Below are positions 1-64,000 of a stretch of DNA of 64,000 nucleotides, piece by piece. The position numbers and the translations under genes are program-made. Origin of the DNA: Rhodoligotrophos appendicifer (GTDB taxonomy: Bacteria > Pseudomonadota > Alphaproteobacteria > Rhizobiales > Im1); contig NZ_VHKL01000003.1 in NCBI RefSeq assembly GCF_007474605.1, positions 99,156 to 163,155 on the forward strand, given 5' to 3'. Every line of letters begins with the position of its first letter. Position 1 is the first letter of the stretch. The notes under the pieces were generated by a model, which saw nothing but the letters and a program-made list of their open reading frames with translations, had not been told where the DNA came from and ran no database searches.

Positions 1-700
1 TCCCGCCATCCTGCATCACCGCCATTCCATCCGGCCCGACCCCGCCCGAGAGCTGAACATAGGTGCCGACTTTTGTGACGTTGCCATCAGCCAGCAGCGG
101 AACCCGCCAGACTGCATTGGCGCGGGTCACGCAAAGATAGAGAATCTGTTCGCTCGGATTGAGCGCAAGCCCGTTCGGGCTGGGAGCGAAGTCGACGATC
201 TTTGACAACTGGCCATTGGCTCGGCGTCGGTACACCCTGCCCGAGGGATCCTGCAGGCCGGTCTGGCCCTGATCGGTGAAGTAGAGATCACCATTGCTGG
301 CAAAGATCATGTCGTTGCAGCCGCGGAAGCCTTCGATATGGTAGTGCGAAATAAAGGGTTCGATATGACCCGAGCCGGGGTCCAGCCGCATGATTCCGTT
401 TTTCTGGTCCGCGATGTAGATCATCCCGTTCTTATGGATCTTGAGCCCATTCGGCCAGCCGTCATACTCGACCACCAGGCTCCACTCTCCCGCCGGCGTG
501 ATCTTGAAGACGCGACCGAAAGGGATGTCGACTACGTAGAGATTGCCCTCTCGGTCGAAGGATGGTCCCTCGAGAAATGAGCTAATCTTCATGCCATGGA
601 GATTGACTTCGGCCCATTCGATGCTTGTGCCGGATCTGTCGAACTTCTCCGGGACTCTTGTGAAAACCTCGGCTTCGATGACTTGCGCAGGCGGATACAT
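1..700 (-). CDS. SMP-30/gluconolactonase-family beta-propeller protein (3' end outside window)
   Basis: Partial gene of 233 codons cut by the window edge. The translation begins MYPPAQVIEAEVF and continues through repeated propeller blades such as SFLEGPSFDREGN, YDGWPNGLKIHKNG, GFRGCNDMIFASNG and APSPNGLALNPSE; these P-N-G and N-D motifs are the metal-ligand signatures of the SMP-30/LRE/gluconolactonase family, which hydrolyses lactones or related esters. I chose ATG at 700 over the internal ATG at 592 because the frame is open and the N-terminal sequence reads naturally into the first blade. It lies 27 bp behind the dehydrogenase gene and is almost certainly co-transcribed with it. A second SMP-30 gene lies at 6782-7726. 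The lactone substrate cannot be told from sequence. Confidence 0.8.
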   Translation of the reverse strand, partial: MYPPAQVIEAEVFTRVPEKFDRSGTSIEWAEVNLHGMKISSFLEGPSFDREGNLYVVDIPFGRVFKITPAGEWSLVVEYDGWPNGLKIHKNGMIYIADQKNGIMRLDPGSGHIEPFISHYHIEGFRGCNDMIFASNGDLYFTDQGQTGLQDPSGRVYRRRANGQLSKIVDFAPSPNGLALNPSEQILYLCVTRANAVWRVPLLADGNVTKVGTYVQLSGGVGPDGMAVMQDGG

Positions 701-727
701 GAAGTGTCCCGAAGTTTGCTGATGGGA

Positions 728-1642
728 TCAGGCGGCGGCATTTGCCTTAGACGGGGGTCTGGCGATCTCCGCGCCCGCCTGGCGTTCGAAGAAATGAACC
801 GTCCGGTTGACATCGGCGGTGGCGCCGATCTCCTTGACGATCGCCTTGTAGTATTCCTGAACCATGCCGCCCAGAAAGAGCGGCACGTCCGAGCCGATCG
901 CCAGTTGGTTCGCGAGCTTGACATCCTTCAGCATCAGGCCGAGGGCAAAACCCTGGTCAAGATTGTCGCCAGACAGGATATGGCGTGGGAAGGTGACTTC
1001 CAGCGTATAGGAGCGTCCCGAGCCCTTGTTGAGGACTTCGACCGCCTTCTCGGGGGGCAGACCGTTTCGGGCAGCCAGCCCGATCACTTCGAAGGCAAGC
1101 AGCCGCTGGCTTGCCGCCATGAGATTGTTGCAGGTCTTGGCCACGTGACCGTTTCCACTGCCGCCACAATGCAGAACATTGACGCTGATCTTCTTCAGGA
1201 TCGGCTCGATCTTCGCAAACTGCGCGTCGCTGGCGCCAACCATGATCGCTATCTTGCCCGCTTCCGCCCATTGTGGACCGCCGCTGACCGGCGCATCCAC
1301 AAGCTCGATGCCATGGGGCTCCAGCTCTTGCGCCATCTCCCGTGTGGCAATGGCATCACCCGTAGTCTGGTCGACGATCATCGATCCCCGCTTCAGACCG
1401 GTGACCAGACCATCCTTGCCAAAGATGACGTCACGGACCTGGGCTGAAGTCTGCAGGCAGGTGAACACCACATCACAAGCTTCCGCCAGTGCCTTGGCGC
1501 TCTTGTAGGCAGTTGCACCATCGGCCACGAAAGTCGCTACCGCTTTGGGATTGAGATCGAACACGGCAATCGGCTGGTCGAGATGCAGCCGTCGCGCAAG
1601 CGCGCCGCCCATATTGCCAATACCGACATAACCAATGGTCAT
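728..1642 (-). CDS. NAD(P)-dependent beta-hydroxyacid dehydrogenase (3-hydroxyisobutyrate dehydrogenase family), paralogue 1
   Basis: About 304 residues. The Rossmann motif GYVGIGNMGGALA is at the N-terminus, the substrate-binding DAPVSGG motif near residue 120, and the catalytic lysine in GHVAKTCNN near residue 170, so the protein should oxidise or reduce a 3-hydroxy acid at C3 (the family includes 3-hydroxyisobutyrate dehydrogenase and tartronate semialdehyde reductase). Two adjacent ATGs follow an AGGAGG; the second (1642) has the better 5-nt spacing. It heads an operon with the lactonase downstream. It is clearly homologous along its whole length with the gene at 4536-5435 (shared VIFGKDGL, DQTTGDA, IAIMVG), so the two are local duplicates. 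Exact substrate unknown. Confidence 0.88.
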   Translation of the reverse strand: MTIGYVGIGNMGGALARRLHLDQPIAVFDLNPKAVATFVADGATAYKSAKALAEACDVVFTCLQTSAQVRDVIFGKDGLVTGLKRGSMIVDQTTGDAIATREMAQELEPHGIELVDAPVSGGPQWAEAGKIAIMVGASDAQFAKIEPILKKISVNVLHCGGSGNGHVAKTCNNLMAASQRLLAFEVIGLAARNGLPPEKAVEVLNKGSGRSYTLEVTFPRHILSGDNLDQGFALGLMLKDVKLANQLAIGSDVPLFLGGMVQEYYKAIVKEIGATADVNRTVHFFERQAGAEIARPPSKANAAA

Positions 1643-1759
1643 CATCTCCTCCTGGAAATTTGGTTTCCTATGTCTCCGGGCCCCACAAAGCGGCGCCCGC
1701 ATTGACCAGCCGCAGCAGCCAAGGGCGGTATTCGGTCAAAGTTGACACCACCATCATTC

Positions 1760-1795
1760 GTTGTCAATACGCTCACTATATTGTCTATATGCAAC
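1760..1795. promoter_or_regulatory. Paired 16-bp operator, copies 20 bp apart (pair 1)
   Basis: Copy at 1780-1795 reads ATTGT-CTATAT-GCAAC, and a weaker copy at 1760-1775 reads GTTGT-CAATAC-GCTCA. Both fit the consensus ATTGT-N2-AT-N2-ACAAT found again at 1934, 5498, 5518, 5564 and 5584. The pair sits upstream of the dehydrogenase/lactonase operon that starts at 1642. This copy set is the most degenerate of the four; it is called mainly because of the identical 20-bp offset. Confidence 0.5.
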
Positions 1796-1933
1796 AATTT
1801 TGAATGGCGGGCGCGGCTTGTGATCTCGCATCCGGCATGTCCCTCAAGTCAATACCCATAAGAGCTTCGCGCCCAGTCAACTCGAGCATGCCAATGAAGG
1901 CTATCCAAAACCATCCCTGATCTCATTGATGTT

Positions 1934-1969
1934 ATTGTATATGGACAATAAACATAGCGCATTGACAAT
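1934..1969. promoter_or_regulatory. Paired 16-bp operator, copies 20 bp apart (pair 2)
   Basis: Copy at 1934-1949 reads ATTGT-ATATGG-ACAAT, with flanks that extend the dyad to TTATTGT/ACAATAA. A second copy at 1954-1969 reads ATAGC-GCATTG-ACAAT and overlaps the predicted -35 hexamer of the MaoC promoter. The 424-bp space between the divergent genes (1643-2066) holds pairs 1 and 2 and no convincing reading frame; it is noticeably AT-richer than the genes around it. Position over the -35 suggests repression. Confidence 0.65.
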
Positions 1970-1989
1970 TAATATGAGTTAGCGATAGT
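1962..1989 (+). promoter_or_regulatory. Predicted sigma-70 promoter of the hydratase/CoA-transferase unit
   Basis: A perfect -35 TTGACA at 1962-1967 is followed after 16 bp by GATAGT, a partial match to TATAAT. It lies about 75 bp upstream of the MaoC start and overlaps the second copy of operator pair 2. Prediction only. Confidence 0.4.
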
Positions 1990-2066
1990 CGATCTGACAT
2001 CGCCGTCTCCTTAGCCCCGGCTCAACGCCGGGCGAGCACGGCACTAAGAGCCGCACGGAGGGCGCC

Positions 2067-3200
2067 ATGAATCAGGAAACCCATAACTTCCCGAAGATTA
2101 CGGAAGGCGCTCTCGCCGACCTCCGGGGCCGGATCGGCAAACGGATCGAGGATACCCTTGAGCCCTGGTGCTATGAGGCGACGCGCGACAACATCCGCCA
2201 CTACGCGCACGGCATGGGCGACGACAATCCACTCTGGTGTGATCCTGAATATGCAGCTCAAACGCGTTATCGTGGGCTGATCGCACCACCGAGCTTCTTG
2301 TTCGCTTGCAGCCGCATCATCTCTGGATATGTCGGCGGCCTACCGGGCGTCCATGCAATGTGGTCGGGTGCGGATTGGACTTGGCATAAGCCGGTCTACC
2401 GCAATGACAGTTTCACGACCGAGGCTTGGCTGAAGGATCTGGTTGAACACGAGACCCGTTTTGCAGGTCGCGCCATCCAGCAGATCTACCATGTGAACTT
2501 TTTCAACCAGCGGGGGGAGCTTGTCGCCGAGGCCGAAAGTTGGTGTTTTCGCACCGATCGCAATCTCGCCCGTGAGAAGGGTACGAAATACACTGAAGCG
2601 AAGGCCAAGGCCCCGAAATACTATTCCGACAGCGAGTTGGAGGAGATCTTCGACCTCTATGAGCGGGAAGAGATCCGCGGATCCACTCCGCGCTACTGGG
2701 ATGACGTCAACATAGGCGACAAGCTTCCGCGGATGGTGAAGGGACCAATGACGGTGTCCGGTTTCATCGCTTACGCGCAGGGCTGGGGCGGCCTCTATGT
2801 GCGCGCGAACAAACTCAACTGGAAGCAGATCAAAAAACACCCTGGCCTTGGGATCAAGAACCGCTTTGGCGTACCCGACTGTCCGGAGCGCGTCCATTGG
2901 GAGGCGGAACTCGCCCTCGCCGTGGGCGCACCCGGCGCCTATGATTATGGACCCGAGCGCTGCTCCTGGTTAACCCACCACGTCACCAACTGGATGGGCG
3001 ACGATGGTTTCCTGCGGCAGGCGAAGTGCCAGATTCGCCGCCACAATCCTGAGGGCGATACCATTTTCATCGACAGCAGCGTTACGCGGAAGTTCGATGA
3101 GGCCGGCCGCAAATTGGTGGAGATAACCCAAGAAGCGCTAACGCAGGATGGCGAACTATCCGCCCGTGGATCAGCTGTCGTGGAACTTCCAAGTCGGTGA
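2067..3200 (+). CDS. MaoC-type (hot-dog fold) acyl-CoA hydratase/dehydratase, double-domain
   Basis: 377 residues, the length of a two-hot-dog enoyl-CoA hydratase. The N-terminal half (IRHYAHGMGDDNPLWCDPEYA, then YRGLIAPPSFLFA) matches the FAS1/MaoC dehydratase N-terminal domain; the Asp in GDDNPL and the downstream GLIAPP loop correspond to the hydratase-2 motif region. The C-terminal half (PRYWDDVNIGDKLPRMVKGPMTVSGFIAYAQGWGG) is a second MaoC-like domain. The expected reaction is reversible hydration of an enoyl-CoA in the cytoplasm. The ATG follows a GGAG at a suitable distance. Its divergent promoter is shared with the dehydrogenase operon, and the CoA-transferase follows 42 bp on. Steroid-type pathways use MaoC hydratases before a thiolase-fold retro-aldolase such as the one at 10708. 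Confidence 0.82.
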   Translation: MNQETHNFPKITEGALADLRGRIGKRIEDTLEPWCYEATRDNIRHYAHGMGDDNPLWCDPEYAAQTRYRGLIAPPSFLFACSRIISGYVGGLPGVHAMWSGADWTWHKPVYRNDSFTTEAWLKDLVEHETRFAGRAIQQIYHVNFFNQRGELVAEAESWCFRTDRNLAREKGTKYTEAKAKAPKYYSDSELEEIFDLYEREEIRGSTPRYWDDVNIGDKLPRMVKGPMTVSGFIAYAQGWGGLYVRANKLNWKQIKKHPGLGIKNRFGVPDCPERVHWEAELALAVGAPGAYDYGPERCSWLTHHVTNWMGDDGFLRQAKCQIRRHNPEGDTIFIDSSVTRKFDEAGRKLVEITQEALTQDGELSARGSAVVELPSR

Positions 3201-3242
3201 TTATAAGGTCGTTCTCTTGACTGAAATCACAAACAAACCCGA

Positions 3243-4517
3243 ATGCCGATCGAGCTTGAGCCCAACACGCCGTTCCTCTCCAGCCTCCTGCACAAAGGAG
3301 ATCGCGTCGTATGGGCTCAGGGCACGGCAGAACCAACCTCTTTGTCCCAGGCGTTGATAACCGAAGCTCCCGAATTAGGCGGAGTTTCAGCTTTTGTAGG
3401 TACGTGCTTCTCCTCTACCCTGGAGAGAGCGGGATCGGATCATGTCAGCTTCTCAAGCTTTGGCGCGGTAGGTTCCCTGCGCAAACTTGCCGCTCGCGGC
3501 CGGCTCGATATCATACCTTGCCATGCCTCTCAGGTCGGATCCTACATCCGCGACGGCCTGATCGGCTGTGACGTGGCGTTCATTCAATTGAGCGAGCCGG
3601 GTCCAGATGGACGTCACAGCCTTGGACTTGTTAATGACTACATTCGCGATGCAATGGCGGTAGCCCGGATTGTCATTGCGGAAATTAACGACCAGGTCCC
3701 GTGGACCTATGGCAATGCGCTCGCCAAAGAGGACGGCATAGACGCTATCCTCCGCGTATCGCGGCCGCCTATCGAGGTCCCAGGCGGAAAACCTAATGAG
3801 ATCGATGCGGCAATTGGCCGTCACACGGCCGCATTCATCGAAGATGGCGCCACGTTGCAGCTCGGCGTCGGCTCGCTGCCGGATGCGGTGCTTGGCGCCC
3901 TGAGCGATCGGCGTGATCTTGCCATCCACAGCGGGGTGATCGGCGATGCCGTCATAGATCTGGTGGAACGCGGTGTCATCACCAACGGGCTCAAACCAAT
4001 TGATACGGGGATCTCGACCACAGGCACCGTTTTCGGCACGTCGCGTCTGTATCGCTTCATTGATCGCAATCCGGCGTTTGCAGTGATGCCCAGCTCCTAT
4101 CTCTACGCGGATTCGACGCTCGCTCGCCTACCGCAACTGGTGTCGATCAATTCAGCCTTAGAAGTTGACCTCACAGGACAGGTTGGAGCTGAACACACGG
4201 CGGAAGGCTTCGTAGGCACGATTGGCGGTCAACCGGACTTTGTCCGCGCGGCCCAACGCTCATCGCGCGGTCACTCGATTATCGCGATGCGCTCGACGGC
4301 GGGTGGCGGCACGCTGAGTCGGATCACACACCGCCTCAGCGGCAGCGTTACAACCCATCGCGCGGACGTAGACATCGTGATTACGGAATTTGGCGTCGCC
4401 GAGCTGAAGGGCCAAACAATTGCAGAGCGGGCGCGGCGGCTTATCGCTATCGCACACCCGGATTTTCATGAGACCCTCGACCGCGAAACTCACCGACTGC
4501 TGTCGCGGCGATATTGA
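3243..4517 (+). CDS. Acetyl-CoA hydrolase/CoA-transferase family protein
   Basis: 424 residues, close to the usual length of 4-hydroxybutyrate CoA-transferase and related class I CoA-transferases. Family features are visible: LGVGSLPDAVLGAL in the middle, NSALEVDLTGQV in the C-terminal domain (the region holding the catalytic glutamate in this family), then GTIGGQPDFVRAAQ and DIVITEFGVAELKGQT, which are typical of the acetyl-CoA hydrolase/transferase C-terminal domain. It would move CoA from acetyl-CoA or succinyl-CoA to a carboxylate, or hydrolyse an acyl-CoA. No strong ribosome binding site precedes the ATG, so translation may be coupled to the hydratase gene. It converges on the dehydrogenase ending at 4536, 18 bp away. 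Confidence 0.85.
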   Translation: MPIELEPNTPFLSSLLHKGDRVVWAQGTAEPTSLSQALITEAPELGGVSAFVGTCFSSTLERAGSDHVSFSSFGAVGSLRKLAARGRLDIIPCHASQVGSYIRDGLIGCDVAFIQLSEPGPDGRHSLGLVNDYIRDAMAVARIVIAEINDQVPWTYGNALAKEDGIDAILRVSRPPIEVPGGKPNEIDAAIGRHTAAFIEDGATLQLGVGSLPDAVLGALSDRRDLAIHSGVIGDAVIDLVERGVITNGLKPIDTGISTTGTVFGTSRLYRFIDRNPAFAVMPSSYLYADSTLARLPQLVSINSALEVDLTGQVGAEHTAEGFVGTIGGQPDFVRAAQRSSRGHSIIAMRSTAGGGTLSRITHRLSGSVTTHRADVDIVITEFGVAELKGQTIAERARRLIAIAHPDFHETLDRETHRLLSRRY

Positions 4518-4535
4518 GGTAGCCCCGCCAGAATT

Positions 4536-5435
4536 CTACCCATGAGCGCCTGGCGGTGTGATTGTGGCGCCGGAGAGCCGCTCGAATAGCTTCACCCCGA
4601 GATTGACCTCGCCATCCCTGCCGAATTCATTGGCCAAGTCGCGGTAGAGCGCCAGCACCGTTGAGCCAAAGAACATCGGCACGTCCGAGGCGGCCGCCAG
4701 ATCCTGCGCCAGTCGCACGTCCTTGTGCATAAGGCCAAGGGTAAAACCCTGAGCAAGCTCGCCCGTGAGGATATGCTTAGGAAACGTGTGCTCGAGCATG
4801 AAGTTGCGGCCGGAGCTCTTGACCATGACCTCCCAGGTCTTTTGGGGCGTGGCGCCGTTCTTGACCGCCAGGCACATCACTTCGAAGGTCAGCAGCCTTT
4901 GTGCCGCGTTGAGCAGGTTGTTCGCAAGCTTGATGACCTGACCAGTCCCGAGAACACCGGTATGGACCACGTTGGAGCTGATCATCCTGAGAACCGGCTC
5001 TGCGCGCGCGAATTGGACCTCGGTACCGCCGACCATGATTGCAATCGTGCCTGCCGCAGCACCGGGAGGACCGCCGCTCACCGGACCATCAATCAATTCG
5101 ATCCCGTCAGTCTCGAGTTCCTTGGCCATCTGGCGCGTCGCATTCGCATCGCCCGTCGTCTGGTCGATGATCATGGTGCCACGCGCTAGGCCCTCGCGCA
5201 GTCCATCCTTGCCAAAGATAACTTCACGAACCTGCTCCGAAGTCTGCAGCGACAGGAGAACGATGTCGCTCTTTTCGCCAACTTCCCTGTTACTTTGGCA
5301 AGCCGTCGCCCCGAGTCTGGTTAGGGCCTCGATATTGGCGGCACGAAGGTCGAAAACGAACAAGGGTTGCGACAACTGCAGCCTTGCGGCAAGGGCGCCA
5401 CCCATGTGGCCGAGGCCGATATATCCGACTTTCAT
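4536..5435 (-). CDS. NAD(P)-dependent beta-hydroxyacid dehydrogenase, paralogue 2
   Basis: About 299 residues with the Rossmann motif GYIGLGHMGGALA, DGPVSGG, and the catalytic lysine in GQVIKLANN. It is a full-length relative of the gene at 728-1642. The ATG at 5435 lies 7 nt behind GGGAGG, which decides the start. It is a single-gene unit whose promoter region is shared divergently with the flavin monooxygenase and carries operator pairs 3 and 4. Two similar dehydrogenases under the same operator type suggest either two successive steps or two stereoisomers of one substrate. Confidence 0.88.
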   Translation of the reverse strand: MKVGYIGLGHMGGALAARLQLSQPLFVFDLRAANIEALTRLGATACQSNREVGEKSDIVLLSLQTSEQVREVIFGKDGLREGLARGTMIIDQTTGDANATRQMAKELETDGIELIDGPVSGGPPGAAAGTIAIMVGGTEVQFARAEPVLRMISSNVVHTGVLGTGQVIKLANNLLNAAQRLLTFEVMCLAVKNGATPQKTWEVMVKSSGRNFMLEHTFPKHILTGELAQGFTLGLMHKDVRLAQDLAAASDVPMFFGSTVLALYRDLANEFGRDGEVNLGVKLFERLSGATITPPGAHG

Positions 5436-5497
5436 TGCATCCTCCCAGACAGAGTGCTTCCGCAACTTCTGCCGCGACGATAAGAAGGATGATCTGT

Positions 5498-5533
5498 GTT
5501 GTAAACACACAACGAGAATTGCCCTCGTACAAT
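5498..5533. promoter_or_regulatory. Paired 16-bp operator, copies 20 bp apart (pair 3)
   Basis: Copies are GTTGT-AAACAC-ACAAC at 5498-5513 and ATTGC-CCTCGT-ACAAT at 5518-5533. Both have 5-bp arms and a 6-bp spacer as at 1934. The pair sits 60-100 bp upstream of the dehydrogenase start at 5435. Confidence 0.65.
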
Positions 5534-5563
5534 AGATCTCAAATCGGCAGAGCTTATCAAGTT

Positions 5564-5599
5564 ATTGTACATGTACAATTTCAATGGTGTATTTACAAT
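5564..5599. promoter_or_regulatory. Paired 16-bp operator, copies 20 bp apart (pair 4)
   Basis: The copy at 5564-5579 is a perfect 16-bp palindrome, ATTGTACATGTACAAT. The second at 5584-5599 is ATGGT-GTATTT-ACAAT. The pair lies 90-125 bp upstream of the monooxygenase start. A perfect palindrome of this kind is the strongest single site in the set and would be the natural probe for the regulator. Confidence 0.75.
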
Positions 5600-5687
5600 T
5601 TTTAGGGTCGCTGGGACTATGGGTCAATTGGGACCGAATGCCCTGCCCCGCCGCTTCGGGGAACGACGAGAACCCAGGAGGATAAAA

Positions 5688-6785
5688 GTGAAGATCGGAA
5701 TCCTGCTCACATCCCATCCCGATGCGGCGACAGAGCCTTATCCACACCAGACTGTGCATGATCGCGTTACCGGCGAGGTGATGGAGGCCGAAGAAGACGG
5801 CTTTGATTCCGTCTGGATCGCGGAGCATCACTTTTCCAACACTTACGGGATCCTACCCGATCCTTTCGCCTACCTGGCGTATCTTGCAGCCAAAACGTCA
5901 CGGATCAAGCTCTGTGCAGGCGTCATGGTCGTTCCGCTGCATCATCCAATGCGCATCGTCGAGAATGCCGCCTTCATCGACATCCTGAGCAAGGGGCGGT
6001 TTCAGCTGGGTCTTGGTTCCGGCTACCGGCCTTACGAATTCGACGGTCTGGGGGTGGACTACGAAGAGCGCCGCGCTATCCAGCAGGAGGCCATCCCTCT
6101 TATCCTTGATGGTTTCCACAAGAAGCGGATGATGCATCAGGGCAAGTACTTCACGATCAAGATCCCAGAAGATCGCGAGATTTTTCCCCAGCCCATCCAA
6201 CGGCCGCACCCTCCGATTTATCTCGGTGCCGGCACTGATGGCTCGATCATCCAGGCGGCCCGCAATGGCTTCGGGCTGATGCAATCGTCTCTGCCCAGTG
6301 CCGAGGTGCTCGGACAGCATATTGATCTTTATCGCCGGCATATGCACGAGGCCCCCGCCCTGCTCGCTCAGAACCCTGCCTTCGGTCAGACCGACGTTGT
6401 CCGCATGGTCTATGTCGCGGAGACGGACGCCAAGGCGCGCGAAGATAGCGAGGAAGGTATTGTCCGCCACATGCGGAGCTTCCTTGTGGGCACGGGCAAA
6501 TACCTAGGCGACGTGACCGAGAAGTCCGGTGCCGACGATTTCACCTATGACAAGGTCGTTCGCAATACGATCCTGCACGGATCGCCGGAGACGGTGATCC
6601 GTCAGATCGAAGACCTCGCAAAGGTCGGCGTGACTTCGATCATGATCCACTACCCGCCCTATTATGGCATGCAGAAAACTTTGAAAATGCTCCGCTTCTT
6701 CGCGAAAGAGGTCTTGCCGCACGTAAGTAACATCGGCGCCAAGGTTTCCACACCGATCCACCAAGAAAATCGGAAGATTGCGTGA
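5688..6785 (+). CDS. LLM-class flavin-dependent monooxygenase (bacterial luciferase-like)
   Basis: About 365 residues. The TIM-barrel luciferase fold is recognisable from KIGILLTSHPDA at the N-terminus, the EAEEDGFDSVWIAEHHF strand-helix near residue 40, RIKLCAGVMVVPLHHP, and GRFQLGLGSGYRPYEFDGLG. These enzymes use FMNH2 supplied by a separate reductase, which is not in this window, and insert oxygen into ketones, alkanes, sulfonates or amines. The start is GTG at 5688, six bases after AGGAGG; an upstream in-frame ATG at 5565 falls inside the operator and is rejected. The stop overlaps the lactonase start (GTGA), so the two are translationally coupled. A monooxygenase feeding a lactonase suggests a Baeyer-Villiger-like oxidation of a cyclic ketone, but this is inference. 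Confidence 0.85.
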   Translation: MKIGILLTSHPDAATEPYPHQTVHDRVTGEVMEAEEDGFDSVWIAEHHFSNTYGILPDPFAYLAYLAAKTSRIKLCAGVMVVPLHHPMRIVENAAFIDILSKGRFQLGLGSGYRPYEFDGLGVDYEERRAIQQEAIPLILDGFHKKRMMHQGKYFTIKIPEDREIFPQPIQRPHPPIYLGAGTDGSIIQAARNGFGLMQSSLPSAEVLGQHIDLYRRHMHEAPALLAQNPAFGQTDVVRMVYVAETDAKAREDSEEGIVRHMRSFLVGTGKYLGDVTEKSGADDFTYDKVVRNTILHGSPETVIRQIEDLAKVGVTSIMIHYPPYYGMQKTLKMLRFFAKEVLPHVSNIGAKVSTPIHQENRKIA

Positions 6786-7726
6786 CCACCTCGACCAGGA
6801 GGTTGCCCCTGAACGGTCGGGTAGTCGCAACCGGCCTCCGCTTTCCTGAAGGGCCGGTCGCCCTCAGCGACGGCTCCATCCTTGTTGTCGAGATGGCTGC
6901 CGGCGATTTGACGCGGATTTCCCCCGATGGTCACAAGACCGTCGTGGCCCATGTTGGCGGCGGCCCCAACGGAGCTGCCATCGGACCCGATGGTCACATT
7001 TATGTCTGTAACAATGGTGGCTTGACCTTCATACAGGGCCCTGATGGCCGTCGTCGCCCCACGGGCGGAGCTCCTGGCCATCCGGACGGTTCGATTCAGC
7101 GCGTCGACCTGTCCACCGGCAAAGTCGAAACCATCTTGACCGAGTGCGACGGCCAGCCGCTACGTGGCCCCAATGACATCATCTTCGATGGCGCCGGTGG
7201 TTTCTGGTTCACCGACCTCGGCAAGGTTCACGAGACCGTCATTTATCGAGGAGCCGTCTACTACGCCCGCCTCGACGGCTCCCTTATCAAGCGGGCGATA
7301 TTTCCGATCTTTATGCCAAACGGCGTGGGACTTTCACCGGATGGCCGGACCCTCTATGTGTCGGAGACCGATACGAGCCGGCTATGGTCGTGGCCGATCA
7401 TCGGCACCGGTGAGGTCGCCAAGGATCCATGGCCATCGCCCCACGGGGGTAAGATCGTCCATGGCTTGCCTGGTTACAGCCGCTTCGATTCCCTGGCCGT
7501 TGAAGAAGCCGGAAACATCTGCATAGCAACCCTGGTGACCGGTGGTGTTGCGGTTGTCACACCAAACGGCGACCTCGCCGAATTCCATGAGGCGCCTGAA
7601 CCCTACAGCACCAACATCTGCTTCGGCGGCTCCGACCTCAGAACAGCGTTCATCACTCTTTCCGGCACTGGGATCCTGTTGGCGGCTGATTGGCCCAGGC
7701 CGGGGCTCCGACTGCAGAACAGCTGA
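6782..7726 (+). CDS. SMP-30/gluconolactonase-family lactonase-like protein
   Basis: 314 residues starting at a GTG that overlaps the monooxygenase stop. Beta-propeller signatures are clear: GLRFPEGPVALSDGSI (first metal-ligand glutamate), GGPNGAAIGPDGHIYVCNNGG, LRGPNDIIFDGAGGFWFTDLG and MPNGVGLSPDGRTLYVSET; the E, N, N/D ligand set of SMP-30 lactonases is therefore present. Expected role: hydrolysis of a lactone or enol ester in the cytoplasm, since no signal peptide is seen. The tight coupling with the monooxygenase indicates that both act in consecutive steps. It resembles the partial gene at 1-700 by family only. Confidence 0.85.
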   Translation: MTTSTRRLPLNGRVVATGLRFPEGPVALSDGSILVVEMAAGDLTRISPDGHKTVVAHVGGGPNGAAIGPDGHIYVCNNGGLTFIQGPDGRRRPTGGAPGHPDGSIQRVDLSTGKVETILTECDGQPLRGPNDIIFDGAGGFWFTDLGKVHETVIYRGAVYYARLDGSLIKRAIFPIFMPNGVGLSPDGRTLYVSETDTSRLWSWPIIGTGEVAKDPWPSPHGGKIVHGLPGYSRFDSLAVEEAGNICIATLVTGGVAVVTPNGDLAEFHEAPEPYSTNICFGGSDLRTAFITLSGTGILLAADWPRPGLRLQNS

Positions 7727-7787
7727 GGGGTACGAAGGAACTTCGCTAGCAGACTGCTTTCACAATCAAAAGACTGGAGGAATGTCG

Positions 7788-8999
7788 ATGGGTCGGAAAT
7801 ATTTCGTCGGGGCCATGGCTGCAGCGGCCGTCTTGATGACAGCCTCCGTGGGCTTTGCACAATCGCCTCCTCTCAAGATCGGGATCCTAAACGACCAGAA
7901 CGGTCCCTTCGCAGACTTGGGTGGCAAGGGCTCGGTCCTTGCTGCTCAGATGGCGGTTGAGGACTTTGGGGGGAAGGTCTTGGGCCGGGATATTGAGATC
8001 ATCAGTGCCGACCACCAGAACAAGGCCGACATTGCCTCGTCCATCGCAACGAGATGGTATGATGAGGAGGGCGTCAGCGCGATCGTGGGCCTGCCCGTCT
8101 CATCCGTGGCTCTCGCTGTGCAGTTCATGGCCAAGGAGCGAAAGAAAATCAGTATCACGACGGGAGCCGGGTCCACGGCCCTCATCGGCAAGGAGTGTTC
8201 GCCGACCGGCTTTCTATGGGTTTACAACACCTACTCATTGGCGCACGGGACGGCGTTGGCGGTTACGAAGGGCGGCGGTCAAACCTGGTTCTTCATCAGT
8301 TCCGACTACACCTTCGGCAAACAGCTGGAAAAAGATGCCACTGAGGTGATCGAGGCCAATGGCGGAAAGGTTCTTGGCGCGGTCCGGCACCCAATCAACT
8401 CTAACGATTTCTCCTCATTCCTGGTCCAGGCTCAAGCCTCCAAGGCTGAGGTCATAGGTCTTGCGAATGGTGGCGCCGATACAGTGAACGCGATCAAGCA
8501 GGCCGCCGAATTCGGCATCATTGAAGGCGGTCAGAAGTTGGCCGCCATGATCCTGTTCGTGCAGGACGTCCGTAGTATGGGTCTCGACGCGGCCCAGGGC
8601 CTCGTTCTCACCTCCGGTTTTTATTGGGATCAGAACGAGCGGACGCGCGACTGGTCAGAGCGCTTCATGAAACGCAACGATGGCAAGGCTCCGAGCGAAC
8701 TTCAGGCCGGCGACTATAGTGCAGTGATGCATTACCTGAAGGCGCTAGCTGCGGCGGGCAAGGATGACGGCGTCCTGGTCGCCGAGAAGATGCGGGAGAT
8801 CCCCGTCGACGACTTCATGACAAAGAATTCCAAGATCCGCGCGGATGGATATTTGCAGCGGGACTTCTATCTTTTCCAGGTGAAGACACCGGCGGAGAGC
8901 AAAGGCGAGTGGGACTATTTCAAGGAGCTTAGCATGATCCCGGCCAGTGAGGCCTCGCCGCCCGTCGCCGGCTCGGAATGCGCATTGCTGAAAAACTGA
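7788..8999 (+). CDS. Periplasmic substrate-binding protein of a branched-chain amino-acid-type ABC transporter
   Basis: 403 residues with a cleavable signal peptide (MGRKYFVGAMAAAAVLMTAS, cleavage near VGFAQ). The mature part has the type I periplasmic binding fold of the LivJ family: LKIGILNDQNGPFADLGGKGSVLAAQMAVEDFGG, then SAIVGLPVSSVALAVQFMA and SSDYTFGKQLEKDATEVIEANGGKVLG. The ATG at 7788 is 7 nt after GGAGG, and an earlier ATG at 7782 is too close to it. In this family the ligand is often an aromatic or aliphatic carboxylate rather than an amino acid. No permease or ATPase genes (livHMGF) are in the window, so the binding protein must work with components encoded elsewhere. It probably takes up the substrate of this cluster. 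Confidence 0.88.
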   Translation: MGRKYFVGAMAAAAVLMTASVGFAQSPPLKIGILNDQNGPFADLGGKGSVLAAQMAVEDFGGKVLGRDIEIISADHQNKADIASSIATRWYDEEGVSAIVGLPVSSVALAVQFMAKERKKISITTGAGSTALIGKECSPTGFLWVYNTYSLAHGTALAVTKGGGQTWFFISSDYTFGKQLEKDATEVIEANGGKVLGAVRHPINSNDFSSFLVQAQASKAEVIGLANGGADTVNAIKQAAEFGIIEGGQKLAAMILFVQDVRSMGLDAAQGLVLTSGFYWDQNERTRDWSERFMKRNDGKAPSELQAGDYSAVMHYLKALAAAGKDDGVLVAEKMREIPVDDFMTKNSKIRADGYLQRDFYLFQVKTPAESKGEWDYFKELSMIPASEASPPVAGSECALLKN

Positions 9000-9031
9000 C
9001 AGAGCTCCTCCCTCCTAGCCCGGTGTGAACG

Positions 9032-10669
9032 ATGGCTCAATCGGTCTACGAACAGTTCCGTGACGCGGCTCTCCAGTCACCGAATTTGCCCTTCCTTTGT
9101 TATCCGCCATCGGTGGATCGGGGCTACGTGGCCGAGGGGGGAGATTTTCTCTACGGCGAAATGCTTGGCAAAGTTGATGCAATTGCTCGGTCCTACCAGG
9201 AGGCCGGCTATCAGGCGGGACATCGCGTGGCTCTGGTGCTCGGGAACCGGCCCGAGCATTTCGTCCATCTGCTCGCGCTGAACAGTGTCGGCGTTACTGT
9301 CGTGCCGCTGAATCCTGGCTATCTCAATCACGAATTCGCATATGGAATTGACTTCGCCGACTGTGCGCTTGTCGTCGGGGCTGCGCCCCGCATGGATGAT
9401 CTCTGGCTCGTTGCCGCGGGTCTTTCCACCCCCGTCCCCGTGATCGATGGCGAGCAACTGCCAGACAGGTTTCCCTCACCCGCAGCCAGAATTCAGAGCA
9501 GCGCTTCGAGCCTGGGCGACCGCGAAGCCATGATCATCTACACCTCAGGGACCACGGGTCGACCCAAAGGTTGCATCATCTCCAACGCGTCATGCCTGGC
9601 CGCCGGTGAAAGCTACAGCACCGCCGGCGGCGTCATCAATTTCGAGAAGGGTCGCGACAGGCTCTATATCCCTCTGCCCTCCTATCACATGAATGTCTCG
9701 ATCTACACGCTGAACACCATGGCCCGCCTGCACAGCTGCATGGTGATGCAGGACCGCTTTCGCGCGTCCACCTGGTGGTCCGACATCGTCGTGACCCGAG
9801 CCACATGTGTCCACTATATGGGGATCATTCCGCCATTGCTGTTGAAGGCGCCGTTTAGCCAGGACGAGCGCCGTCATTCCGTGAAGTTCGGTCAGGGCGC
9901 CGGCATCGATCCCATCGTGAAAGAGGGCTTCGAGCGACGCTTCGGCTTCCCGCTCGTCGAAGCTTGGGGCATGACGGAGACCTCGCGCGCGATCCAAAAT
10001 AGCCGGGAGCCGCGGGACTCCGATGGCCGCGCGTTCGGCAGGCCGCGACCCCCGCTCGAAGTGAGGATCGCTGATGAGAACGATGAGCCATTGCCTTTTG
10101 GCATGGCGGGCGAACTGCTCGTCAGAGCGGAGGGTGGCAATCCTCGGCATGGTTTCTTCTCGGGATATCTGAAGCAGCCGGAAGAAACCGAGAAGGCTTG
10201 GCGCAATGGCTGGTTTCACACCGGTGATATCGCCATGCAGAGGGAGGATGGCATGCTGTTCTTCATTGAACGTCGCAAGAACATCATCCGTCGCAGTGGT
10301 GAGAACATTGCCGCCGCCGAGATCGAGGAAGCGCTCATCAATCATCCCGAAATTGAGAGTGTCGCGGTCATGGCGGTTGCCGACGAGTTGCATGACGAGG
10401 AGATCCTCGCCTGCATCGTCTTGATGCCTGGAGTTGATCCCTCTGTCGACCTCGCCCGAGCGATCCAGGAGCGGGCCCGAGACCGGCTTGCCCCCTACAA
10501 GCTGCCGGCATGGCTGGCCTTCATTGAGACGATACCGGTGACAGGGACCCAAAAAGTTCAGAAGGGATCAATCTTTCCCGAGGGGGTCGACCCGCGCACA
10601 GATCCCCGCAGCGTCGATCTCCGCGACACCAAGAGGAAGCGTTCGCAGGAGAAGATCCGCATCATTTGA
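9032..10669 (+). CDS. AMP-forming acyl-CoA ligase (ANL superfamily, carnitine/crotonobetaine ligase-like)
   Basis: 545 residues. The adenylation P-loop IIYTSGTTGRPKG is at about residues 168-180, the second core motif VEAWGMTETSR lies near residue 310, GWFHTGDIAM near 395, and the hinge ERRKNIIRRSGENIAAAEIEE near 415. The C-terminal catalytic lysine is in TGTQKVQKG. It activates a carboxylic acid with ATP and CoA. The overall pattern recalls CaiC-like ligases, but specificity cannot be read. It follows the binding-protein gene by 32 bp and precedes the thiolase-fold gene by 38 bp, so it probably activates the acid released by the lactonase or imported by the transporter. Confidence 0.87.
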   Translation: MAQSVYEQFRDAALQSPNLPFLCYPPSVDRGYVAEGGDFLYGEMLGKVDAIARSYQEAGYQAGHRVALVLGNRPEHFVHLLALNSVGVTVVPLNPGYLNHEFAYGIDFADCALVVGAAPRMDDLWLVAAGLSTPVPVIDGEQLPDRFPSPAARIQSSASSLGDREAMIIYTSGTTGRPKGCIISNASCLAAGESYSTAGGVINFEKGRDRLYIPLPSYHMNVSIYTLNTMARLHSCMVMQDRFRASTWWSDIVVTRATCVHYMGIIPPLLLKAPFSQDERRHSVKFGQGAGIDPIVKEGFERRFGFPLVEAWGMTETSRAIQNSREPRDSDGRAFGRPRPPLEVRIADENDEPLPFGMAGELLVRAEGGNPRHGFFSGYLKQPEETEKAWRNGWFHTGDIAMQREDGMLFFIERRKNIIRRSGENIAAAEIEEALINHPEIESVAVMAVADELHDEEILACIVLMPGVDPSVDLARAIQERARDRLAPYKLPAWLAFIETIPVTGTQKVQKGSIFPEGVDPRTDPRSVDLRDTKRKRSQEKIRII

Positions 10670-10707
10670 AACAAGCTGCTGAACCACCTGGATGAGGACG
10701 TCGAAAA

Positions 10708-11862
10708 ATGTCGCTTGCCCATATCGTCGGGATCTTCGAGCACCCGACGCGTCTCGCCCGCGAGCAGTCGGTGGCACAGTTGCATGGCGAGGTCGCCATC
10801 GGCGCGCTTGCTGATGCCGGCCTCTCCAAGAGCGACATCGACGGCTATCTCTGCGCCGGCGACGCACCGGGCATAGGCCCGCTGTCGATCGTCGAATATC
10901 TCGGGCTCAATGTTCGTTTTGCCGATTCGACCGACATTGGCGGCTCATCGCCGATTGCTCATGTCGCCCACGCTGCCCAGGCGATAGCGGCCGGGCGTTG
11001 CAATGTTGCGCTGATCACCACGGCAGGACGCCCCCGAGCCGCGGCTGAGCGGCCGGGCGCTTTGACGGAAATTACCGACTATCCCGAAAGTGCCTTCGAA
11101 CTCCCCTATAGGCCGGCGCTGGCGGCCTCCTACGCCATGTGCGCGAAGCGCCATATGCATGAATTTGGCACCACCAGCGAGCAACTCGCCTGGATCAAAG
11201 TTGCCATCTCCCATCATGCCCAGCACAATCCGCACGCCCTGTTGCGCAATGTGGTGACCGTGGACGACGTGCTCGGCTCCCCCATGATCGCCGACCCGCT
11301 CCATCGTCTGGACTGTTGCGTGATGACAGATGGAGGGGGCGCCGTCATCGTCGCCCGCGAGGAGATCGCGCGCAGTCTCGATCGTCCGCGCGTTCGCCTG
11401 CGTGGGGCCGGCGAGTGGATCAAATATCAACGGGGCGCCGATTTCGATATCACCACGACCGCTGGCAAGAGGTCCGGCGCACAGGCCTTCGCGGAAGCAG
11501 GCGTCGAACCGGACGACATCAAATATCTCTCCACCTATGACAGCTTCACCATCACCGTGCTTCTCGCACTCGAAGATCTCGGCTTCTGCGCCAAGGGTGA
11601 AGGTGGCCGCTTTGTGGAGGAGGGTCAGCTTATTTCCGGCATTGGCCGCGTCCCCGTGAACACGGATGGGGGTGGCCTTTGCAACAATCATCCAGCCCAT
11701 CGCGGCGGCATGACGAAGATCCTGGAGACTGTACGCCAGCTGCGCGGCGAGGCCCATCCGGCTGTCCAGGTGAAGAATTGTAACCTGGCGATTGCCCATG
11801 GCACGGGTGGGATGCTCGATCGTCGCCATGGCTGTGCAACTGCAATACTTGAGCGGCTCTGA
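10708..11862 (+). CDS. Thiolase-fold protein lacking thiolase cysteines; probable acyl-CoA retro-aldolase/transferase
   Basis: 384 residues with the thiolase superfamily fold: VAIGALADAGLSKSDIDGYLCAG near the N-terminus, AHAAQAIAAGRCNVALITTAG, and a C-terminal GLCNNHPAHRGGM and AIAHGTGGMLDRRHG. At the place where thiolases carry the nucleophilic cysteine the sequence is DIGGSSPIAHV, with no cysteine, and the C-terminal CxG loop is replaced by HGTGG. This is the pattern of SCP-x/Ltp2-like proteins; Ltp2 is known to be a thiolase-fold aldolase that needs a DUF35 partner. The next gene, two bases away, is just such a DUF35 protein. I therefore favour carbon-carbon cleavage of a 3-hydroxyacyl-CoA, although a plain thiolase annotation is what homology alone would give. 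Confidence 0.8.
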   Translation: MSLAHIVGIFEHPTRLAREQSVAQLHGEVAIGALADAGLSKSDIDGYLCAGDAPGIGPLSIVEYLGLNVRFADSTDIGGSSPIAHVAHAAQAIAAGRCNVALITTAGRPRAAAERPGALTEITDYPESAFELPYRPALAASYAMCAKRHMHEFGTTSEQLAWIKVAISHHAQHNPHALLRNVVTVDDVLGSPMIADPLHRLDCCVMTDGGGAVIVAREEIARSLDRPRVRLRGAGEWIKYQRGADFDITTTAGKRSGAQAFAEAGVEPDDIKYLSTYDSFTITVLLALEDLGFCAKGEGGRFVEEGQLISGIGRVPVNTDGGGLCNNHPAHRGGMTKILETVRQLRGEAHPAVQVKNCNLAIAHGTGGMLDRRHGCATAILERL

Positions 11863-11864
11863 AC

Positions 11865-12257
11865 ATGAACTCTGAATCGTCCATTCCCTCTCCCACACGC
11901 ACTCCCGAAACGGATGAATTCTGGGATGCGGCGGACAACTCGCAGCTGCTGGTAGGCCATTGCGAAAGCTGCCGGAAGCCGCATTACTATCCTCGACGCA
12001 TCTGCCCATTCTGCCTGTCCACAGCTGTAGTCTGGCGTGCAGCGAGAGGCGAAGGCCGGATTTATTCATTTAGCGTCGTCCGTAGGGCGGTCGTGCCCTA
12101 CGTAACGGCGTTGGTCACTTTGCCCGAAGGCGTCACCCTGATGACCAACATCATCGACGCCGACCCCGAGGGCATGCGAATTGGCGATCGTGTCCGAGCA
12201 GTTTTCGTGCCCGCAGAAGATGGTCAGCTGGTACCCTTCTTTACCCCTGATCCTTAA
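11865..12257 (+). CDS. DUF35 OB-fold protein with rubredoxin-like zinc ribbon
   Basis: 130 residues. A zinc ribbon with cysteines at 33, 36, 47 and 50 (CESC and CPFC) is followed by an OB-fold (GRIYSFSVVRRAVVPYVTALVTLPEG, then GDRVRAVFVPAEDG). Members of this family pair with thiolase-fold proteins or MaoC proteins and complete their active assemblies. The start lies two bases after the thiolase-fold stop, which supports a physical complex of the two. It is the last gene of the six-gene unit starting at 5688. Confidence 0.85.
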   Translation: MNSESSIPSPTRTPETDEFWDAADNSQLLVGHCESCRKPHYYPRRICPFCLSTAVVWRAARGEGRIYSFSVVRRAVVPYVTALVTLPEGVTLMTNIIDADPEGMRIGDRVRAVFVPAEDGQLVPFFTPDP

Positions 12258-12545
12258 TTCGCGGGGCTGCTGAGCAATCATGTCATGGCTGGACTTGAGA
12301 ACTTTAGGCTTCGGAAAAGCCGTCAGGCTGGCGAACACTCGCCGCCCCGCTGTTCGAGGGAGTGGAGATGGTCAGCCTCATGGTACCTCCAGAACTGCGC
12401 AAAGCAGGGGTTCCTAGACCAGTCTCCCCGAAATTGCGCTCGGGTCGGCTGCGGGCTTTCGGCGCAAAGGCGGAAAAGGGCGAGAGTTATCAAACAACCG
12501 TCGAGGGTGCCTGGATGTGAGTCCAGCGCGCCGCGTCCTGCTGGT
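12258..12545. other. Spacer without a convincing gene
   Basis: This is the boundary of the catabolic cluster, between the DUF35 gene and the convergent transporter gene. One frame is open from 12308 to a stop at 12518-12520. It offers an ATG at 12368 behind GGAG, which would give a 50-residue peptide starting MVSLMVPPELRK. I recognise no family, and a decayed gene end is as likely as a real small gene. Confidence 0.4.
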
Positions 12546-14549
12546 CTATTCCTGTGACGGCGAAGCCGCAGCGTGTTCGGGCGCGGCCGACACAAGTTGC
12601 GAGTCTGGCGACTGTACGAGAAGAAGATAGCGCTCAAACTGTACGAGCACGTCCGCGATGATCTGATCGCGTGTCATCCCCATGATGTCGTAACCGCGCC
12701 CGCCGCTTGAGAAATAAGTGCGCGCCTCGTACCGATAGTCGGGTCGCGCGGAGTCCAGGGCCGAAAAGGCAGGAAGTCTTTGGGCAGCTGGCATGACACC
12801 GTAGATGAAGTCGCGGACGCCCTTGGCGGGGGAACTGAGTGCGACCATGCCATTTTCCTCGACGACCTGGGAGAGTCGATGGGTTCGGGTGAGTTCCTGG
12901 GCCACCTGTTCCAGTGCGGGGCGCACCTCTTTAGCGATGAATACATCAACCTCCTGGCGGGTCGGTGCATGCAGCATCAGTGCCAGGCGCCGCTGCCAAG
13001 TGAGACCGGTTGCAGGCTGAGCGGAGATGGCAACCGGCCGCGCCGCATGCGCTTCGTTTTGAGCGAGGTCCGAACGCATGCCGACGAAAAGGGCCCATAC
13101 CAGAGCCAACATGACGAAGGTGAAGGGTAAGGCACTGGCGATAGTCGCCGATTGTAACGCACCTAGGCCTCCAGCGACCAGCAGACCTGCTGCCACGAGC
13201 CCTTCCAGTGCACACCAGAATACCCGCTGGGCAGTGGTGGTCTCGGTTTCACCGCCGGCTGCGATGGCATCGACGACCAATGAGCCTGAATCCGACGAAG
13301 TGACGAAGAAGGTCGCCACCAGAATGATGGCGAGCGTGGAGGTGACCGCTGGCCACGGAAGGTACTCGAAGAATTGGAAGAGACCGACCGACACGTCCTG
13401 AGCGACCTCTGCGGCAAGCCGGCCATTGGCTTTGGTCGTGTCGATGAAGATCGCTGTGTTCCCAAACACGGTCATCCAGAAAAAGGTGAACCCGGCTGGG
13501 ATGAACAGAACGGCGAAAACAAACTGACGCACAGTACGTCCGCGGGAGATCCGCGCAATGAACATGCCGACGAAGGGCGACCATGAGATCCACCAGGCCC
13601 AGTAGAACAGGGTCCAGCTGTCAATCCAGGGCGTGGGCTCATAGGCATAGATATTGAAGGTACGCAGGAGCAGCGTATCGAGATAGAGCCCGATATTCTG
13701 GACGAAGTCGCGAAACAACGAGGCGGTGGGCCCAACGATGAGCACGAAGAGCATCAATAAGATGGCAAGCGCCAGGTTTGCCTCCGACAAGATGCGGACG
13801 CCCTTGTCGAGACCCGTGACCACCGAAAGAGTAGCACACGCGGTAATTCCAACGATGAGTGCGAGTTGTACGGAAGTACTGACCGGCACACCAAGCAGGT
13901 AGCTCAGGCCGGAGTTGATCTGTGTGACACCCAGACCCAGTGATGTTGCGATGCCGAACATCGTGCCCACGATGGCAAAAATGTCGACTATGTGTCCGAT
14001 GGGCCCGTTGATCCGCTCTTTCAGCAGTGGATAAAGGCCGGACCGTATGGTGAGGGGGAGATTGTATCGATAGCCAAAATAAGCCAGCGAGAGCCCGACG
14101 ATAGCGTATACGGACCACGCATGAATGCCCCAGTGGAAGAAGGTGACGCTCATCGCTTCGCGCATCGCCTCAATGGACCGTGAATCGGCCGTCGGGGGCG
14201 CCATAAAATGAGTGATAGGCTCGCCCACCGCATAAAACATCAAACCGATTCCCATGCCGGCCGCGAAGAGCATGGCGATCCAAGATGAAAACATGAAGTC
14301 CGGAACGGCCTCGTCAGGCCCCAGCTTAAGACGGCCGAAACGACCCATGCTCAGAACCAGCGCCGAAGTAAGGAAGATGCCGACGGCCATAAGATAGAGC
14401 CAGCCGAAGCCGGCCAGAATGCTGATCTGCAGCTTTCCAAAGATATTGGAGGCGGCATCCGGGAGAATGACACCAATCATCAGAAAGATAGCGATGACGG
14501 CCACGGATCCGAAAAAAACTGGCGGATTGATAACAAAGCGACCGAACAT
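12546..14549 (-). CDS. BCCT-family betaine/choline/carnitine transporter (BetT-like, long C-terminal tail)
   Basis: 667 residues with twelve hydrophobic segments. The family signatures are present: [16 protein letters not shown] in the third-fourth segment region and [29 protein letters not shown] in the conserved eighth-segment motif. After the last membrane segment, about 150 hydrophilic residues form a cytoplasmic tail like that of BetT, which in that protein takes part in osmotic control. The first segment follows closely on [15 protein letters not shown], so the ATG start is natural. It would take up choline, betaine or a similar quaternary amine with protons or sodium. It is transcribed alone, and no bet genes are nearby. 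Confidence 0.9.
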
Positions 14550-14764
14550 GCGCCGGCTTACCCCTGATTATGGCCGAGTTGAGGCTAACTAAACCGCATC
14601 TGGCGTAAGAAGGCCACCTGTGGACCAAATTTACGTCGGCAAGAGACATCAAGGGGCAGCTGCTTCACACGCTCCCTAGCAATTGGTTGAACTTGGAATA
14701 TTTCATGGAACCCTGGGTTAGCTTGTTTGTTGGCTCAGTTTGACAGCATGGTGCGGAGTGAAGA

Positions 14765-14920
14765 ATGAACGGTGCACCGGATGAAATCTTCGAATGGGAC
14801 GGTATGCCGGGGGATGATGATCTGTCGGAGTTGGAGCTGCTGATGAATGCACTGACTCGTCCTGATGACCGGGCCGTTGCCAACGACGATCACCCCGAAG
14901 CAGGCGGATTTCATAGTTAG
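14765..14920 (+). CDS. Small acidic protein, 51 residues, unknown function
   Basis: The frame starts MNGAPDEIFEWDGMPG and is rich in Asp and Glu (a D-D-D-L-S-E-L-E-L-L stretch follows). GGAG lies seven bases before the ATG, a good ribosome binding site. It sits alone in the 388-bp space between the transporter gene and the convergent ArsR gene, whose stop is 18 bp away. I recognise no family. The codon use and binding site make it better than a random frame, but a homologue search is needed to confirm it. Confidence 0.45.
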   Translation: MNGAPDEIFEWDGMPGDDDLSELELLMNALTRPDDRAVANDDHPEAGGFHS

Positions 14921-14937
14921 AACGCCGGTAGCGCAAG

Positions 14938-15663
14938 TCATGGCAAGGGATTCTCGCCGCCGCGCCAATCGCGTGCGATCTTGAAGGTCCTGACGATCCC
15001 TGTCTCTCCGGCCACCGTAATCCGGAGCGCGCGGCTTTCTGGAATGCGCACGATCCAGCCGAGGTCGAGAAGCCGGATCAGCAGTGCCGTGCCGAATTGG
15101 CCGGCGAGATGCGGACGACGCTCGCTCCAGTCGAGACAGGTTCGGCACAAGGGGCGTCTGGACCGGACCTCCTTCGCGAGGTCGAGACCGAAAGCCTCGA
15201 AAAACCGGCGACCCTCGTCGGTAATCATGCCGGCGCCATCCGCCAGGATGATGAAGCCCTGGGCGCAGAGGCTGTCGGTGATGGCAATGGCAAGTCTTCC
15301 GGCCATATGATCGTAGCACGTGCGTGCGATCCGCAGGGCCCTGTCGCGCGGGCCCAGCGGATGATGCCGCTTGGGTCCCGAGGCTGCGACCGCCATCAGC
15401 GCATGGATCGCTTGCGCGATGTCCGGTGAGGCAAGCCGGTAATAGCGATGTCGTCCCTGCTTTTCCAGAACGATCAATTTGGCGTCTGCCAGCTTGGCAA
15501 GATGCCCGCTCGTCGTCTGCGCAGTGACGCCGGCGTGGCGCGCCAGCTCGCCCGCCGTCAAAGCTTGGCCGCCCATCAGGGCGGCCAACATGTTTGCTCG
15601 AGCAGCCTCGCCAATGAGGTGGGCGACCTCGGCAATCGTGTTGCCTGAAGCGACATTTGACAT
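14938..15663 (-). CDS. ArsR/SmtB-family winged-helix regulator
   Basis: 241 residues. The first 95 residues are an ArsR-type winged helix: IGEAARANMLAALMGGQALTAGELARHAGVTAQTTSGHLAKLADAKLIVLEKQGRHRYYRLA. The remaining 140 residues are not the short tail of SmtB; they contain CYDHMAGRLAIAITDSL and RPLCRTCLDWSERRPHLAG, with several cysteines and histidines that could form a sensor site. The long C-terminal domain is typical of the ArsR subgroup with a DUF-type sensory extension. It is divergent from the DUF1127 gene, and a 26-bp dyad lies in the 120 bp between them, so autoregulation and control of the DUF1127 gene are likely. The inducer is unknown. Confidence 0.85.
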   Translation of the reverse strand: MSNVASGNTIAEVAHLIGEAARANMLAALMGGQALTAGELARHAGVTAQTTSGHLAKLADAKLIVLEKQGRHRYYRLASPDIAQAIHALMAVAASGPKRHHPLGPRDRALRIARTCYDHMAGRLAIAITDSLCAQGFIILADGAGMITDEGRRFFEAFGLDLAKEVRSRRPLCRTCLDWSERRPHLAGQFGTALLIRLLDLGWIVRIPESRALRITVAGETGIVRTFKIARDWRGGENPLP

Positions 15664-15702
15664 GCCGGAACATTAGCAGATCCGCGACCTGCAATCCTTA
15701 GT

Positions 15703-15728
15703 GATGCTTCGGCGACGGCCGAAACATC
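15703..15728. promoter_or_regulatory. 26-bp hyphenated dyad between arsR-type gene and DUF1127 gene
   Basis: The inner arms TTCGGC (15708-15713) and GCCGAA (15718-15723) flank GACG, and outer arms GATG (15703-15706) and CATC (15725-15728) continue the symmetry after one mismatched pair. It is 40 bp from the ArsR start and about 55 bp from the DUF1127 start, a position expected of an operator controlling both. Confidence 0.55.
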
Positions 15729-15783
15729 GTCAGCTGGTGAAAGGCTAAGAAGGAGAGAGCCACGCGCGAACTAAGGACGAACG

Positions 15784-16014
15784 ATGACGGGCACGCAAAA
15801 CAGCACTAGGACCAGCGCTCAGCGGTCGCTCCGCGCCATTTCGAAGATTGTCGTGTCTCGGATCGCACATGTCTCATGGTTGCTTCTATGTCATTGGCCC
15901 GAGCGCCGTCAGCAGCGCTTGGCGCTCCGCGAGATGGAAGCACATCACCTGGTCGACATCGGCATCACTCGTCGTGAGGCACTGCAGGAAAGCCGGAAAC
16001 CCTTCTGGCGCTGA
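15784..16014 (+). CDS. DUF1127 (YjiS-like) small protein
   Basis: 76 residues ending in the DUF1127 motif: QRLALREMEAHHLVDIGITRREALQESRKPFW. In this family the arginine-rich C-terminal helix pair is conserved and some members bind RNA or respond to stress and nutrient changes; no single function covers all members. The N-terminus contains a hydrophobic stretch, HVSWLLLCHW. AAGGA lies six bases before the ATG. Divergent pairing with the ArsR-type gene suggests that it is the regulated target. Confidence 0.8.
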   Translation: MTGTQNSTRTSAQRSLRAISKIVVSRIAHVSWLLLCHWPERRQQRLALREMEAHHLVDIGITRREALQESRKPFWR

Positions 16015-16172
16015 ACCTGGATCTCCACCCTTCACTTCGAGATCATGCCGAAGTGACGACCGCGGCAAGAGCGCCTACACTCCCTATTCATGTTGGATCT
16101 GTGATACTGTGTTCGAAGCATGAGATGCTCACCGTAAGCGAACCGCTTCCGGCTCAAACGAGGAACAACAAC

Positions 16173-16478
16173 ATGACAACCCGTGAAGCCAAGGAAAAGG
16201 TCGGCTTACCGATCGGCGAACGCCTCGCTATCATGGCGAAGAACAGCAAGGACTCCCCGATTCAGCGCATGCAGCGGGACATCCTGTTGCGCCAGATCGC
16301 CATCGTCCAGCGTGAGGATTTGACCAAGGCCGATGCATCCTTTCTAAAAAAGGCGATCGAGCACTTGTTGACTGGCGAAAATCTGGCCGCCGTCGACGGT
16401 CATCGCGTGGATGCCCTTGTCATGCGCTATGCACCGCACGTGACCGGCGGCAAGGTCAAGAAGCGTTCTGGCCGCTGA
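16173..16478 (+). CDS. Hypothetical protein, 101 residues
   Basis: The protein starts MTTREAKEKVGLPIGERLA and is mainly helical by appearance, with basic ends and a segment SPIQRMQRDILLRQIAIVQRE. No signal peptide or membrane segment is seen. The frame is open further upstream to 16053, but ATG 16173, with GAGG nine bases before, gives the most natural start. I do not recognise a family. It points toward the phage-type lysis genes that follow in the opposite direction, with which it shares no obvious link. Confidence 0.5.
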   Translation: MTTREAKEKVGLPIGERLAIMAKNSKDSPIQRMQRDILLRQIAIVQREDLTKADASFLKKAIEHLLTGENLAAVDGHRVDALVMRYAPHVTGGKVKKRSGR

Positions 16479-16592
16479 ATCGTCCTTGCATGCCCCTTTT
16501 GGTCCATGACCAAGCATGTTGACGAAAATGGCCGCTCGTTCTTATTCCGACCCGTCCCACGGTGCGGGAGAGTTTCGTGTCAGCTGCGGTCA

Positions 16593-16886
16593 TCAACCGC
16601 CCTTGCCGACTCCGCTCCCGTGCTCTGACCGAACCCCGTCATACCATTGCCGGCTCGCCTTCAGTCGCGCATTGGCCTCTGCCGCAGCGGCACGATTCTG
16701 TCCAAGCGCCAGTCTCGCATCCATGCCGTTTCTCACCGCCGGGAGGGGAATGGCCGCCAGAAAGGCGGGCGGCGGAGGTAGGGCGGCAAGGGTGCTGGCG
16801 TCATTGGAGCGCGCGCAGCCGGCGCACATCGTCAGCATTGAGCTCGCAAAGGCGGCTCCGCGGGCGGCTTTCCAAATCCCGTGCAT
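16593..16886 (-). CDS. Probable o-spanin (Rz1-like outer-membrane lipoprotein), overlapping the i-spanin gene
   Basis: About 97 residues starting MHGIWKAARGAAFASSML, a lipoprotein-type signal ending at MCAGC, then a proline-rich run (AALPPPPAFLAAIPLP), as in Rz1 proteins. The lipobox is imperfect: position -3 is cysteine rather than leucine. It is read in another frame over the last 86 bp of the i-spanin gene, the classical overlapping Rz/Rz1 arrangement. AAGGAG lies ten bases before the ATG. The protein would anchor in the outer membrane and pair with the inner-membrane spanin to disrupt the outer membrane at lysis. The call rests on architecture, as spanin sequences are poorly conserved. 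Confidence 0.6.
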   Translation of the reverse strand: MHGIWKAARGAAFASSMLTMCAGCARSNDASTLAALPPPPAFLAAIPLPAVRNGMDARLALGQNRAAAAEANARLKASRQWYDGVRSEHGSGVGKGG

Positions 16887-17139
16887 AAGTCTGGATCTCC
16901 TTCTCTCTTTTGCTGAGCCTGGCTTCGAGCTGGATGCGGATTTTTTCGGCCGTCTTCTCCGCGCGCCGCACCTGCTCGGCACCTTTCGCCAGAATTTCCA
17001 ATCGCTGTCTCAGCGCGGCCGTGTCACAGCGTGATCGGGCCGCTGAATACCCGCTTCCGTAGATCCAGCCGATGCTGGCGAGTATGGCGGCGGCCAGACC
17101 AAGGCTTCGCCCCAACGGCGAGAGGATCAGCGCCATCAT
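16801..17139 (-). CDS. Probable i-spanin (Rz-like inner-membrane protein)
   Basis: 112 residues: one N-terminal membrane segment (LGLAAAILASIGWIYGSGY) followed by a long helical, coiled-coil-prone periplasmic part (LRQRLEILAKGAEQVRRAEKTAEKIRIQLEARLSKREKEIQ). This is the layout of Rz i-spanins. The start overlaps the endolysin stop as ATGA, so the two are translationally coupled. A probable Rz1 is read in another frame over its 3' end. Confidence 0.65.
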   Translation of the reverse strand: MMALILSPLGRSLGLAAAILASIGWIYGSGYSAARSRCDTAALRQRLEILAKGAEQVRRAEKTAEKIRIQLEARLSKREKEIQTYARDLESRPRSRLCELNADDVRRLRALQ

Positions 17140-18092
17140 GGCGTCCGCCCTGCCCGATGATCGTCGACACGGGCAGCGATAGCCCGAGCCGACAGCACGA
17201 TGATTGCAGCAGCCCCCGCACAGGTGACCAGCGGCCAGCAGCCGAGCAGCACCTCGGCGGCGTTCCGCAGCACAGCGAGGCCCCGCCCGATGAGACCGGC
17301 CGTCTGTTCGATTTGAACCAGATAGGGTTCGGCCGCAGCGACCGCACTACCCGTGCCGACCAGCACGGAGGTGGCAATATTGCCCCGGGCGGCGCGGATG
17401 ATCCGGGAGCCCTCGGGATGTCCTGCCAGCCGTTCGGCGGCGACGGCCCGTGGCGCCGCCTCGGCCGCGAGCGCCGCCAGCGTCTCGGTGTCAATGTCCT
17501 CTGTGAGAGGCAGTCCGCGGTCGGCCTTGAACGCCAACAGAGCCCCTCGGCTGCGCGACCCCATGACTCCGTCGACGGCCCCTACTTCGTGATAGCCCAG
17601 GGTCTTCAGCCTCGCCTGAACTGCCCGGATGTCTTGGCCTGCCGCTGGCACAGCCGCCTGACCGGGCCAGCGGCAGGCGATCAACTCGCGGGTGGAGTAT
17701 TGCGCAACGGACACGGCATTTCCCTGATTGCCACCCAGGACCGTCAGTCGGTCGCCGCGTTGCTCGAGCAGGAAGCCCACATGCCCCTGCCAAGCCTCGC
17801 GCCCGCGCTTCAGAATGACGATGGCTCCGTAGCGGGGACTCGCCAATGGCTCCCCATAGGAGAGATATGACCGGGCCGTGAGCGAGCCGGAGCTCGGATA
17901 GCCGGCCTCCACCAGGCAGCTGCCGACGAAGGCCGCGCACCACGGGGTGTCCTCGCTCAGGAGTTTTCCGACCGCCTTTTGAAAATAGTTGCCGATGCGA
18001 GAATTGTCGCTCGCCCCGGCGATTTCCCGCGTTCCCAGATGGCTACGTGCGATGGCCAGCCATTTTGGCTCTCCGCTCTGGATCTCATCCAT
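17136..18092 (-). CDS. Membrane-anchored phage-type endolysin (TIGR02594/CHAP-like domain plus peptidoglycan-binding domain)
   Basis: 318 residues. Residues 10-145 form a cysteine peptidase/amidase domain of the TIGR02594 type; the likely catalytic residues are Cys52 in PWCAAFVGS, His104 in GHVGF and Asn122 in GGNQ. Residues about 150-205 (IRAVQARLKTLGYHEVGAVDG) are a peptidoglycan_binding_1 domain. A C-terminal hydrophobic segment (LVTCAGAAAIIVLSARAIAA) would anchor the enzyme in the inner membrane. No export signal or separate holin gene is seen. The ATG lacks its own ribosome binding site but overlaps a 31-codon leader frame that has one. It resembles lysis genes of prophages and gene transfer agents. 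Confidence 0.75.
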   Translation of the reverse strand: MDEIQSGEPKWLAIARSHLGTREIAGASDNSRIGNYFQKAVGKLLSEDTPWCAAFVGSCLVEAGYPSSGSLTARSYLSYGEPLASPRYGAIVILKRGREAWQGHVGFLLEQRGDRLTVLGGNQGNAVSVAQYSTRELIACRWPGQAAVPAAGQDIRAVQARLKTLGYHEVGAVDGVMGSRSRGALLAFKADRGLPLTEDIDTETLAALAAEAAPRAVAAERLAGHPEGSRIIRAARGNIATSVLVGTGSAVAAAEPYLVQIEQTAGLIGRGLAVLRNAAEVLLGCWPLVTCAGAAAIIVLSARAIAARVDDHRAGRTP

Positions 18093-18180
18093 GAGAGCAC
18101 CGGGGAAGAGGTGTCCGCGCCAGCCAAAGCGAATGCGCCGCCGCCGGACCAGTACCGGCGGGCCTTTTCTGTGAGCCCAT
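18085..18180 (-). CDS. Possible 31-codon leader peptide coupled to the endolysin gene
   Basis: A perfect AGGAGG lies seven bases before ATG 18180. The frame (starting MGSQKRPAGTGP) ends at a TGA eight bases inside the endolysin gene. Since the endolysin ATG has no binding site of its own, ribosomes ending the leader could re-initiate there. An alternative is that the endolysin begins earlier by frameshift or at a non-ATG codon. Confidence 0.4.
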   Translation of the reverse strand: MGSQKRPAGTGPAAAHSLWLARTPLPRCSHG

Positions 18181-18264
18181 GATCAAACCTCCTGATGGCC
18201 GCCATCATAGTCGCCACGGAGGCTGGGAGGATTACTTCTCCCGCATGTTCCCATTCTGGGGGGA

Positions 18265-18798
18265 TCAGTCCGAACCCAGCAGCCGCTTGGCTTCCATCAG
18301 TTCAGTCAGGGCAGCCCGGAGACTGGTCTCGAGCTCTGTGTCTGGGGCATCCGCCCAGCTTTGTGCGACTCCCGCGGCCGCAGGGGCATAATCTCTGCCC
18401 GAAACCGCTACAGGGGATCGTATTCCGGGATCGAATGCGGGCCCCGCGGCTTCGAGCATTGGCTCGCGCGGCTCCACCGCCAGCTCGCGGGCTGGCAGGG
18501 GCTCCACCTCCGGCTGCGCGGGCGCCACCGTCTGGGCCATGTCCGCGATCGCCGCCACTCCGCGTTCCTTGATGAGCTTCTGCACGCCGCGGATCGTATA
18601 GCCTTCGCCATAGAGCAAATGGCGGATGCCCCTGAGCAGCTCCACATCATTGGGGCGATAATAGCGCCGGCCGCCCCCTCTTTTCATTGGCCGGACTTGC
18701 GTGAATTTGCTCTCCCAGAATCTGAGGACATGCTGGGGAACATCGAGGTCTTCTGCGACCTCGCTAATGGTTCGAAAGGCGTCTGGCGACTTATCCAT
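18265..18798 (-). CDS. MerR-family transcriptional regulator next to ihfA
   Basis: 177 residues. The N-terminal winged helix is of MerR type: [48 protein letters not shown], followed by a helical [19 protein letters not shown]. The C-terminal half is Pro/Ala/Glu-rich and ends in a helix ([19 protein letters not shown]); no cysteine ligand loop of metal-sensing MerR proteins is present. A MerR gene of this kind regularly follows ihfA in Hyphomicrobiales. Its targets are unknown to me. Confidence 0.87.
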
Positions 18799-18848
18799 CG
18801 ATCACTCCCTGGAGTGGTCGCATGGCGTCCGACAATTCATGCGCAACT

Positions 18849-19154
18849 CTATTCCGTCGTCTCGATGCCGTTGATGGAATCCTTGAGCACATGACTGGGC
18901 CGGAACACCAGCACTCGCCGCGGCGCAATCGGCACTTCTTCTCTCGTCTTCGGATTCCTGCCCACTCTGGGCGCTTTCTCCCGGACCATGAAGGTGCCGA
19001 AAGACGACAGCATCACCGGGCTGCCCTTCACGAGCACGTCTGAGATATGGTCCAGAATGGATTTTACGAGTGCCGCGGATTCCGTTCGCGACAATCCGAC
19101 CTGACGGTGGACCGCCTCGCTCAGATCGGCGCGGGTGAGCGTTTTCCCGGCCAT
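18849..19154 (-). CDS. ihfA: Integration host factor subunit alpha
   Basis: 101 residues of the HU/IHF fold: [26 protein letters not shown] at the start, [20 protein letters not shown] with the DNA-intercalating proline arm (RVGRNPKT), and [12 protein letters not shown] at the end. With IhfB it bends DNA at promoters, origins and phage attachment sites. It follows fabH after a 242-bp space that probably holds its own promoter, and precedes merR by 50 bp. The residual 19155-19396 spacer shows no other gene. Confidence 0.93.
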
Positions 19155-19396
19155 GTTATGTTCCCCTCGCCTGTTCAGCTCAAACTAGTCCCGGCAAAGC
19201 ATTGGGGTCAAGCCCGCCCAAGGGTGCCGCATGCCAGGGATTTCAGAATCTTACGCTGCAGCCTTCGCCTTTTGCTCGATCCTGCGTCGGCGTGCTGTCC
19301 CCGCAACACCACCTTGGCTTCCTTAACCTGCTCACGACTGTCTGGCAACGGACGAATGCCGCGGATGCGATGCAGCAGCCCAATGCAGGATCGACT

Positions 19397-20368
19397 TTAC
19401 CATCGGATCAGAGCGGCCCCCCAGGTAAAGCCTCCGCCCATGGCCTCCACAAGGACCAGATCCCCTCGCTTGATCCGGCCGTCTTTGACGGCGACGTCCA
19501 GGGCCAGCGGGATTGATGCCGCCGACGTATTGCCGTGCCGATCGACCGTAATCACCACTTTATCCTCAGGGATGCCGAAGCGTTTGGCCGTGCTGTCGAG
19601 AATGCGCTTGTTCGCCTGATGCGGAACGATCCAGTCGATATCCGCCGCCGTCAGCCCCATGCTGTCGAGGGTCTCGGTCATCACTGCGGAGATGTTCACG
19701 ACCGCATGCTTGAAGACCTCCTTCCCCTCCATGCGCAGGACGCCGACCGTCTTGGTGGTGGAAGGGCCACCATCGACATAGAGTTTGTCCTTGTAACGCC
19801 CGTCGGAGTGAAGCTTGGTGGCAATTACGCCGCGCCCTTCGATCCCCTCTGCCTCCTCCACTGCCTCGAGCACGACCGCCCCTGCGCCATCGCCGAACAG
19901 CACGCACGTTGTCCGATCGCTCCAGTCGAGGATCCGGGAGAACGTCTCCGAACCGATCACCAGGGCCCGGTTGGCGCTTCCCGTCCGCACCATCGAATCG
20001 GCGATCGAGAGCGCATAGACGAAACCGGAGCAGACCGCCTGCACATCGAAGGCTGCACCTCGAACCATGCCGAGCTCAGCCTGCACGAAGGTTGCGGTGG
20101 CCGGAAAAGTATTGTCCGGCGTTGAAGTTCCGAGCACGATGAGGTCGATTGACTGAGCCTCCATCCCGGCATCTTGCAAGGCGGCGCGGGCGGCGGCGAC
20201 GGCCAAGCTGCCGGTTGTCTCTCCCTCGGCAGCCAGATATCGCTGCTTGATGCCTGTCCGTTCCACGATCCACTCGTCGCTGGTCTCGACGATACGGGTG
20301 AGATCGTGATTGGAGACGGCGTTTTTCGGCAAGGACGATCCGATGCCCTGGATCACGGCACGACGCAT
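19397..20368 (-). CDS. fabH: 3-oxoacyl-[acyl-carrier-protein] synthase III
   Basis: 323 residues, the normal KAS III length. The catalytic triad is intact: Cys113 in AVCSGF, His250 in VPHQANKRI and Asn280 in RHGNTSAAS. It condenses acetyl-CoA with malonyl-ACP to start fatty-acid synthesis. It lies 3 bp behind plsX, in the plsX-fabH-ihfA-merR order common to the order. Confidence 0.96.
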
Positions 20369-20371
20369 GGA

Positions 20372-21436
20372 TTAAACACCTTCCGCGTTCAACGCCGTCG
20401 TCAGACTTGCCTGCGTTGCGCTTTGTTTGGCCGCGAGATCTGCAGCGATTTTATCGATCAGTTTGCTGCGCGTCGTTTCGACCGCAACATCGATGGCCGC
20501 AGCAAAGCCGAAGCCGTCGGTGCCTCCATGGCTTTTCACCACGATGCCGTTGAGGCCCAGGAAAACGCCGCCATTCTTGGTTCTCGGGTCAAGTCGCGCC
20601 CGGAGGGCATCGAAAGCGCCACGAGCGAAGAAATAGCCGAGTCTCGTCATCCAGGTCCGGTTCATGGCCTCGCGCAGGTAGCCGGTCAGCAATCTGACCG
20701 TACCCTCTGCCGCCTTCAATGCGATGTTGCCGGTAAATCCCTCGATGACGAACACGTCTACGGTGCCCTTGCCGATGTCGTCGCCTTCGACGAAGCCGTA
20801 ATACTCGATCGGAAGTTCTGCCTCACGCAACATTTTCCCGGCTTTGCGAACCTCCTCGACGCCCTTCATCTCTTCGATGCCGACATTGAGCAAGCCGACG
20901 GTTGGTCGCTCCATGCCGAGCATGCAGCGCGCCATGGCCTCACCCATGATGGCATAGTCGAACAATTGTTCGGCATCGGCCCCGATGGTCGCTCCGAGGT
21001 CGAGCACGACGGAATCGCCGCGCAAGGTGGGCCATAGCCCGGCGATGGCGGGGCGCGAGATGCCCGGCATTGTCTTGAGGATCACCTTTGCCATGGCCAT
21101 CAAGGCTCCGGTATTGCCCGCCGACACGGCGACGTCAGCGCGGCCGGTGCGAACGGCGTCGATGGTCATCCACATGCTGGAATTATGCCGGCCTCGGCGC
21201 AGGGCCTGACTGGGCTTGTCCTCCATCGCCACGGCCACGTCCGTATGCACGACTTCGGATCTGTCCCTGACCCGCGGATATCTGGCGATGATGGGGTCCA
21301 GCTTTGCCTGATCACCGAACAACAGCAGGCGGATTTCAGGCCAGCGCTCGAGGGCGAGGTCGGCTCCCGGCACCACCACCTCGGGTCCCCGGTCGCCCCC
21401 CATGGCATCGAGCGCGATGGTCAGAGGACGCGGCAT
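20372..21436 (-). CDS. plsX: Phosphate acyltransferase PlsX
   Basis: 354 residues starting [25 protein letters not shown], the PlsX N-terminal signature, with [15 protein letters not shown] and [21 protein letters not shown] further on. It converts acyl-ACP to acyl-phosphate for phospholipid synthesis. It is linked with DUF177 upstream and fabH downstream. In many bacteria rpmF lies between DUF177 and plsX; no rpmF is present in the 150-bp space here, which is usual in alphaproteobacteria. Confidence 0.96.
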
Positions 21437-21590
21437 GGATGCGAAAATGTCATGGACGGCATGTCTACAGCTTTAGAGGGTTTTGGCGCGGTCGTCGCCG
21501 CTGAGCCGCGGAACATTACGCATTCGCCCGAGGGAGACAACTGGAAACTAGAAATCGAACTCGTCCTGCCCTCGCGATCCGGCCCATCGA

Positions 21591-22139
21591 TCATGTATCG
21601 CTGTTATCCGCATCTGCACGCTTTTTCAACGCGGCCAGAGTTGCAAAGGGTCCCGGCGGCACCTCGGTCGCCTGTCCTAGCACGTATCGGGCATCGACGG
21701 CGGCATCTGCTTTTCGGGGATAGGGATCGAGCGCTAGGGCAAGTTCTTCAACCACCACCTCGCCCAGATCCACGACATTTCCCTCTATGGCTTGCGGCGG
21801 CTCCTCCTCATCCGCATCGATGAAGAGCTCACCCTCCTCGACCGCTGCTATGGCCTTGGCTGGCAGGAAGTAGCGCTCGAACTTTTCCTCGTAAGTGAGC
21901 ACCAGGGGCTCCAAAGTGACGACACAGCTTTGCTCGACCTCAGCGTGAAATGCCCCGCTGACATGGAGGCCGCCTTTTTTCCAAGGCAGCACAGTCGCCT
22001 CGGCCCGCAATGCGTACACGTCGAGAATCCCAAGCCGCTGCGCGACAAGCCGACACTCCGCCTGTGTGGCCATCACGCTTTCGTCCCCACCCGCACCGAT
22101 TCGCTCGACCATGATCGGCCGGGAAAATTCACTGTCCAT
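21591..22139 (-). CDS. DUF177 (YceD-like) protein
   Basis: About 182 residues. Family features are the central CVVTLEPLVLTYEEKFERYFLP and the acidic stretch FIDADEEEPPQAIEGNVVDLGEVVVEELALALDPYPRK, which match the YceD/DUF177 family linked to large-subunit ribosomal RNA accumulation. ATG 22139 is preferred to an ORF start 16 codons earlier, since MDSEFSRPIMVERI starts near the conserved part. The start overlaps the end of the upstream chaperone gene by 11 bp. Confidence 0.85.
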   Translation of the reverse strand: MDSEFSRPIMVERIGAGGDESVMATQAECRLVAQRLGILDVYALRAEATVLPWKKGGLHVSGAFHAEVEQSCVVTLEPLVLTYEEKFERYFLPAKAIAAVEEGELFIDADEEEPPQAIEGNVVDLGEVVVEELALALDPYPRKADAAVDARYVLGQATEVPPGPFATLAALKKRADADNSDT

Positions 22140-22722
22140 GAGCGACCCCTTCCATGGCTCGTGAGGACTTTGCCTTTTCCGAATCATGACATGACCTCAC
22201 GGCTGGGAATACGATTCTTCCCTCAAGAATTCCCGCGATGCCGACCGACCTCAGGAAGTGGTCCGCCCTGATCACATAATCTGCCAACTCAGAGGCACCG
22301 GCCTTGTCGGTGAAGTGGATGTTACGCGCCAGCACTTCGGTGGCGGCCACCCTCGGATGCTCATCCGCAAGGGCTGCATCGAGGGCCTTGCCACGTCCGT
22401 AAAAGGCTTCTGCGAGCTTTCTGACCTTCTTTCCTACAGACAGATCGGCGACTCCCAGCTCGCGCAGATTATGGTCGAAATCGCTGAACATAACGGCGCA
22501 GAGGTCCTCGCCCAGGGCGCTACTGGGTCCCTCATCCTGCCGCAGTCGACGGAGGGCCAGAACCACATGCAGAACCACGAGTTCGAAACGGCCTTCAACC
22601 GTATCCGGCACATGGAAATGCGTATAGAACTCAGGCTGCCGCGCCTGCGCCACAATAGTCTCATAAAGGGCACGAGGGGTCCTGCTGCGGTGGTGTCGTC
22701 CGAACAGTCTGTTGAGAATCAT
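22129..22722 (-). CDS. Ubiquinol-cytochrome c chaperone family protein
   Basis: About 197 residues starting MILNRLFGRHHRSRTPRALYETIVAQARQPEFYTHFHVPDTVEGRFELVVLHV, the family hallmark (CBP3/UQCC1-like). In mitochondria the homologue helps assemble the cytochrome bc1 complex; the bacterial role is less defined. Two ATGs in tandem follow AAGGA; the second is used here, with one extra residue possible. It is divergent from bamE with about 125 bp between the starts. Confidence 0.88.
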   Translation of the reverse strand: MILNRLFGRHHRSRTPRALYETIVAQARQPEFYTHFHVPDTVEGRFELVVLHVVLALRRLRQDEGPSSALGEDLCAVMFSDFDHNLRELGVADLSVGKKVRKLAEAFYGRGKALDAALADEHPRVAATEVLARNIHFTDKAGASELADYVIRADHFLRSVGIAGILEGRIVFPAVRSCHDSEKAKSSRAMEGVAHGQ

Positions 22723-22847
22723 CATTCCTTGCCGGCGGTGCTCGTCCAGGACCTGTCGCTTGCCAAACGCCTGTTGTCCAGGGTAACTCACGTTGCAGCA
22801 GCAACTAAGATCGGGTCATTCACCCAACAAGTAAAGGGATCGCTTGC

Positions 22848-23363
22848 GTGGTCAATCCTTCAAGTCAGTCTCGCCGTGCGGTGCTTCGTAACGGATTGCT
22901 TGCCTTGGGGCTAGTCGGCCTCACCGCGGCATGCAGCCCTGTTGTTGATCATCGCGGCTATCTTCCTCATGGCGATGACCTGAAAAAGGTACAGGTGGGC
23001 ATGAGCAAGACTGAGGTGCAGGCTCTGCTCGGCAGCCCGTCCACCTCCGCCACGGTGAATTTCCAGGGTGATAGCTACTACTATATTTCCGATACGGTTG
23101 AGCAGGAGGCATTTTTTCGCCCCACCGTTGTTGATCGGCAAATCTTCGCGATCCGCTTCACCCGCACCGATCAGGTTGAGAGTTTCGCTCTTTACGGGCT
23201 GGAGGATGGCCGGATCATTGACTTCAATACCCGCCAGACCCCAACCCGCGGCAAAGAGCTGACGCTGCTGCAACAGCTCTTCGGCAATATCGGCAAGTTC
23301 GATCCAGGCGATACCGGAGACAGTCGTGGCCCCGGCGGATCGATCAGCGGTAGTCCGTTCTAG
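22848..23363 (+). CDS. bamE: Outer-membrane protein assembly factor BamE (SmpA/OmlA lipoprotein)
   Basis: 171 residues from a GTG start. A lipoprotein signal ends at GLTAAC (Cys29), followed by DDLKKVQVGMSKTEVQALLGSPS, the conserved BamE core, and SYYYISDTVEQEAFFRP. The protein is a subunit of the BAM complex in the outer membrane. The last four bases overlap the convergent small gene. The divergent order with the cytochrome c chaperone gene is widespread in Hyphomicrobiales. Confidence 0.9.
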   Translation: MVNPSSQSRRAVLRNGLLALGLVGLTAACSPVVDHRGYLPHGDDLKKVQVGMSKTEVQALLGSPSTSATVNFQGDSYYYISDTVEQEAFFRPTVVDRQIFAIRFTRTDQVESFALYGLEDGRIIDFNTRQTPTRGKELTLLQQLFGNIGKFDPGDTGDSRGPGGSISGSPF

Positions 23364-23644
23364 GAATGATATTGGTTCGACCTCTGGTGGAAGAGGGCCG
23401 ACGAAGCGAATTCCAAGAAGCTGTAATCCTCACCATTATAGTTGAGCTGGGGGATTTGGCGGACGATATCTTTCAGCGTCCGCCATGCATCCTCCCGCGA
23501 GGCGCCAGCCTCGCTGGCGGCACGCAACATCGCCATGGCATATTGCCATTTCTGCGTCGAGCCGCTGTCGAAGCCGCCGCCGTGCTCTAGCATATGGCTG
23601 AGGGCATCGAGTTCGATCTTGCGGAGATTGGAAGTCATGGCCAT
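23360..23644 (-). CDS. Hypothetical protein, about 94 residues
   Basis: The protein begins MAMTSNLRKIELDALSHMLEHGG and ends SFLEFASSALFHQ. It looks soluble and helical. AAAGG lies nine bases before ATG 23644; an in-frame ATG at 23686 has no such site. I recognise no family. Its end overlaps the bamE end by four bases in convergent orientation. Codon use looks genuine. Confidence 0.5.
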   Translation of the reverse strand: MAMTSNLRKIELDALSHMLEHGGGFDSGSTQKWQYAMAMLRAASEAGASREDAWRTLKDIVRQIPQLNYNGEDYSFLEFASSALFHQRSNQYHS

Positions 23645-23751
23645 GAGCGCACACCTTTCGCAACAGGGTTCAATAGCCAGCAGCATGAAATAAATCCGTT
23701 GTTACAACCTTAACGTTCATAGAGTCGCGAACGCATCAGCATCACCGCACT

Positions 23752-23787
23752 GAAACAAAAACCCCCGCGGGGAAATCCCGCGGGGGT
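23752..23787 (-). terminator. Rho-independent terminator of hppA
   Basis: Perfect 11-bp arms ACCCCCGCGGG and CCCGCGGGGGT around a 5-base loop are followed, in the minus direction, by TTTTTGTTT. It lies 27 bp beyond the hppA stop. Confidence 0.9.
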
Positions 23788-23813
23788 CTGAATGACGCCG
23801 AGCAGCCTGTGGC

Positions 23814-25940
23814 TTATGCGCTGTGCGCCAGAACGGCCAGCAGCAGCAAGGCAACGATGTTGGTGATCTTGATCATCGGATTGACCGCCGGACCCGCCGT
23901 ATCTTTGTACGGATCTCCGACTGTATCGCCCGTCACCGCCGCCTTATGGGCTTCCGAGCCCTTGCCGCCGTAATGCCCGTCCTCGATGTACTTCTTGGCA
24001 TTGTCCCAGGCGCCGCCCCCAGCTGTCATGGAGATGGCCACGAACAGGCCGGTCACGATGACGCCCAGCAGCATCGCGCCTACAGTTGAGAACGCCGCGT
24101 TCTTGCCTGCGATCGCGTTGATCACGAAATAGACCACGATCGGCGACAGCACCGGCAGCAGCGACGGCACGATCATCTCCTTGATCGCCGCCTTGGTCAA
24201 AAGGTCGACCGCGGCCTTGTAGTCCGGCCGGTCCTTGCCCTGCATGATGCCTGGCTTTTCGCGGAACTGCCTGCGCACCTCCTCCACGATTGCGCCTGCC
24301 GCGCGGCCCACTGCCGTCATGGCGATGCCGCCGAACAGATAGGGCAACAGGCCCCCGAGCAGCAGCCCCACCACCACATAAGGGTTGGAGAGCGAGAATG
24401 TAATTTCGCCGACGTCTCGGAAATACGGATACTGCTCGGCATTGGCCGTGAAAAACTGCAGATCCTGGGTATAGGCGGCAAACAGCACCAGCGCACCGAG
24501 ACCGGCCGAGCTGATGGCGTAGCCCTTGGTCACGGCTTTCGTTGTATTTCCCACCGCATCAAGAGCATCCGTTGTCTTGCGCACATCGGCCGGCAAATCC
24601 GCCATTTCGGCGATGCCGCCGGCATTGTCGGTCACCGGTCCGAAGGCATCCAAGGCCACTACGAGCCCTGCCAGTGATAGCATTGTCGTGACCGCGATTG
24701 CGATCCCGAACAGTCCAGCCAAGCTGTAGGTGACGATGATGGCGCCGATGATGACCAGCGCCGGCAGCGCCGTGGCCTCCAGCGAGATCGCCAGACCCTG
24801 GATCACATTAGTGCCATGCCCCGAGACCGAGGCCTTGGCGATCGACTTCACCGGCCGATAATTGGTGCCGGTGTAATATTCCGTGATCACGATGATGAGC
24901 GCGGTGACGACGAGGCCCGCGGCGCCGCACCAGAAGAGGTCAAGACCGGTGAAAGTCACCCCGCCGGCAGTCATCTCGGTGGACATGCCCACCATATAGG
25001 CGGTGATCGGCCAGAGCGCGATCAGCGACAGGACGCCGGTGACGATGATGCCTTTGTAGAGGGCTCCCATGATCGACTGGCTGGATCCGAGTTTCACGAA
25101 GAATGTTCCGATGATCGAGGTGATCACGCAGACACCCGCGATGGCCAGGGGATAGACCATGGCCGCGGTCGACATTGCCGTCCCGGCGAAATAGATCGAT
25201 GCCAGCACCATGGTGGCGACGATGGTCACCGCGTAAGTCTCGAACAGATCCGCTGCCATGCCCGCGCAGTCGCCGACATTGTCGCCGACATTGTCGGCGA
25301 TCGTGGCCGGATTGCGTGGATCATCCTCCGGAATGCCGGCTTCGACCTTGCCCACGAGATCGCCACCCACATCCGCACCCTTGGTGAAGATGCCGCCACC
25401 GAGCCGCGCGAAGATCGAGATCAGCGAGGCGCCAAATCCGAGGGCGACCAGGGCATCGATGACCAATCGGTCGCCTGGCGCATAGCCGGCAAACTGCGTG
25501 AGCACCATGAAGTAGACGGCAACCGCCAGCAGCGCGAGCCCGGCAACCAGCAGCCCCGTGACAGCGCCGGCCCGAAAGGCGATGCTGAGGCCAGAGGCAA
25601 GGCTGACGCTGGCGGCTTGCGCGGTGCGGACATTCGCCCGGACCGACACCAACATTCCGATATACCCCGCAGCGCCGGAGAGCACCGCGCCGACGAGAAA
25701 GCCGACCGCCACCAGCAGGCCGAGCAACCAGGCGACAATGATGAAAATCACCACGCCGACGATGGCAATGGTCGTGTACTGCCGGGCCAGATAGGCCATG
25801 GCGCCTTCTTGGATCGCGCCCGCGATCTCGCGCATGCGGGCATTGCCCGCATCCGCAGCCATCACCGATTGGATGGCCCAGACCCCATAGACGATCGACA
25901 GCGCCCCGCAGGCGATGATCAGCCAGATTTCGAGACTCAT
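23814..25940 (-). CDS. hppA: K+-independent membrane-bound proton-translocating pyrophosphatase
   Basis: 708 residues with about 16 membrane segments. The pyrophosphate site is clear: [48 protein letters not shown], with a second acidic site in [19 protein letters not shown] and a third in [19 protein letters not shown]. The sequence [11 protein letters not shown] has lysine where K+-dependent enzymes carry alanine, which marks the K+-insensitive proton-pumping class. It couples hydrolysis of pyrophosphate to proton export across the inner membrane. It is a single gene with its own strong terminator. Confidence 0.95.
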
Positions 25941-26028
25941 AATTATTTTCCTGAGGTTCCCTAGATTTCCCCTCCGCCTGATAAGCTCCGGAACGAAAGC
26001 CCGCGGGCGAGCTGCCCGTGTTTACCTG

Positions 26029-26159
26029 GCACTGAGTGCGCGGATGATCGCCGAATTTCCTATGGCGACGCAACACTTATGGAATTGCGATGAACTCTTT
26101 TTCGAAAATCTTCGGGAACCGGGACCGAATGGAGGGCTGGAGGAGGCACTGAGTGCCTC
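26029..26159. repeat. Two copies of GCACTGAGTGC upstream of hppA
   Basis: The 11-bp palindrome GCACT-G-AGTGC occurs at 26029-26039 and 26146-26156; the second is extended to a 17-bp perfect dyad (26143-26159, arms GAGGCACT/AGTGCCTC). Both lie in the 239-bp space between the MFS gene end and the hppA start, otherwise without a gene. They may be operators of hppA, or the second may be part of the MFS transcript end. Confidence 0.5.
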
Positions 26160-26179
26160 GAAAAGCGGCGGCCGGCGCC

Positions 26180-27394
26180 TCATTGCACTTCCCGGCCGAC
26201 CCCGCGCCCATGTGATTTCTTCAACCAGAACAGCATCGCCAGCACCACCAGAACCATGGGAAAAATGGCCAGATTGACGGCCGTCCATCCTAAGCTGCTG
26301 AGCAGTTTTCCAGACGAGAGCGAGGCAATGGCGACGGTAGTGAACACGGCGAAGTCGTTGACCGCCTGCACCTTGTTCTTTTCCTCCGAGCGATAGCAGT
26401 CGGTCACCATGGTGGTGGCGCCGACAAAACCGAAATTCCAGCCGACCCCCAGGAGAATCAGTCCCACGGTGAAATGTCCCATGCCGATTCCGCTCACGCC
26501 GGTGGTGGCCGCAGCCGTGAGCAGCAGCATGCCGGCGGTCATCACACGCGGTGCGCCGAAGCGGTTGATCAGATGGCCGGTGAAGAAACTTGGCACATAC
26601 ATCGCCAGTACATGCCATTGGATGACAAAGGCGGCAGCGTTGAAGCTAAGGCCGCATCCGACCATGGCGATAGGGGTAGAAGTCATGACGAAGTTCATCA
26701 TGCCGTAACTCATCATACCGGCGACGATTGCCGCGATCAGCCGCGGCTGCCTGAGCAAGGTGCTCAGGGGACGGCCGCTTCCCATGCTGTGGCTCGTCTT
26801 CACGTGCGGAATGTTGATGAGGCTTAGAATTCCCATGGCGAGGATGGTGAGCCCGGCACTGGCCACGAAGCAGCCGGCAAACAGCACGGGCGCAAACAGG
26901 TCCCGCGTTGCCATCACCAGGAACGGCCCGATAAAGGCGGAGGCGACCCCGCCGATCATCACCCACGAGATGGCCTTGGCCTTGAATGATTCGCGCGCCG
27001 TATCGACGACCGCGAAGCGATAGTACTGACCGAAGGCTTGGTAGCTTCCACAGAGCAGAGTCGCGATGCAGAACATCTCGAAGCTCTGCACCAGGATCGC
27101 ATAGGCCGCGAGCAGAGCACCACCCAGGCCGATCAGCGCCCCGAGCAGGAACCCCGGCCGTCGTCCTATTTTGCCCATGAGCAGCGACGCCGGGACGGTG
27201 CTCAGCGCCGTTCCGATGACGAATGTCGAAGCCGGCAGTGTGGCAAGGCCCTGATCGCTTGCAAGCATGCTGCCGACAAGGCCCGCATTGGTGATAAGGA
27301 TGACAGTGCTGGACGAATAGAGCGCCTGCGCCACCGCCAGGAGGAACGCGTTTCGCCGCGCGGCGGCATCGGTGGTTGGCTGTACGGAATTCAT
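26180..27394 (-). CDS. MFS transporter, 12 membrane segments
   Basis: 404 residues. Typical MFS features include MGKIGRRPGFLLGALIG in loop 2-3 (the GxxxDRxGRR-like motif) and INRFGAPRVMTAGML in loop 8-9. The substrate is not evident; an export role is as likely as import. It follows thiL by 60 bp in the same direction and is separated from hppA by the palindrome-bearing spacer. Confidence 0.82.
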   Translation of the reverse strand: MNSVQPTTDAAARRNAFLLAVAQALYSSSTVILITNAGLVGSMLASDQGLATLPASTFVIGTALSTVPASLLMGKIGRRPGFLLGALIGLGGALLAAYAILVQSFEMFCIATLLCGSYQAFGQYYRFAVVDTARESFKAKAISWVMIGGVASAFIGPFLVMATRDLFAPVLFAGCFVASAGLTILAMGILSLINIPHVKTSHSMGSGRPLSTLLRQPRLIAAIVAGMMSYGMMNFVMTSTPIAMVGCGLSFNAAAFVIQWHVLAMYVPSFFTGHLINRFGAPRVMTAGMLLLTAAATTGVSGIGMGHFTVGLILLGVGWNFGFVGATTMVTDCYRSEEKNKVQAVNDFAVFTTVAIASLSSGKLLSSLGWTAVNLAIFPMVLVVLAMLFWLKKSHGRGVGREVQ

Positions 27395-27454
27395 CGGCCG
27401 GACACTAATCCTAGCGATATCCGCAGGGAAGCAAGAAGCGACGTCTCGCCGCCT

Positions 27455-28429
27455 CTATTTGAAGTGGCTGTAGGAGCCCTGCGCAAAATGCAGCACTTCG
27501 CCCTGGGCGCCGATGAGTTGCGGTGGTGTTGTCCCGGGGACCAAGTCGCCGATGGCCGTGACCTTGACACCGGCGTTGTCAGCCGCGGCCTCGAAATGAT
27601 CAGCATCCTCCGGCGGAACGCTGCACAGGATCTCGTAGTCGTCGCCCCCCGTGAGACAGGTCTCCAACAGGCCCGGAGTCTTGCTAATGAGCCGGGTGGC
27701 CGTTTGGCCGAGGGGGATCCGCTGGGCATCGATCCGTGCAGTGAGACCGGATGCCCAGCACAGCAGACCGAGATCTCCCACCAGCCCATCTGAAACGTCC
27801 ATCGCCGCGTGAGCGTGTGCTAACAGTGCAGGCACAAGATCGACCCTTGGCTCCGGCAACCAGTAGCGTCGCCGCAGATCATCGTCATCCGTCTCGATCC
27901 GGCCCTGGAGAGCGGCAAGTCCGAGGGCGCTGTCGCCGATGGTGCCGGAGACATAGACGATGTCGCCTGCCCTTCCCCCGCCGCGGCGCAGAATGCGGCC
28001 CTGGGGCACGTCACCGAAGGCGGTGACGGTCAACGTTAGCGGCCCCGGTGTCGCCACCGTGTCGCCGCCCATCAGCGTGCATCCGAATCGCGACTGATCC
28101 TCGGCCAGTCCGTCAGCAAAGCGCTGAATCCACGCTTCATCCTGGTCTTCGCTGAGAGCGATCGCCAGTACATAGCCGCGAGCTTTCGCCCCTTTCGCCG
28201 CGAGATCCGAAAGATTGACCCTGAGCGCCTTCTTGGCGACCAGTAAGGGATCGTCTGTCGACAGGAAATGCACGTCTGCCACTAGGCTGTCGACGGTGAT
28301 GACCACGTCCATGCCTGGTTTCGGGGCATAGGATGCGGCGTCATCCTTGAGACCCGCCGCTCCGTCATCGCCCTCAGCCAGCGGAGCAAACACTCTCTGG
28401 ATGAGCGCCTGCTCCCGCGACAGGGTCAT
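27455..28429 (-). CDS. thiL: Thiamine-monophosphate kinase
   Basis: About 324 residues from ATG 28429 (GAGG five bases before); the frame is open upstream through nusB but MTLSREQALIQRVFAPLAEGDDGAAGLKDDAA is the normal ThiL start. DDAA, VITVDSLVADVHFL and LMGGDTVATPGPLTLTVTAFG are the AIR-synthase-like ATP and Mg sites. It makes thiamine diphosphate from thiamine monophosphate. It ends the rib-nusB operon. Confidence 0.94.
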   Translation of the reverse strand: MTLSREQALIQRVFAPLAEGDDGAAGLKDDAASYAPKPGMDVVITVDSLVADVHFLSTDDPLLVAKKALRVNLSDLAAKGAKARGYVLAIALSEDQDEAWIQRFADGLAEDQSRFGCTLMGGDTVATPGPLTLTVTAFGDVPQGRILRRGGGRAGDIVYVSGTIGDSALGLAALQGRIETDDDDLRRRYWLPEPRVDLVPALLAHAHAAMDVSDGLVGDLGLLCWASGLTARIDAQRIPLGQTATRLISKTPGLLETCLTGGDDYEILCSVPPEDADHFEAAADNAGVKVTAIGDLVPGTTPPQLIGAQGEVLHFAQGSYSHFK

Positions 28430-28475
28430 GGGCGCCTCGCGACCCGCGTCGTCTCCACCGGTCCGTTGCCCCGGC

Positions 28476-28961
28476 TCATCCGAATTCTTTCTCCCGAGCG
28501 CTGCGGCCAAGCCGATCCAGCACCCCGTTGACGAGACGGGGTTCGTCGGTGCCGAAGAAGGCGTGCGTGACCTGGACATATTCGTTGATCACGACCCGCA
28601 CCGGCACGTCGCGCCGCGATGTCAGCTCGTAGGCGGCGGCGCGCAATATGGCGCGCAAGGTGGCGTCGAGCCGATTGAGCGCCCATCCCTCCGCGAGCAC
28701 CGCATTGATCATGGGATCAATTGTCAACTGTTCACGAAGCACTCCGGTCACCAAGTCGCGGAGAAATGGAAAATCCGCCTCGCCGCATTGCCCGCCTTCG
28801 AAATCCTCCCCCAGTCGCGTGGAGCCGAACTCGGCCAGCACATCGGCGAGTTCGGAATGGGCCACGTCCATCTGATAGAGAGCCTGTACCGCCCCCAACC
28901 GTGCTGCCGTACGCGGCATCAAGGTCTTGTCGCGGGTCGTTTGTGCCGGTTCGCTCATCAT
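28476..28961 (-). CDS. nusB: Transcription antitermination factor NusB
   Basis: 161 residues with ARLGAVQALYQMDVA near the start and DATLRAILRAAAYELTSRRDVPVRVVINEYVQVTHAFFGTDEPRLVNGVLDRL at the end, the NusB fold and RNA/S10-binding region. It acts with NusE on boxA RNA in ribosomal operons. It starts one base after ribH ends. Confidence 0.95.
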   Translation of the reverse strand: MMSEPAQTTRDKTLMPRTAARLGAVQALYQMDVAHSELADVLAEFGSTRLGEDFEGGQCGEADFPFLRDLVTGVLREQLTIDPMINAVLAEGWALNRLDATLRAILRAAAYELTSRRDVPVRVVINEYVQVTHAFFGTDEPRLVNGVLDRLGRSAREKEFG

Positions 28962-28962
28962 T

Positions 28963-29409
28963 CTAACCTTGCAGCTCGGCCCTCAGCCGCGCCATGTGGA
29001 TCGCAGCCATCGCGGCCGCGCCTCCCTTGTTCAACTCGCCCACGCGCGCCCGGGCCCAGGCTTGCTCGTCGTCTTCCACGGTCAGGATGCCATTGGCGAT
29101 GGCCAGCCCCCGATTGACCGAGAGATCCATCAGCGCCCGCGCCGATTCATTGGCGACGATGTCAAAATGATGGGTTTCCCCGCGGATTACGCAGCCCAGC
29201 GCGACATAGCCGTCAAAGGCCTGCCGCCGTCCGTTCTCTACATAAGCGATGATGGCTGGAATTTCGAGCGCTCCCGGGACGGTGACGAGCTCATATTCGC
29301 CCCCCTCTGCCTCGATGGCGGCGACAGCGCCGCGCACCATCTCGTCTAGCAACTCATCGTAAAAGCGCGCCTCGATGATCAGAATGCGCGGAAAGGCCAT
29401 GGGAAACAT
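28963..29409 (-). CDS. ribH: 6,7-dimethyl-8-ribityllumazine synthase
   Basis: 148 residues with [17 protein letters not shown] and [31 protein letters not shown], the conserved active-site region including the histidine pair. It joins 5-amino-6-ribitylaminouracil with dihydroxybutanone phosphate. The true start may be the ATG at 29400 ([13 protein letters not shown]). Confidence 0.95.
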
Positions 29410-29433
29410 CCGTCGGGTTGCGCGGCCTGGGAT

Positions 29434-30036
29434 CTAGGCCGTCTCGTTAAGGCGGGCCACATAGCGCGCCATGGTATCGATCTCAATATTCACTTTATCG
29501 CCGGCGGTGATCTGTCCCCAGGTGGTGACCTCTTGCGTATGGGGGATGATATTGACGCCGAACAGGGACCCGTCGACCTCGTTCACCGTCAGCGAAGTTC
29601 CATCCAGGCAAACGGATCCCTTTGGAGCGATGAAGCGCGCTAGAGCGTCGGGTGCGCGGAACCGGAAGCGCATGGACCCGCCCTCGGGTTCACGTCCGAC
29701 CACCGCAGCCATGCCGTCCGCATGGCCCGTGACGAGATGACCTCCCAGCTCGTCACCTATCCGCAGCGCGCGTTCCAGGTTGATCCGCGTGCCGATGCGC
29801 CATTGGCCCAGCGTCGTCACATCCAGCGTCTCCTTGGACGCCTGCACGACGAAATAGCTGCGGTCCATCTGATAGGGACCGGTTTCGATCACCGTGAGGC
29901 AAACGCCCGAGCAGGCGATCGAGGCTCCTAGCGCGATGGTGGCGGGGTCATAATGACAGGCGATGGTCAGGCGCCGGTCGCCCGCATCCTCTTGAGCGAC
30001 CAATTCGCCGATATCGCTTACGATGCCTGTGAACAT
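29434..30036 (-). CDS. ribE: Riboflavin synthase, alpha chain
   Basis: 200 residues starting MFTGIVSDIGEL, with two tandem lumazine-binding domains (SIACSGVCLTVIE in the first, VCLDGTSLTVNEV in the second) and the internal GHADGMAAVVG. It dismutates two lumazine molecules to riboflavin. It is placed between ribD and ribH. Confidence 0.95.
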   Translation of the reverse strand: MFTGIVSDIGELVAQEDAGDRRLTIACHYDPATIALGASIACSGVCLTVIETGPYQMDRSYFVVQASKETLDVTTLGQWRIGTRINLERALRIGDELGGHLVTGHADGMAAVVGREPEGGSMRFRFRAPDALARFIAPKGSVCLDGTSLTVNEVDGSLFGVNIIPHTQEVTTWGQITAGDKVNIEIDTMARYVARLNETA

Positions 30037-30063
30037 GGGATGCCTTCAAACGAGCCGATGGTG

Positions 30064-31230
30064 TTAGCCGGATGTCGCGGCCGCCCTCACATAAACCGTC
30101 AGCCGGTCTTCACCAAACCATTCTTCCTCGTTAAGCGCGAAGCGCGCAGACTCGGTAATGCTTTTGATGGGTGTCCCGCCCAGCGCATCGACGGCCTCGT
30201 CCCCCAGTTCCTTCCGGGAGGTGAACAGGGCCACCTCATCCACCAGATCGGCGGCAAGCAGGCCGGCTGCGATCTGCGCGCCGCCTTCCACCATCACCCG
30301 GCCCACGCCACGGTCGCCAAGCGTCGCCAGAGCTCGTCCGAGATCGACTCTTCGCCCCTTGCCTTCGCCGCAAACCAGGATCTCGACACCTGCCGAAAGC
30401 AGCGTCTCGGCCTCCCAATTGTCGGGCTCGCGCGCGCTGAGAATCCACACGGGAGTTTTGCGTGCTGTGGTGGCCAGCACCGATCTGGGCGGAATAAGTC
30501 CTTCGGAGGCCACCACCGCCCGGATGGGTGACCGATCGCCCAGTCCTGGCAGACGACAGGTGAGCGCCGGATTGTCGATGAGGATCGTGTTGCGACCGAC
30601 GAGGATAACGTCGGATTCGGCGCGCATCAGGTGGCTGCGCGCCCGTGCTGCCTCGCCGGTGATCGTGGTGGAAACCCCAGGCTGAGCCGCAATTTTTCCG
30701 TCCGCCGAGACGGCGAGTTTGAGAATCATGTGGGGCCGCCCCAGTGTCATGCGGGTGAGGAATCCGACCATGTCCTGGCGCGCCTCAGCCGCCATCACCC
30801 CGGTGACGACCGAAATGCCCGCCTCCTGCAGCATGGCATGCCCCCGTCCCGAGACCCGCGGGTCGGGATCGACACAGGTTGTGACGACGCGAGCAACTCC
30901 CGCCTCTGCCAGTCCTTTTGCGCAGGGCGGTGTCTTGCCGTAATGGGCACAGGGCTCCAGGGTCACATAGGCCGTAGCGCCTCGCGCCTTCTCGCCGGCA
31001 TGTTCCAGAGCGACCTGCTCGGCATGGGGGCGCCCACCGCGCCCGGTCCAGCCCACAGCGATGATCTGTGGCGGCGTAAAGCTTTCGTCCACGATCAGGC
31101 AACCGACCGCTGGATTGGGACCGGTATTGCCGATGTTGCGACGACCCAGGCGCAGGGCCAAAGTCATGAAATGAGCGTCATAGGGACGAATCTCGGTCAT
31201 GGGCGAGCTTCCAGCAGGCTTTCGGCTCAT
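30064..31230 (-). CDS. ribD: Bifunctional diaminohydroxyphosphoribosylaminopyrimidine deaminase / 5-amino-6-(5-phosphoribosylamino)uracil reductase
   Basis: 388 residues. The N-terminal deaminase carries HAEQVAL and [19 protein letters not shown], giving the zinc ligands. The C-terminal reductase domain begins at [21 protein letters not shown] and contains [14 protein letters not shown]. The ATG at 31230 overlaps the nrdR stop as ATGA; a second candidate start is ATG 31200 ([12 protein letters not shown]), which matches many homologues better. Confidence 0.94.
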
Positions 31231-31709
31231 TCCCGGTTCTCGTCGACCGGCCGCTCCCCATCCCCGGACAATTCCCCGAGCAGCTCCTCGAAATCCTTGG
31301 CCTCGCGGAAGTTCTTATAGACCGAGGCGAAGCGGACATAGGCGACGTCGTCAAGCGCCTTCAGCGCCTCCATGACGAGCTTGCCGACCGTTTCGGAGCG
31401 AACCTCGTTTTCACCGAGGCTCTCGAGGCGGCGCACGATGCCGCTGGTCATGCGTTCGACCCGATCTGGGTCGACCGGCCTTTTCCTGAGGGCGATCTGC
31501 AGCGATCGAACCAGCTTGTCCCGCTCGAACGGCACCCGTCGGCCCGAACGCTTCAGCACCATGAGCTCGCGCAGCTGCACCCGCTCGAACGTCGTAAAGC
31601 GCCCCCCGCAATCGGGACACGATCTGCGTCTTCGGATGGCCGAATTGTCCTCGGTCGGGCGCGAATCCTTCACTTGCGTGTCGGTGTTCCCGCAATAGGG
31701 ACAGCGCAT
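31227..31709 (-). CDS. nrdR: Transcriptional repressor NrdR
   Basis: 160 residues. The zinc ribbon has cysteines 3, 6, 31 and 34 (MRCPYC and CPDC), followed by an ATP-cone domain from [19 protein letters not shown]. It represses ribonucleotide reductase operons when dATP is bound. It begins 26 bp behind glyA and is coupled to ribD by a 4-bp overlap. Confidence 0.96.
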
Positions 31710-31735
31710 CCCTTCCCGCCTTTCCGCTGATCGTG

Positions 31736-33043
31736 TCAGCTATAGATCGGAAACCGACCGGTGAGTTCGAGGACCTTTTGCTTCACTGCGGCCTCAACCT
31801 GCCCGTTCCCCTGCTCGCCATTGCGCACGAGCCCGTCGAGCACTTCCACGATCATCTCACCCACATGGCGAAATTCTGCAACCCCGAAACCGCGCGTCGT
31901 GCAGGCGGGCGTCCCCAGGCGGATGCCGGAGGTGATGGTGGGCTTCTCTGGATCGAAGGGCACGCCGTTCTTGTTGCAGGTGATGTTGGCTCGACCCAGG
32001 GCCGCCTCGGCATCCTTGCCCGTGAGCTTCTTCGGCCGCAGGTCCACGAGCATGAGATGCGTGTCCGTACCGCCCGAGACGATGTCGAATCCCGCCTCGG
32101 CGATCACCGCGGCGAGAGCCTTGGCATTGTCGGCGACGGCTTGGATATAGTCTTTATAGTCCGGCCGCAGCGCTTCGCCGAAGGCCACGGCCTTGGCGGC
32201 GATCACATGCATCAAAGGTCCGCCTTGGAGGCCAGGAAACACCGCGGAATTGATTTTCTTCGCCAGGCCCTCGTCATTGGTCAACACCATACCGCCGCGC
32301 GGTCCGCGCAACGTCTTGTGTGTCGTCGTCGTCGCGACATGGGCATGGGGGAAAGGGCTCGGATGGATGCCGGCCGCGACGAGACCCGCGAAATGGGCCA
32401 TGTCGACCATGAAGTATGCGCCAACCATGTCGGCGATTTCGCGAAAGCGCTTGAAGTCGATGATCCGGGGATAGGCCGAGCCTCCCGTGATGATGAGCTT
32501 CGGCTTGTGCTCACGCGCAAGCCTTTCGACCTCCTCGAAATCGATCTGATGCGTATCTTGGCGCACGCCATACTGGACGGCGTTGAACCACTTGCCAGAC
32601 TGGTTCGGCGCCGCGCCATGGGTCAGGTGTCCACCCGCCGCCAGGCTCAAGCCCAGAAAAGTGTCGCCCGGCTGCAGCAGAGAGAAGAATACTGTTTGGT
32701 TCGCCTGTGCTCCCGAATGCGGCTGCACATTGGCGAAGCCGCAGCCGAACAGCTCCTTGGCGCGCTCGATCGCCAGGGTCTCGGCGACATCCACATACTG
32801 ACAGCCGCCATAATACCGCCGGCCCGGATAGCCTTCCGCATATTTATTGGTGAGCACGGAGCCCTGAGCCTCGAGCACAGCCTTGGAGACGATGTTCTCC
32901 GAAGCGATGAGTTCGATCTCATGCTGCTGGCGACTGAGCTCCTGAGAGATCGCTGCAGCGATCTCTGGATCCTGCTCGGCGACGCTCCCATGAAAAAAAG
33001 CCTCTTCGACGGCGCGGGCTTCGCGACGGGCTGAACTGGACAT
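31736..33043 (-). CDS. glyA: Serine hydroxymethyltransferase
   Basis: 435 residues. The PLP lysine is in [14 protein letters not shown], and other signatures are [26 protein letters not shown] and [14 protein letters not shown]. It interconverts serine and glycine with tetrahydrofolate. AGGA lies ten bases before the ATG. A 185-bp spacer without a gene separates it from hemA. Confidence 0.97.
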
Positions 33044-33228
33044 GGGCCGAATTTCCTATGGTCTGCAGGATGGAAACTGTGGATCGCCACTTAGCACAGG
33101 ACGCCCCGGCGTCAAAGCCATGCTGCTCAACCGGGGCCCCTCGGGTCACCTTCCCGGAGAGGCTGCTGCAGAAAGCGCGAGGGGCGCAGATGCACAGCCT
33201 ACCAGGTCATCCGCCGGGCGGTGCCGCC

Positions 33229-34443
33229 TCAGGCGGCGCGGTCGAGAGCCAACCGCTGCCAGAGCATGTCGATAGCTACGACCACTGCGGCGATGTCTTC
33301 GTCCTTATGCAGGGGCGAGGGCGTCAGGCGGAGCCGTTCCGTGCCCCGCGGTACGGTCGGATAGTTGATCGGTTGCACATAGATCGCAAACTCATCCATC
33401 AACTGGTCGGTCAGTTGCTTGCATCGGGAGGGATCGCCCACCATCACCGGCACGATGTGGCTCGGCGTCTCCATCACCGGTAATCCGCGCTCTCTAAGCG
33501 CTGCCTTGAGCTGCCGAGCGCGCCTTTGATGCTGCCGGCGCTCCTCCTGCGAGCCCTTGAGATGCCGGATGCTCGCTACGGCCCCGGCCGCGAGAACCGG
33601 CGCCAGTGAGGTCGTGAATATGAATCCCGGCGCATGACAACGAATGGCGTCGATGATCTCGGCCGAGGCAGCGATATAGCCGCCCATCAGGCCGAACGCC
33701 TTCGCCAGCGTGCCCTCGAAGATGTCGATCCGATCCAGCAATGCCTCGCGCTCCGCGATCCCGCCGCCCCGCGGCCCGTAAAGGCCGACCGCATGCACTT
33801 CGTCGAGATAGGTCAGCGCCCCATGCTGCTTGGCGACGTCGCAGATCTCAGCGATGGGCGAGATGTCGCCATCCATGGAATAGACGGATTCGAACGCCAC
33901 GATCTTGGGCCGGGACGGGTCGAGAAGTCTCAGGCGTCGGTCCAGATCGGCCACGTCATTATGGCGAAAGATCTGCTTGTCCGATCGCCCCTGGCGGATC
34001 CCTTCGATCATCGAAGCATGATTGAGTTCATCCGACAGGATGACGCAGTTCGGCAGCAGGCGTGCGAGCGTCGACAGTGCAGCCTCATTGGCCATATAGC
34101 CGGAATTGAACAGCAACGCGGCGTCTTTGCCATGCAAATTCGCAAGCTCGGCTTCAAGTTCCACATGGTAGCGCGTGGTGCCGGAGATGTTGCGCGTGCC
34201 GCCTGAGCCGGCTCCGGCGGCATCGATGGCTTCATGCATGGCCCCGATGACTTTCGGATGTTGGCCCATGCCGAGATAGTCATTAGAGCACCAGATGGTG
34301 ACTTCGCGCATCCCGTCCGAACTGTAGCAGTGCGCTTTGGGGAAACGGCCGCGGATGCGCTTGAGGTCCGCGAATTCTCGATAACGACCCTCGCCTTTTA
34401 GACGGGACACTGCGGATGCGAAATGGGCGCTGTAATCGACCAT
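33229..34443 (-). CDS. hemA: 5-aminolevulinate synthase (C4 pathway)
   Basis: About 404 residues from ATG 34443 ([16 protein letters not shown]), the normal alphaproteobacterial start; the frame is open for 22 more codons. Signatures are [49 protein letters not shown] and the PLP lysine in [10 protein letters not shown]. It condenses glycine with succinyl-CoA, the first step of haem synthesis. The presence of the C4 enzyme is itself a sign of an alphaproteobacterium. hemB lies about 8 kb away. Confidence 0.95.
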
Positions 34444-34576
34444 GAGCCTCTCGAGGAGTGGTTCGTTTTGCGGCCGCCCTGGGGCTTTGCCGCGCGATGC
34501 CCCCTGCACCTAGCACAGGCGGCTTGAAGGGTCATGGCCAGTAATGACGCAGATTGGGCACCAGCGTGTGAAAACG

Positions 34577-34611
34577 AAAAAAGGCGACGCCTTGATGACG
34601 TTGCCCTTTTT
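34577..34611. terminator. Probable bidirectional terminator between L,D-transpeptidase gene and hemA
   Basis: A-run, then GGCGACG and CGTTGCC arms (one G-T pair) around a nine-base loop, then T-run. The A and T runs on both sides allow termination in either direction; the gene reading into it is the L,D-transpeptidase gene on the minus strand. Confidence 0.6.
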
Positions 34612-34629
34612 GCTGCTGCTCGCGGCAGA

Positions 34630-36081
34630 TTACTGCGAATATTGATTGATCTGGCGGTTCGACGAGCTTTCGCGGCGCCAGGCGTCGCGCGCACCGCCCA
34701 CCGGCGCCTGACCTGGCGCGGAAACGGCGATCGGTGCCGGCTGTCCATAAGCGGCCGATTGCTGCTGCGGCGGGGCCTCGGCAACCTTGCCCAGGGGCTC
34801 TGGCTGTCCGCTGACAAAGCCGATACCGTCCAGCTGATAGATGTCGGGACGGAAATTGACGTAACCCTCAGGCGTCGCCCACGCGGTCATGTAAACCATG
34901 CGCACGGCTACCGTCTGAGTGAAGTCGACCTTGGTGTTTTCGCCGCTGGCGATCACCTGCTCGATACGCGACCGGCCCCAGCCTGACTCTGGGCGCAACA
35001 GCCATTCGGTCACGATGTGGACTTGGTCGATGCGCACGCAGCCTGAGCTGAAATACCGTTCGTTGGACGAGAACAGGCTCCGCGTCGGTGTATCATGCAT
35101 GTAGACGGCGTATTTGTTCGGGAAATGGATCTTGACCGTCGCCATTGCATTGTCGTCGCCCGGATCCTGACGGAACACGTAGCGCTCGGGATTGAGCGTG
35201 TTCCAGTCGATGCTCATTGGGTCGATTTCCGGGCCCCCCAGGCCGTCATGGATCCGGATCCTCTGCTCAATGAGGAAGCCAGGATCTTTCTGCGCCTTCG
35301 GGATGATGTCCTTCTTGACGATGCTCGCCGGCGCGATCCAGTACGGATTGAAGGTAATGTCGCTCACCCGGCTCAGAACCACCGGGCTCGGCCGGTCGGT
35401 CATGCCGGCAACAACATTATGCACCGAATAGACCATTCCGTTTTCCACGGTTTCGAGCTGCGTGGCCGGAATGTTGATCGTGATGTAGCGATCCGTCAGG
35501 CCCTTTGCATATTCACGCATGCGGGGCAGGTTGGCGCGCATGGTGACGAGACGGCCCTCGACGGGCACATTCAGTGCATTGATGGTCTCCTGGTCGACCA
35601 CGCCCGTCGCCGCCAGCCCATGATTCTTTTGAAAAGTCACGACTGCAGACTGCAGCCCGGCATCGAAGCGATACGGCTCCGCACCACCTTGGGCACTGTA
35701 GCCCTCGATCGCCAGGCGCTGCCGGAGCAAGCCGACGAGTTCGCCTTGCCCGCCCTTGCTCAGCCGCTGCCCGCCGGGGATCATCGGCCATCCGCCGCGC
35801 GATGCAATGATTTCGTAACGCGAGATCGCATCCTGCAGCAATTGTTCACTCATCGAATTCAGCATGGGCGGCAGGTTCATTCCCTGCGCCACATAGGTGA
35901 TGGTCGGCGCAGTCTGCTGAACATTGTTCCAGGAGGAGAAATTCCGTTTGGCCGTGTCCGCTTGCGCCTCCGACGCGGCGCCCATGAGCCCCCCGACCAT
36001 GAAGGCGGACGCTGCGACGACGCTCACGCTCAACAAACCAGATACGGTGAAACGGCGAAGAAAAACGGAAGCTGCCGGCAT
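34630..36081 (-). CDS. ldtP: L,D-transpeptidase (YkuD domain, periplasmic)
   Basis: About 483 residues from ATG 36081 (AGGA six bases before); weaker TTG/GTG starts lie 3-11 codons upstream. A signal peptide (SGLLSVSVVAASAFMVGGLMG) is followed by a peptidoglycan-binding domain near residues 107-170 and the YkuD domain with HDTP (His329) and SSGCVRI (catalytic Cys348). It forms meso-DAP cross-links or attaches proteins to peptidoglycan. The C-terminus is Pro/Gln/Ala-rich. The next gene upstream is an LdtR-like regulator, which in Liberibacter and Sinorhizobium controls a neighbouring L,D-transpeptidase; the symbol is given on that basis. Confidence 0.9.
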   Translation of the reverse strand: MPAASVFLRRFTVSGLLSVSVVAASAFMVGGLMGAASEAQADTAKRNFSSWNNVQQTAPTITYVAQGMNLPPMLNSMSEQLLQDAISRYEIIASRGGWPMIPGGQRLSKGGQGELVGLLRQRLAIEGYSAQGGAEPYRFDAGLQSAVVTFQKNHGLAATGVVDQETINALNVPVEGRLVTMRANLPRMREYAKGLTDRYITINIPATQLETVENGMVYSVHNVVAGMTDRPSPVVLSRVSDITFNPYWIAPASIVKKDIIPKAQKDPGFLIEQRIRIHDGLGGPEIDPMSIDWNTLNPERYVFRQDPGDDNAMATVKIHFPNKYAVYMHDTPTRSLFSSNERYFSSGCVRIDQVHIVTEWLLRPESGWGRSRIEQVIASGENTKVDFTQTVAVRMVYMTAWATPEGYVNFRPDIYQLDGIGFVSGQPEPLGKVAEAPPQQQSAAYGQPAPIAVSAPGQAPVGGARDAWRRESSSNRQINQYSQ

Positions 36082-36159
36082 GATTTGTCCTGAACTATTC
36101 ACAAATTGACGCAACGGCCATCGTGACCGGTCGGCACTTCCGACCTGTATAATCTTAAC

Positions 36160-36188
36160 CTATTATCAGGCATTGACTTCCTGGTCAA
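36160..36188 (-). promoter_or_regulatory. Predicted promoter with operator-like dyad upstream of ldtP
   Basis: On the minus strand TTGACC (-35) is followed after 17 bp by TAATAG (-10). The -35 lies inside a dyad TTGAC-N6-GTCAA at 36173-36188, which would allow a regulator, most simply the MarR-type protein encoded next door, to block or help RNA polymerase. Confidence 0.55.
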
Positions 36189-36208
36189 AAGCGAACCGCA
36201 CCGCACCA

Positions 36209-36235
36209 TAGGAGGTTAAGGTAAATACCCTCCTA
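36209..36235. repeat. Inverted repeat TAGGAGG/CCTCCTA upstream of ldtP
   Basis: Seven-base arms at 36209-36215 and 36229-36235 around 13 bases. The string ATAGGAGG recurs at 36852-36859, just upstream of ldtR. It may be a second regulator site in the 242 bp between ldtR and ldtP; function unproved. Confidence 0.4.
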
Positions 36236-36323
36236 ATCTCCCGCAAGGGACCAGCGTGTCGCGCCCAGGTCATTCATCAAAGCTTCGTGAGGGAGCGGCT
36301 TGGCGCCCCCTCCGAGACAGGTC

Positions 36324-36842
36324 TCATAGGCGATAGCGAATCTGATCGAGCCAGAACCTCTCCAGCCGGGCCAGCGCTCTGTTCAGCTTCTCGAACTCGT
36401 CGAGCGACAAGCCGCCGACGCTCTCGAGCGAACCGAGATGACGGTTATAGAGATCGTCCACCCGATTACGCACATCTTGGCCGAGGGGCGTAAGGCTGAC
36501 GCGCACCGACCGCCGATCGGCCGCGGAGCGTTCATGGTTGATGTAGCCGGCCTCGACCAGCTTCTTCAGATTGTAGGAGACGTTTGAGCCGAGATAGTGC
36601 CCGCGTGTCCTGAGCTCCCCGGCGGTGAGTTCATTATCCGCGATATTGAACAGGAGAAGCGCTTGGACGGCGTTGATGTCCTGCTCCCCGGTCCTCTCGA
36701 ATTCATCTTTCACCACGTCCAGAAGCCGCCGATGCAACCGCTCGATCAGCGTCAGCGATTCAAGATAGCTCCGCTTGATCGTTTCCTGTCGGCCGTCATC
36801 GACGGGGGAGACCTTTTCGCTTGCCATGTTCATACTCGACAC
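36324..36842 (-). CDS. ldtR: MarR-family winged-helix regulator, LdtR-like
   Basis: 172 residues with the MarR fold: INAVQALLLFNIADNELTAGELRTRGHYLGSNVSYNLKKLVEAGYINHERSAADRRSVRVSLTPLG. This recognition helix and the wing match the LdtR proteins of Hyphomicrobiales, regulators of L,D-transpeptidase genes and osmotic stress tolerance. The start is uncertain among GTG 36842, ATG 36833 and ATG 36827. A 12-bp palindrome lies about 80 bp upstream of the start. Confidence 0.85.
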   Translation of the reverse strand: MSSMNMASEKVSPVDDGRQETIKRSYLESLTLIERLHRRLLDVVKDEFERTGEQDINAVQALLLFNIADNELTAGELRTRGHYLGSNVSYNLKKLVEAGYINHERSAADRRSVRVSLTPLGQDVRNRVDDLYNRHLGSLESVGGLSLDEFEKLNRALARLERFWLDQIRYRL

Positions 36843-37133
36843 CTGCCTGCATAGGAGGATCTTTGAGTGTCCTCGCGTTTATGTCGACAGAAACTAGGCA
36901 ATACGAGTTAAAATCGTCTCAAACCGATCGGTTAATGCAAGCTTAGATAGCGATATGATGAGAATATACGGTACAGATTAAGTTCAATATGAATAAAATT
37001 ATTCGGATTCGTTGTTATTTCCTTGTCCTCTATCCTAAACGGAGCCTTACCGCTGCGTCCCAAAACTGAACTGGACTCCGATTGCTTCGGTCCTGATCGG
37101 AGATCCGGGATCTCACCACAGGCTGCCCGAGCC
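36843..37133. other. AT-rich spacer upstream of ldtR
   Basis: No gene is seen in these 291 bp. The half nearer ldtR is distinctly AT-rich and holds the perfect palindrome AACCGATCGGTT at 36922-36933, a form typical of regulator sites. The half near mmsB has ordinary composition. It probably contains the ldtR promoter. Confidence 0.5.
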
Positions 37134-38024
37134 TTACCCTTGCGCCCTCAGCATCTTGATGATGCCGGAGAAATCCGTAGCCCCCTGTCCGCCCTCTTCA
37201 AACTCGGCATAGAGCGACTCCGCATGCTTGCCCAGCGGGGTCGCGGCCCCCGCCTCCCGCGAGGCTTCCTGGGCCAGCCGCAAATCCTTCAGCATCATCG
37301 CTGCCGTAAAGCCGGCCTTGTAGTCCCGGTTCGCCGGTGAAGTCGGCACCGGCCCTGGCACTGGGCAATAGGTGGTCAGCGACCAACATTGTCCCGACGC
37401 CTTGGAAGAGATGTCGAAGAGTTTCTGATGATCGAGCCCAAGCTTTTCGGCGAGCGCGAAAGCTTCGCAGACCGCAATCATCGATATTCCCAGAACCATG
37501 TTGTTGCAGATCTTTGCGGCTTGCCCGTTACCAGCGCCACCGGCATGGACGATCGTCTTGCCCATTGCCTCGAGGATCGGCCTGGCGCGCTCGAACGCCT
37601 GGTCTTCCCCGCCAACCATGAAGGTCAGCGTCCCGGCTTCCGCTCCGCCGACACCGCCCGAGACTGGGGCATCCACCATATCGAGCCCCTGACCAGCGGC
37701 GGCGGCGGCCACCTCTCGCGCCGTCGCGACATCGATGGTTGAACAGTCGATGAGCAGAGTCTTCGGCGCCACAGTCTCGAGAAGCCCGCCGGCTCCCGTG
37801 TAGAGTTCGCGTACATGGCGTCCAGCCGGCAACATTGTGACGAGGACATCCACCTCGGCACTGGCCTCAGCCGCTGTTCCAGTGGCCGTACCGCCTGTCT
37901 CTACGAACTTGCTCTTTGCGGCGTCCATCAGGTCGAACCCTTTGACCTGATGGCCCGCTTTCACGAGATTGGCCGCCATCGGCCCGCCCATGTTTCCCAA
38001 GCCGATGAAACCGATCGTCGCCAT
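37134..38024 (-). CDS. mmsB: 3-hydroxyisobutyrate dehydrogenase (valine catabolism)
   Basis: 296 residues. Rossmann motif IGFIGLGNMGGPMAANLVKAGH, DAPVSGGVGGAEAGTLTFMVGG, and catalytic lysine in GNGQAAKICNNMVLGISM; the C-terminal KDLRLAQEASREAGAATPLG is typical of genuine MmsB. It oxidises 3-hydroxyisobutyrate to methylmalonate semialdehyde. AGGAGG lies four bases before the ATG. It stands third among valine-degradation genes on the same strand, separated from the others by one unknown gene. Of the four dehydrogenase paralogues in the window this one has the safest assignment. Confidence 0.93.
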   Translation of the reverse strand: MATIGFIGLGNMGGPMAANLVKAGHQVKGFDLMDAAKSKFVETGGTATGTAAEASAEVDVLVTMLPAGRHVRELYTGAGGLLETVAPKTLLIDCSTIDVATAREVAAAAAGQGLDMVDAPVSGGVGGAEAGTLTFMVGGEDQAFERARPILEAMGKTIVHAGGAGNGQAAKICNNMVLGISMIAVCEAFALAEKLGLDHQKLFDISSKASGQCWSLTTYCPVPGPVPTSPANRDYKAGFTAAMMLKDLRLAQEASREAGAATPLGKHAESLYAEFEEGGQGATDFSGIIKMLRAQG

Positions 38025-38088
38025 CTCGCCTCCTATTTGTATGATAAAGACGGCACCGGTCGAGCGATGCCGCCGTCAGCACCTTTGC

Positions 38089-38823
38089 CTACTGTGCGGA
38101 CACGACTCCCAGGTCGCGATAGCCGTCCGTCACCGCGGCCCGAGCTTCACGTCCACAGGCGATGGTCGACGCCGCGGCCTCCCCGGCCTTTTGCGCCGCA
38201 TTCACACGGCTGCGCCCATGGGTTGCGACCATTTGCTTGTACCTTGCCGTGAGCAAGTTCCAGAAGTCGAGCTCGGTATTGTATGGCAGGTAGTTGCACT
38301 TGCGCTCGAGGAAGTAGGCCCTCGCCTGTCCGCCGTAGCGGGCCACCGGATCACGCATGTTGACTGGCGGCAGAGAGACTGTTTCCGGCATGGCCGCCGG
38401 CGGTGGTGCGACGGGCGCCGGCGCGGCAAAGCCGCGACTGACCGGGGGCTGTTGTGCCGCCTGCCGGCGTGATCCGCTCTCCCCGCCGCCTGCTGCGATC
38501 CTCACTTCGTCCATGACAAAGCGGACCGATTGCTCGTCACTCGCACTGCAGCGTGGGCGACGGCTCAGAGCTTCGGCGCGCGCCGATTGCATCTGCTCCA
38601 CGGACGTGGCCTTGGCGGCGGCGATTTCGCCGAGGGCGGCGTAATGCTTGAGCTCAGCCTGCTCATCACTGGAGAGAAATCCGCAGGTCGACGCGGTATT
38701 GCTGGCCTCGATGATGGCCGAATAGGCATCCAGAGCCTCCGAGCCGGTGCTCTGGGCGAGAGCCGGGCCGGCGGCGCTCAGAATCATCAGGGGCACGGTC
38801 AGCGAAAGGGCAAGTCTGGTCAT
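38089..38823 (-). CDS. Secreted hypothetical protein, about 244 residues
   Basis: A signal peptide is clear (MTRLALSLTVPLMILSAAGPALAQ). The mature part has paired cysteines (STCGFLSS, RPRCSAS, RKCNYLPYN, IACGRE), a Pro/Ala-rich linker in the middle, and the C-terminal FLERKCNYLPYNTELDFWNLLTARYKQMVATHG. Four cysteines in a periplasmic protein suggest two disulfides. I recognise no family. It sits between mmsB and the hydrolase gene, in the same direction, but nothing links a secreted protein with valine catabolism. The longer frame to 38928 is rejected as it would hide the signal. Confidence 0.7.
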   Translation of the reverse strand: MTRLALSLTVPLMILSAAGPALAQSTGSEALDAYSAIIEASNTASTCGFLSSDEQAELKHYAALGEIAAAKATSVEQMQSARAEALSRRPRCSASDEQSVRFVMDEVRIAAGGGESGSRRQAAQQPPVSRGFAAPAPVAPPPAAMPETVSLPPVNMRDPVARYGGQARAYFLERKCNYLPYNTELDFWNLLTARYKQMVATHGRSRVNAAQKAGEAAASTIACGREARAAVTDGYRDLGVVSAQ

Positions 38824-38967
38824 GGGCTGGTTTGTTCCGGTTGAGCGCGAAGTTGCGCGATCGAGTGAATATTCCGCGAACTTACCCTGTCCACCGAACC
38901 GACCCAGAAAGCCAGATGTCGGCCGCAATTTTGATCGACTGATACATCTTGAGCACAGATCGGGGTC

Positions 38968-39996
38968 TCAGAGCACTAATTCATCTGGGACTTGAGCGAA
39001 ATACCGTCCCACATGGCTGTCCGAAACAGCCTCCAGACGCGCGGGGCGCCATTTCGGCGCCTGGTCCTTGTCGACGATCACGGCCCGCACGCCCTCGTAG
39101 AAGTCCTCGCTGTCGAAGATCCCATGCACCAGTCGATATTCGAGCCTCATGCAATCGTCGAAATCGAGACGGGCTCCTTCCCGGAGCTGCCGATGCGTGA
39201 CCTTGAGGCTCGTCGGCGATTTCGACTGAAGCCCCTTCAGCACCCGCGCCTCCCATTCGCCACCGTCGCGATCCAGGCTCTCGAAGATTGTCTCCACATC
39301 GGCTCCGGAGAAGTGCCGGTCGATCCGCGGGCGCTCCGCCTCGATGGGCGCCGATCCGATCGGTCGTGCGAGCTGGGCCAGAGTCCCGTCCACATCTGCT
39401 GTCTCTGCCAGGCGTTCGATCAGGCTCGCTATTGCAGCCGAATCGACCAGATGCGTGGCGAGTCCAAGCGCCATGGCATCCTCCGCCTTCACCCGCGCGC
39501 CGGCGAGGCCGAGATACATGCCCGTCATGCCGGGCAGCCGCGGAAGGAAATAGGTGCCTCCCACATCCGGGAAGAAGCCAATACCCGTCTCCGGCATGGC
39601 AAACAGCAGCCGCTCCGTTGCGACCCGGTGGCTCCCATGCAGGGACAGTCCGACCCCGCCGCCCATGGTGATCCCGTCGATCAGCGCCACATAGGGCTTG
39701 GGATAGTGCTTGATCAGGGCATTGAGCTGATACTCTTCACCGTAGAAATCGAAGAAGGTCCTGTCCCTGGCGCGACCCCATTCCCACAGCGCCCGGATGT
39801 CCCCACCCGCGCAGAACGCCTTCTCTCCCGCCCCTTGAATCACCACTACGCTGACGGCGTCGTCTTCGGCCCAGGTCTCCAGCTGCGGCCGGATTGCGCG
39901 CACCATGCCAAGGGTCAGCGCGTTCAGCGCCTGCGGCCGGTTCAGTGTGATCAGCCCTGCGCGCCCGCGCCGTTCGAACAAAACCTCTTCCGTCAC
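38968..39996 (-). CDS. 3-hydroxyisobutyryl-CoA hydrolase (enoyl-CoA hydratase/isomerase family)
   Basis: 342 residues, the length of HIBCH and longer than plain crotonases (about 260). AGEKAFCAGGDIRALWEWG, TMGGGVGLSLHGSHRVATE, ETGIGFFPDVGGTYFLPRL and the C-terminal VSDSHVGRYFAQVPDEL are HIBCH signatures; the E-x-x-I-G-F-F-P-D motif holds the catalytic Glu/Asp. It releases 3-hydroxyisobutyrate from its CoA ester in valine degradation. The GTG start has AAAGGA six bases before it, three bases after the acyl-CoA dehydrogenase gene. Confidence 0.92.
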   Translation of the reverse strand: MTEEVLFERRGRAGLITLNRPQALNALTLGMVRAIRPQLETWAEDDAVSVVVIQGAGEKAFCAGGDIRALWEWGRARDRTFFDFYGEEYQLNALIKHYPKPYVALIDGITMGGGVGLSLHGSHRVATERLLFAMPETGIGFFPDVGGTYFLPRLPGMTGMYLGLAGARVKAEDAMALGLATHLVDSAAIASLIERLAETADVDGTLAQLARPIGSAPIEAERPRIDRHFSGADVETIFESLDRDGGEWEARVLKGLQSKSPTSLKVTHRQLREGARLDFDDCMRLEYRLVHGIFDSEDFYEGVRAVIVDKDQAPKWRPARLEAVSDSHVGRYFAQVPDELVL

Positions 39997-39999
39997 GAT

Positions 40000-41142
40000 C
40001 TATCCTTTGAGCAGTTTGCGCGAGATGACCAGCCGCATGATTTCATTGGTACCTTCGAGGATCTGGTGCACCCGCACGTCCCTGAGATACCGTTCGATGC
40101 CGAAATCCCTGAGATAGCCATAGCCTCCATGCAGCTGCAGCGCCTCGTTCACCACGGTGAAGCCCACATCCGTGGCCTTGCGCTTGGCCATTGCGGCATA
40201 AAGCGTCGCATCCGGCGCCTTGTCCGTGACTTTCACTGCAGCCTTGTGGAGCAGGAGCCGTGCTGCTTCCAGCTCCGTCGCCATATCGGCAATTCGAAAC
40301 TGCAGCGCCTGGAACTCGGCCAAAGGCTTGCCGAACTGCTTGCGGTCGTTGAGATAGGTGATCGCCTTATCCAGACAGGCTTGCGCTGCCCCGAGTGAAC
40401 AGGCGCCGATATTGAGACGCCCCCCGTCGAGTCCGGCCATGGCGATGGCGAAGCCCTGGCCTTCATTGCCGATGAGGTTTTCCGCGGGCACCGCGGCCGC
40501 ATCGAACAACACCGCCGAAGTGGGCTGGCTGTGCCAGCCGAGCTTCTTCTCCTGCGCCCCGAAGCTCAGTCCCGGGGTCTCCTTGTCGATCGCCAGGCAC
40601 GAAATGCCGGATGCCCCTTCACTGCCCGTTCGCACCATGGTGACGTAGAGATCGGAAGCTCCGCCTCCAGAGATGAAGGCTTTGCCGCCGGTCACCAAAT
40701 AGGTGGCATTTCCCGCCTTCACCGCCTTGGTACGGAGCGAGGCTGCATCAGATCCGGCACTCGGCTCCGTCAGGCAGTAGCTGGCGATTGTCTCCATGGT
40801 TGTAAGCTTTGGCAGCAGCCGTTGGCGCAAATCTTCGGCCCCGAAATGATCGATCATCCAGGCGGCCATGTTGTGAATTGAGAGAAAGGCGGCCGTCGAT
40901 GGACACGCCTTCGCCAGCTCTTCGAAGATGATGGCTGCGTCGAGTCGCGTGAGCCCCGAGCCGCCCACATCCTCGCGGACATAGAGTCCGCCGAAGCCGA
41001 GCTCGGCGGCTTTCACAAGGACGTCGCGGGGAAAGATGTTATGCTCGTCCCATTCGGCGGCGTGGGGCGCGATATGTTCGGCGGCAAATGCGGCAGCGAC
41101 GTCCTTGAACGCGCGCTGTTCCTCGCTCAGCTCGAACTCCAT
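40000..41142 (-). CDS. Acyl-CoA dehydrogenase, probable isobutyryl-CoA dehydrogenase
   Basis: About 380 residues from ATG 41142 (GGGAG nine bases before). The FAD motifs YCLTEPSAGSDAAS and ISGGGASDLYVTM, and the C-terminal ALQLHGGYGYLRDFGIERYLRDVRVHQILEGTNEIMRLVISRKLL, place the catalytic base as the Glu in EGTNEIM. Similarity in HNMAAWMIDHFG and context with the HIBCH and mmsB genes indicate isobutyryl-CoA as substrate. It starts the valine-degradation unit. It is divergent from the extensin-like gene, with 120 bp between them. Confidence 0.9.
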   Translation of the reverse strand: MEFELSEEQRAFKDVAAAFAAEHIAPHAAEWDEHNIFPRDVLVKAAELGFGGLYVREDVGGSGLTRLDAAIIFEELAKACPSTAAFLSIHNMAAWMIDHFGAEDLRQRLLPKLTTMETIASYCLTEPSAGSDAASLRTKAVKAGNATYLVTGGKAFISGGGASDLYVTMVRTGSEGASGISCLAIDKETPGLSFGAQEKKLGWHSQPTSAVLFDAAAVPAENLIGNEGQGFAIAMAGLDGGRLNIGACSLGAAQACLDKAITYLNDRKQFGKPLAEFQALQFRIADMATELEAARLLLHKAAVKVTDKAPDATLYAAMAKRKATDVGFTVVNEALQLHGGYGYLRDFGIERYLRDVRVHQILEGTNEIMRLVISRKLLKG

Positions 41143-41262
41143 CGCGATCCGCTCCCGAATATATTCTCGCACCGGTGCCACCAAAACGCGGCTCGGGCGA
41201 TTTAACTGAGGCATAGAAGCCGTTCGACGCCGGGTCAAGCGCTGCCGAGTGGGGGCTAAGAG

Positions 41263-42648
41263 GTGCAGGAGAGCTTGATTCGCCAGACACTTCATCTTCG
41301 CCTGTTGCACTTCTCTGCGCTGATCGCGGCGACGGCGCTGATCGGTTCATCCCAACTTCAGGCTCAGGAGGCGGCCCGTCCGAGCCGCAGTGCCGCCTCG
41401 ACGGGCGTGACCCTCCCTTGGCCGCTTGACATCCTCAAGGGTCCCCAGGCAAAGCCCGCAGCCAAGGCAAAGCCGAAGCGCGTCCAGCGCAAGAAGCCGT
41501 CCACCGTCACCTCCCCCAATGCGACGGTCGTGGAGGCGATCCCCACACCCCGACCAAAGCCGCCGGATGATCACACCCTCGACGAGGATGATGCGGAGAC
41601 TGGCGTGGAGGCGGAAGTTGCCGGCGCGAATGATCCCGGCCCTGAAGATGTTGTGGACCTGCGAGCACCGGTGATCCCTGTGCCACGCCCGCGTCCCTCG
41701 GACACCGCTGAAGCAAACGATTCCGAACCGACTGAGACGTCGCCGTCCGATTCTGCGGCGCGCCCCCAAGCAGCAGCCGACAACACCTTGGCTGCGGCGT
41801 TGGGCCCCGTCGATGCCGGCGACCTGCCGACCTTCTCACCAGCCCCTTTGCCGATGTCGAAATCCGCTGCCCTTCCCGCCCCAGCTCCCGTCCCACAACC
41901 TCCTTCGAAAAAACCTGCAGCCGACGCACCCGTCGATGCGGCGCGCGATCTTCTGCCTATTGAGCAGGCTTCACTCAGCCGTATCGTCGTCCCACGGCCC
42001 AAGCCCGAGGCCGGTGCGACGGACGACACAGTCGCACCGCCGGCTGAGCCTCCACCGCCCAAGGTCTGGGCGGCAGACGACGTCAGTGCTGCCGAGACGG
42101 AATGCGCGACCCTTCTCAAGGGCCTCGACATCGCCTACACACCGCAGCCGCCCTTGGGTGGCCCGGGCCAGTGCGGTACGCCTTATCCGCTTGAGGTCAC
42201 AGCCATCGCAGGAGTAGCGATCAAGCCCGCCGCGATCATGAACTGCAAATTGGCCGCCGCCACCCATCGCTGGCTGGTCGAGTTCGTCCAGCCGGCTGCT
42301 GCAAAGTCCATGGGTGAGCCGGTCAAGGCCATTGGCAATGCCAGCTCCTATGTCTGCCGCAGACGCTACGGTGCCTCGACGGGGAAGATGAGCGAGCATG
42401 CCATTGCCGGTGCTCTTGATGTGGGCGCCTTCATCCTCTCTTCCGGCAAGTCGATCGGCGTCATGTCCGACGAGGCCATCGTCAAGGCCGAATTCTCCGC
42501 CGGCGATCCGACGAATCTCCTGGCCGCTGCGCGCGCTGGCGCCTGCAAGACCTTCTTCACTGTACTCGGTCCCGGCTCCAATGCCGCTCACGCCACACAC
42601 TTCCATTTGGATCTTGCCCGCGGCGGTCGTTACCTCATCTGTGAATAA
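41263..42648 (+). CDS. Extensin-like C-terminal domain protein, secreted, with long low-complexity linker
   Basis: 461 residues starting at GTG. After a signal-like N-terminus (LLHFSALIAATALIGSSQLQA) a linker of about 250 residues is rich in Pro, Ala, Lys, Asp and Glu with repeated VPRPRP, PTPRPKPP and VVPRPKPE. The last 190 residues are the extensin-like_C domain: AETECATLLKGLDIAYTPQPPLGGPGQCGTPYPLEV, SSYVCRRRYG...SEHAIAGALDVGAFIL, and ATHFHLDLA. The conserved His and Asp of SEHAIAGALD and HFHLD resemble the zinc site of LAS peptidases (VanY/MepA-like), so a peptidoglycan role is plausible. It precedes hemB without being related to it. Confidence 0.88.
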   Translation: MQESLIRQTLHLRLLHFSALIAATALIGSSQLQAQEAARPSRSAASTGVTLPWPLDILKGPQAKPAAKAKPKRVQRKKPSTVTSPNATVVEAIPTPRPKPPDDHTLDEDDAETGVEAEVAGANDPGPEDVVDLRAPVIPVPRPRPSDTAEANDSEPTETSPSDSAARPQAAADNTLAAALGPVDAGDLPTFSPAPLPMSKSAALPAPAPVPQPPSKKPAADAPVDAARDLLPIEQASLSRIVVPRPKPEAGATDDTVAPPAEPPPPKVWAADDVSAAETECATLLKGLDIAYTPQPPLGGPGQCGTPYPLEVTAIAGVAIKPAAIMNCKLAAATHRWLVEFVQPAAAKSMGEPVKAIGNASSYVCRRRYGASTGKMSEHAIAGALDVGAFILSSGKSIGVMSDEAIVKAEFSAGDPTNLLAAARAGACKTFFTVLGPGSNAAHATHFHLDLARGGRYLICE

Positions 42649-42812
42649 CCCTCCGCCCGAACGGCGGCGGAGCGCAGGGATCCAGCGCTGAGACACTACG
42701 TCCGATCGGAACCTGTGGCGCACCGCGAGCCTCGCTTGAGCTGCGACATAGAATTGTTCGACGAAGGGCCGCTCCCGTCTTAGAATGTTTCTCGTCTAGG
42801 GACTGGCCGTAA

Positions 42813-43889
<1,077 letters not shown>

Positions 43890-44121
43890 GCCGGCGCCCT
43901 CACGCCGCCGGGGGGATTATGGCAGAAAAATGGTTTCCTATCTCAGCGTGTGAGAAGTCTGTCCTCGCAGGCTTCTTCCATATTGCATCAAATGCCTGAT
44001 TTCACGATGGTCCCTGCGACTGAGCGCATGCAGCATGTGAGTCAGCGACAAGGTTTAGCAAGCTAGGACAGTCCGCAAACGCCCGAGCCAGCCCAACCCG
44101 TAATTGGAAGCGGAGGGTTCC
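43890..44121. other. Spacer upstream of the TonB-dependent receptor gene
   Basis: No gene is seen. Iron-responsive control is expected for the receptor downstream, but I found no clear Fur, Irr or RirA box by eye. Confidence 0.3.
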
Positions 44122-46371
44122 ATGGCGTTTGTTTATCGCCGTCTCCTGGCCAGCCTGGCCGGGACGGCAGCTTTGACCTTGGCGAGTGCGCAGGGATACG
44201 CACAGACCATAACCACAGAGACGGCCACCAATACCAGCGACGAGGCCACCACTACGGCAGTGGAGGACAGCGATGGCACGGCTTTGGCACCGATCGTCGT
44301 CACCGGCGGCGGCACACCCGGAGCAACGGGCGAGACGGTGCTCACCACCGTGATCAGTCGTCCGATCCTGGAAGAACGTATGTTCGACAATTTCGACGAG
44401 ATCGGGGACCTCACGCCGAATGTCGACTACAACACCACCAATGGCTCCTTCAATGTTCGCGGCCTCGACCAGGGCCGGGTCCTGACCACCATCGACGGTA
44501 TCCGCCTGCCCTATCTGCGCGACGGCGCGCGCACCAGCGCGACGGGAGCCAATTACGCCGGTGGCCTCAATCTCGTCGATACCAACATGCTGTCTTCCAT
44601 CGACATCATGAAGGGTGCAGATTCCAGCGTCTTCGGCTCCGGCGCTTTAGGCGGCGTTGTTGAGTTGCGCACCCTGCAGCCGGAAGACCTCATCGCCCCC
44701 GGCAAGAGCTTCGGCGGGGTGAGCAAGCTTGGCTATGACAGTGCCGACTACAGCTTCCAGGCGAACCAGGCCTTGGCGACCCGGATCAACGATACCTACG
44801 CCCTTGTCCAAGGCAGCTATCGCTTTGGTGAAGAAACCCAGAACATGGGCACGACGGGCGGCACCGGGCCGACCCGCACCAAGCCCAACCCCTTCGACTA
44901 TGATCTGGGCTCCTTCCTGGGCAAGATCAATCACCACATCGAGGGCGGCCATACCATCGGCATTGCCGGCGAGGTTTTCCGCGAGGATGGCAATTCGAAG
45001 CTCTTCACCAGCGAGACGGCCTCCTACGACAATTACCGGCAGTCTGAGACGAATGAGCGCGACCGAGCCTCGATCTCGTATAAATTCAATGCGCCCACGA
45101 CCAGCAGTGTAGTCGATTATGCCGAGATCATCGGCTATTGGCAGCGCCAGGAACTCAAGACTGTCACCAATGCCGATCGGCTGATCAATCCCGCGGGGCC
45201 CTACGAGCGCGGCAGCAACCTCGAAGGCCAGAATTATGGCGGCGTCGGCAATGCCGTGAAGACGCTGGATTTCCAGGGAATCGCTAATCAGTTCACGGTC
45301 GGCGGCGAGCTTTATGGCTCGACTTACGAGCAGTTCGCCTATGGCAAGGACAAATGCACACCGGACATCCCCACTTGTGCCTTCCTGCACGCCAATCAGT
45401 CCGACGCCCCCAAGGTCGACGGCACGACGCTCGGCCTGTTTATTGAAGACAAGATCTTTCTTGCCGACGGTCGCGTCCGGGTCATCCCCGGCGTCCGCTT
45501 TGACTGGTATGAATACACTCCTGAAGCGACGGCCGCGTACAAGGATAATCCGACCTATGACGGCTTGCCGGACGACAACACCGACTACGCCTTCTCGCCC
45601 AAACTGCGCCTTGAATGGGATGCCACCCCGGTGGTCACCCTCTACGCTCAATGGGCCCAGGCCTTCCGCGCGCCCGATCCGGTGGACCTCTATATGTCCT
45701 ATGGCGGCCCCGGCACCTATCTGCGCATCGGCAATCCTGACCTGAAGCCTGAGACGAGCAATGGCTTCGAGATCGGCATGAAGGCGGGAGACCGCAATCT
45801 TGGAGCGACGGTTGCCCTCTTCGACAACTACTACAAGGATTTCATCGACACCGAGACCTATGCCGATCCTCTCTATCCCTTCGGCGTCACCCAGGCGATC
45901 AATCGCGACCGGGTCCGCATCTATGGCGCCGAGGCCACGGTGTTCGGCCGCATGGAGAACGGCCTCCATGGCTGGGCGATGATTGGTTTTTCCAACGGCA
46001 AGGACACCAAGGATGACATCTATCTTGACAGCATCCCGCCGCTGAAGGGCTCCGTCAGCATCGGTTATGCGACCGATGTCTGGGGCACCGACTTGATCCT
46101 CACTGCCGCCGCGGCGCGCGACAAGGTCCCGCAGGATCTGACAGCAGCGGCCAAGCAGAAGCTGAAGACGGACTCTTATGCCAAGCTGGACCTGACCGCC
46201 TGGTGGGCACCCGAACCTCTTCCCGGCCTCACCCTGCGCGCAGGTGTCTTCAACCTCTTGGATGAGAAATATGTCGACGCCCTGAACGTGCCGGAATCGA
46301 CGACCCTCTCCCAGGCTTATTTCACCGAGCCTGGCCGCACCTTCCGCGTGACGGGCACTTTCCAGTTCTGA
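44122..46371 (+). CDS. TonB-dependent outer-membrane receptor, haemoglobin/haem family
   Basis: About 749 residues. ATG 44122 has GGAGG five bases before; a TTG six codons upstream is rejected. A signal peptide (LLASLAGTAALTLASAQGYAQ) is followed by a plug domain with LAPIVVTGGG, FNVRGLDQGRVLTTIDGIRLPYLRDGART and GADSSVFGSGALGGVVELRT, and a 22-stranded barrel that ends in GRTFRVTGTFQF with the terminal phenylalanine. The FNVRGLDQGRVLTTIDGIRLP plug resembles the haemoglobin/transferrin receptor subfamily (HmuR/ShmR-like). The usual FRAP/NPNL motif region reads WAQAFRAPDPVDLY and NPDLKPETS, with F-R-A-P intact. It would import haem iron with TonB-ExbBD. No haem ABC genes are adjacent. Confidence 0.9.
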   Translation: MAFVYRRLLASLAGTAALTLASAQGYAQTITTETATNTSDEATTTAVEDSDGTALAPIVVTGGGTPGATGETVLTTVISRPILEERMFDNFDEIGDLTPNVDYNTTNGSFNVRGLDQGRVLTTIDGIRLPYLRDGARTSATGANYAGGLNLVDTNMLSSIDIMKGADSSVFGSGALGGVVELRTLQPEDLIAPGKSFGGVSKLGYDSADYSFQANQALATRINDTYALVQGSYRFGEETQNMGTTGGTGPTRTKPNPFDYDLGSFLGKINHHIEGGHTIGIAGEVFREDGNSKLFTSETASYDNYRQSETNERDRASISYKFNAPTTSSVVDYAEIIGYWQRQELKTVTNADRLINPAGPYERGSNLEGQNYGGVGNAVKTLDFQGIANQFTVGGELYGSTYEQFAYGKDKCTPDIPTCAFLHANQSDAPKVDGTTLGLFIEDKIFLADGRVRVIPGVRFDWYEYTPEATAAYKDNPTYDGLPDDNTDYAFSPKLRLEWDATPVVTLYAQWAQAFRAPDPVDLYMSYGGPGTYLRIGNPDLKPETSNGFEIGMKAGDRNLGATVALFDNYYKDFIDTETYADPLYPFGVTQAINRDRVRIYGAEATVFGRMENGLHGWAMIGFSNGKDTKDDIYLDSIPPLKGSVSIGYATDVWGTDLILTAAAARDKVPQDLTAAAKQKLKTDSYAKLDLTAWWAPEPLPGLTLRAGVFNLLDEKYVDALNVPESTTLSQAYFTEPGRTFRVTGTFQF

Positions 46372-46401
46372 GCAGCGAAGGACCGCCACGCCCGAACCGT
46401 C

Positions 46402-46423
46402 GTCCCGGCCGAAGAGCCGGGAC
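46402..46423. repeat. Short palindrome GTCCCGGC-N6-GCCGGGAC
   Basis: Perfect 8-bp arms around CGAAGA, a small repeat common between genes in Hyphomicrobiales. It lies 30 bp after the receptor stop and could end its transcript. A run of ten C bases follows at 46428-46437. Confidence 0.6.
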
Positions 46424-46450
46424 CTCGCCCCCCCCCCAGGGGGAGAGCTT

Positions 46451-46492
46451 CCTCATCCTGAGGAGCAGCCGTGAGGCTGCGTCTCGAAGGAT
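46451..46492. repeat. REP-like palindromic repeat of the Hyphomicrobiales type
   Basis: The element opens CCTCATCCTGAGGAGC and closes GTCTCGAAGGAT around a perfect inner hairpin (GCAGCC-GTGA-GGCTGC, 46465-46480). Repeats of this form occur in many copies in Bradyrhizobium-like genomes. It abuts the stop codon of the convergent dehydrogenase gene. Confidence 0.75.
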
Positions 46493-47361
46493 CAGCGCTG
46501 CAGCAGCGCAATCAAGCTCGACGTATCCCACCTCTTGCCGCCCATCTTCTGCACCTGAGCGTAAAGCTGATCCACCAGTGCGGTCGCCGGCAGCGACACG
46601 CCGGTGCGGCGAGCCTCCTCCAAACAGATATTGAGGTCCTTCCGCATCCAGTCCACGGCGAAGCCGAAATCGAACTTCCCGTCCAGCATGGTCTTGTAGC
46701 GGTTCTCCATTTGCCAGGATTGCGCCGCCCCTTTGGAGATCACCTGCACCACCGCCTCCATGTCGAGGCCGGCCGCTTGTCCGAAATTCAAAGCCTCCGA
46801 CAACCCCTGCACCACGCCGGCGATGCAGATTTGGTTTACCATCTTGGTGAGCTGACCTGAGCCCGATGGCCCGATCAGCCGGCGCATCTTGGAAAAATGC
46901 GCGATCAAGGGCTCGGCGCGCGCATAATCGGCTTCGTCCCCGCCCGCCATGACGGTGAGCGCCCCGTTTTCTGCCCCTGCCTGGCCACCCGATACCGGCG
47001 CATCCACAAAGCCGATGCCCTTATCCCGACCGGCACCGTGCAGCTCCCGCGCCACATCGGCCGAGGCCGTGGTGTGGTCGATGAAGATCGTCCCATGATC
47101 CATCCCGGCAAACGCACCCTGCGGCCCGAGTACCACCGATCGCAGATCATCGTCATTGCCGACGCAGGCGAAGACGAACTCCGCCCCTTGTGCTGCTTCG
47201 GCCGGCGTTGAGGCGCGGCGCCCGCCATGCTGGCCCACCCATTGTTCAGCTTTTGCGGCGGTCCGGTTGTAGACTGTCACCGTATGTCCGGCCTTCGCCA
47301 GGTAGCCGGCCATCGGATAGCCCATGACGCCCAGGCCGAGCCATGCCACGTTTGCGCCCAT
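46492..47361 (-). CDS. NAD(P)-dependent beta-hydroxyacid dehydrogenase, paralogue 4
   Basis: 289 residues. VAWLGLGVMGYPMAGYLAKAGH, DAPVSGGQAGAENGALTVMAGG and the lysine in GSGQLTKMVNQICIAGVV identify the 3-hydroxyisobutyrate dehydrogenase superfamily; the KMVNQ form and GLDMEAVVQVISKGAAQSWQMENR are closer to the YihU/GLYR-type branch than to MmsB. GGGAG lies seven bases before the ATG. It stands alone, divergent from the threonine ammonia-lyase gene. Substrate unknown; small semialdehydes are possible. Confidence 0.88.
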   Translation of the reverse strand: MGANVAWLGLGVMGYPMAGYLAKAGHTVTVYNRTAAKAEQWVGQHGGRRASTPAEAAQGAEFVFACVGNDDDLRSVVLGPQGAFAGMDHGTIFIDHTTASADVARELHGAGRDKGIGFVDAPVSGGQAGAENGALTVMAGGDEADYARAEPLIAHFSKMRRLIGPSGSGQLTKMVNQICIAGVVQGLSEALNFGQAAGLDMEAVVQVISKGAAQSWQMENRYKTMLDGKFDFGFAVDWMRKDLNICLEEARRTGVSLPATALVDQLYAQVQKMGGKRWDTSSLIALLQR

Positions 47362-47476
47362 CTGTGGTCTCCCTTGTCGTTCTCAACTGTTTGCTTGCCG
47401 ATTTGAGCGCGGCCTCGACGCCGCTTGGGTGTAGAAGCATGTTTCACCTGATGACCAGTCCGCGAGAAGCCCGACC

Positions 47477-48724
47477 ATGGCCGTAACCCTTGACGATATC
47501 CGCGCCGCAAGTGAATGCCTTGAAGGAGAGATCGTACGCACCCCTCTCTTGTCCGCACCCAAGCTGTCGGACGTTACGGGTGCTGGCGTCTACGTCAAGC
47601 TTGAGAACCTTCAGGTCACCAATTCTTTCAAGGATCGGGGCGCCTTCGTGAAGCTCGTCTCGCTCGACGAACAAGAAAAGTCGCGCGGCGTAATTGCCAT
47701 GTCTGCCGGCAACCATGCCCAAGCCGTCGCTTATCATGCCCGGCGCCTCGGCATCCCCGCGACCATCGTCATGCCGGAGACCACTCCCTTCACCAAGGTC
47801 GAGCGGACCCGTGCCCACGGTGCCGAGATCGTGCTGTCTGGCGAGACCCTGGTCGAGAGCCAGGCGAGGGTCATGGAGATTATGGCCGAGCGCAGCCTCA
47901 CCTTGGTCCACCCCTATGACGATGACCGCATCATCGCCGGACAGGGTACGATTGCTTTGGAGATGCTGGCAGCCGAACCGGATCTCGACATCCTCGTCAT
48001 TCCGATCGGCGGCGGCGGCCTGATCTCTGGCAATGCCATTGCCGCCAAGGCGCTGAAGCCCTCGATCCGCATCGTCGGCGTCGAGACGGAGCTTTACCCC
48101 TCCATGTATCACGCGGTGCGCGGCGAGCCCTCGAAATGCGGCGGCTCGACTTTGGCCGAGGGCATCGCTGTCAAGAACGTGACCGAGCGGACCATCGGCT
48201 ATTGTCGGGAGTTCGTTGATGAAATCCGCCTCGTCGACGAATCACGCCTCGAGCAAGCTGTGAACGCCTTCCTCACGCATCAACGGGTGGTGGTCGAGGG
48301 CGCCGGTGCCGCTGGGCTCGCAGCGGTACTCGACGATCCCGACGCCTTCAAGGGCCGTAAGGTGGGGCTCATCGTCTGTGGCGGCAATATCGACCAGCGC
48401 ATTCTGGCCTCCATCATCTATCGCGAGCTTGGCCGCGAGCAGCGGATCGTCTCGTTGCGTATCGAAATCGACGACCGGCCCGGCATCCTCGGCAGGATCT
48501 CCACCTTGCTGGGCAAGATGGGCGCCAACATCCTCGAAGTGTGGCATCGCCGCATGTTCCTTGAAGTTCCTGCTAAGCGCGCCGATCTTGAGGTCATGAT
48601 TGAAACGCGGGATGCTCAGCATGCGGAGGACATCATTCGCGAGATTGAATCGCAGGGCTTTGTCATCGAGGTGCTGGACGCTCCCGCCGGGCGTGCCGCG
48701 CCGCGTCTGCACGCCAGCCACTGA
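47477..48724 (+). CDS. Threonine ammonia-lyase with C-terminal ACT domain
   Basis: 415 residues. The PLP lysine is in KLENLQVTNSFKDRGA, and the phosphate-binding IPIGGGGLISGNAIAAK is glycine-rich. Residues from about 330 form an ACT domain (VSLRIEIDDRPGILGRISTLLGKMGANILEVWHRR). The medium-length form with one ACT domain occurs in both biosynthetic (IlvA) and catabolic (TdcB) enzymes, so no symbol is given. It makes 2-oxobutyrate from threonine. Confidence 0.92.
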   Translation: MAVTLDDIRAASECLEGEIVRTPLLSAPKLSDVTGAGVYVKLENLQVTNSFKDRGAFVKLVSLDEQEKSRGVIAMSAGNHAQAVAYHARRLGIPATIVMPETTPFTKVERTRAHGAEIVLSGETLVESQARVMEIMAERSLTLVHPYDDDRIIAGQGTIALEMLAAEPDLDILVIPIGGGGLISGNAIAAKALKPSIRIVGVETELYPSMYHAVRGEPSKCGGSTLAEGIAVKNVTERTIGYCREFVDEIRLVDESRLEQAVNAFLTHQRVVVEGAGAAGLAAVLDDPDAFKGRKVGLIVCGGNIDQRILASIIYRELGREQRIVSLRIEIDDRPGILGRISTLLGKMGANILEVWHRRMFLEVPAKRADLEVMIETRDAQHAEDIIREIESQGFVIEVLDAPAGRAAPRLHASH

Positions 48725-48833
48725 CCGGTGTCACGTTCCAGCCCCCGGGATAGAGGCAACATCTCTGGCTGGATGCAATTCTCGTGATATGATGAACCAT
48801 GCGCGTCCCTGGTCGGATGGAGCCTAAGTCGCG

Positions 48834-49583
48834 GTGTATGAAGGTCGTAACTTTCCGCAGTTCTATATTACGGCGTCGTCGCCCTGCCCCTACCTGGTGG
48901 GTCAGATGGAGCGCAAGGTCTTCACGCATTTGATCGGCGAGGACGCCTCGCGCCTCAATGATGCCCTTAGCCAGGGTGGGTTCCGGCGCAGTCAGAACAT
49001 TGCCTATCGCCCGGCCTGCGAGCGCTGTTCGTCCTGCGTCTCCGTCCGCGTAGTCGTCGACGAGTTCAAGCCATCGCGCACCTTTCGCCGGATTTCATCT
49101 CTCAACCGCAGCCTCGATATCCGTCAGGTCGAAAGCCGCGCGACCTCAGAGCAATACTCGCTTTTCCGCCGCTACATCGACGACCGCCACGGCGAAGGCG
49201 GCATGGCGGAGATGACGGTTCTCGACTATGCCGCCATGGTCGAGGACAGTTTCGTAAACACCCACATAACGGAATATAGGCTCCGGCCGCGGATTCCGCT
49301 GGCTCCTCCGGATCCTCAGAAGGGCGAGCTCGTCGCCGCCGCCCTGACCGACCGCCTCGCTGACGGCCTGTCCATGATTTATTCCTTCTATGACAGCGAC
49401 CATCGCTGGCGTAGCCTCGGCACCTTCATGATCCTCGATCACATCGAACGCGCGCGGAAGCTCGGTCTGCCATATGTTTATCTCGGCTATTGGGTCCCTG
49501 GCTCCGACAAGATGGCCTACAAGGCCCGCTTCCTGCCCCAGGAGCGTCTCACCCCGGATGGCTGGCGCCTGGCAGCCTCCTGA
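48834..49583 (+). CDS. bpt: Aspartate/glutamate leucyltransferase (N-end rule)
   Basis: 249 residues from GTG 48834. [26 protein letters not shown] at the N-terminus and [21 protein letters not shown] are the ATE1/Bpt N-terminal domain with its cysteine pairs; [53 protein letters not shown] is the C-terminal transferase domain. It moves leucine from tRNA to N-terminal Asp or Glu, marking proteins for ClpAP. The length matches the bacterial Bpt group rather than eukaryotic ATE1. Confidence 0.92.
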
Positions 49584-49799
49584 CCATCCGTTCCTGGGTC
49601 TGAGATGCCCTCACCAGAAGGGCACCGACTGATCCCTGAGGAGTCCGAGGGGTTGTATTGAAGAGCTTCGCTCTATGATTTGACCCTTGGCCGTGAAAGC
49701 GCTCCTTTTCCAGACTTCGGTCAGTGCTTGCCATCCCGAGCCGCGCTGATTACACACGCCTAAGCGGTACTTTCGCTCCGCTCTTCTCATGCGGATACC

Positions 49800-50684
49800 A
49801 TGGCATCCCTCGCCATCCCAATGTTGGATCATCGTCGCGGACTGCTGATCGGAGCGATCGGCGGCCTGATCATGACCTTCGATGCTCCGCTGCTGCGGCT
49901 GGCCCAGGTCGAGACCTTCACAGCGGTTTTCTGGCGCGGCCTCTTCGTTTTTATTGGTACTTTGCTGCTCTGGGCTTGGCTGCGTTACATTCAGCGTCGG
50001 CCCACGCCGTTGATCAACGGCCGCGACGGCATCGTCATCGCGCTTCTGCACTGCATCGCCAATGTTCTCTTCGTCTCTGCCATGTTCAACACGGCGGTGG
50101 CGAATGTGGTCTTTATTCTCGCCCTGAACCCACTGTTTGCGGCCCTGTTTTCCCTGGTGTGGCTGGGGGAGAGAATCACCTTGGCTACTTGGCTTGCCAT
50201 GATCGCCGCGCTCATCGGCGTATCCATCATCGTTATGGGAGGCATCGAGTCAGGGAGCGTGAAGGGTGATGTTCTGGCCCTGGGCAGCGTCATGATGATC
50301 GGCTTCGGCCTGACATATGTCCGCCGCAGTGGCAAGGATCTGAGCCTGGCTCCCGGACCCGGCTCCCTCTTGGCAGCCTTGATCGCTTTGCCATTCGCGG
50401 CCACTCTCGCAATCCCTATGGAGAAGATAACCTTCCTGGCTCTGGACGGTTTGCTGGTGATGCCGCTGGCCTCCGCCTTGCTCATCGCCGGCGCCCGCTA
50501 TCTATCGGCGCCCGAGGTCGCCATGTTCTTCCTGCTCGAGACCGTGCTTGCGCCGGTCTGGATCTGGCTGATGATCGGCGAAGTGCCGACCCTCAATACC
50601 ATGATCGGCGGCGCCGTCATCCTAGTGAGCCTGATAGCTCACGCAGCCTATCGTCTGAGCCGGCCGCCGCCTCTGCCGCGCTGA
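49800..50684 (+). CDS. DMT-superfamily (EamA) transporter
   Basis: 294 residues in ten membrane segments made of two EamA repeats (GAIGGLIMTFDAPLLRLAQVETFTAVFWRGL, then LGSVMMIGFGLTYVRRSGKD and ARYLSAPEVAMFFLLETVLAPVWIWLMIGEVP). It is probably an exporter of small metabolites. The ATG has no clear ribosome binding site; ATG 49821 is an alternative. It converges on parC with three bases between the stops. The 216 bp before it show no gene. Confidence 0.85.
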   Translation: MASLAIPMLDHRRGLLIGAIGGLIMTFDAPLLRLAQVETFTAVFWRGLFVFIGTLLLWAWLRYIQRRPTPLINGRDGIVIALLHCIANVLFVSAMFNTAVANVVFILALNPLFAALFSLVWLGERITLATWLAMIAALIGVSIIVMGGIESGSVKGDVLALGSVMMIGFGLTYVRRSGKDLSLAPGPGSLLAALIALPFAATLAIPMEKITFLALDGLLVMPLASALLIAGARYLSAPEVAMFFLLETVLAPVWIWLMIGEVPTLNTMIGGAVILVSLIAHAAYRLSRPPPLPR

Positions 50685-50687
50685 CGT

Positions 50688-52928
50688 TCAGCCGAAACGG
50701 TTGTTTCTTGGAAAGCCCTTGGGCGGCATCCGTCCGGCTTGCGCCCGGGCACCGATCCATTCCTGCATTTCGCTCACCGTCCAGATCCGACCAGACGTGT
50801 CCTTCCAGGTCAGTCCGGCCGCCAACGCGAAGACTTTCACATCCGCCAGCCCACCGTCGCGATAGCTTTGCAGCTTTACCCCGCGGCCGCGGCCCATCTC
50901 AGGCATTTCCGTCAACGGAAAGACGAGCAGCTTTCGGTTTTCGCCGATGACGGCCACATGATCGGCGCCTTCGCTGACGAAGCTGCACGCCTGTGCCTCC
51001 ACCGGGGCGGAGACATTGAGCACCTGCTTGCCCTTGCGGGTGTTGGCGAGGACGTCGTCCTCCGGCACCAGAAAGCCGCGCCCGTCGGAGGCAGCCACCA
51101 GCAGCTTGCGGCCCGCGCGATGCACGAACAGCGCGACCACGTCGTCCACCGTGTCCATGTCGCAGATGAGCCGCAAGGGTTCGCCATGGCCGCGCCCGCC
51201 GGGCAGCTTGTCGGCGCCCAGCGTGAAGAACTTGCCCGACAGCGAGAAGGCCAGAAGCTTGTCCGTGGTCTCTGCGTGGAACATGAACTTGGCTTTGTCG
51301 CCTTCCTTGAAGGTGAGCGCCGAGGCATCTCCCAGATGGCCCTTCAGCGCCCGGATCCAGCCCTTCTCCGAGAGGACTACGGTGATCGGCTCCCGCTCGA
51401 TCATGGCCTGGTCGAGATCCACATCCACGGTCGGCGCATTGGCGAACTGGGTCCGTCGGCGCCCAAGCGCCGTCTTGTTGCTGAACTTCGTACGGACTTC
51501 GCGGATCTCGTCCGAGATCTTGCTCCACTGCTTTTCATCAGAGGCGAGCAGCGCATCGAGCCCCGCCTGTTCATCCGAGAGCTCGGCATATTCGCGCCGG
51601 ATCTCCATCTCCTCGAGCTTGCGCAGCGAGCGCAGCCGCATGTTGAGGATCGCCTCCGCTTGGTTGTCGGTCAGGCTGAAGGTGCGCATGAGCTCGGCCT
51701 TCGGCTCGTCCTCCTCGCGGATGATGCGGATCACCTCATCCAGGTTGAGATAGGCCACGAGATAGCCCGCCAGCATCTCGAGTCGCTTGGCGATTTGTTC
51801 CAACCGGTAGTTCGAGCGCCGGACCAGAACCTCTTTGCGATGGGCCAGCCAGTGCCTCAGCACGTCCGGCAGCGAGAGGACCTTCGGCACCCGACCGGCG
51901 GTCAGCACGTTCATGTTGAGCGAGATCCGCGCTTCGAGTTCCGTCAGCCGGAACATCTGCTCCATGAGCACGGTCGCATCCACCGATCGTGCCCTCGGCT
52001 CCAGCACCAGACGCACGTCTTCCGCCGATTCGTCGCGCACATCTACCAGCAACGGCAATTTGCGGGCATTGATGAGTTCTGCGATCTTCTCGACCAGCCT
52101 GCCCTTTTGCACCTGATAAGGCATCTCGGTGATGACGATCTGCCAGGTGCCGTGCTTGAGCTCCTCGATCTCCCATTTCGCCCGCACGCGGAAGCTACCG
52201 CGTCCGGTGACATAGGCCTGTTTGATCAGGGCCGGATCATCGACGATGATGCCGCCGGTTGGAAAGTCTGGTCCGGGCACCATCTCCACGATCTTCTCGA
52301 TCGGCGCGGTTGGATGCTTGATTAGGTAAAGCGCCGCGTCACACAGCTCATGAGCGTTATGCGGCGGGATCGATGTCGCCATGCCCACGGCGATTCCGGA
52401 AGATCCATTGGCGAGCAGATTAGGGAATGCCCCCGGCAGTACGATCGGTTCGCTGTCTTCCCCGTCATAGGTGTCGCGGAAGTCGACGGTATCCTCATCC
52501 AGCCCGTCGAGCAGCGCCTGAGCGACCTCGGTGAGCCGGGCTTCGGTATAGCGCATGGCCGCCGGATTATCGCCGTCGATATTGCCGAAGTTTCCCTGCC
52601 CATCCACAAGCGGATACCGCACCGCGAAATCCTGGGCGAGGCGCACGAGCGCATCATAGACCGACTGGTCGCCATGGGGATGATAGCGGCCGATGACATC
52701 GCCGACGACGCGGGCGCATTTCTTGAACCCCTGCCCCGGGTCGAGTTTGAGCTGGCGCATCGCGAAGAGCAGCCGCCGATGCACAGGCTTAAGCCCGTCA
52801 CGCACATCCGGCAGCGCCCGGTGCATGATGGTCGACAGCGCATAAGCGAGATAGCGCTCCTCCAGGGCGTCGCGAAGCTGGATCGGCTCCACCCCCTCGG
52901 GCGCCGCAGGCGGACTGAGTTCACTCAT
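50688..52928 (-). CDS. parC: DNA topoisomerase IV subunit A
   Basis: 746 residues, shorter than GyrA, in agreement with ParC. The DNA-cleaving tyrosine is Tyr127 in AMRYTEARL, and [11 protein letters not shown] with [20 protein letters not shown] form the winged-helix active site. The C-terminal part is a beta-pinwheel ([34 protein letters not shown]). It decatenates chromosomes with ParE. The position of E. coli ParC Ser80 is Gln88 here. Confidence 0.94.
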
Positions 52929-53103
52929 AGATCACCGGTCGATTGAAGCATTTCCCTTAATAGCAAAATCGATCGTCCGTTGCACCCTGTCAGAGGATGA
53001 GCTGACGGCAACTGCCGGGCGGCTGCCCCGTCGCGCTGGATCTATTCGGCTGGAGCCCCAACTTGACAGGAATGAGCACCGTTTACGTGTTCGGACTACA
53101 CCC

Positions 53104-54795
53104 TTACATTCGATGCACGACCACTTGGCAGATGGGTTTCTTCCCCCAGCTCGCATTGACCGCCCGGCGCACGCTCTGGCTTACAATTTGCTCGATGGAG
53201 CTGTTGGCTTGTTTGCCGCGGCCGCGCGGCCGAGCATCGAGACCATCATCGATGGCATCCAGCACGATGTCCTCCATGGCCTCGCCATCCTGATCCACCA
53301 CCGGCACCCCTTCCATGGCGATCTTGGCCTCCCCGACGAGCTTGCCCTTCTCGTTGAGCAGCAGTGAGATCATGATGACCCCGGCGAAGGACAGCTTGCG
53401 TCGTGCCTTGAGAGAATTGGCATCCGCCGGCACCAGGATCGTGCCATCGAGATGGATGCGACCGCTCTGCACCCGCCCCAGCAGCCGCGGCTCCGGCGCA
53501 AGCCGCATCATCTGCCCGTTCTCGACCACCTCGGCCTGCGGGACTCCGCGTGAGAGGGCAAACAGCTTGTGCTCTAACAGATGCCGCATCTCGCCATGCA
53601 TGGGGATAACCATCTTGGGTTTCAGCCAGGAATACATGATGTCGAGCTCGCCGCGCCTGGGATGGCCGGTCACATGCACCAGCGCTTCCTCGCCGGTGAT
53701 GACTTGAACGCCGCGCGCCGCCAGATTGTTCTCGATGGAGATCACCGCCTTCTCGTTGCCTGGGATCGTTTTGGAGGAGAAGATCACGAGATCTCCGGCC
53801 TCCAGCGAGATCGTCGGATGAATGTCTTCCGCGATCCGCGCCATGGCTGCACGCGGCTCCCCTTGGCTGCCGGTACACAGGCAGACGACCCTTTCCGGCG
53901 GCAGGTAACCGAAACTCTCGTCATTGACCACCTTCGGCAGGTCCTTGAGATAGCCCGCCTCCCGCGCCGCCGTGATTGTCGTATGCATGGCCCGTCCCGC
54001 CACGACGAGTTGTCGTCCCGCAGCCTCTGCAGCCTTTGCCACCGTCTCCAGCCGTCCCACATGCGACGCGAATGTCGTCACGGCGACTCGCCGCTCCGCC
54101 GCCATGATCAGGCGCGTCAGGCTCTCCGACACCTCCTGCTCGGTCGGCGAAATCCCTTCGCGAAGCGCATTGGTGCTGTCGCAGATGAGGACGTCGCAGC
54201 CTTCCTCGCCGATCTCCCTGAACCTGGCTTCGTCGATACGCGCACCAAACATGGGCGCGTCATCGATCTTCCAGTCGCCGGAATGGACGATGAGGCCCAG
54301 AGGTGTGCGGATCACAACGGCATTGGGTTCTGGAATCGAATGATTGACCGTCACCAGCTCCACATCGAAGGGGCCGACCGTAAACCGTCCGCTCAACGGC
54401 ACGACTTTCAGGTCCACATGTTCGAGGATGCGGCGCTCATGCAGCTTGGCTCGCAGCAGGGAGGCGGTGAAGGGTGTGGTATAGACCGGCACTTTCAGGT
54501 CTGGCCACAGATAGCCGACGGCGCCGAAATGATCTTCATGACCATGGGTCAGCACGATGCCTTTGAGCCGGTTCCCCAGCCCTGCCGCAAACGAGATGTC
54601 CGGCAGCACGACATCGATCCCTGGCTCGTGATCCTCTCCGAATTTGACCCCCAGATCGACCATGATCCAGTCGCGGTCATCTTCGGGCCCGTAACCGTAA
54701 AGATACACGTTCATGCCGATTTCGCCTGCTCCGCCCAGCGGCAGAAAGACAAAATCGCTGTCTCCGTGCGATCGGCTTCCCCGACCTTTTTTCAT
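53104..54795 (-). CDS. rnj: Ribonuclease J
   Basis: About 563 residues from ATG 54795 (AAGGG eight bases before); the longer frame runs back into birA. The metallo-beta-lactamase motif HGHEDH is at residues 84-89, with VNHSIPEPNAV, HSGDWKID and a beta-CASP domain including VAGRAMHTTI and GSQGEP; HVTGHPRRGEL gives the last zinc ligand. It works as a 5'-3' exonuclease and endonuclease in RNA maturation. The order nuoN-birA-rnj is conserved in the order. Confidence 0.93.
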   Translation of the reverse strand: MKKGRGSRSHGDSDFVFLPLGGAGEIGMNVYLYGYGPEDDRDWIMVDLGVKFGEDHEPGIDVVLPDISFAAGLGNRLKGIVLTHGHEDHFGAVGYLWPDLKVPVYTTPFTASLLRAKLHERRILEHVDLKVVPLSGRFTVGPFDVELVTVNHSIPEPNAVVIRTPLGLIVHSGDWKIDDAPMFGARIDEARFREIGEEGCDVLICDSTNALREGISPTEQEVSESLTRLIMAAERRVAVTTFASHVGRLETVAKAAEAAGRQLVVAGRAMHTTITAAREAGYLKDLPKVVNDESFGYLPPERVVCLCTGSQGEPRAAMARIAEDIHPTISLEAGDLVIFSSKTIPGNEKAVISIENNLAARGVQVITGEEALVHVTGHPRRGELDIMYSWLKPKMVIPMHGEMRHLLEHKLFALSRGVPQAEVVENGQMMRLAPEPRLLGRVQSGRIHLDGTILVPADANSLKARRKLSFAGVIMISLLLNEKGKLVGEAKIAMEGVPVVDQDGEAMEDIVLDAIDDGLDARPRGRGKQANSSIEQIVSQSVRRAVNASWGKKPICQVVVHRM

Positions 54796-54829
54796 CCATT
54801 CGTCCCTTGTCGATCCCCGAGCGCCATCA

Positions 54830-55591
54830 CTAGCTGAAGAAGACGTCTCCCGCCAGAACCCTCCGCGTCGCCCCGCCTCGCATCTGCAGCAATAACGCCC
54901 CCTCATCGTCGAGATCAGCGAAGATCCCTTCGATCTGCTCGCCCTGCATCCTCACCAGAAGAGGGCCTCCCAAACCTTGCGCCCGTGACAGCCAGGCCCG
55001 CCTTATGCCGGCAAAACCCTCGGGCCCCGACCAGACCATGTGCCATCGGTCGAACGCCTGGGCGAGATGCTCCAGGAAAGCGAGCGGCCCATCTTCGGCA
55101 CCATGTTCAGCCAAGCAGGTTGTCTTGTATGGCAGGTCCCCAGGAGGCTTGCGCGTCAGATTGACCCCGATACCGATGACCAAGCCGGCCTCAGCAAAAT
55201 GGGGCCGGGGCGCCGCCTCTAGCAAGATTCCCGAAGTCTTGGCGCCATCAATCAGCAAATCATTGGGCCATTTGAGCCGCATCAGGCTCCGACGGGTCTC
55301 GGAGACGCAGGCCGAGGCGGCATCGAACAGAGCAAGGGCAGCCACGAAGCTCAAATTGGCGCTGCGGGCTGGCGCGCTTCGGTCGGTCAGCAGCAGGCTT
55401 CCGTAAAAATTGCCGCTTTCCGACGTCCAAGGCCGTCCCTGACGACCGCGTCCGGCACTTTGCCGTTGTGCCACGATCCATAACGGGCCGACTTCGCCCG
55501 AAGCTGCCTGGCGAATGGCCTCGGCATTGGTCGAATCGACTTCATCGAACTGCGCGAGCCGGTGTCCGAAAGGGAGGGAAATTCGCTGCAT
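54830..55591 (-). CDS. birA: Biotin--[acetyl-CoA carboxylase] ligase, without DNA-binding domain
   Basis: 253 residues. The biotinyl-AMP site GRGRQGRPW is at residues 47-55, and KWPNDLLIDGAKTSGILLE starts at 107. There is no N-terminal helix-turn-helix, so this is a group I ligase without the repressor function. It biotinylates the carboxylase carrier protein. About 200 bp without a gene separates it from nuoN. Confidence 0.94.
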   Translation of the reverse strand: MQRISLPFGHRLAQFDEVDSTNAEAIRQAASGEVGPLWIVAQRQSAGRGRQGRPWTSESGNFYGSLLLTDRSAPARSANLSFVAALALFDAASACVSETRRSLMRLKWPNDLLIDGAKTSGILLEAAPRPHFAEAGLVIGIGVNLTRKPPGDLPYKTTCLAEHGAEDGPLAFLEHLAQAFDRWHMVWSGPEGFAGIRRAWLSRAQGLGGPLLVRMQGEQIEGIFADLDDEGALLLQMRGGATRRVLAGDVFFS

Positions 55592-55790
55592 CTCGATAGC
55601 GCCTCATAGTTCAACGTCACTTTGGGCGCACTGCAGCATGCGTCCGTACCGATCCAACCCAACCCAGGATCTCCAGCCACAAGGATCCAGCGCTCCGTCG
55701 ATGTGTTCGAGGGCCCTGGCGCGAGCAAAGGCGCAGTTCTCGTCGCCGCCACTTCTCGCGGGCCCCTATATGCGGACGAAGAACCCGATC

Positions 55791-57236
55791 TTAGAACAAC
55801 GAGGCGGCGGCAGCTTGGGCGGCCGTGAGCACCGGTCGTGCGAAGACCACAAAGGCCAGGATCACGAAGGCCGACACGCCCAACACGACCCGGATCTCCG
55901 TAGGCGCCGGAACGAAGCGATCGGCTGGTTCGTCGAAATACATGATCTTGACGATGCGCAGATAGTAGTAGGCGCCCACTACCGACGTAACGACGCCGAT
56001 GATGGCCAGCGTCACGAGACCCGCCTTGATCGCCGCCGAGAAGACGAAGAACTTCGCAAAGAACCCCGCCAGCGGCGGAATGCCTGCCATGGAAAACATC
56101 ATCACCGCCATGACGAAGGCGAGCGGCTTGTTGTTGCGGGACAATCCCGCGAGATCGGCGATGGTCTCGACCGCCCCTTCCCCGCGCCGCATGGCCATGA
56201 TCACGGCGAAGGAGCCGAGCGTCATGAACATGTAGATGGTCATGTAGATGATGAGGCCGCGGACGCCCTCGGGGCTGCCGGCGGCAAGCCCGATCATTGC
56301 GTAGCCCATGTTCGCGATGGAGGAATAGGCCATCAGCCGTTTGATGTTTGTCTGCCCGATCGCGGCGAAGGAACCTAGGGCCATGGAGGCGATCGAGAGA
56401 AACACGACGATCTGCTGCCAATCGGCGGCGATCGTGGGAAACGGTACGATCATCGCGCGCACGAAGACGGCGGCCGCCGCCACCTTGGGCGCAGAGGCGA
56501 AGAAGGCGGTGACCGGGGTCGGCGCACCCTCATAGACATCCGGGGTCCACATGTGGAACGGCACCAGCGACGTCTTGAAGGCAAAGCCGGTGATCAGGAA
56601 CGACAGGCCGATGAGCAGCCCGATCCCCGCCTCGCCCGACCCAAGTGCCAACCGAATACCGTCGAAGGAGACGGTGCCGGTGAAACCATAGATCAGCGAG
56701 CTTCCATAGAGCAGCATGCCCGACGACAAGGCGCCCAGGACAAAATATTTGAGCCCTGCTTCCGAGGAGCGCGCTGAGTCCCGGTTGATGGCGGCCACCA
56801 CATAAAGCGACAGGCTCATCATCTCGAGCCCGAGATAGACGGCAATCAGATCGTTCGCCGAGATCAGCACGAGCATGCCCAGCGTCGCCAGACAGATCAG
56901 CACCGGGAACTCGAAGCGCATCATGTGCTCGGACTTCAGGAACTGAACCGACAGCAGGATCACGGCGGCCGAGGCGAAGACCGCGAGGATCTTCATGAAC
57001 CGGCCGAAACTGTCGATCATGAGGCTGCCGCCGAATGCGACGTGCCGGCCCCCGTCATGGTCGAGCAGGATGAGCAAGGCGACGATCGCCAGCAGCACGA
57101 TGGCCAGCGACGAGATCAGCTCGACCGGATCGCCCTTGCGGAACACGCCGATCATGAGCAGCGCCATGGCACCCACCGCCAGCACGATCTCCGGCAGGAT
57201 GGCGAGTATGTCCGCGGTTGCGATTGCGTGCACCAT
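55791..57236 (-). CDS. nuoN: NADH-quinone oxidoreductase subunit N
   Basis: 481 residues, 13-14 membrane segments. [59 protein letters not shown] holds the conserved glutamate and lysine of antiporter-like subunits, and [28 protein letters not shown] the second. It is one of three proton channels of complex I. Nine bases separate it from nuoM. Confidence 0.96.
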
Positions 57237-57245
57237 GAGGCTCCG

Positions 57246-58757
57246 TCAGTTGGCGGTCGCGACCGCGGCCTGCTTCAGCACGTCGAGCGAGGCCTGGTAA
57301 TTGGTGATGAGGTGATCAACCGAGACGTGGAACACATCCATGATTGGCGTCGGATAGATCCCGAACAGAATGGTCAGCACGATGAGCGGAGCGAGGATTG
57401 TCACTTCCCGCCAATTCATGTCCTTGATCGTTTTGAGGCTTTCCTTCTCCAGCGGACCGAACACCACCCGCCGGTAGAGATAAAGGGCATAAGGTGCCGA
57501 CAGGATCAGGCCGAAACAGGCGAAGAACGCAACCCAGGTATTGACCCGGAACGCACCGTTGAGCGTGAGGAATTCGCCGACGAAGCCGCTGGTACCCGGC
57601 AGGCCCACATTGGCCATGGTGAAGACCATGAAAGTGAAGGCGTAGATCGGCATGCGCTTGACCAGCCCGCCATAGGCGGCAATGTCACGCGTGTGCATCC
57701 GCTCGTAGACGACGCCGACACAGAGAAACAATGCGCCCGAGACGATGCCGTGGCTGACCATCTGGAACAGCCCGCCCTCCAGGCCCTGATGGGTGAGCGT
57801 GAACAGCCCCATTGTCACGAAGCCCATATGCGCAACGGAAGAATAGGCGATCAGCTTCTTCATATCCGTCTGCACCAACGCCACCAGCGAGGTGTAGATG
57901 ATCGCCACAACCGATAGCGTGAAGACGAAGGGTGCGAAATAGTCGGAGGCCGCCGGGAACATCGGGATGGAGAACCGCAGGAACCCGTAGCCTCCCATCT
58001 TCAGCATGATCGCAGCCAGGATGACCGAGCCGGCGGTCGGCGCCTCCACATGGGCGTCGGGCAGCCAAGTGTGCACCGGCCACATGGGCATCTTCACCGC
58101 GAAGGAGGAGAAGAAGGCAAGCCACAGCCAGGTTTGCAGCTGGGGTGAGAAGCTGTAGCGGAGCAGCGTCGGGATGTCGGTCGTCCCCGACTGCCAGAAC
58201 ATGGCGAGGATCGCCAGCAGCATCAGCACCGAGCCCAGCAGGGTATACAGGAAGAATTTGAAGCTCGCATAGACGCGCCGCGGTCCGCCCCAGATGCCGA
58301 TGATCAGGAACATCGGGATGAGGCCGGCCTCGAAGAACAAATAGAACAGCACGATGTCGAGCGCACAGAAGACGCCGATCATCATCGTTTCGAGCAGCAG
58401 GAAGGCGATCATGTACTCCTTGACGCGCACCTTCACGCCCCAGCTTGCAATGATGCAGGCCGGCATGAGGAAGGTGGTCAGGATCACGAACAGCATCGAA
58501 ATGCCGTCGACGCCCATGTGGTAACTGATGGTGCCGCCCAGCCAGGCGGCCTTCTCCACGAACTGGAAGTCCGGCGTCGAATAGTCGAAATTGATCCAGA
58601 TCAGCAGCGACAGGAGGAAGGTGATGATCGTCGTCCACAGCGCCACATAGCGCGCCGAGCGCTCTGCATGCGCGTCGTCCCCCCTGATGACCAGGATGAA
58701 CAGCGCTCCGACCAGGGGCAGGAACGTGATGACCGAAAGGATATGCGGGATGTCCAT
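57246..58757 (-). CDS. nuoM: NADH-quinone oxidoreductase subunit M
   Basis: 503 residues. [41 protein letters not shown] and [40 protein letters not shown] are the NuoM signatures with the channel Glu and Lys residues. It forms a proton channel in the membrane arm. It lies six bases behind nuoL. Confidence 0.96.
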
Positions 58758-58763
58758 GTGTCC

Positions 58764-60695
58764 TCAGGCTCCCGCATACATCAGCCAAGTGACCAGGGCG
58801 GCGATCCCGATCAGCATGGCGAAGGCGTAGTGATAGAGATAGCCGGTCTGCAGCCGCACCGCGCCGCGGGTAACATCGAGCACCCTGGCCGAGATTCCGT
58901 CTGGTCCAAGCCCGTCGATGAGGCGGCCGTCACCCTGCTTCCACAGCAGCTTGCCGAGGCCGAACGCGCCGCGCACGAAGATGAAATGGTAGATCTCGTC
59001 GAAATACCACTTGTTGAGCAGGAACTGGTAGACGGGCCAATTCCGCTCGGCCAAGCGCTTCGGCGTCTCGGGGCTCAAGATATAGAAATAGAATGCGACG
59101 AAGAAGCCGAGCGCCATGAACAGCGAAGGCGAGATCACGATCCAGAACGGCAGGTGATGCATGACTTCGAGCAGCTCGCTTTCGCGGGTGATCGCGATCG
59201 CTTGGCCCCAGAACGCGGCATGTTCGGCGCCCGTGAAATAGGGCGCGAGGACATAACCCGCGCCCAGCGCGCCAACCGCCAGGACATAGCAGGGGATCAC
59301 CATCACATTGGGTGACTCATGGACGTGATGCAGGACATCCTTGGACACCCGGCTCCGTCCGTGGAACGTCATGAACATGACGCGCCAGGCATAGAAGGCG
59401 GTCAGTGCCGCCGAGATGTCGGTCAAGATGAAGGCATACAGGCCGATGCCGGTGCCCGCGGAATAGGTCGCCTCGATGATGGCGTCCTTCGAATAATAAC
59501 CGGCGGTGATCACCGGAAACCCGGTCAAGGCTAGGGTGCCGATCAGCATCAGCGCCCAGGTGATCTTCATGTGCGGAAACAGCCCGCCCATCTTTCGCAT
59601 GTCCTGCTCTCCGCCCATCCCGTGGATCACCGATCCGGACCCCAGGAACAGCAGCGCCTTGAAGAAGGCATGCGTCGTCAGATGGAAGACGGCGATGCCG
59701 AAGGCACCGACCCCGAGGGCTGCGAACATGTAGCCAAGCTGTGAGCAGGTCGAATAGGCGATCACCCGCTTGATGTCGTTCTGGACGAGGCCGATGGTGG
59801 CGGCGAAGAAGCATGTCGTGGCGCCGATCAAGGCGACGAACCACATGGCGTTTGGCGCTAGTTCGAACACCGGCGACATCCGCGCCACGAGGAAGACACC
59901 GGCCGTCACCATGGTCGCGGCATGGATCAACGCCGACACGGGTGTCGGTCCTTCCATGGCGTCCGGCAGCCAGGTATGCAGCAGGAACTGTGCTGACTTT
60001 CCCATGGCGCCCATGAACAGCAGCAGCGCGATGACCGTGAGAATGTCGAGATTCATCCCCAGGAACTCGAACGTCTTGCCGACCTGATCCGGGGCCGACG
60101 CGAAGATTGTGTCGAATTCGATCGAACCGAAGATGTGGTAGGTCGCGAAGATCCCGAGCGCGAAGCCGAAATCGCCGACCCGGTTGACCACGAAGGCCTT
60201 AATGGCCGCAGCGTTCGCGCTGTCTTTCTCGTACCAGAAGCCGATCAGCAGATAGGAGGCGAGCCCGACCCCTTCCCAGCCGAAGAACAGCTGCAGAAGA
60301 TTGTCGGAGGTCACCAGCATCAGCATGGCGAAGGTGAAGAATGACAGATAGGAGAAGAACCGGATCGGATAGGGGTCATGCGCCATGTAACCGATCGAAT
60401 AGACATGCACGACCGACGATACCGTCGTTACCACGCACAGCATGACCACGGTGAGCGTGTCGACCCGAATCGCCCAATCGGCCTGCAGCGAGCCGGACTG
60501 GACCCACGGGAGCAGCGTATATTTGACGGTCTCATGGTCCAGCGCGATTTGCGAGAACGCGATCCATGACAGTATGGCGCAGACGATGAGCAGGCCGGAG
60601 GTGATCACCTCCGTGGCGCGTACACCGATGAAGCGGCCGAAAAAACCGGCGATAATCGCGCCGAGGAGCGGCAGGAAGACGATCAGCGAATACAT
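58764..60695 (-). CDS. nuoL: NADH-quinone oxidoreductase subunit L
   Basis: 643 residues. FFGWEGVGLASYLLIGFWYEKDSANAAAIKAFVVNRVGDFGFALG, HTWLPDAMEGPTPVSALIHAATMVTAGVFLVARMSP and the long C-terminal helix region with its final membrane segment (FAMLIGIAALVTWLMY) are typical of NuoL. It is the distal proton pump whose lateral helix spans the membrane arm. Nine bases separate it from nuoK. Confidence 0.96.
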   Translation of the reverse strand: MYSLIVFLPLLGAIIAGFFGRFIGVRATEVITSGLLIVCAILSWIAFSQIALDHETVKYTLLPWVQSGSLQADWAIRVDTLTVVMLCVVTTVSSVVHVYSIGYMAHDPYPIRFFSYLSFFTFAMLMLVTSDNLLQLFFGWEGVGLASYLLIGFWYEKDSANAAAIKAFVVNRVGDFGFALGIFATYHIFGSIEFDTIFASAPDQVGKTFEFLGMNLDILTVIALLLFMGAMGKSAQFLLHTWLPDAMEGPTPVSALIHAATMVTAGVFLVARMSPVFELAPNAMWFVALIGATTCFFAATIGLVQNDIKRVIAYSTCSQLGYMFAALGVGAFGIAVFHLTTHAFFKALLFLGSGSVIHGMGGEQDMRKMGGLFPHMKITWALMLIGTLALTGFPVITAGYYSKDAIIEATYSAGTGIGLYAFILTDISAALTAFYAWRVMFMTFHGRSRVSKDVLHHVHESPNVMVIPCYVLAVGALGAGYVLAPYFTGAEHAAFWGQAIAITRESELLEVMHHLPFWIVISPSLFMALGFFVAFYFYILSPETPKRLAERNWPVYQFLLNKWYFDEIYHFIFVRGAFGLGKLLWKQGDGRLIDGLGPDGISARVLDVTRGAVRLQTGYLYHYAFAMLIGIAALVTWLMYAGA

Positions 60696-60704
60696 GTCCC
60701 TGCC

Positions 60705-61013
60705 TCAGCCTTTCATCAGGTTGATGTCTTCGACATCGATCGACCCGCGATTGCGGAAGTGTACGACCAGGATCGCCAGCCCGATCGCGGCCTCGGCGGC
60801 GGCGACCGTCAGCACGAACAGGGCGAAGACCTGCCCCACCAGATCGCCGAGAAATGATGAGAACGCCACCAGATTGATGTTCACAGCCAGAAGCATGAGT
60901 TCGATCGACATCAGGATGATGATGACGTTCTTGCGGTTGAGGAAGATGCCGAAGATGCCGATCGTGAACAGGATCGCTGCGACGATGAGGTAATGCGTGA
61001 GGGTGATCTCCAT
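60705..61013 (-). CDS. nuoK: NADH-quinone oxidoreductase subunit K
   Basis: 102 residues, three membrane segments. Conserved glutamates lie in [20 protein letters not shown] and [18 protein letters not shown]. It links proton channels in the membrane arm. Confidence 0.96.
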
Positions 61014-61017
61014 GGGC

Positions 61018-61632
61018 TTAGATCCCCTGCCCCGGTTTGACTTTACGGATTTCGATGGCTGTGGCCGGATTCCGTGCGATCTGCACGGCCGCTGACTGGC
61101 GTTTGACGTTCACCCGGTGCTGCAGCGTGAGCACGATGGCACCGATCATGGCGATCAGCAGCACGATACCGGAGGCCTGGAAGAAGAAGGCGTAGCGCGT
61201 ATAGATGAGCTGTCCGAGCGCTTTCGTATTCGTCATCTGCGCCAGGGCCGGCGTGGGCGAAGCCGAGACTTGGGCTGCGTCCGGGGCCAGCGTCCAGCTG
61301 CCCACGACCAGCACCAGTTCCACCAGCAAGATAAGTCCGATCAGCGCTCCGATCGGCAGATATTGCAGCATACCTTGCCGCAGTCGGCCGAAATCGATGT
61401 CGAGCATCATGACCACAAACAGGAAGAGTACCGCGACCGCGCCCACATAGACGATGACCAGGGCCATGGCCAAGAACTCGGCGCCGAGCAGCATGAACAA
61501 GCCGGCCGCGTTGAAGAAGGTCAAGATCAGGAACAACACGGAATGCACCGGATTCCGGGCGGCGATCACCATAACGCCCGAGGCGACTGCCACGGCAGAA
61601 AATAGATAGAAGAACAGCGCCGCTACGGCCAT
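61018..61632 (-). CDS. nuoJ: NADH-quinone oxidoreductase subunit J
   Basis: About 204 residues from ATG 61632; the frame is open upstream over nuoI but the normal start is [70 protein letters not shown] is the family core, including the glycine/tyrosine-rich pi-bulge helix. It lies 37 bp behind nuoI. Confidence 0.95.
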
Positions 61633-61669
61633 TGTCTTATGTCCCGCTCTCTCTCGTCCCGCGCAGCAC

Positions 61670-62158
61670 TTAACGGTAAGGCGCATCCAGTGCAATGTTC
61701 CGCGCGAGCTCCCGCTCCCAACGATCCCCGTTCGAAAGCAGCTTCTCTTTCGTATAAAGCAACTCTTCGCGAGTCTCGGTGGCGAATTCGTAGTTCGGCC
61801 CCTCGACGATCGCATCCACCGGGCAGGCCTCTTGGCAGAAGCCGCAATAGATGCACTTCACCATGTCGATGTCGTAGCGCGTCGTGCGCCGTGTGCCGTC
61901 GTTGCGCCGCGGCCCGGCTTCGATGGTGATGGCCTGCGCCGGACAGATGGCCTCGCAGAGCTTGCAGGCGATGCAGCGCTCTTCCCCGTTTGGATAGCGC
62001 CGCAAAGCATGCTCGCCGCGAAAGCGTGGCGACAGTCTGCCCTTCTCGAAAGGATAGTTGATCGTCGGCTTCGGCTTGAAGAAATAGCGCATGGCGAGGA
62101 AGAACGCCGAAACGAATTCGGTGAGAAAGATCGACCGTGCTGTCTGGCTCAGTGTCAT
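61670..62158 (-). CDS. nuoI: NADH-quinone oxidoreductase subunit I (two 4Fe-4S clusters)
   Basis: 162 residues. Two CxxCxxCxxxCP motifs bind clusters N6a and N6b: cysteines 62, 65, 68, 72 and 102, 105, 108, 112. The N-terminal amphipathic helix precedes [35 protein letters not shown]. It passes electrons to NuoB in the peripheral arm. A 36-bp gap separates it from the small membrane-protein gene. Confidence 0.96.
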
Positions 62159-62194
62159 CGTTTCAACTCGATTGTCGCTGGGGCAGGCGCCGAA

Positions 62195-62425
62195 TCAGGC
62201 GCGGCTCCCCAGGTAGAACCCTAAGACCGGCAACAGGATGAAGCCGACCACCTTGGCAAGTCCCAGCAGCATGTTGGGGTCGATCCCCTGCTGCTGTGTC
62301 ATCTTCGCTTTCTCGTAGCGCCACCTGAGGCGCGGATAGACCAGACGGTTGACCGCCGCAAACTCGAAAAGCCCGATCCACAGAAACAGGAACGCAAACA
62401 GGAAGCTGTAGACCGTGACGTTCAT
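62195..62425 (-). CDS. Small membrane protein between nuoH and nuoI, 76 residues
   Basis: The protein begins [20 protein letters not shown] and ends [18 protein letters not shown]. It has two membrane segments, with a basic loop [19 protein letters not shown] between them. The ATG overlaps the nuoH stop as ATGA, so it is translationally coupled to a core complex I subunit, and the next gene is nuoI after 36 bp. None of the 14 standard Nuo subunits has this form; nuoI usually follows nuoH directly. I infer an accessory or assembly protein of complex I. I do not recognise a named family. Confidence 0.75.
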
Positions 62426-63474
62426 GCGGGTGCCCAGCCGAAGGTCACCAACACCCCCGCGACGAGCACCACGTAAAACAGGGAGAACGGCAGGAACACC
62501 TTCCAACCCAACCGCATCAGCTGGTCGTAGCGATAGCGCGGCACTATGGCCTTCACCATGGCGAACAGGAAGAAGAAGAAGCACACCTTGAGCGTGAACC
62601 AGATCACCCCCGGCACCCAGGTAAAGGGCACGAAATCGAAGGGTGGCAGCCATCCGCCAAGGAACATGATTGTCATCAGCGCGCACATCATGACCATGGC
62701 GACATACTCGCCGAGCATATAGAGCAGGAACGGCGTCGAGGAATATTCAACCATATAGCCTGCCACCAGCTCCGACTCCGCCTCAGGCAGGTCGAAGGGC
62801 GGCCGGTTTGTCTCCGCCAGTGCCGAGATGAAGAACACCACGAACATCGGGAACAGCGGAATCCAATACCAGTTCAGGATGCTGAGCCAGGGGACCCCCA
62901 GGGCGGTCGCGATGCCGACCTGCTGCGAGCGCACGATCTCTGTCAGGTTCAGGGAGCCGGCGCAGAGCAGCACGGTGACGATGACAAAGCCGATCGACAC
63001 TTCATAGGAGACCATCTGCGCCGCCGAGCGCAAGGCCCCGAGAAACGGATATTTCGAGTTGGACGACCAGCCGCCCATGATCACGCCATAGACCCCCAGC
63101 GAGGAGATGGCGAAGATGAACAGCACACCCACATTGATGTCGGCGATCGCCCAGCCATCGGCCAGGGGCACCACCGCCCAGGCCGACAGGGCCAGCACGC
63201 AGGTCACGAGAGGCGCGAGTAAGAACACGCCCTTATTCGCCCCGGCTGGGATCACCACCTCCTTGAACACGAATTTAAGGAGGTCGGCAAAGGACTGCAG
63301 CAATCCCCAGGGACCCACGACGTTGGGTCCTTTGCGCAGTTGCACGGCTGCCCAGATCTTGCGGTCGGCATAGAGCAGATAGGCGATGAAGACGAGCAGG
63401 CAGATCAGCAAGGCCAGGCTCTGGATCACGATGATCCCGACCGGGAGCCCATAGGTGTAGAGGAAATCGCTCAT
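62422..63474 (-). CDS. nuoH: NADH-quinone oxidoreductase subunit H
   Basis: 350 residues, eight to nine membrane segments. Signatures include [37 protein letters not shown] and [40 protein letters not shown]. It forms the quinone channel at the base of the peripheral arm. It starts three bases after nuoG ends. Confidence 0.97.
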
Positions 63475-63477
63475 CGT

Positions 63478-64000
63478 CTATTCCGCCGCGTCGAGCTTGA
63501 CAGCACCAACCCTGAGGGCGCTGCATTCCGCCATGACCTTCGAGGCCCTCGCAATCGGGTTCGTCAAATAGAAGTCCTTGATCCGATTGACGAGGGGAGC
63601 CTTGTCCAACGCTCCCCCGGCGGCGATCACATCGTCCAATCCCGCAGGATCGGCGGCTGTGACCCGACCGTCTTCGGCCAGATAGGGCGCGATTTCGAAC
63701 AGTCGGGCGCGCAGCTGGTTGAGATTGTCATAGGCGAGCGTCTGCCCCAGCACCGCCGAAAGCGCGCGTAGAATGGACCAATCCTCGCGCGCGTCGCCGG
63801 GCGGGAAAGCTGCACGTTCCGCTCTTTGCGGCCGTCCCTCGAGATTGACGTAAGTGCCCGATTTCTCTGTATAGGCTGCTCCCGGCAGGATGACATCCGC
63901 CCGGTGCGCGCCATTATCTCCATGGGTGCCGATATAGACAACGAAGGCCTGACCGAGTTTGTCGGTATCGATCTCGTCCGCCCCCAGCAGGAACAGCACG
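63478..64000 (-). CDS. nuoG: NADH-quinone oxidoreductase subunit G, C-terminal part (5' end outside window)
   Basis: The last 173 codons of the gene. HGDNGAHRADVILPGAAYTEKSGTYVNLEGRPQRAERAAFPPGDAREDWSILRALSAVLG is the molybdopterin-oxidoreductase-like C-terminal region of NuoG, and VNRIKDFYLTNPIARASKVMAECSA is the typical alphaproteobacterial end. The iron-sulfur domains lie beyond the edge. Confidence 0.92.
   Translation of the reverse strand, partial: VLFLLGADEIDTDKLGQAFVVYIGTHGDNGAHRADVILPGAAYTEKSGTYVNLEGRPQRAERAAFPPGDAREDWSILRALSAVLGQTLAYDNLNQLRARLFEIAPYLAEDGRVTAADPAGLDDVIAAGGALDKAPLVNRIKDFYLTNPIARASKVMAECSALRVGAVKLDAAE

Follow-up and report, generated by a model that had tools for sequence, protein, structure and literature searches.

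Four pairs of a 16-bp dyad, located in front of catabolic genes, are very probably operators of an IclR-family protein encoded before position 1 of the window (the whole 64,000-nucleotide stretch analysed). Acting as a tetramer, this protein most likely represses its own gene together with the catabolic genes. What the sequence itself shows is the operators with their spacing and conservation, and also their association with the regulator's IclR subfamily. The features concerned are collected in Table 1.

Table 1. Operators, promoter elements and genes. C3 coordinates refer to contig NZ_VHKL01000003.1, forward strand; other positions are those of the window. Matrix denotes the score with the matrix built from foreign iclR promoters.
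Feature	Position	Strand	Remarks
IclR-family regulator	C3:96588-97394 = window -2567 to -1761		268 aa; 1.8-2.6 kb before position 1
Tandem operator of iclR promoter	C3:96535-96570
3-hydroxyisobutyrate-dehydrogenase-like NAD(P) oxidoreductase (HIBADH1)	728..1642	-	Pfam PF03446, PF14833
SMP-30 lactonase, then aldehyde dehydrogenase (ALDH)	closely left of HIBADH1	-	putative operon, from spacing
Tandem operator	1760..1795	+	outer box 1760-1764 (GTTGT), palindrome 1780-1795; matrix 43.1, third of seven
TTGACA	1762-1767	-	faces dehydrogenase-lactonase-ALDH genes
Tandem operator	1934..1969	-	palindrome 1934-1949, outer box 1965-1969; matrix 44.9; exact three-box match
TTGACA	1962-1967	+	faces MaoC gene
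MaoC/FAS1-dehydratase-domain protein	2067..3200	+	Pfam PF13452, PF01575
Acetyl-CoA hydrolase/CoA-transferase family protein	3243..4517	+	Pfam PF13336, PF02550
Second HIBADH-like oxidoreductase (HIBADH2)	4536..5435	-	Pfam PF03446, PF14833
Tandem operator	5498..5533	-	near-complete dyads 5498-5513 and 5518-5533; matrix 17.1, lowest of seven
Tandem operator	5564..5599	-	perfect palindrome 5564-5579, second dyad 5584-5599; matrix 32.4
TTTACA	5592-5597		faces luciferase-like monooxygenase gene
Luciferase-like (LLM) flavin monooxygenase	5688..6785	+	Pfam PF00296
Post-LLM genes: SMP-30 lactonase, Liv-type binding protein, AMP-dependent CoA ligase, thiolase-like protein, ChsH2-type OB-fold protein	6782..12257	+	putative operon; Pfam, ORFs

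Paired dyads and their spacing

Copies of ATTGT-N6-ACAAT start at 1760/1780, 1934/1954, 5498/5518 and 5564/5584, the second copy of each pair beginning exactly 20 bp after the first. All eight copies listed in the initial annotation are present at these positions, including the perfect 16-bp palindrome at 5564. Of the ten fixed bases in ATTGT/ACAAT, the two copies of each pair match 5 + 8, 10 + 8, 8 + 9 and 10 + 9, respectively. Consequently, only two of the eight copies are exact dyads. In the window, three pairs reach a summed score of at least 17 at offset 20, compared with a single pair, at offset 46, elsewhere in the range of offsets from 16 to 60; with the threshold lowered to 16, there are three pairs at offset 20 and seven spread over six other offsets. 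None of 200 dinucleotide shuffles yielded an offset-20 pair at either threshold. The comparison with shuffles covers three of the four pairs, which outscore everything in them, and the pair at 1760/1780 (sum 13) rests on the foreign-promoter matrix described below. Genome-wide, the exact dyad occurs six times and its reversed control not at all. Five of these occurrences fall within C3:87571-104734, a 17-kb stretch spanning the start of the window, and each of the five has a weaker partner (7 to 9 of 10 letters) at 20 bp. A chance origin is rejected, as the initial annotation had argued for the 20-bp offset. Occurrence at random frequency elsewhere, which it had named as grounds for abandoning the idea, is not what is found, the motif being concentrated in the catabolic cluster.

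In total there are seven tandem operators, five with an exact dyad and two weaker pairs; three of them lie left of the window (C3:87551, 92270 and 96535). The centre-to-centre spacing is 20 in all seven, within the 18-22 nt characteristic of IclR-type tandem operators. Within the window, the pairs are confined to two divergent intergenic regions, at about 1643-2066 and about 5436-5687, where three promoter regions had first been supposed; the count of at least four transcription units in the regulon stands. A better description of the conserved element is an outer box plus a palindrome, three half-sites in all, with the second dyad mostly degenerate in its inner arm. This layout would suit the arrangement originally envisaged, with two dimers sitting next to each other on the same face of the DNA.

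A linked IclR-family regulator

Members of the IclR family combine an N-terminal HTH_IclR domain with a C-terminal IclR_C domain in about 250 aa. Both domains are found in the candidate regulator (PF09339, 33.8 bits against a cut-off of 22; PF01614, 48.6 against 24). It falls far short of the PcaR/PcaU/PobR model (NCBIfam TIGR02431; 75 bits against 284.75) and of the BhcR model (NF045644; 76.6 bits against 350). A regulator encoded beyond position 1 or elsewhere had been predicted, and this gene, whose promoter carries a tandem operator of its own, very probably encodes it.

The family had been guessed differently, as GntR (FCD) or TetR. These families use dyads of similar length, and a dimer of either kind encoded elsewhere could bind the pairs. 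However, a Pfam scan of the linked protein found no GntR or TetR domain; besides its two IclR domains, it gave an ArsR HTH match below cut-off. Moreover, a search of 397 genomes of the order with the DNA pattern alone found 12 matches in 8 genomes (one match for the backwards-read control), and in all seven of the other pattern-positive genomes a match adjoins an IclR homologue, falling between it and a divergent ligase-MaoC gene pair. Because the linked and co-occurring regulator is an IclR protein, a GntR or TetR regulator is rejected as highly improbable.

The window had also been described as devoid of candidate regulator genes. It does contain an ArsR/MarR-like gene (14938-15663, minus strand), the sole regulator gene recognised in the scanned part of the window, and no link between it and the sites was seen. 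Its position there might suggest that its product binds the dyads, but a matrix scan of the whole window finds no tandem operator in its promoter, and it has no match among 9 and 10 related loci. On these two counts it is rejected, the chance that it is the regulator being vanishingly small.

Operators of homologous regulators

The homologues considered are the best 80 of 269 candidates from a search with an alignment of seven IclR proteins. This set is biased toward shared DNA specificity because it was found with a recognition-helix peptide. Upstream of these homologues, a three-box pattern derived from the own sites alone (at least 12 of 15 letters) is present in 44 of 79 cases (the best 80 minus one too short), compared with 9 of 1343 background windows. 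The direct box lies at exactly -20 in 33 of 41 palindromes of these promoters, the next commonest offset accounting for 6. They thus show the three-box arrangement of a palindrome with an external direct half-site, as in PcaU, PobR and HmgR.

A matrix was built from 39 foreign iclR promoters, with none from the own genome. The seven own operators score between 47.0 and 17.1, whereas the best non-overlapping stretch in 97 kb scores 0.6; the 44 other own-genome sequences fitting the three-box pattern with up to three mismatches reach at most 9.2. By this measure, the earlier division into strong and degenerate copies holds only in part: the "degenerate" pair at 1760/1780 ranks third of seven, and the "strong" pair at 5498/5518 is the weakest. 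Scores above 15 were obtained in 42 of the best 80 of 269 iclR promoters, a number that includes all 39 training sites. The remaining 38 have no site, and one of these (L097) has almost no upstream sequence. On the tree, 37 site-less homologues were counted; 29 fall in two branches, in which some carry a different motif, and the other 8 are scattered. Nine changes are needed to explain the presence or absence of the site. At the iclR promoter of the nearest homologue (L021, 58% identity) there is only a weak site (19.0), and a plain-dyad scan of eight homologue loci found no tandem pair at iclR in four (L013, L014, L017 and L020). The figures free of circularity are the pattern count (44/79), the offset (33/41), the own-site matrix scores, the 397-genome pattern search with its neighbourhoods and the ligase promoters outside the training set (16/36; see below).

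A scan of genome contigs with the single IclR protein gave no match, and four genomes of the family gave one match outside the own genome (34% identity). At E 1e-60, 3 of 397 genomes of the order matched, the own included; this cut-off was too strict, because it missed homologues later seen next to DNA-pattern matches. A plasmid search returned 18 records, all under 60% identity, of which five were examined.

The conserved iclR-ligase-MaoC module

In the seven other pattern-positive genomes, the ligase is followed by a homologue of the window's MaoC-domain protein (67-74% identity). The site is present in 44 of 64 ligase promoters and absent from 20; none of 127 control windows within the gene contains it. 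The outer box points toward the ligase in every site-bearing promoter, and 28 of the 44 sites belong to the matrix training set. Among ligase promoters outside that set, 16 of 36 have the site, and all 16 face the ligase with TTGACA. The operator at 5564..5599 has a like-oriented counterpart between orthologous genes at locus L109, and in a gammaproteobacterial MAG, HIBADH2, LLM and SGL2 follow the order of the window, a site likewise separating HIBADH2 from LLM. Conservation upstream of orthologous genes, on which the initial annotation had staked its regulon, is thus borne out. The site was observed in Alpha-, Beta- and Gammaproteobacteria.

Overlap with promoter elements

The outer box carries a -35 hexamer, usually TTGACA, read toward the structural gene. 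In the opposite direction, box and palindrome of the iclR promoters spell the consensus TTGTCA-N17-TATATA toward iclR, with TATATG in the own genome. The -10 elements toward the own structural genes are weak. In an alignment of 48 sites (the 42 iclR-promoter sites minus one with short flanks, plus seven from pattern-positive genomes), a forward -10 is found at spacer 17 in 34, but also at spacer 23 in 27, and is less telling because of AT-rich repeats.

With TTGACA and TTGTCA-N17-TATATA both readable in the element, the conserved letters could be promoter elements and nothing else. However, the conservation of box 3 (ACAAY), situated past the -10, is roughly equal to that of the other boxes, and the site at C3:92270 has the centre CACAAG, without TATA. 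Nor is the element a general promoter, because 389 of the 397 genomes of the order lack the exact pattern. For these reasons, a promoter-only explanation is rejected as very improbable.

PcaU and PobR act as activators. By analogy, the same IclR protein might use the same operators mainly to activate the catabolic promoters and to repress its own gene. An activator could be accommodated at the palindrome, which is upstream of the -35 box relative to the structural gene. PcaU and PobR operators also consist of a palindrome with an external direct half-site (PMC8222616). Here, however, the outer box is itself the -35, with a perfect TTGACA in 42 of the 44 site-bearing ligase promoters, whereas promoters under activator control tend to have poor -35 boxes, and activation is considered unlikely.

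Proposed mechanism

Under the preferred model of repression, an IclR dimer of dimers would bind the full palindrome RTTGT-N6-ACAAY and a half-site 20 bp away on the same helix face, the fourth half-site being weak in most copies. Dimer-of-dimers binding is taken by analogy from the IclR family (PMC8222616). Because the outer box is the structural-gene -35 and box plus palindrome spell the iclR promoter, the bound tetramer would cover both divergent promoters. The predicted targets are iclR, the ligase, transporters, HIBADH1-lactonase-ALDH, MaoC-CoA transferase, HIBADH2, and LLM with the genes following it. A pathway intermediate may serve as inducer and release the repressor. Judging by the monooxygenases, lactonases, CoA ligases and acyl-CoA carboxylase, the substrate may be a ketone, lactone or branched acid. 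Binding, tetramer formation, repression and operon structure are likewise predicted features of this model.

A broader reading is offered tentatively. The regulator may belong to a widespread, undescribed IclR subfamily with a further operator motif type, RTTGTCAAT-N11-RTTGTATATRGACAAY, placed over two back-to-back promoters. The outer half-site would double as the -35 for iclR and for the divergent ligase operon, and the -10 of iclR, whose transcript would often be leaderless, would lie in the palindrome. The 20-bp spacing would thus be set by the tetramer together with sigma-70 spacing. In the own genome, six more copies, spread over four additional intergenic regions, would complete a seven-operator regulon.

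Relation to known IclR systems and significance

PcaU has a 10-bp repeat geometry, of which no use is made here. TtgV controls efflux, unlike the present regulator, which sits with a catabolic cluster. The two are related by sequence profile, TtgV being an IclR-family protein with structures 2xrn and 2xro; its tetrameric binding and asymmetry are mentioned in PMC8222616.

In the study by Suvorova and Gelfand (2021, PMC8222616), which spans 181 ortholog groups, tandem sites 18-22 nt apart are predicted for IclR factors of 94 groups. Consequently, the present operators are a further example of a known arrangement, two dyads about two helical turns apart, here 20. Liv-type transporters are among the IclR targets reported there, and a Liv-type binding protein also occurs in the window cluster. 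In contrast, RTTGT-N6-ACAAY fits the consensus given there for groups 1 and 2 (GKTYCRYW3-4RYGRAMC and TGRAACAN1-2TGTTYCA, which do not define the whole family) no better than shuffled letters: on the own iclR site and one typed consensus, the best match does not exceed the shuffled-letter mean. For the subgroup TGT-11-ACA, the own iclR site scores 12, compared with a shuffled mean of 11.0 and maximum of 13. The operators of PcaU, PobR and HmgR (PMC8222616) resemble the present ones in joining a palindrome to a direct half-site, with a conserved third box, but the half-site differs and the present protein is probably a repressor. In open-access papers, to the extent available, the exact site and regulon were not found, and four operator cores, searched as literal strings in the same papers, returned none.

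For the catabolic cluster and the conserved IclR-ligase-MaoC module, the analysis provides a likely regulator together with a motif and a regulon. With these named, searches for the inducer and the substrate become direct. The results further suggest a way in which one set of letters can serve an operator and two promoters.

Paired operators in the window and across the genome

Re-reading of the window sequence recovered, at their positions, the eight dyad copies that the initial annotation had described as four pairs offset by exactly 20 bp. At a summed dyad score of at least 17 out of 20, three pairs occur at offset 20 and only one elsewhere among offsets 16 to 60, at 46, while 200 dinucleotide shuffles of the window gave zero pairs at offset 20, even with a threshold of 16. 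The pair 1760/1780 has a summed score of 13, below both thresholds set for the shuffles.

The exact dyad ATTGT-N6-ACAAT is present at six places in the 5.59 Mb of the genome, and its reversed control at none. Five of the six lie within C3:87571-104734 (C3 is the contig carrying the window; window position equals C3 position minus 99155), each accompanied by a weaker second copy at 20 bp, and the same stretch holds all five genome-wide occurrences of the exact three-box form ATTGT-N15-ATTGT-N6-ACAAT. With up to three mismatches, the three-box form gives 57 rows genome-wide and the reversed control 10. Seven operators, matched in one or both directions, account for 13 of these rows, and the remaining 44 have matrix scores of at most 9.2, compared with 17.1 for the weakest operator. 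The test matrix was built from 39 foreign iclR promoters and includes zero letters from the genome itself; with it, the own operators rank first in 97 kb, in which the top stretch overlapping no operator scores 0.6.

Operators and neighbouring genes of the own genome
Feature	Position	Matrix score	Context
Operator	C3:87551	42.4	Precedes NMT1-type binding protein gene, minus strand
Operator	C3:92270	36.5	Precedes Liv-type transporter genes, minus strand
Operator	C3:96535	47.0	Between AMP-dependent CoA ligase gene (minus strand) and iclR (plus strand)
Operator	window 1760	43.1	
Operator	window 1934	44.9	
Operator	window 5498	17.1	
Operator	window 5564	32.4	
iclR	C3:96588-97394		1.8 to 2.6 kb left of window position 1
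Gene group (L005)	C3:79106-85581		Left of window
BCCT transporter gene	window 12546-14549		Minus strand, after LLM gene group
ArsR/MarR-like regulator gene	window 14938-15663		Minus strand, after LLM gene group

The leftmost gene group encodes an ABC permease, a second luciferase-like monooxygenase, a flavin reductase and both acyl-CoA carboxylase subunits, and is possibly a continuation of the NMT1-type transporter operon. The matrix scan found no operator of the described type near the ArsR/MarR-like or BCCT transporter gene.

The probable regulator gene

The regulator had been expected beyond position 1 and of GntR or TetR type; the place of the candidate iclR fits this expectation but its family does not, as the 268-aa product carries HTH_IclR and IclR_C domains above cut-offs. 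The protein matches eight NCBIfam models, below cut-off in all eight.

Conservation of the operator

Seven IclR proteins, the own one included, served as search seeds, and the best 80 of 269 relatives from public genomes were retained. Because a recognition-helix peptide was used in the scan, this set leans toward shared DNA specificity. At 12 or more of 15 letters, the three-box form as defined on the own sites alone lies upstream of 44 of 79 iclR homologues from these best 80 of 269 (one locus was too short), versus 9 of 1343 other windows. In the same promoters, a direct box stands at exactly -20 in 33 of 41 palindromes, with six at the next offset, -3. Only 4 of 42 sites from the best 80 of 269 retain four to five of the five letters in the second dyad's inner arm, and 21 keep C at its second position; therefore, as judged from sequence, the conserved element is one palindrome with an outer half-site, the fourth half-site being mostly weak. 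Own sites 5498 and 5564 are closer to four full boxes (fourth arm 4/5 letters).

A quick tree built from 81 IclR proteins shows clustered site presence that still requires nine changes (shuffled mean 26.6), and two branches hold 29 of the 37 site-less rows. The branch of loci L041, L045 and L055 is the nearest to the own IclR after L021; by eye, the iclR promoters of these three loci have apparently more complete dyads, with an offset of 19 bp instead of 20.

Across 397 genomes of the order, RTTGTCAA-N12-RTTGT-N6-ACAAY has 12 matches in eight genomes, four of them in the own genome, and the reversed pattern has one. Seven of the eight foreign matches, one per genome, have an IclR homologue (39-45% identity) on one side and on the other a divergently oriented ligase (57-60%), with MaoC (67-74%) after it. 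The eighth, G244:C2:1319602-1319637 (L101:7603), is a strong operator (44.5) near no query gene, some 15 kb away from the one between ligase and iclR in that genome.

Among 64 ligase homologues with sufficient upstream sequence, a site (matrix score >15) is present in 44 promoters and absent in 20; none of 127 control windows taken from within the gene has one. The outer box faces the ligase in all 44, with a perfect TTGACA in 42. As 28 of these sites are training sites of the matrix, the other 36 promoters were considered separately: 16 have a site, and all 16 face the ligase with TTGACA. Seven Alcaligenaceae loci lack a site at the iclR promoter but have one about 5 kb off, close to the ligase start.

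A gammaproteobacterial MAG (G397; loci L021 and L109) carries HIBADH2 (71%), LLM (71%) and SGL2 (69%) in the order of window 4536-7726, with a site (31.4) between HIBADH2 and LLM in the own orientation. In L033 and L036, an LLM gene (69-70% identity) is divergent from an IclR homologue, and the tandem site there has nearly four boxes. The MAG has an extra operator (25.7; L108:7828-7863) between flavin monooxygenase/hydrolase fusion and acyl-CoA dehydrogenase genes, neighbours that point tentatively to the oxidation of a ketone or ester as the pathway.

Promoter overlay and proposed mechanism

Read toward the divergent gene, the outer box is TTGACA in 43 of 48 aligned sites, and -10 agreement on that side peaks with a spacer of 18 bp, averaging 2.33 of 6 letters against no more than 1.67 with any other spacer. 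On the iclR side, a -10 matching in four or more of six letters follows TTGTCA after 17 bp in 34 of 48 sites and, owing to AT-rich repeats, also after 23 bp in 27 of 48. In 18 of 42 cases (best 80 of 269), an ATG in the iclR reading frame stands directly next to the site, as would be the case for a leaderless iclR message. In the own cluster, the structural-gene side reads TTGACA at five sites, TTTACA at one and CGTACA at 5498; the own structural promoters have weak -10 elements.

With the sites, their spacing, their conservation and their link to this IclR subfamily established, a mechanism can be proposed in which an IclR tetramer would span two helical turns on the operator and block RNA polymerase at both divergent promoters until an effector frees it. 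Repression is preferred because the operator encloses the -35 element, which is close to perfect. The main rival is activation in the manner of PcaU.

Relation to known IclR operators

Tandem sites 18-22 nt apart have been predicted for 94 IclR ortholog groups, and sites of three boxes for 32, with an external half-site noted for PcaU, PobR and HmgR (Suvorova and Gelfand 2021, PMC8222616); the own arrangement is therefore of an already known kind. Its half-site differs, fitting groups 1 and 2 of that survey no better than shuffled letters; for one subgroup, the match on the own site exceeds the shuffled mean by a single letter. Searches of an open-access collection of papers found no paper with the own operator letters and none on an IclR tandem-operator regulon with MaoC or acyl-CoA synthetase.

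Thirteen iclR promoters without an own-type site (L038, L046, L052, L066, L068, L069, L074, L076, L080, L083, L084, L085 and L090) match GTTGTAAATATAGAAT, with, as read by eye, a second AT-rich dyad about 19 bp later. At a loose threshold of 13 of 16 letters, this motif is found in 13 of 38 site-less loci, yet also in 7 of 42 site-bearing ones. Taxa with the match and no own-type site include Sphingomonadales, Nevskiaceae, Halieaceae and others, and ligase-MaoC genes adjoin iclR in most loci carrying the motif in place of the site. These loci may represent a switch of operator specificity inside one regulator group.
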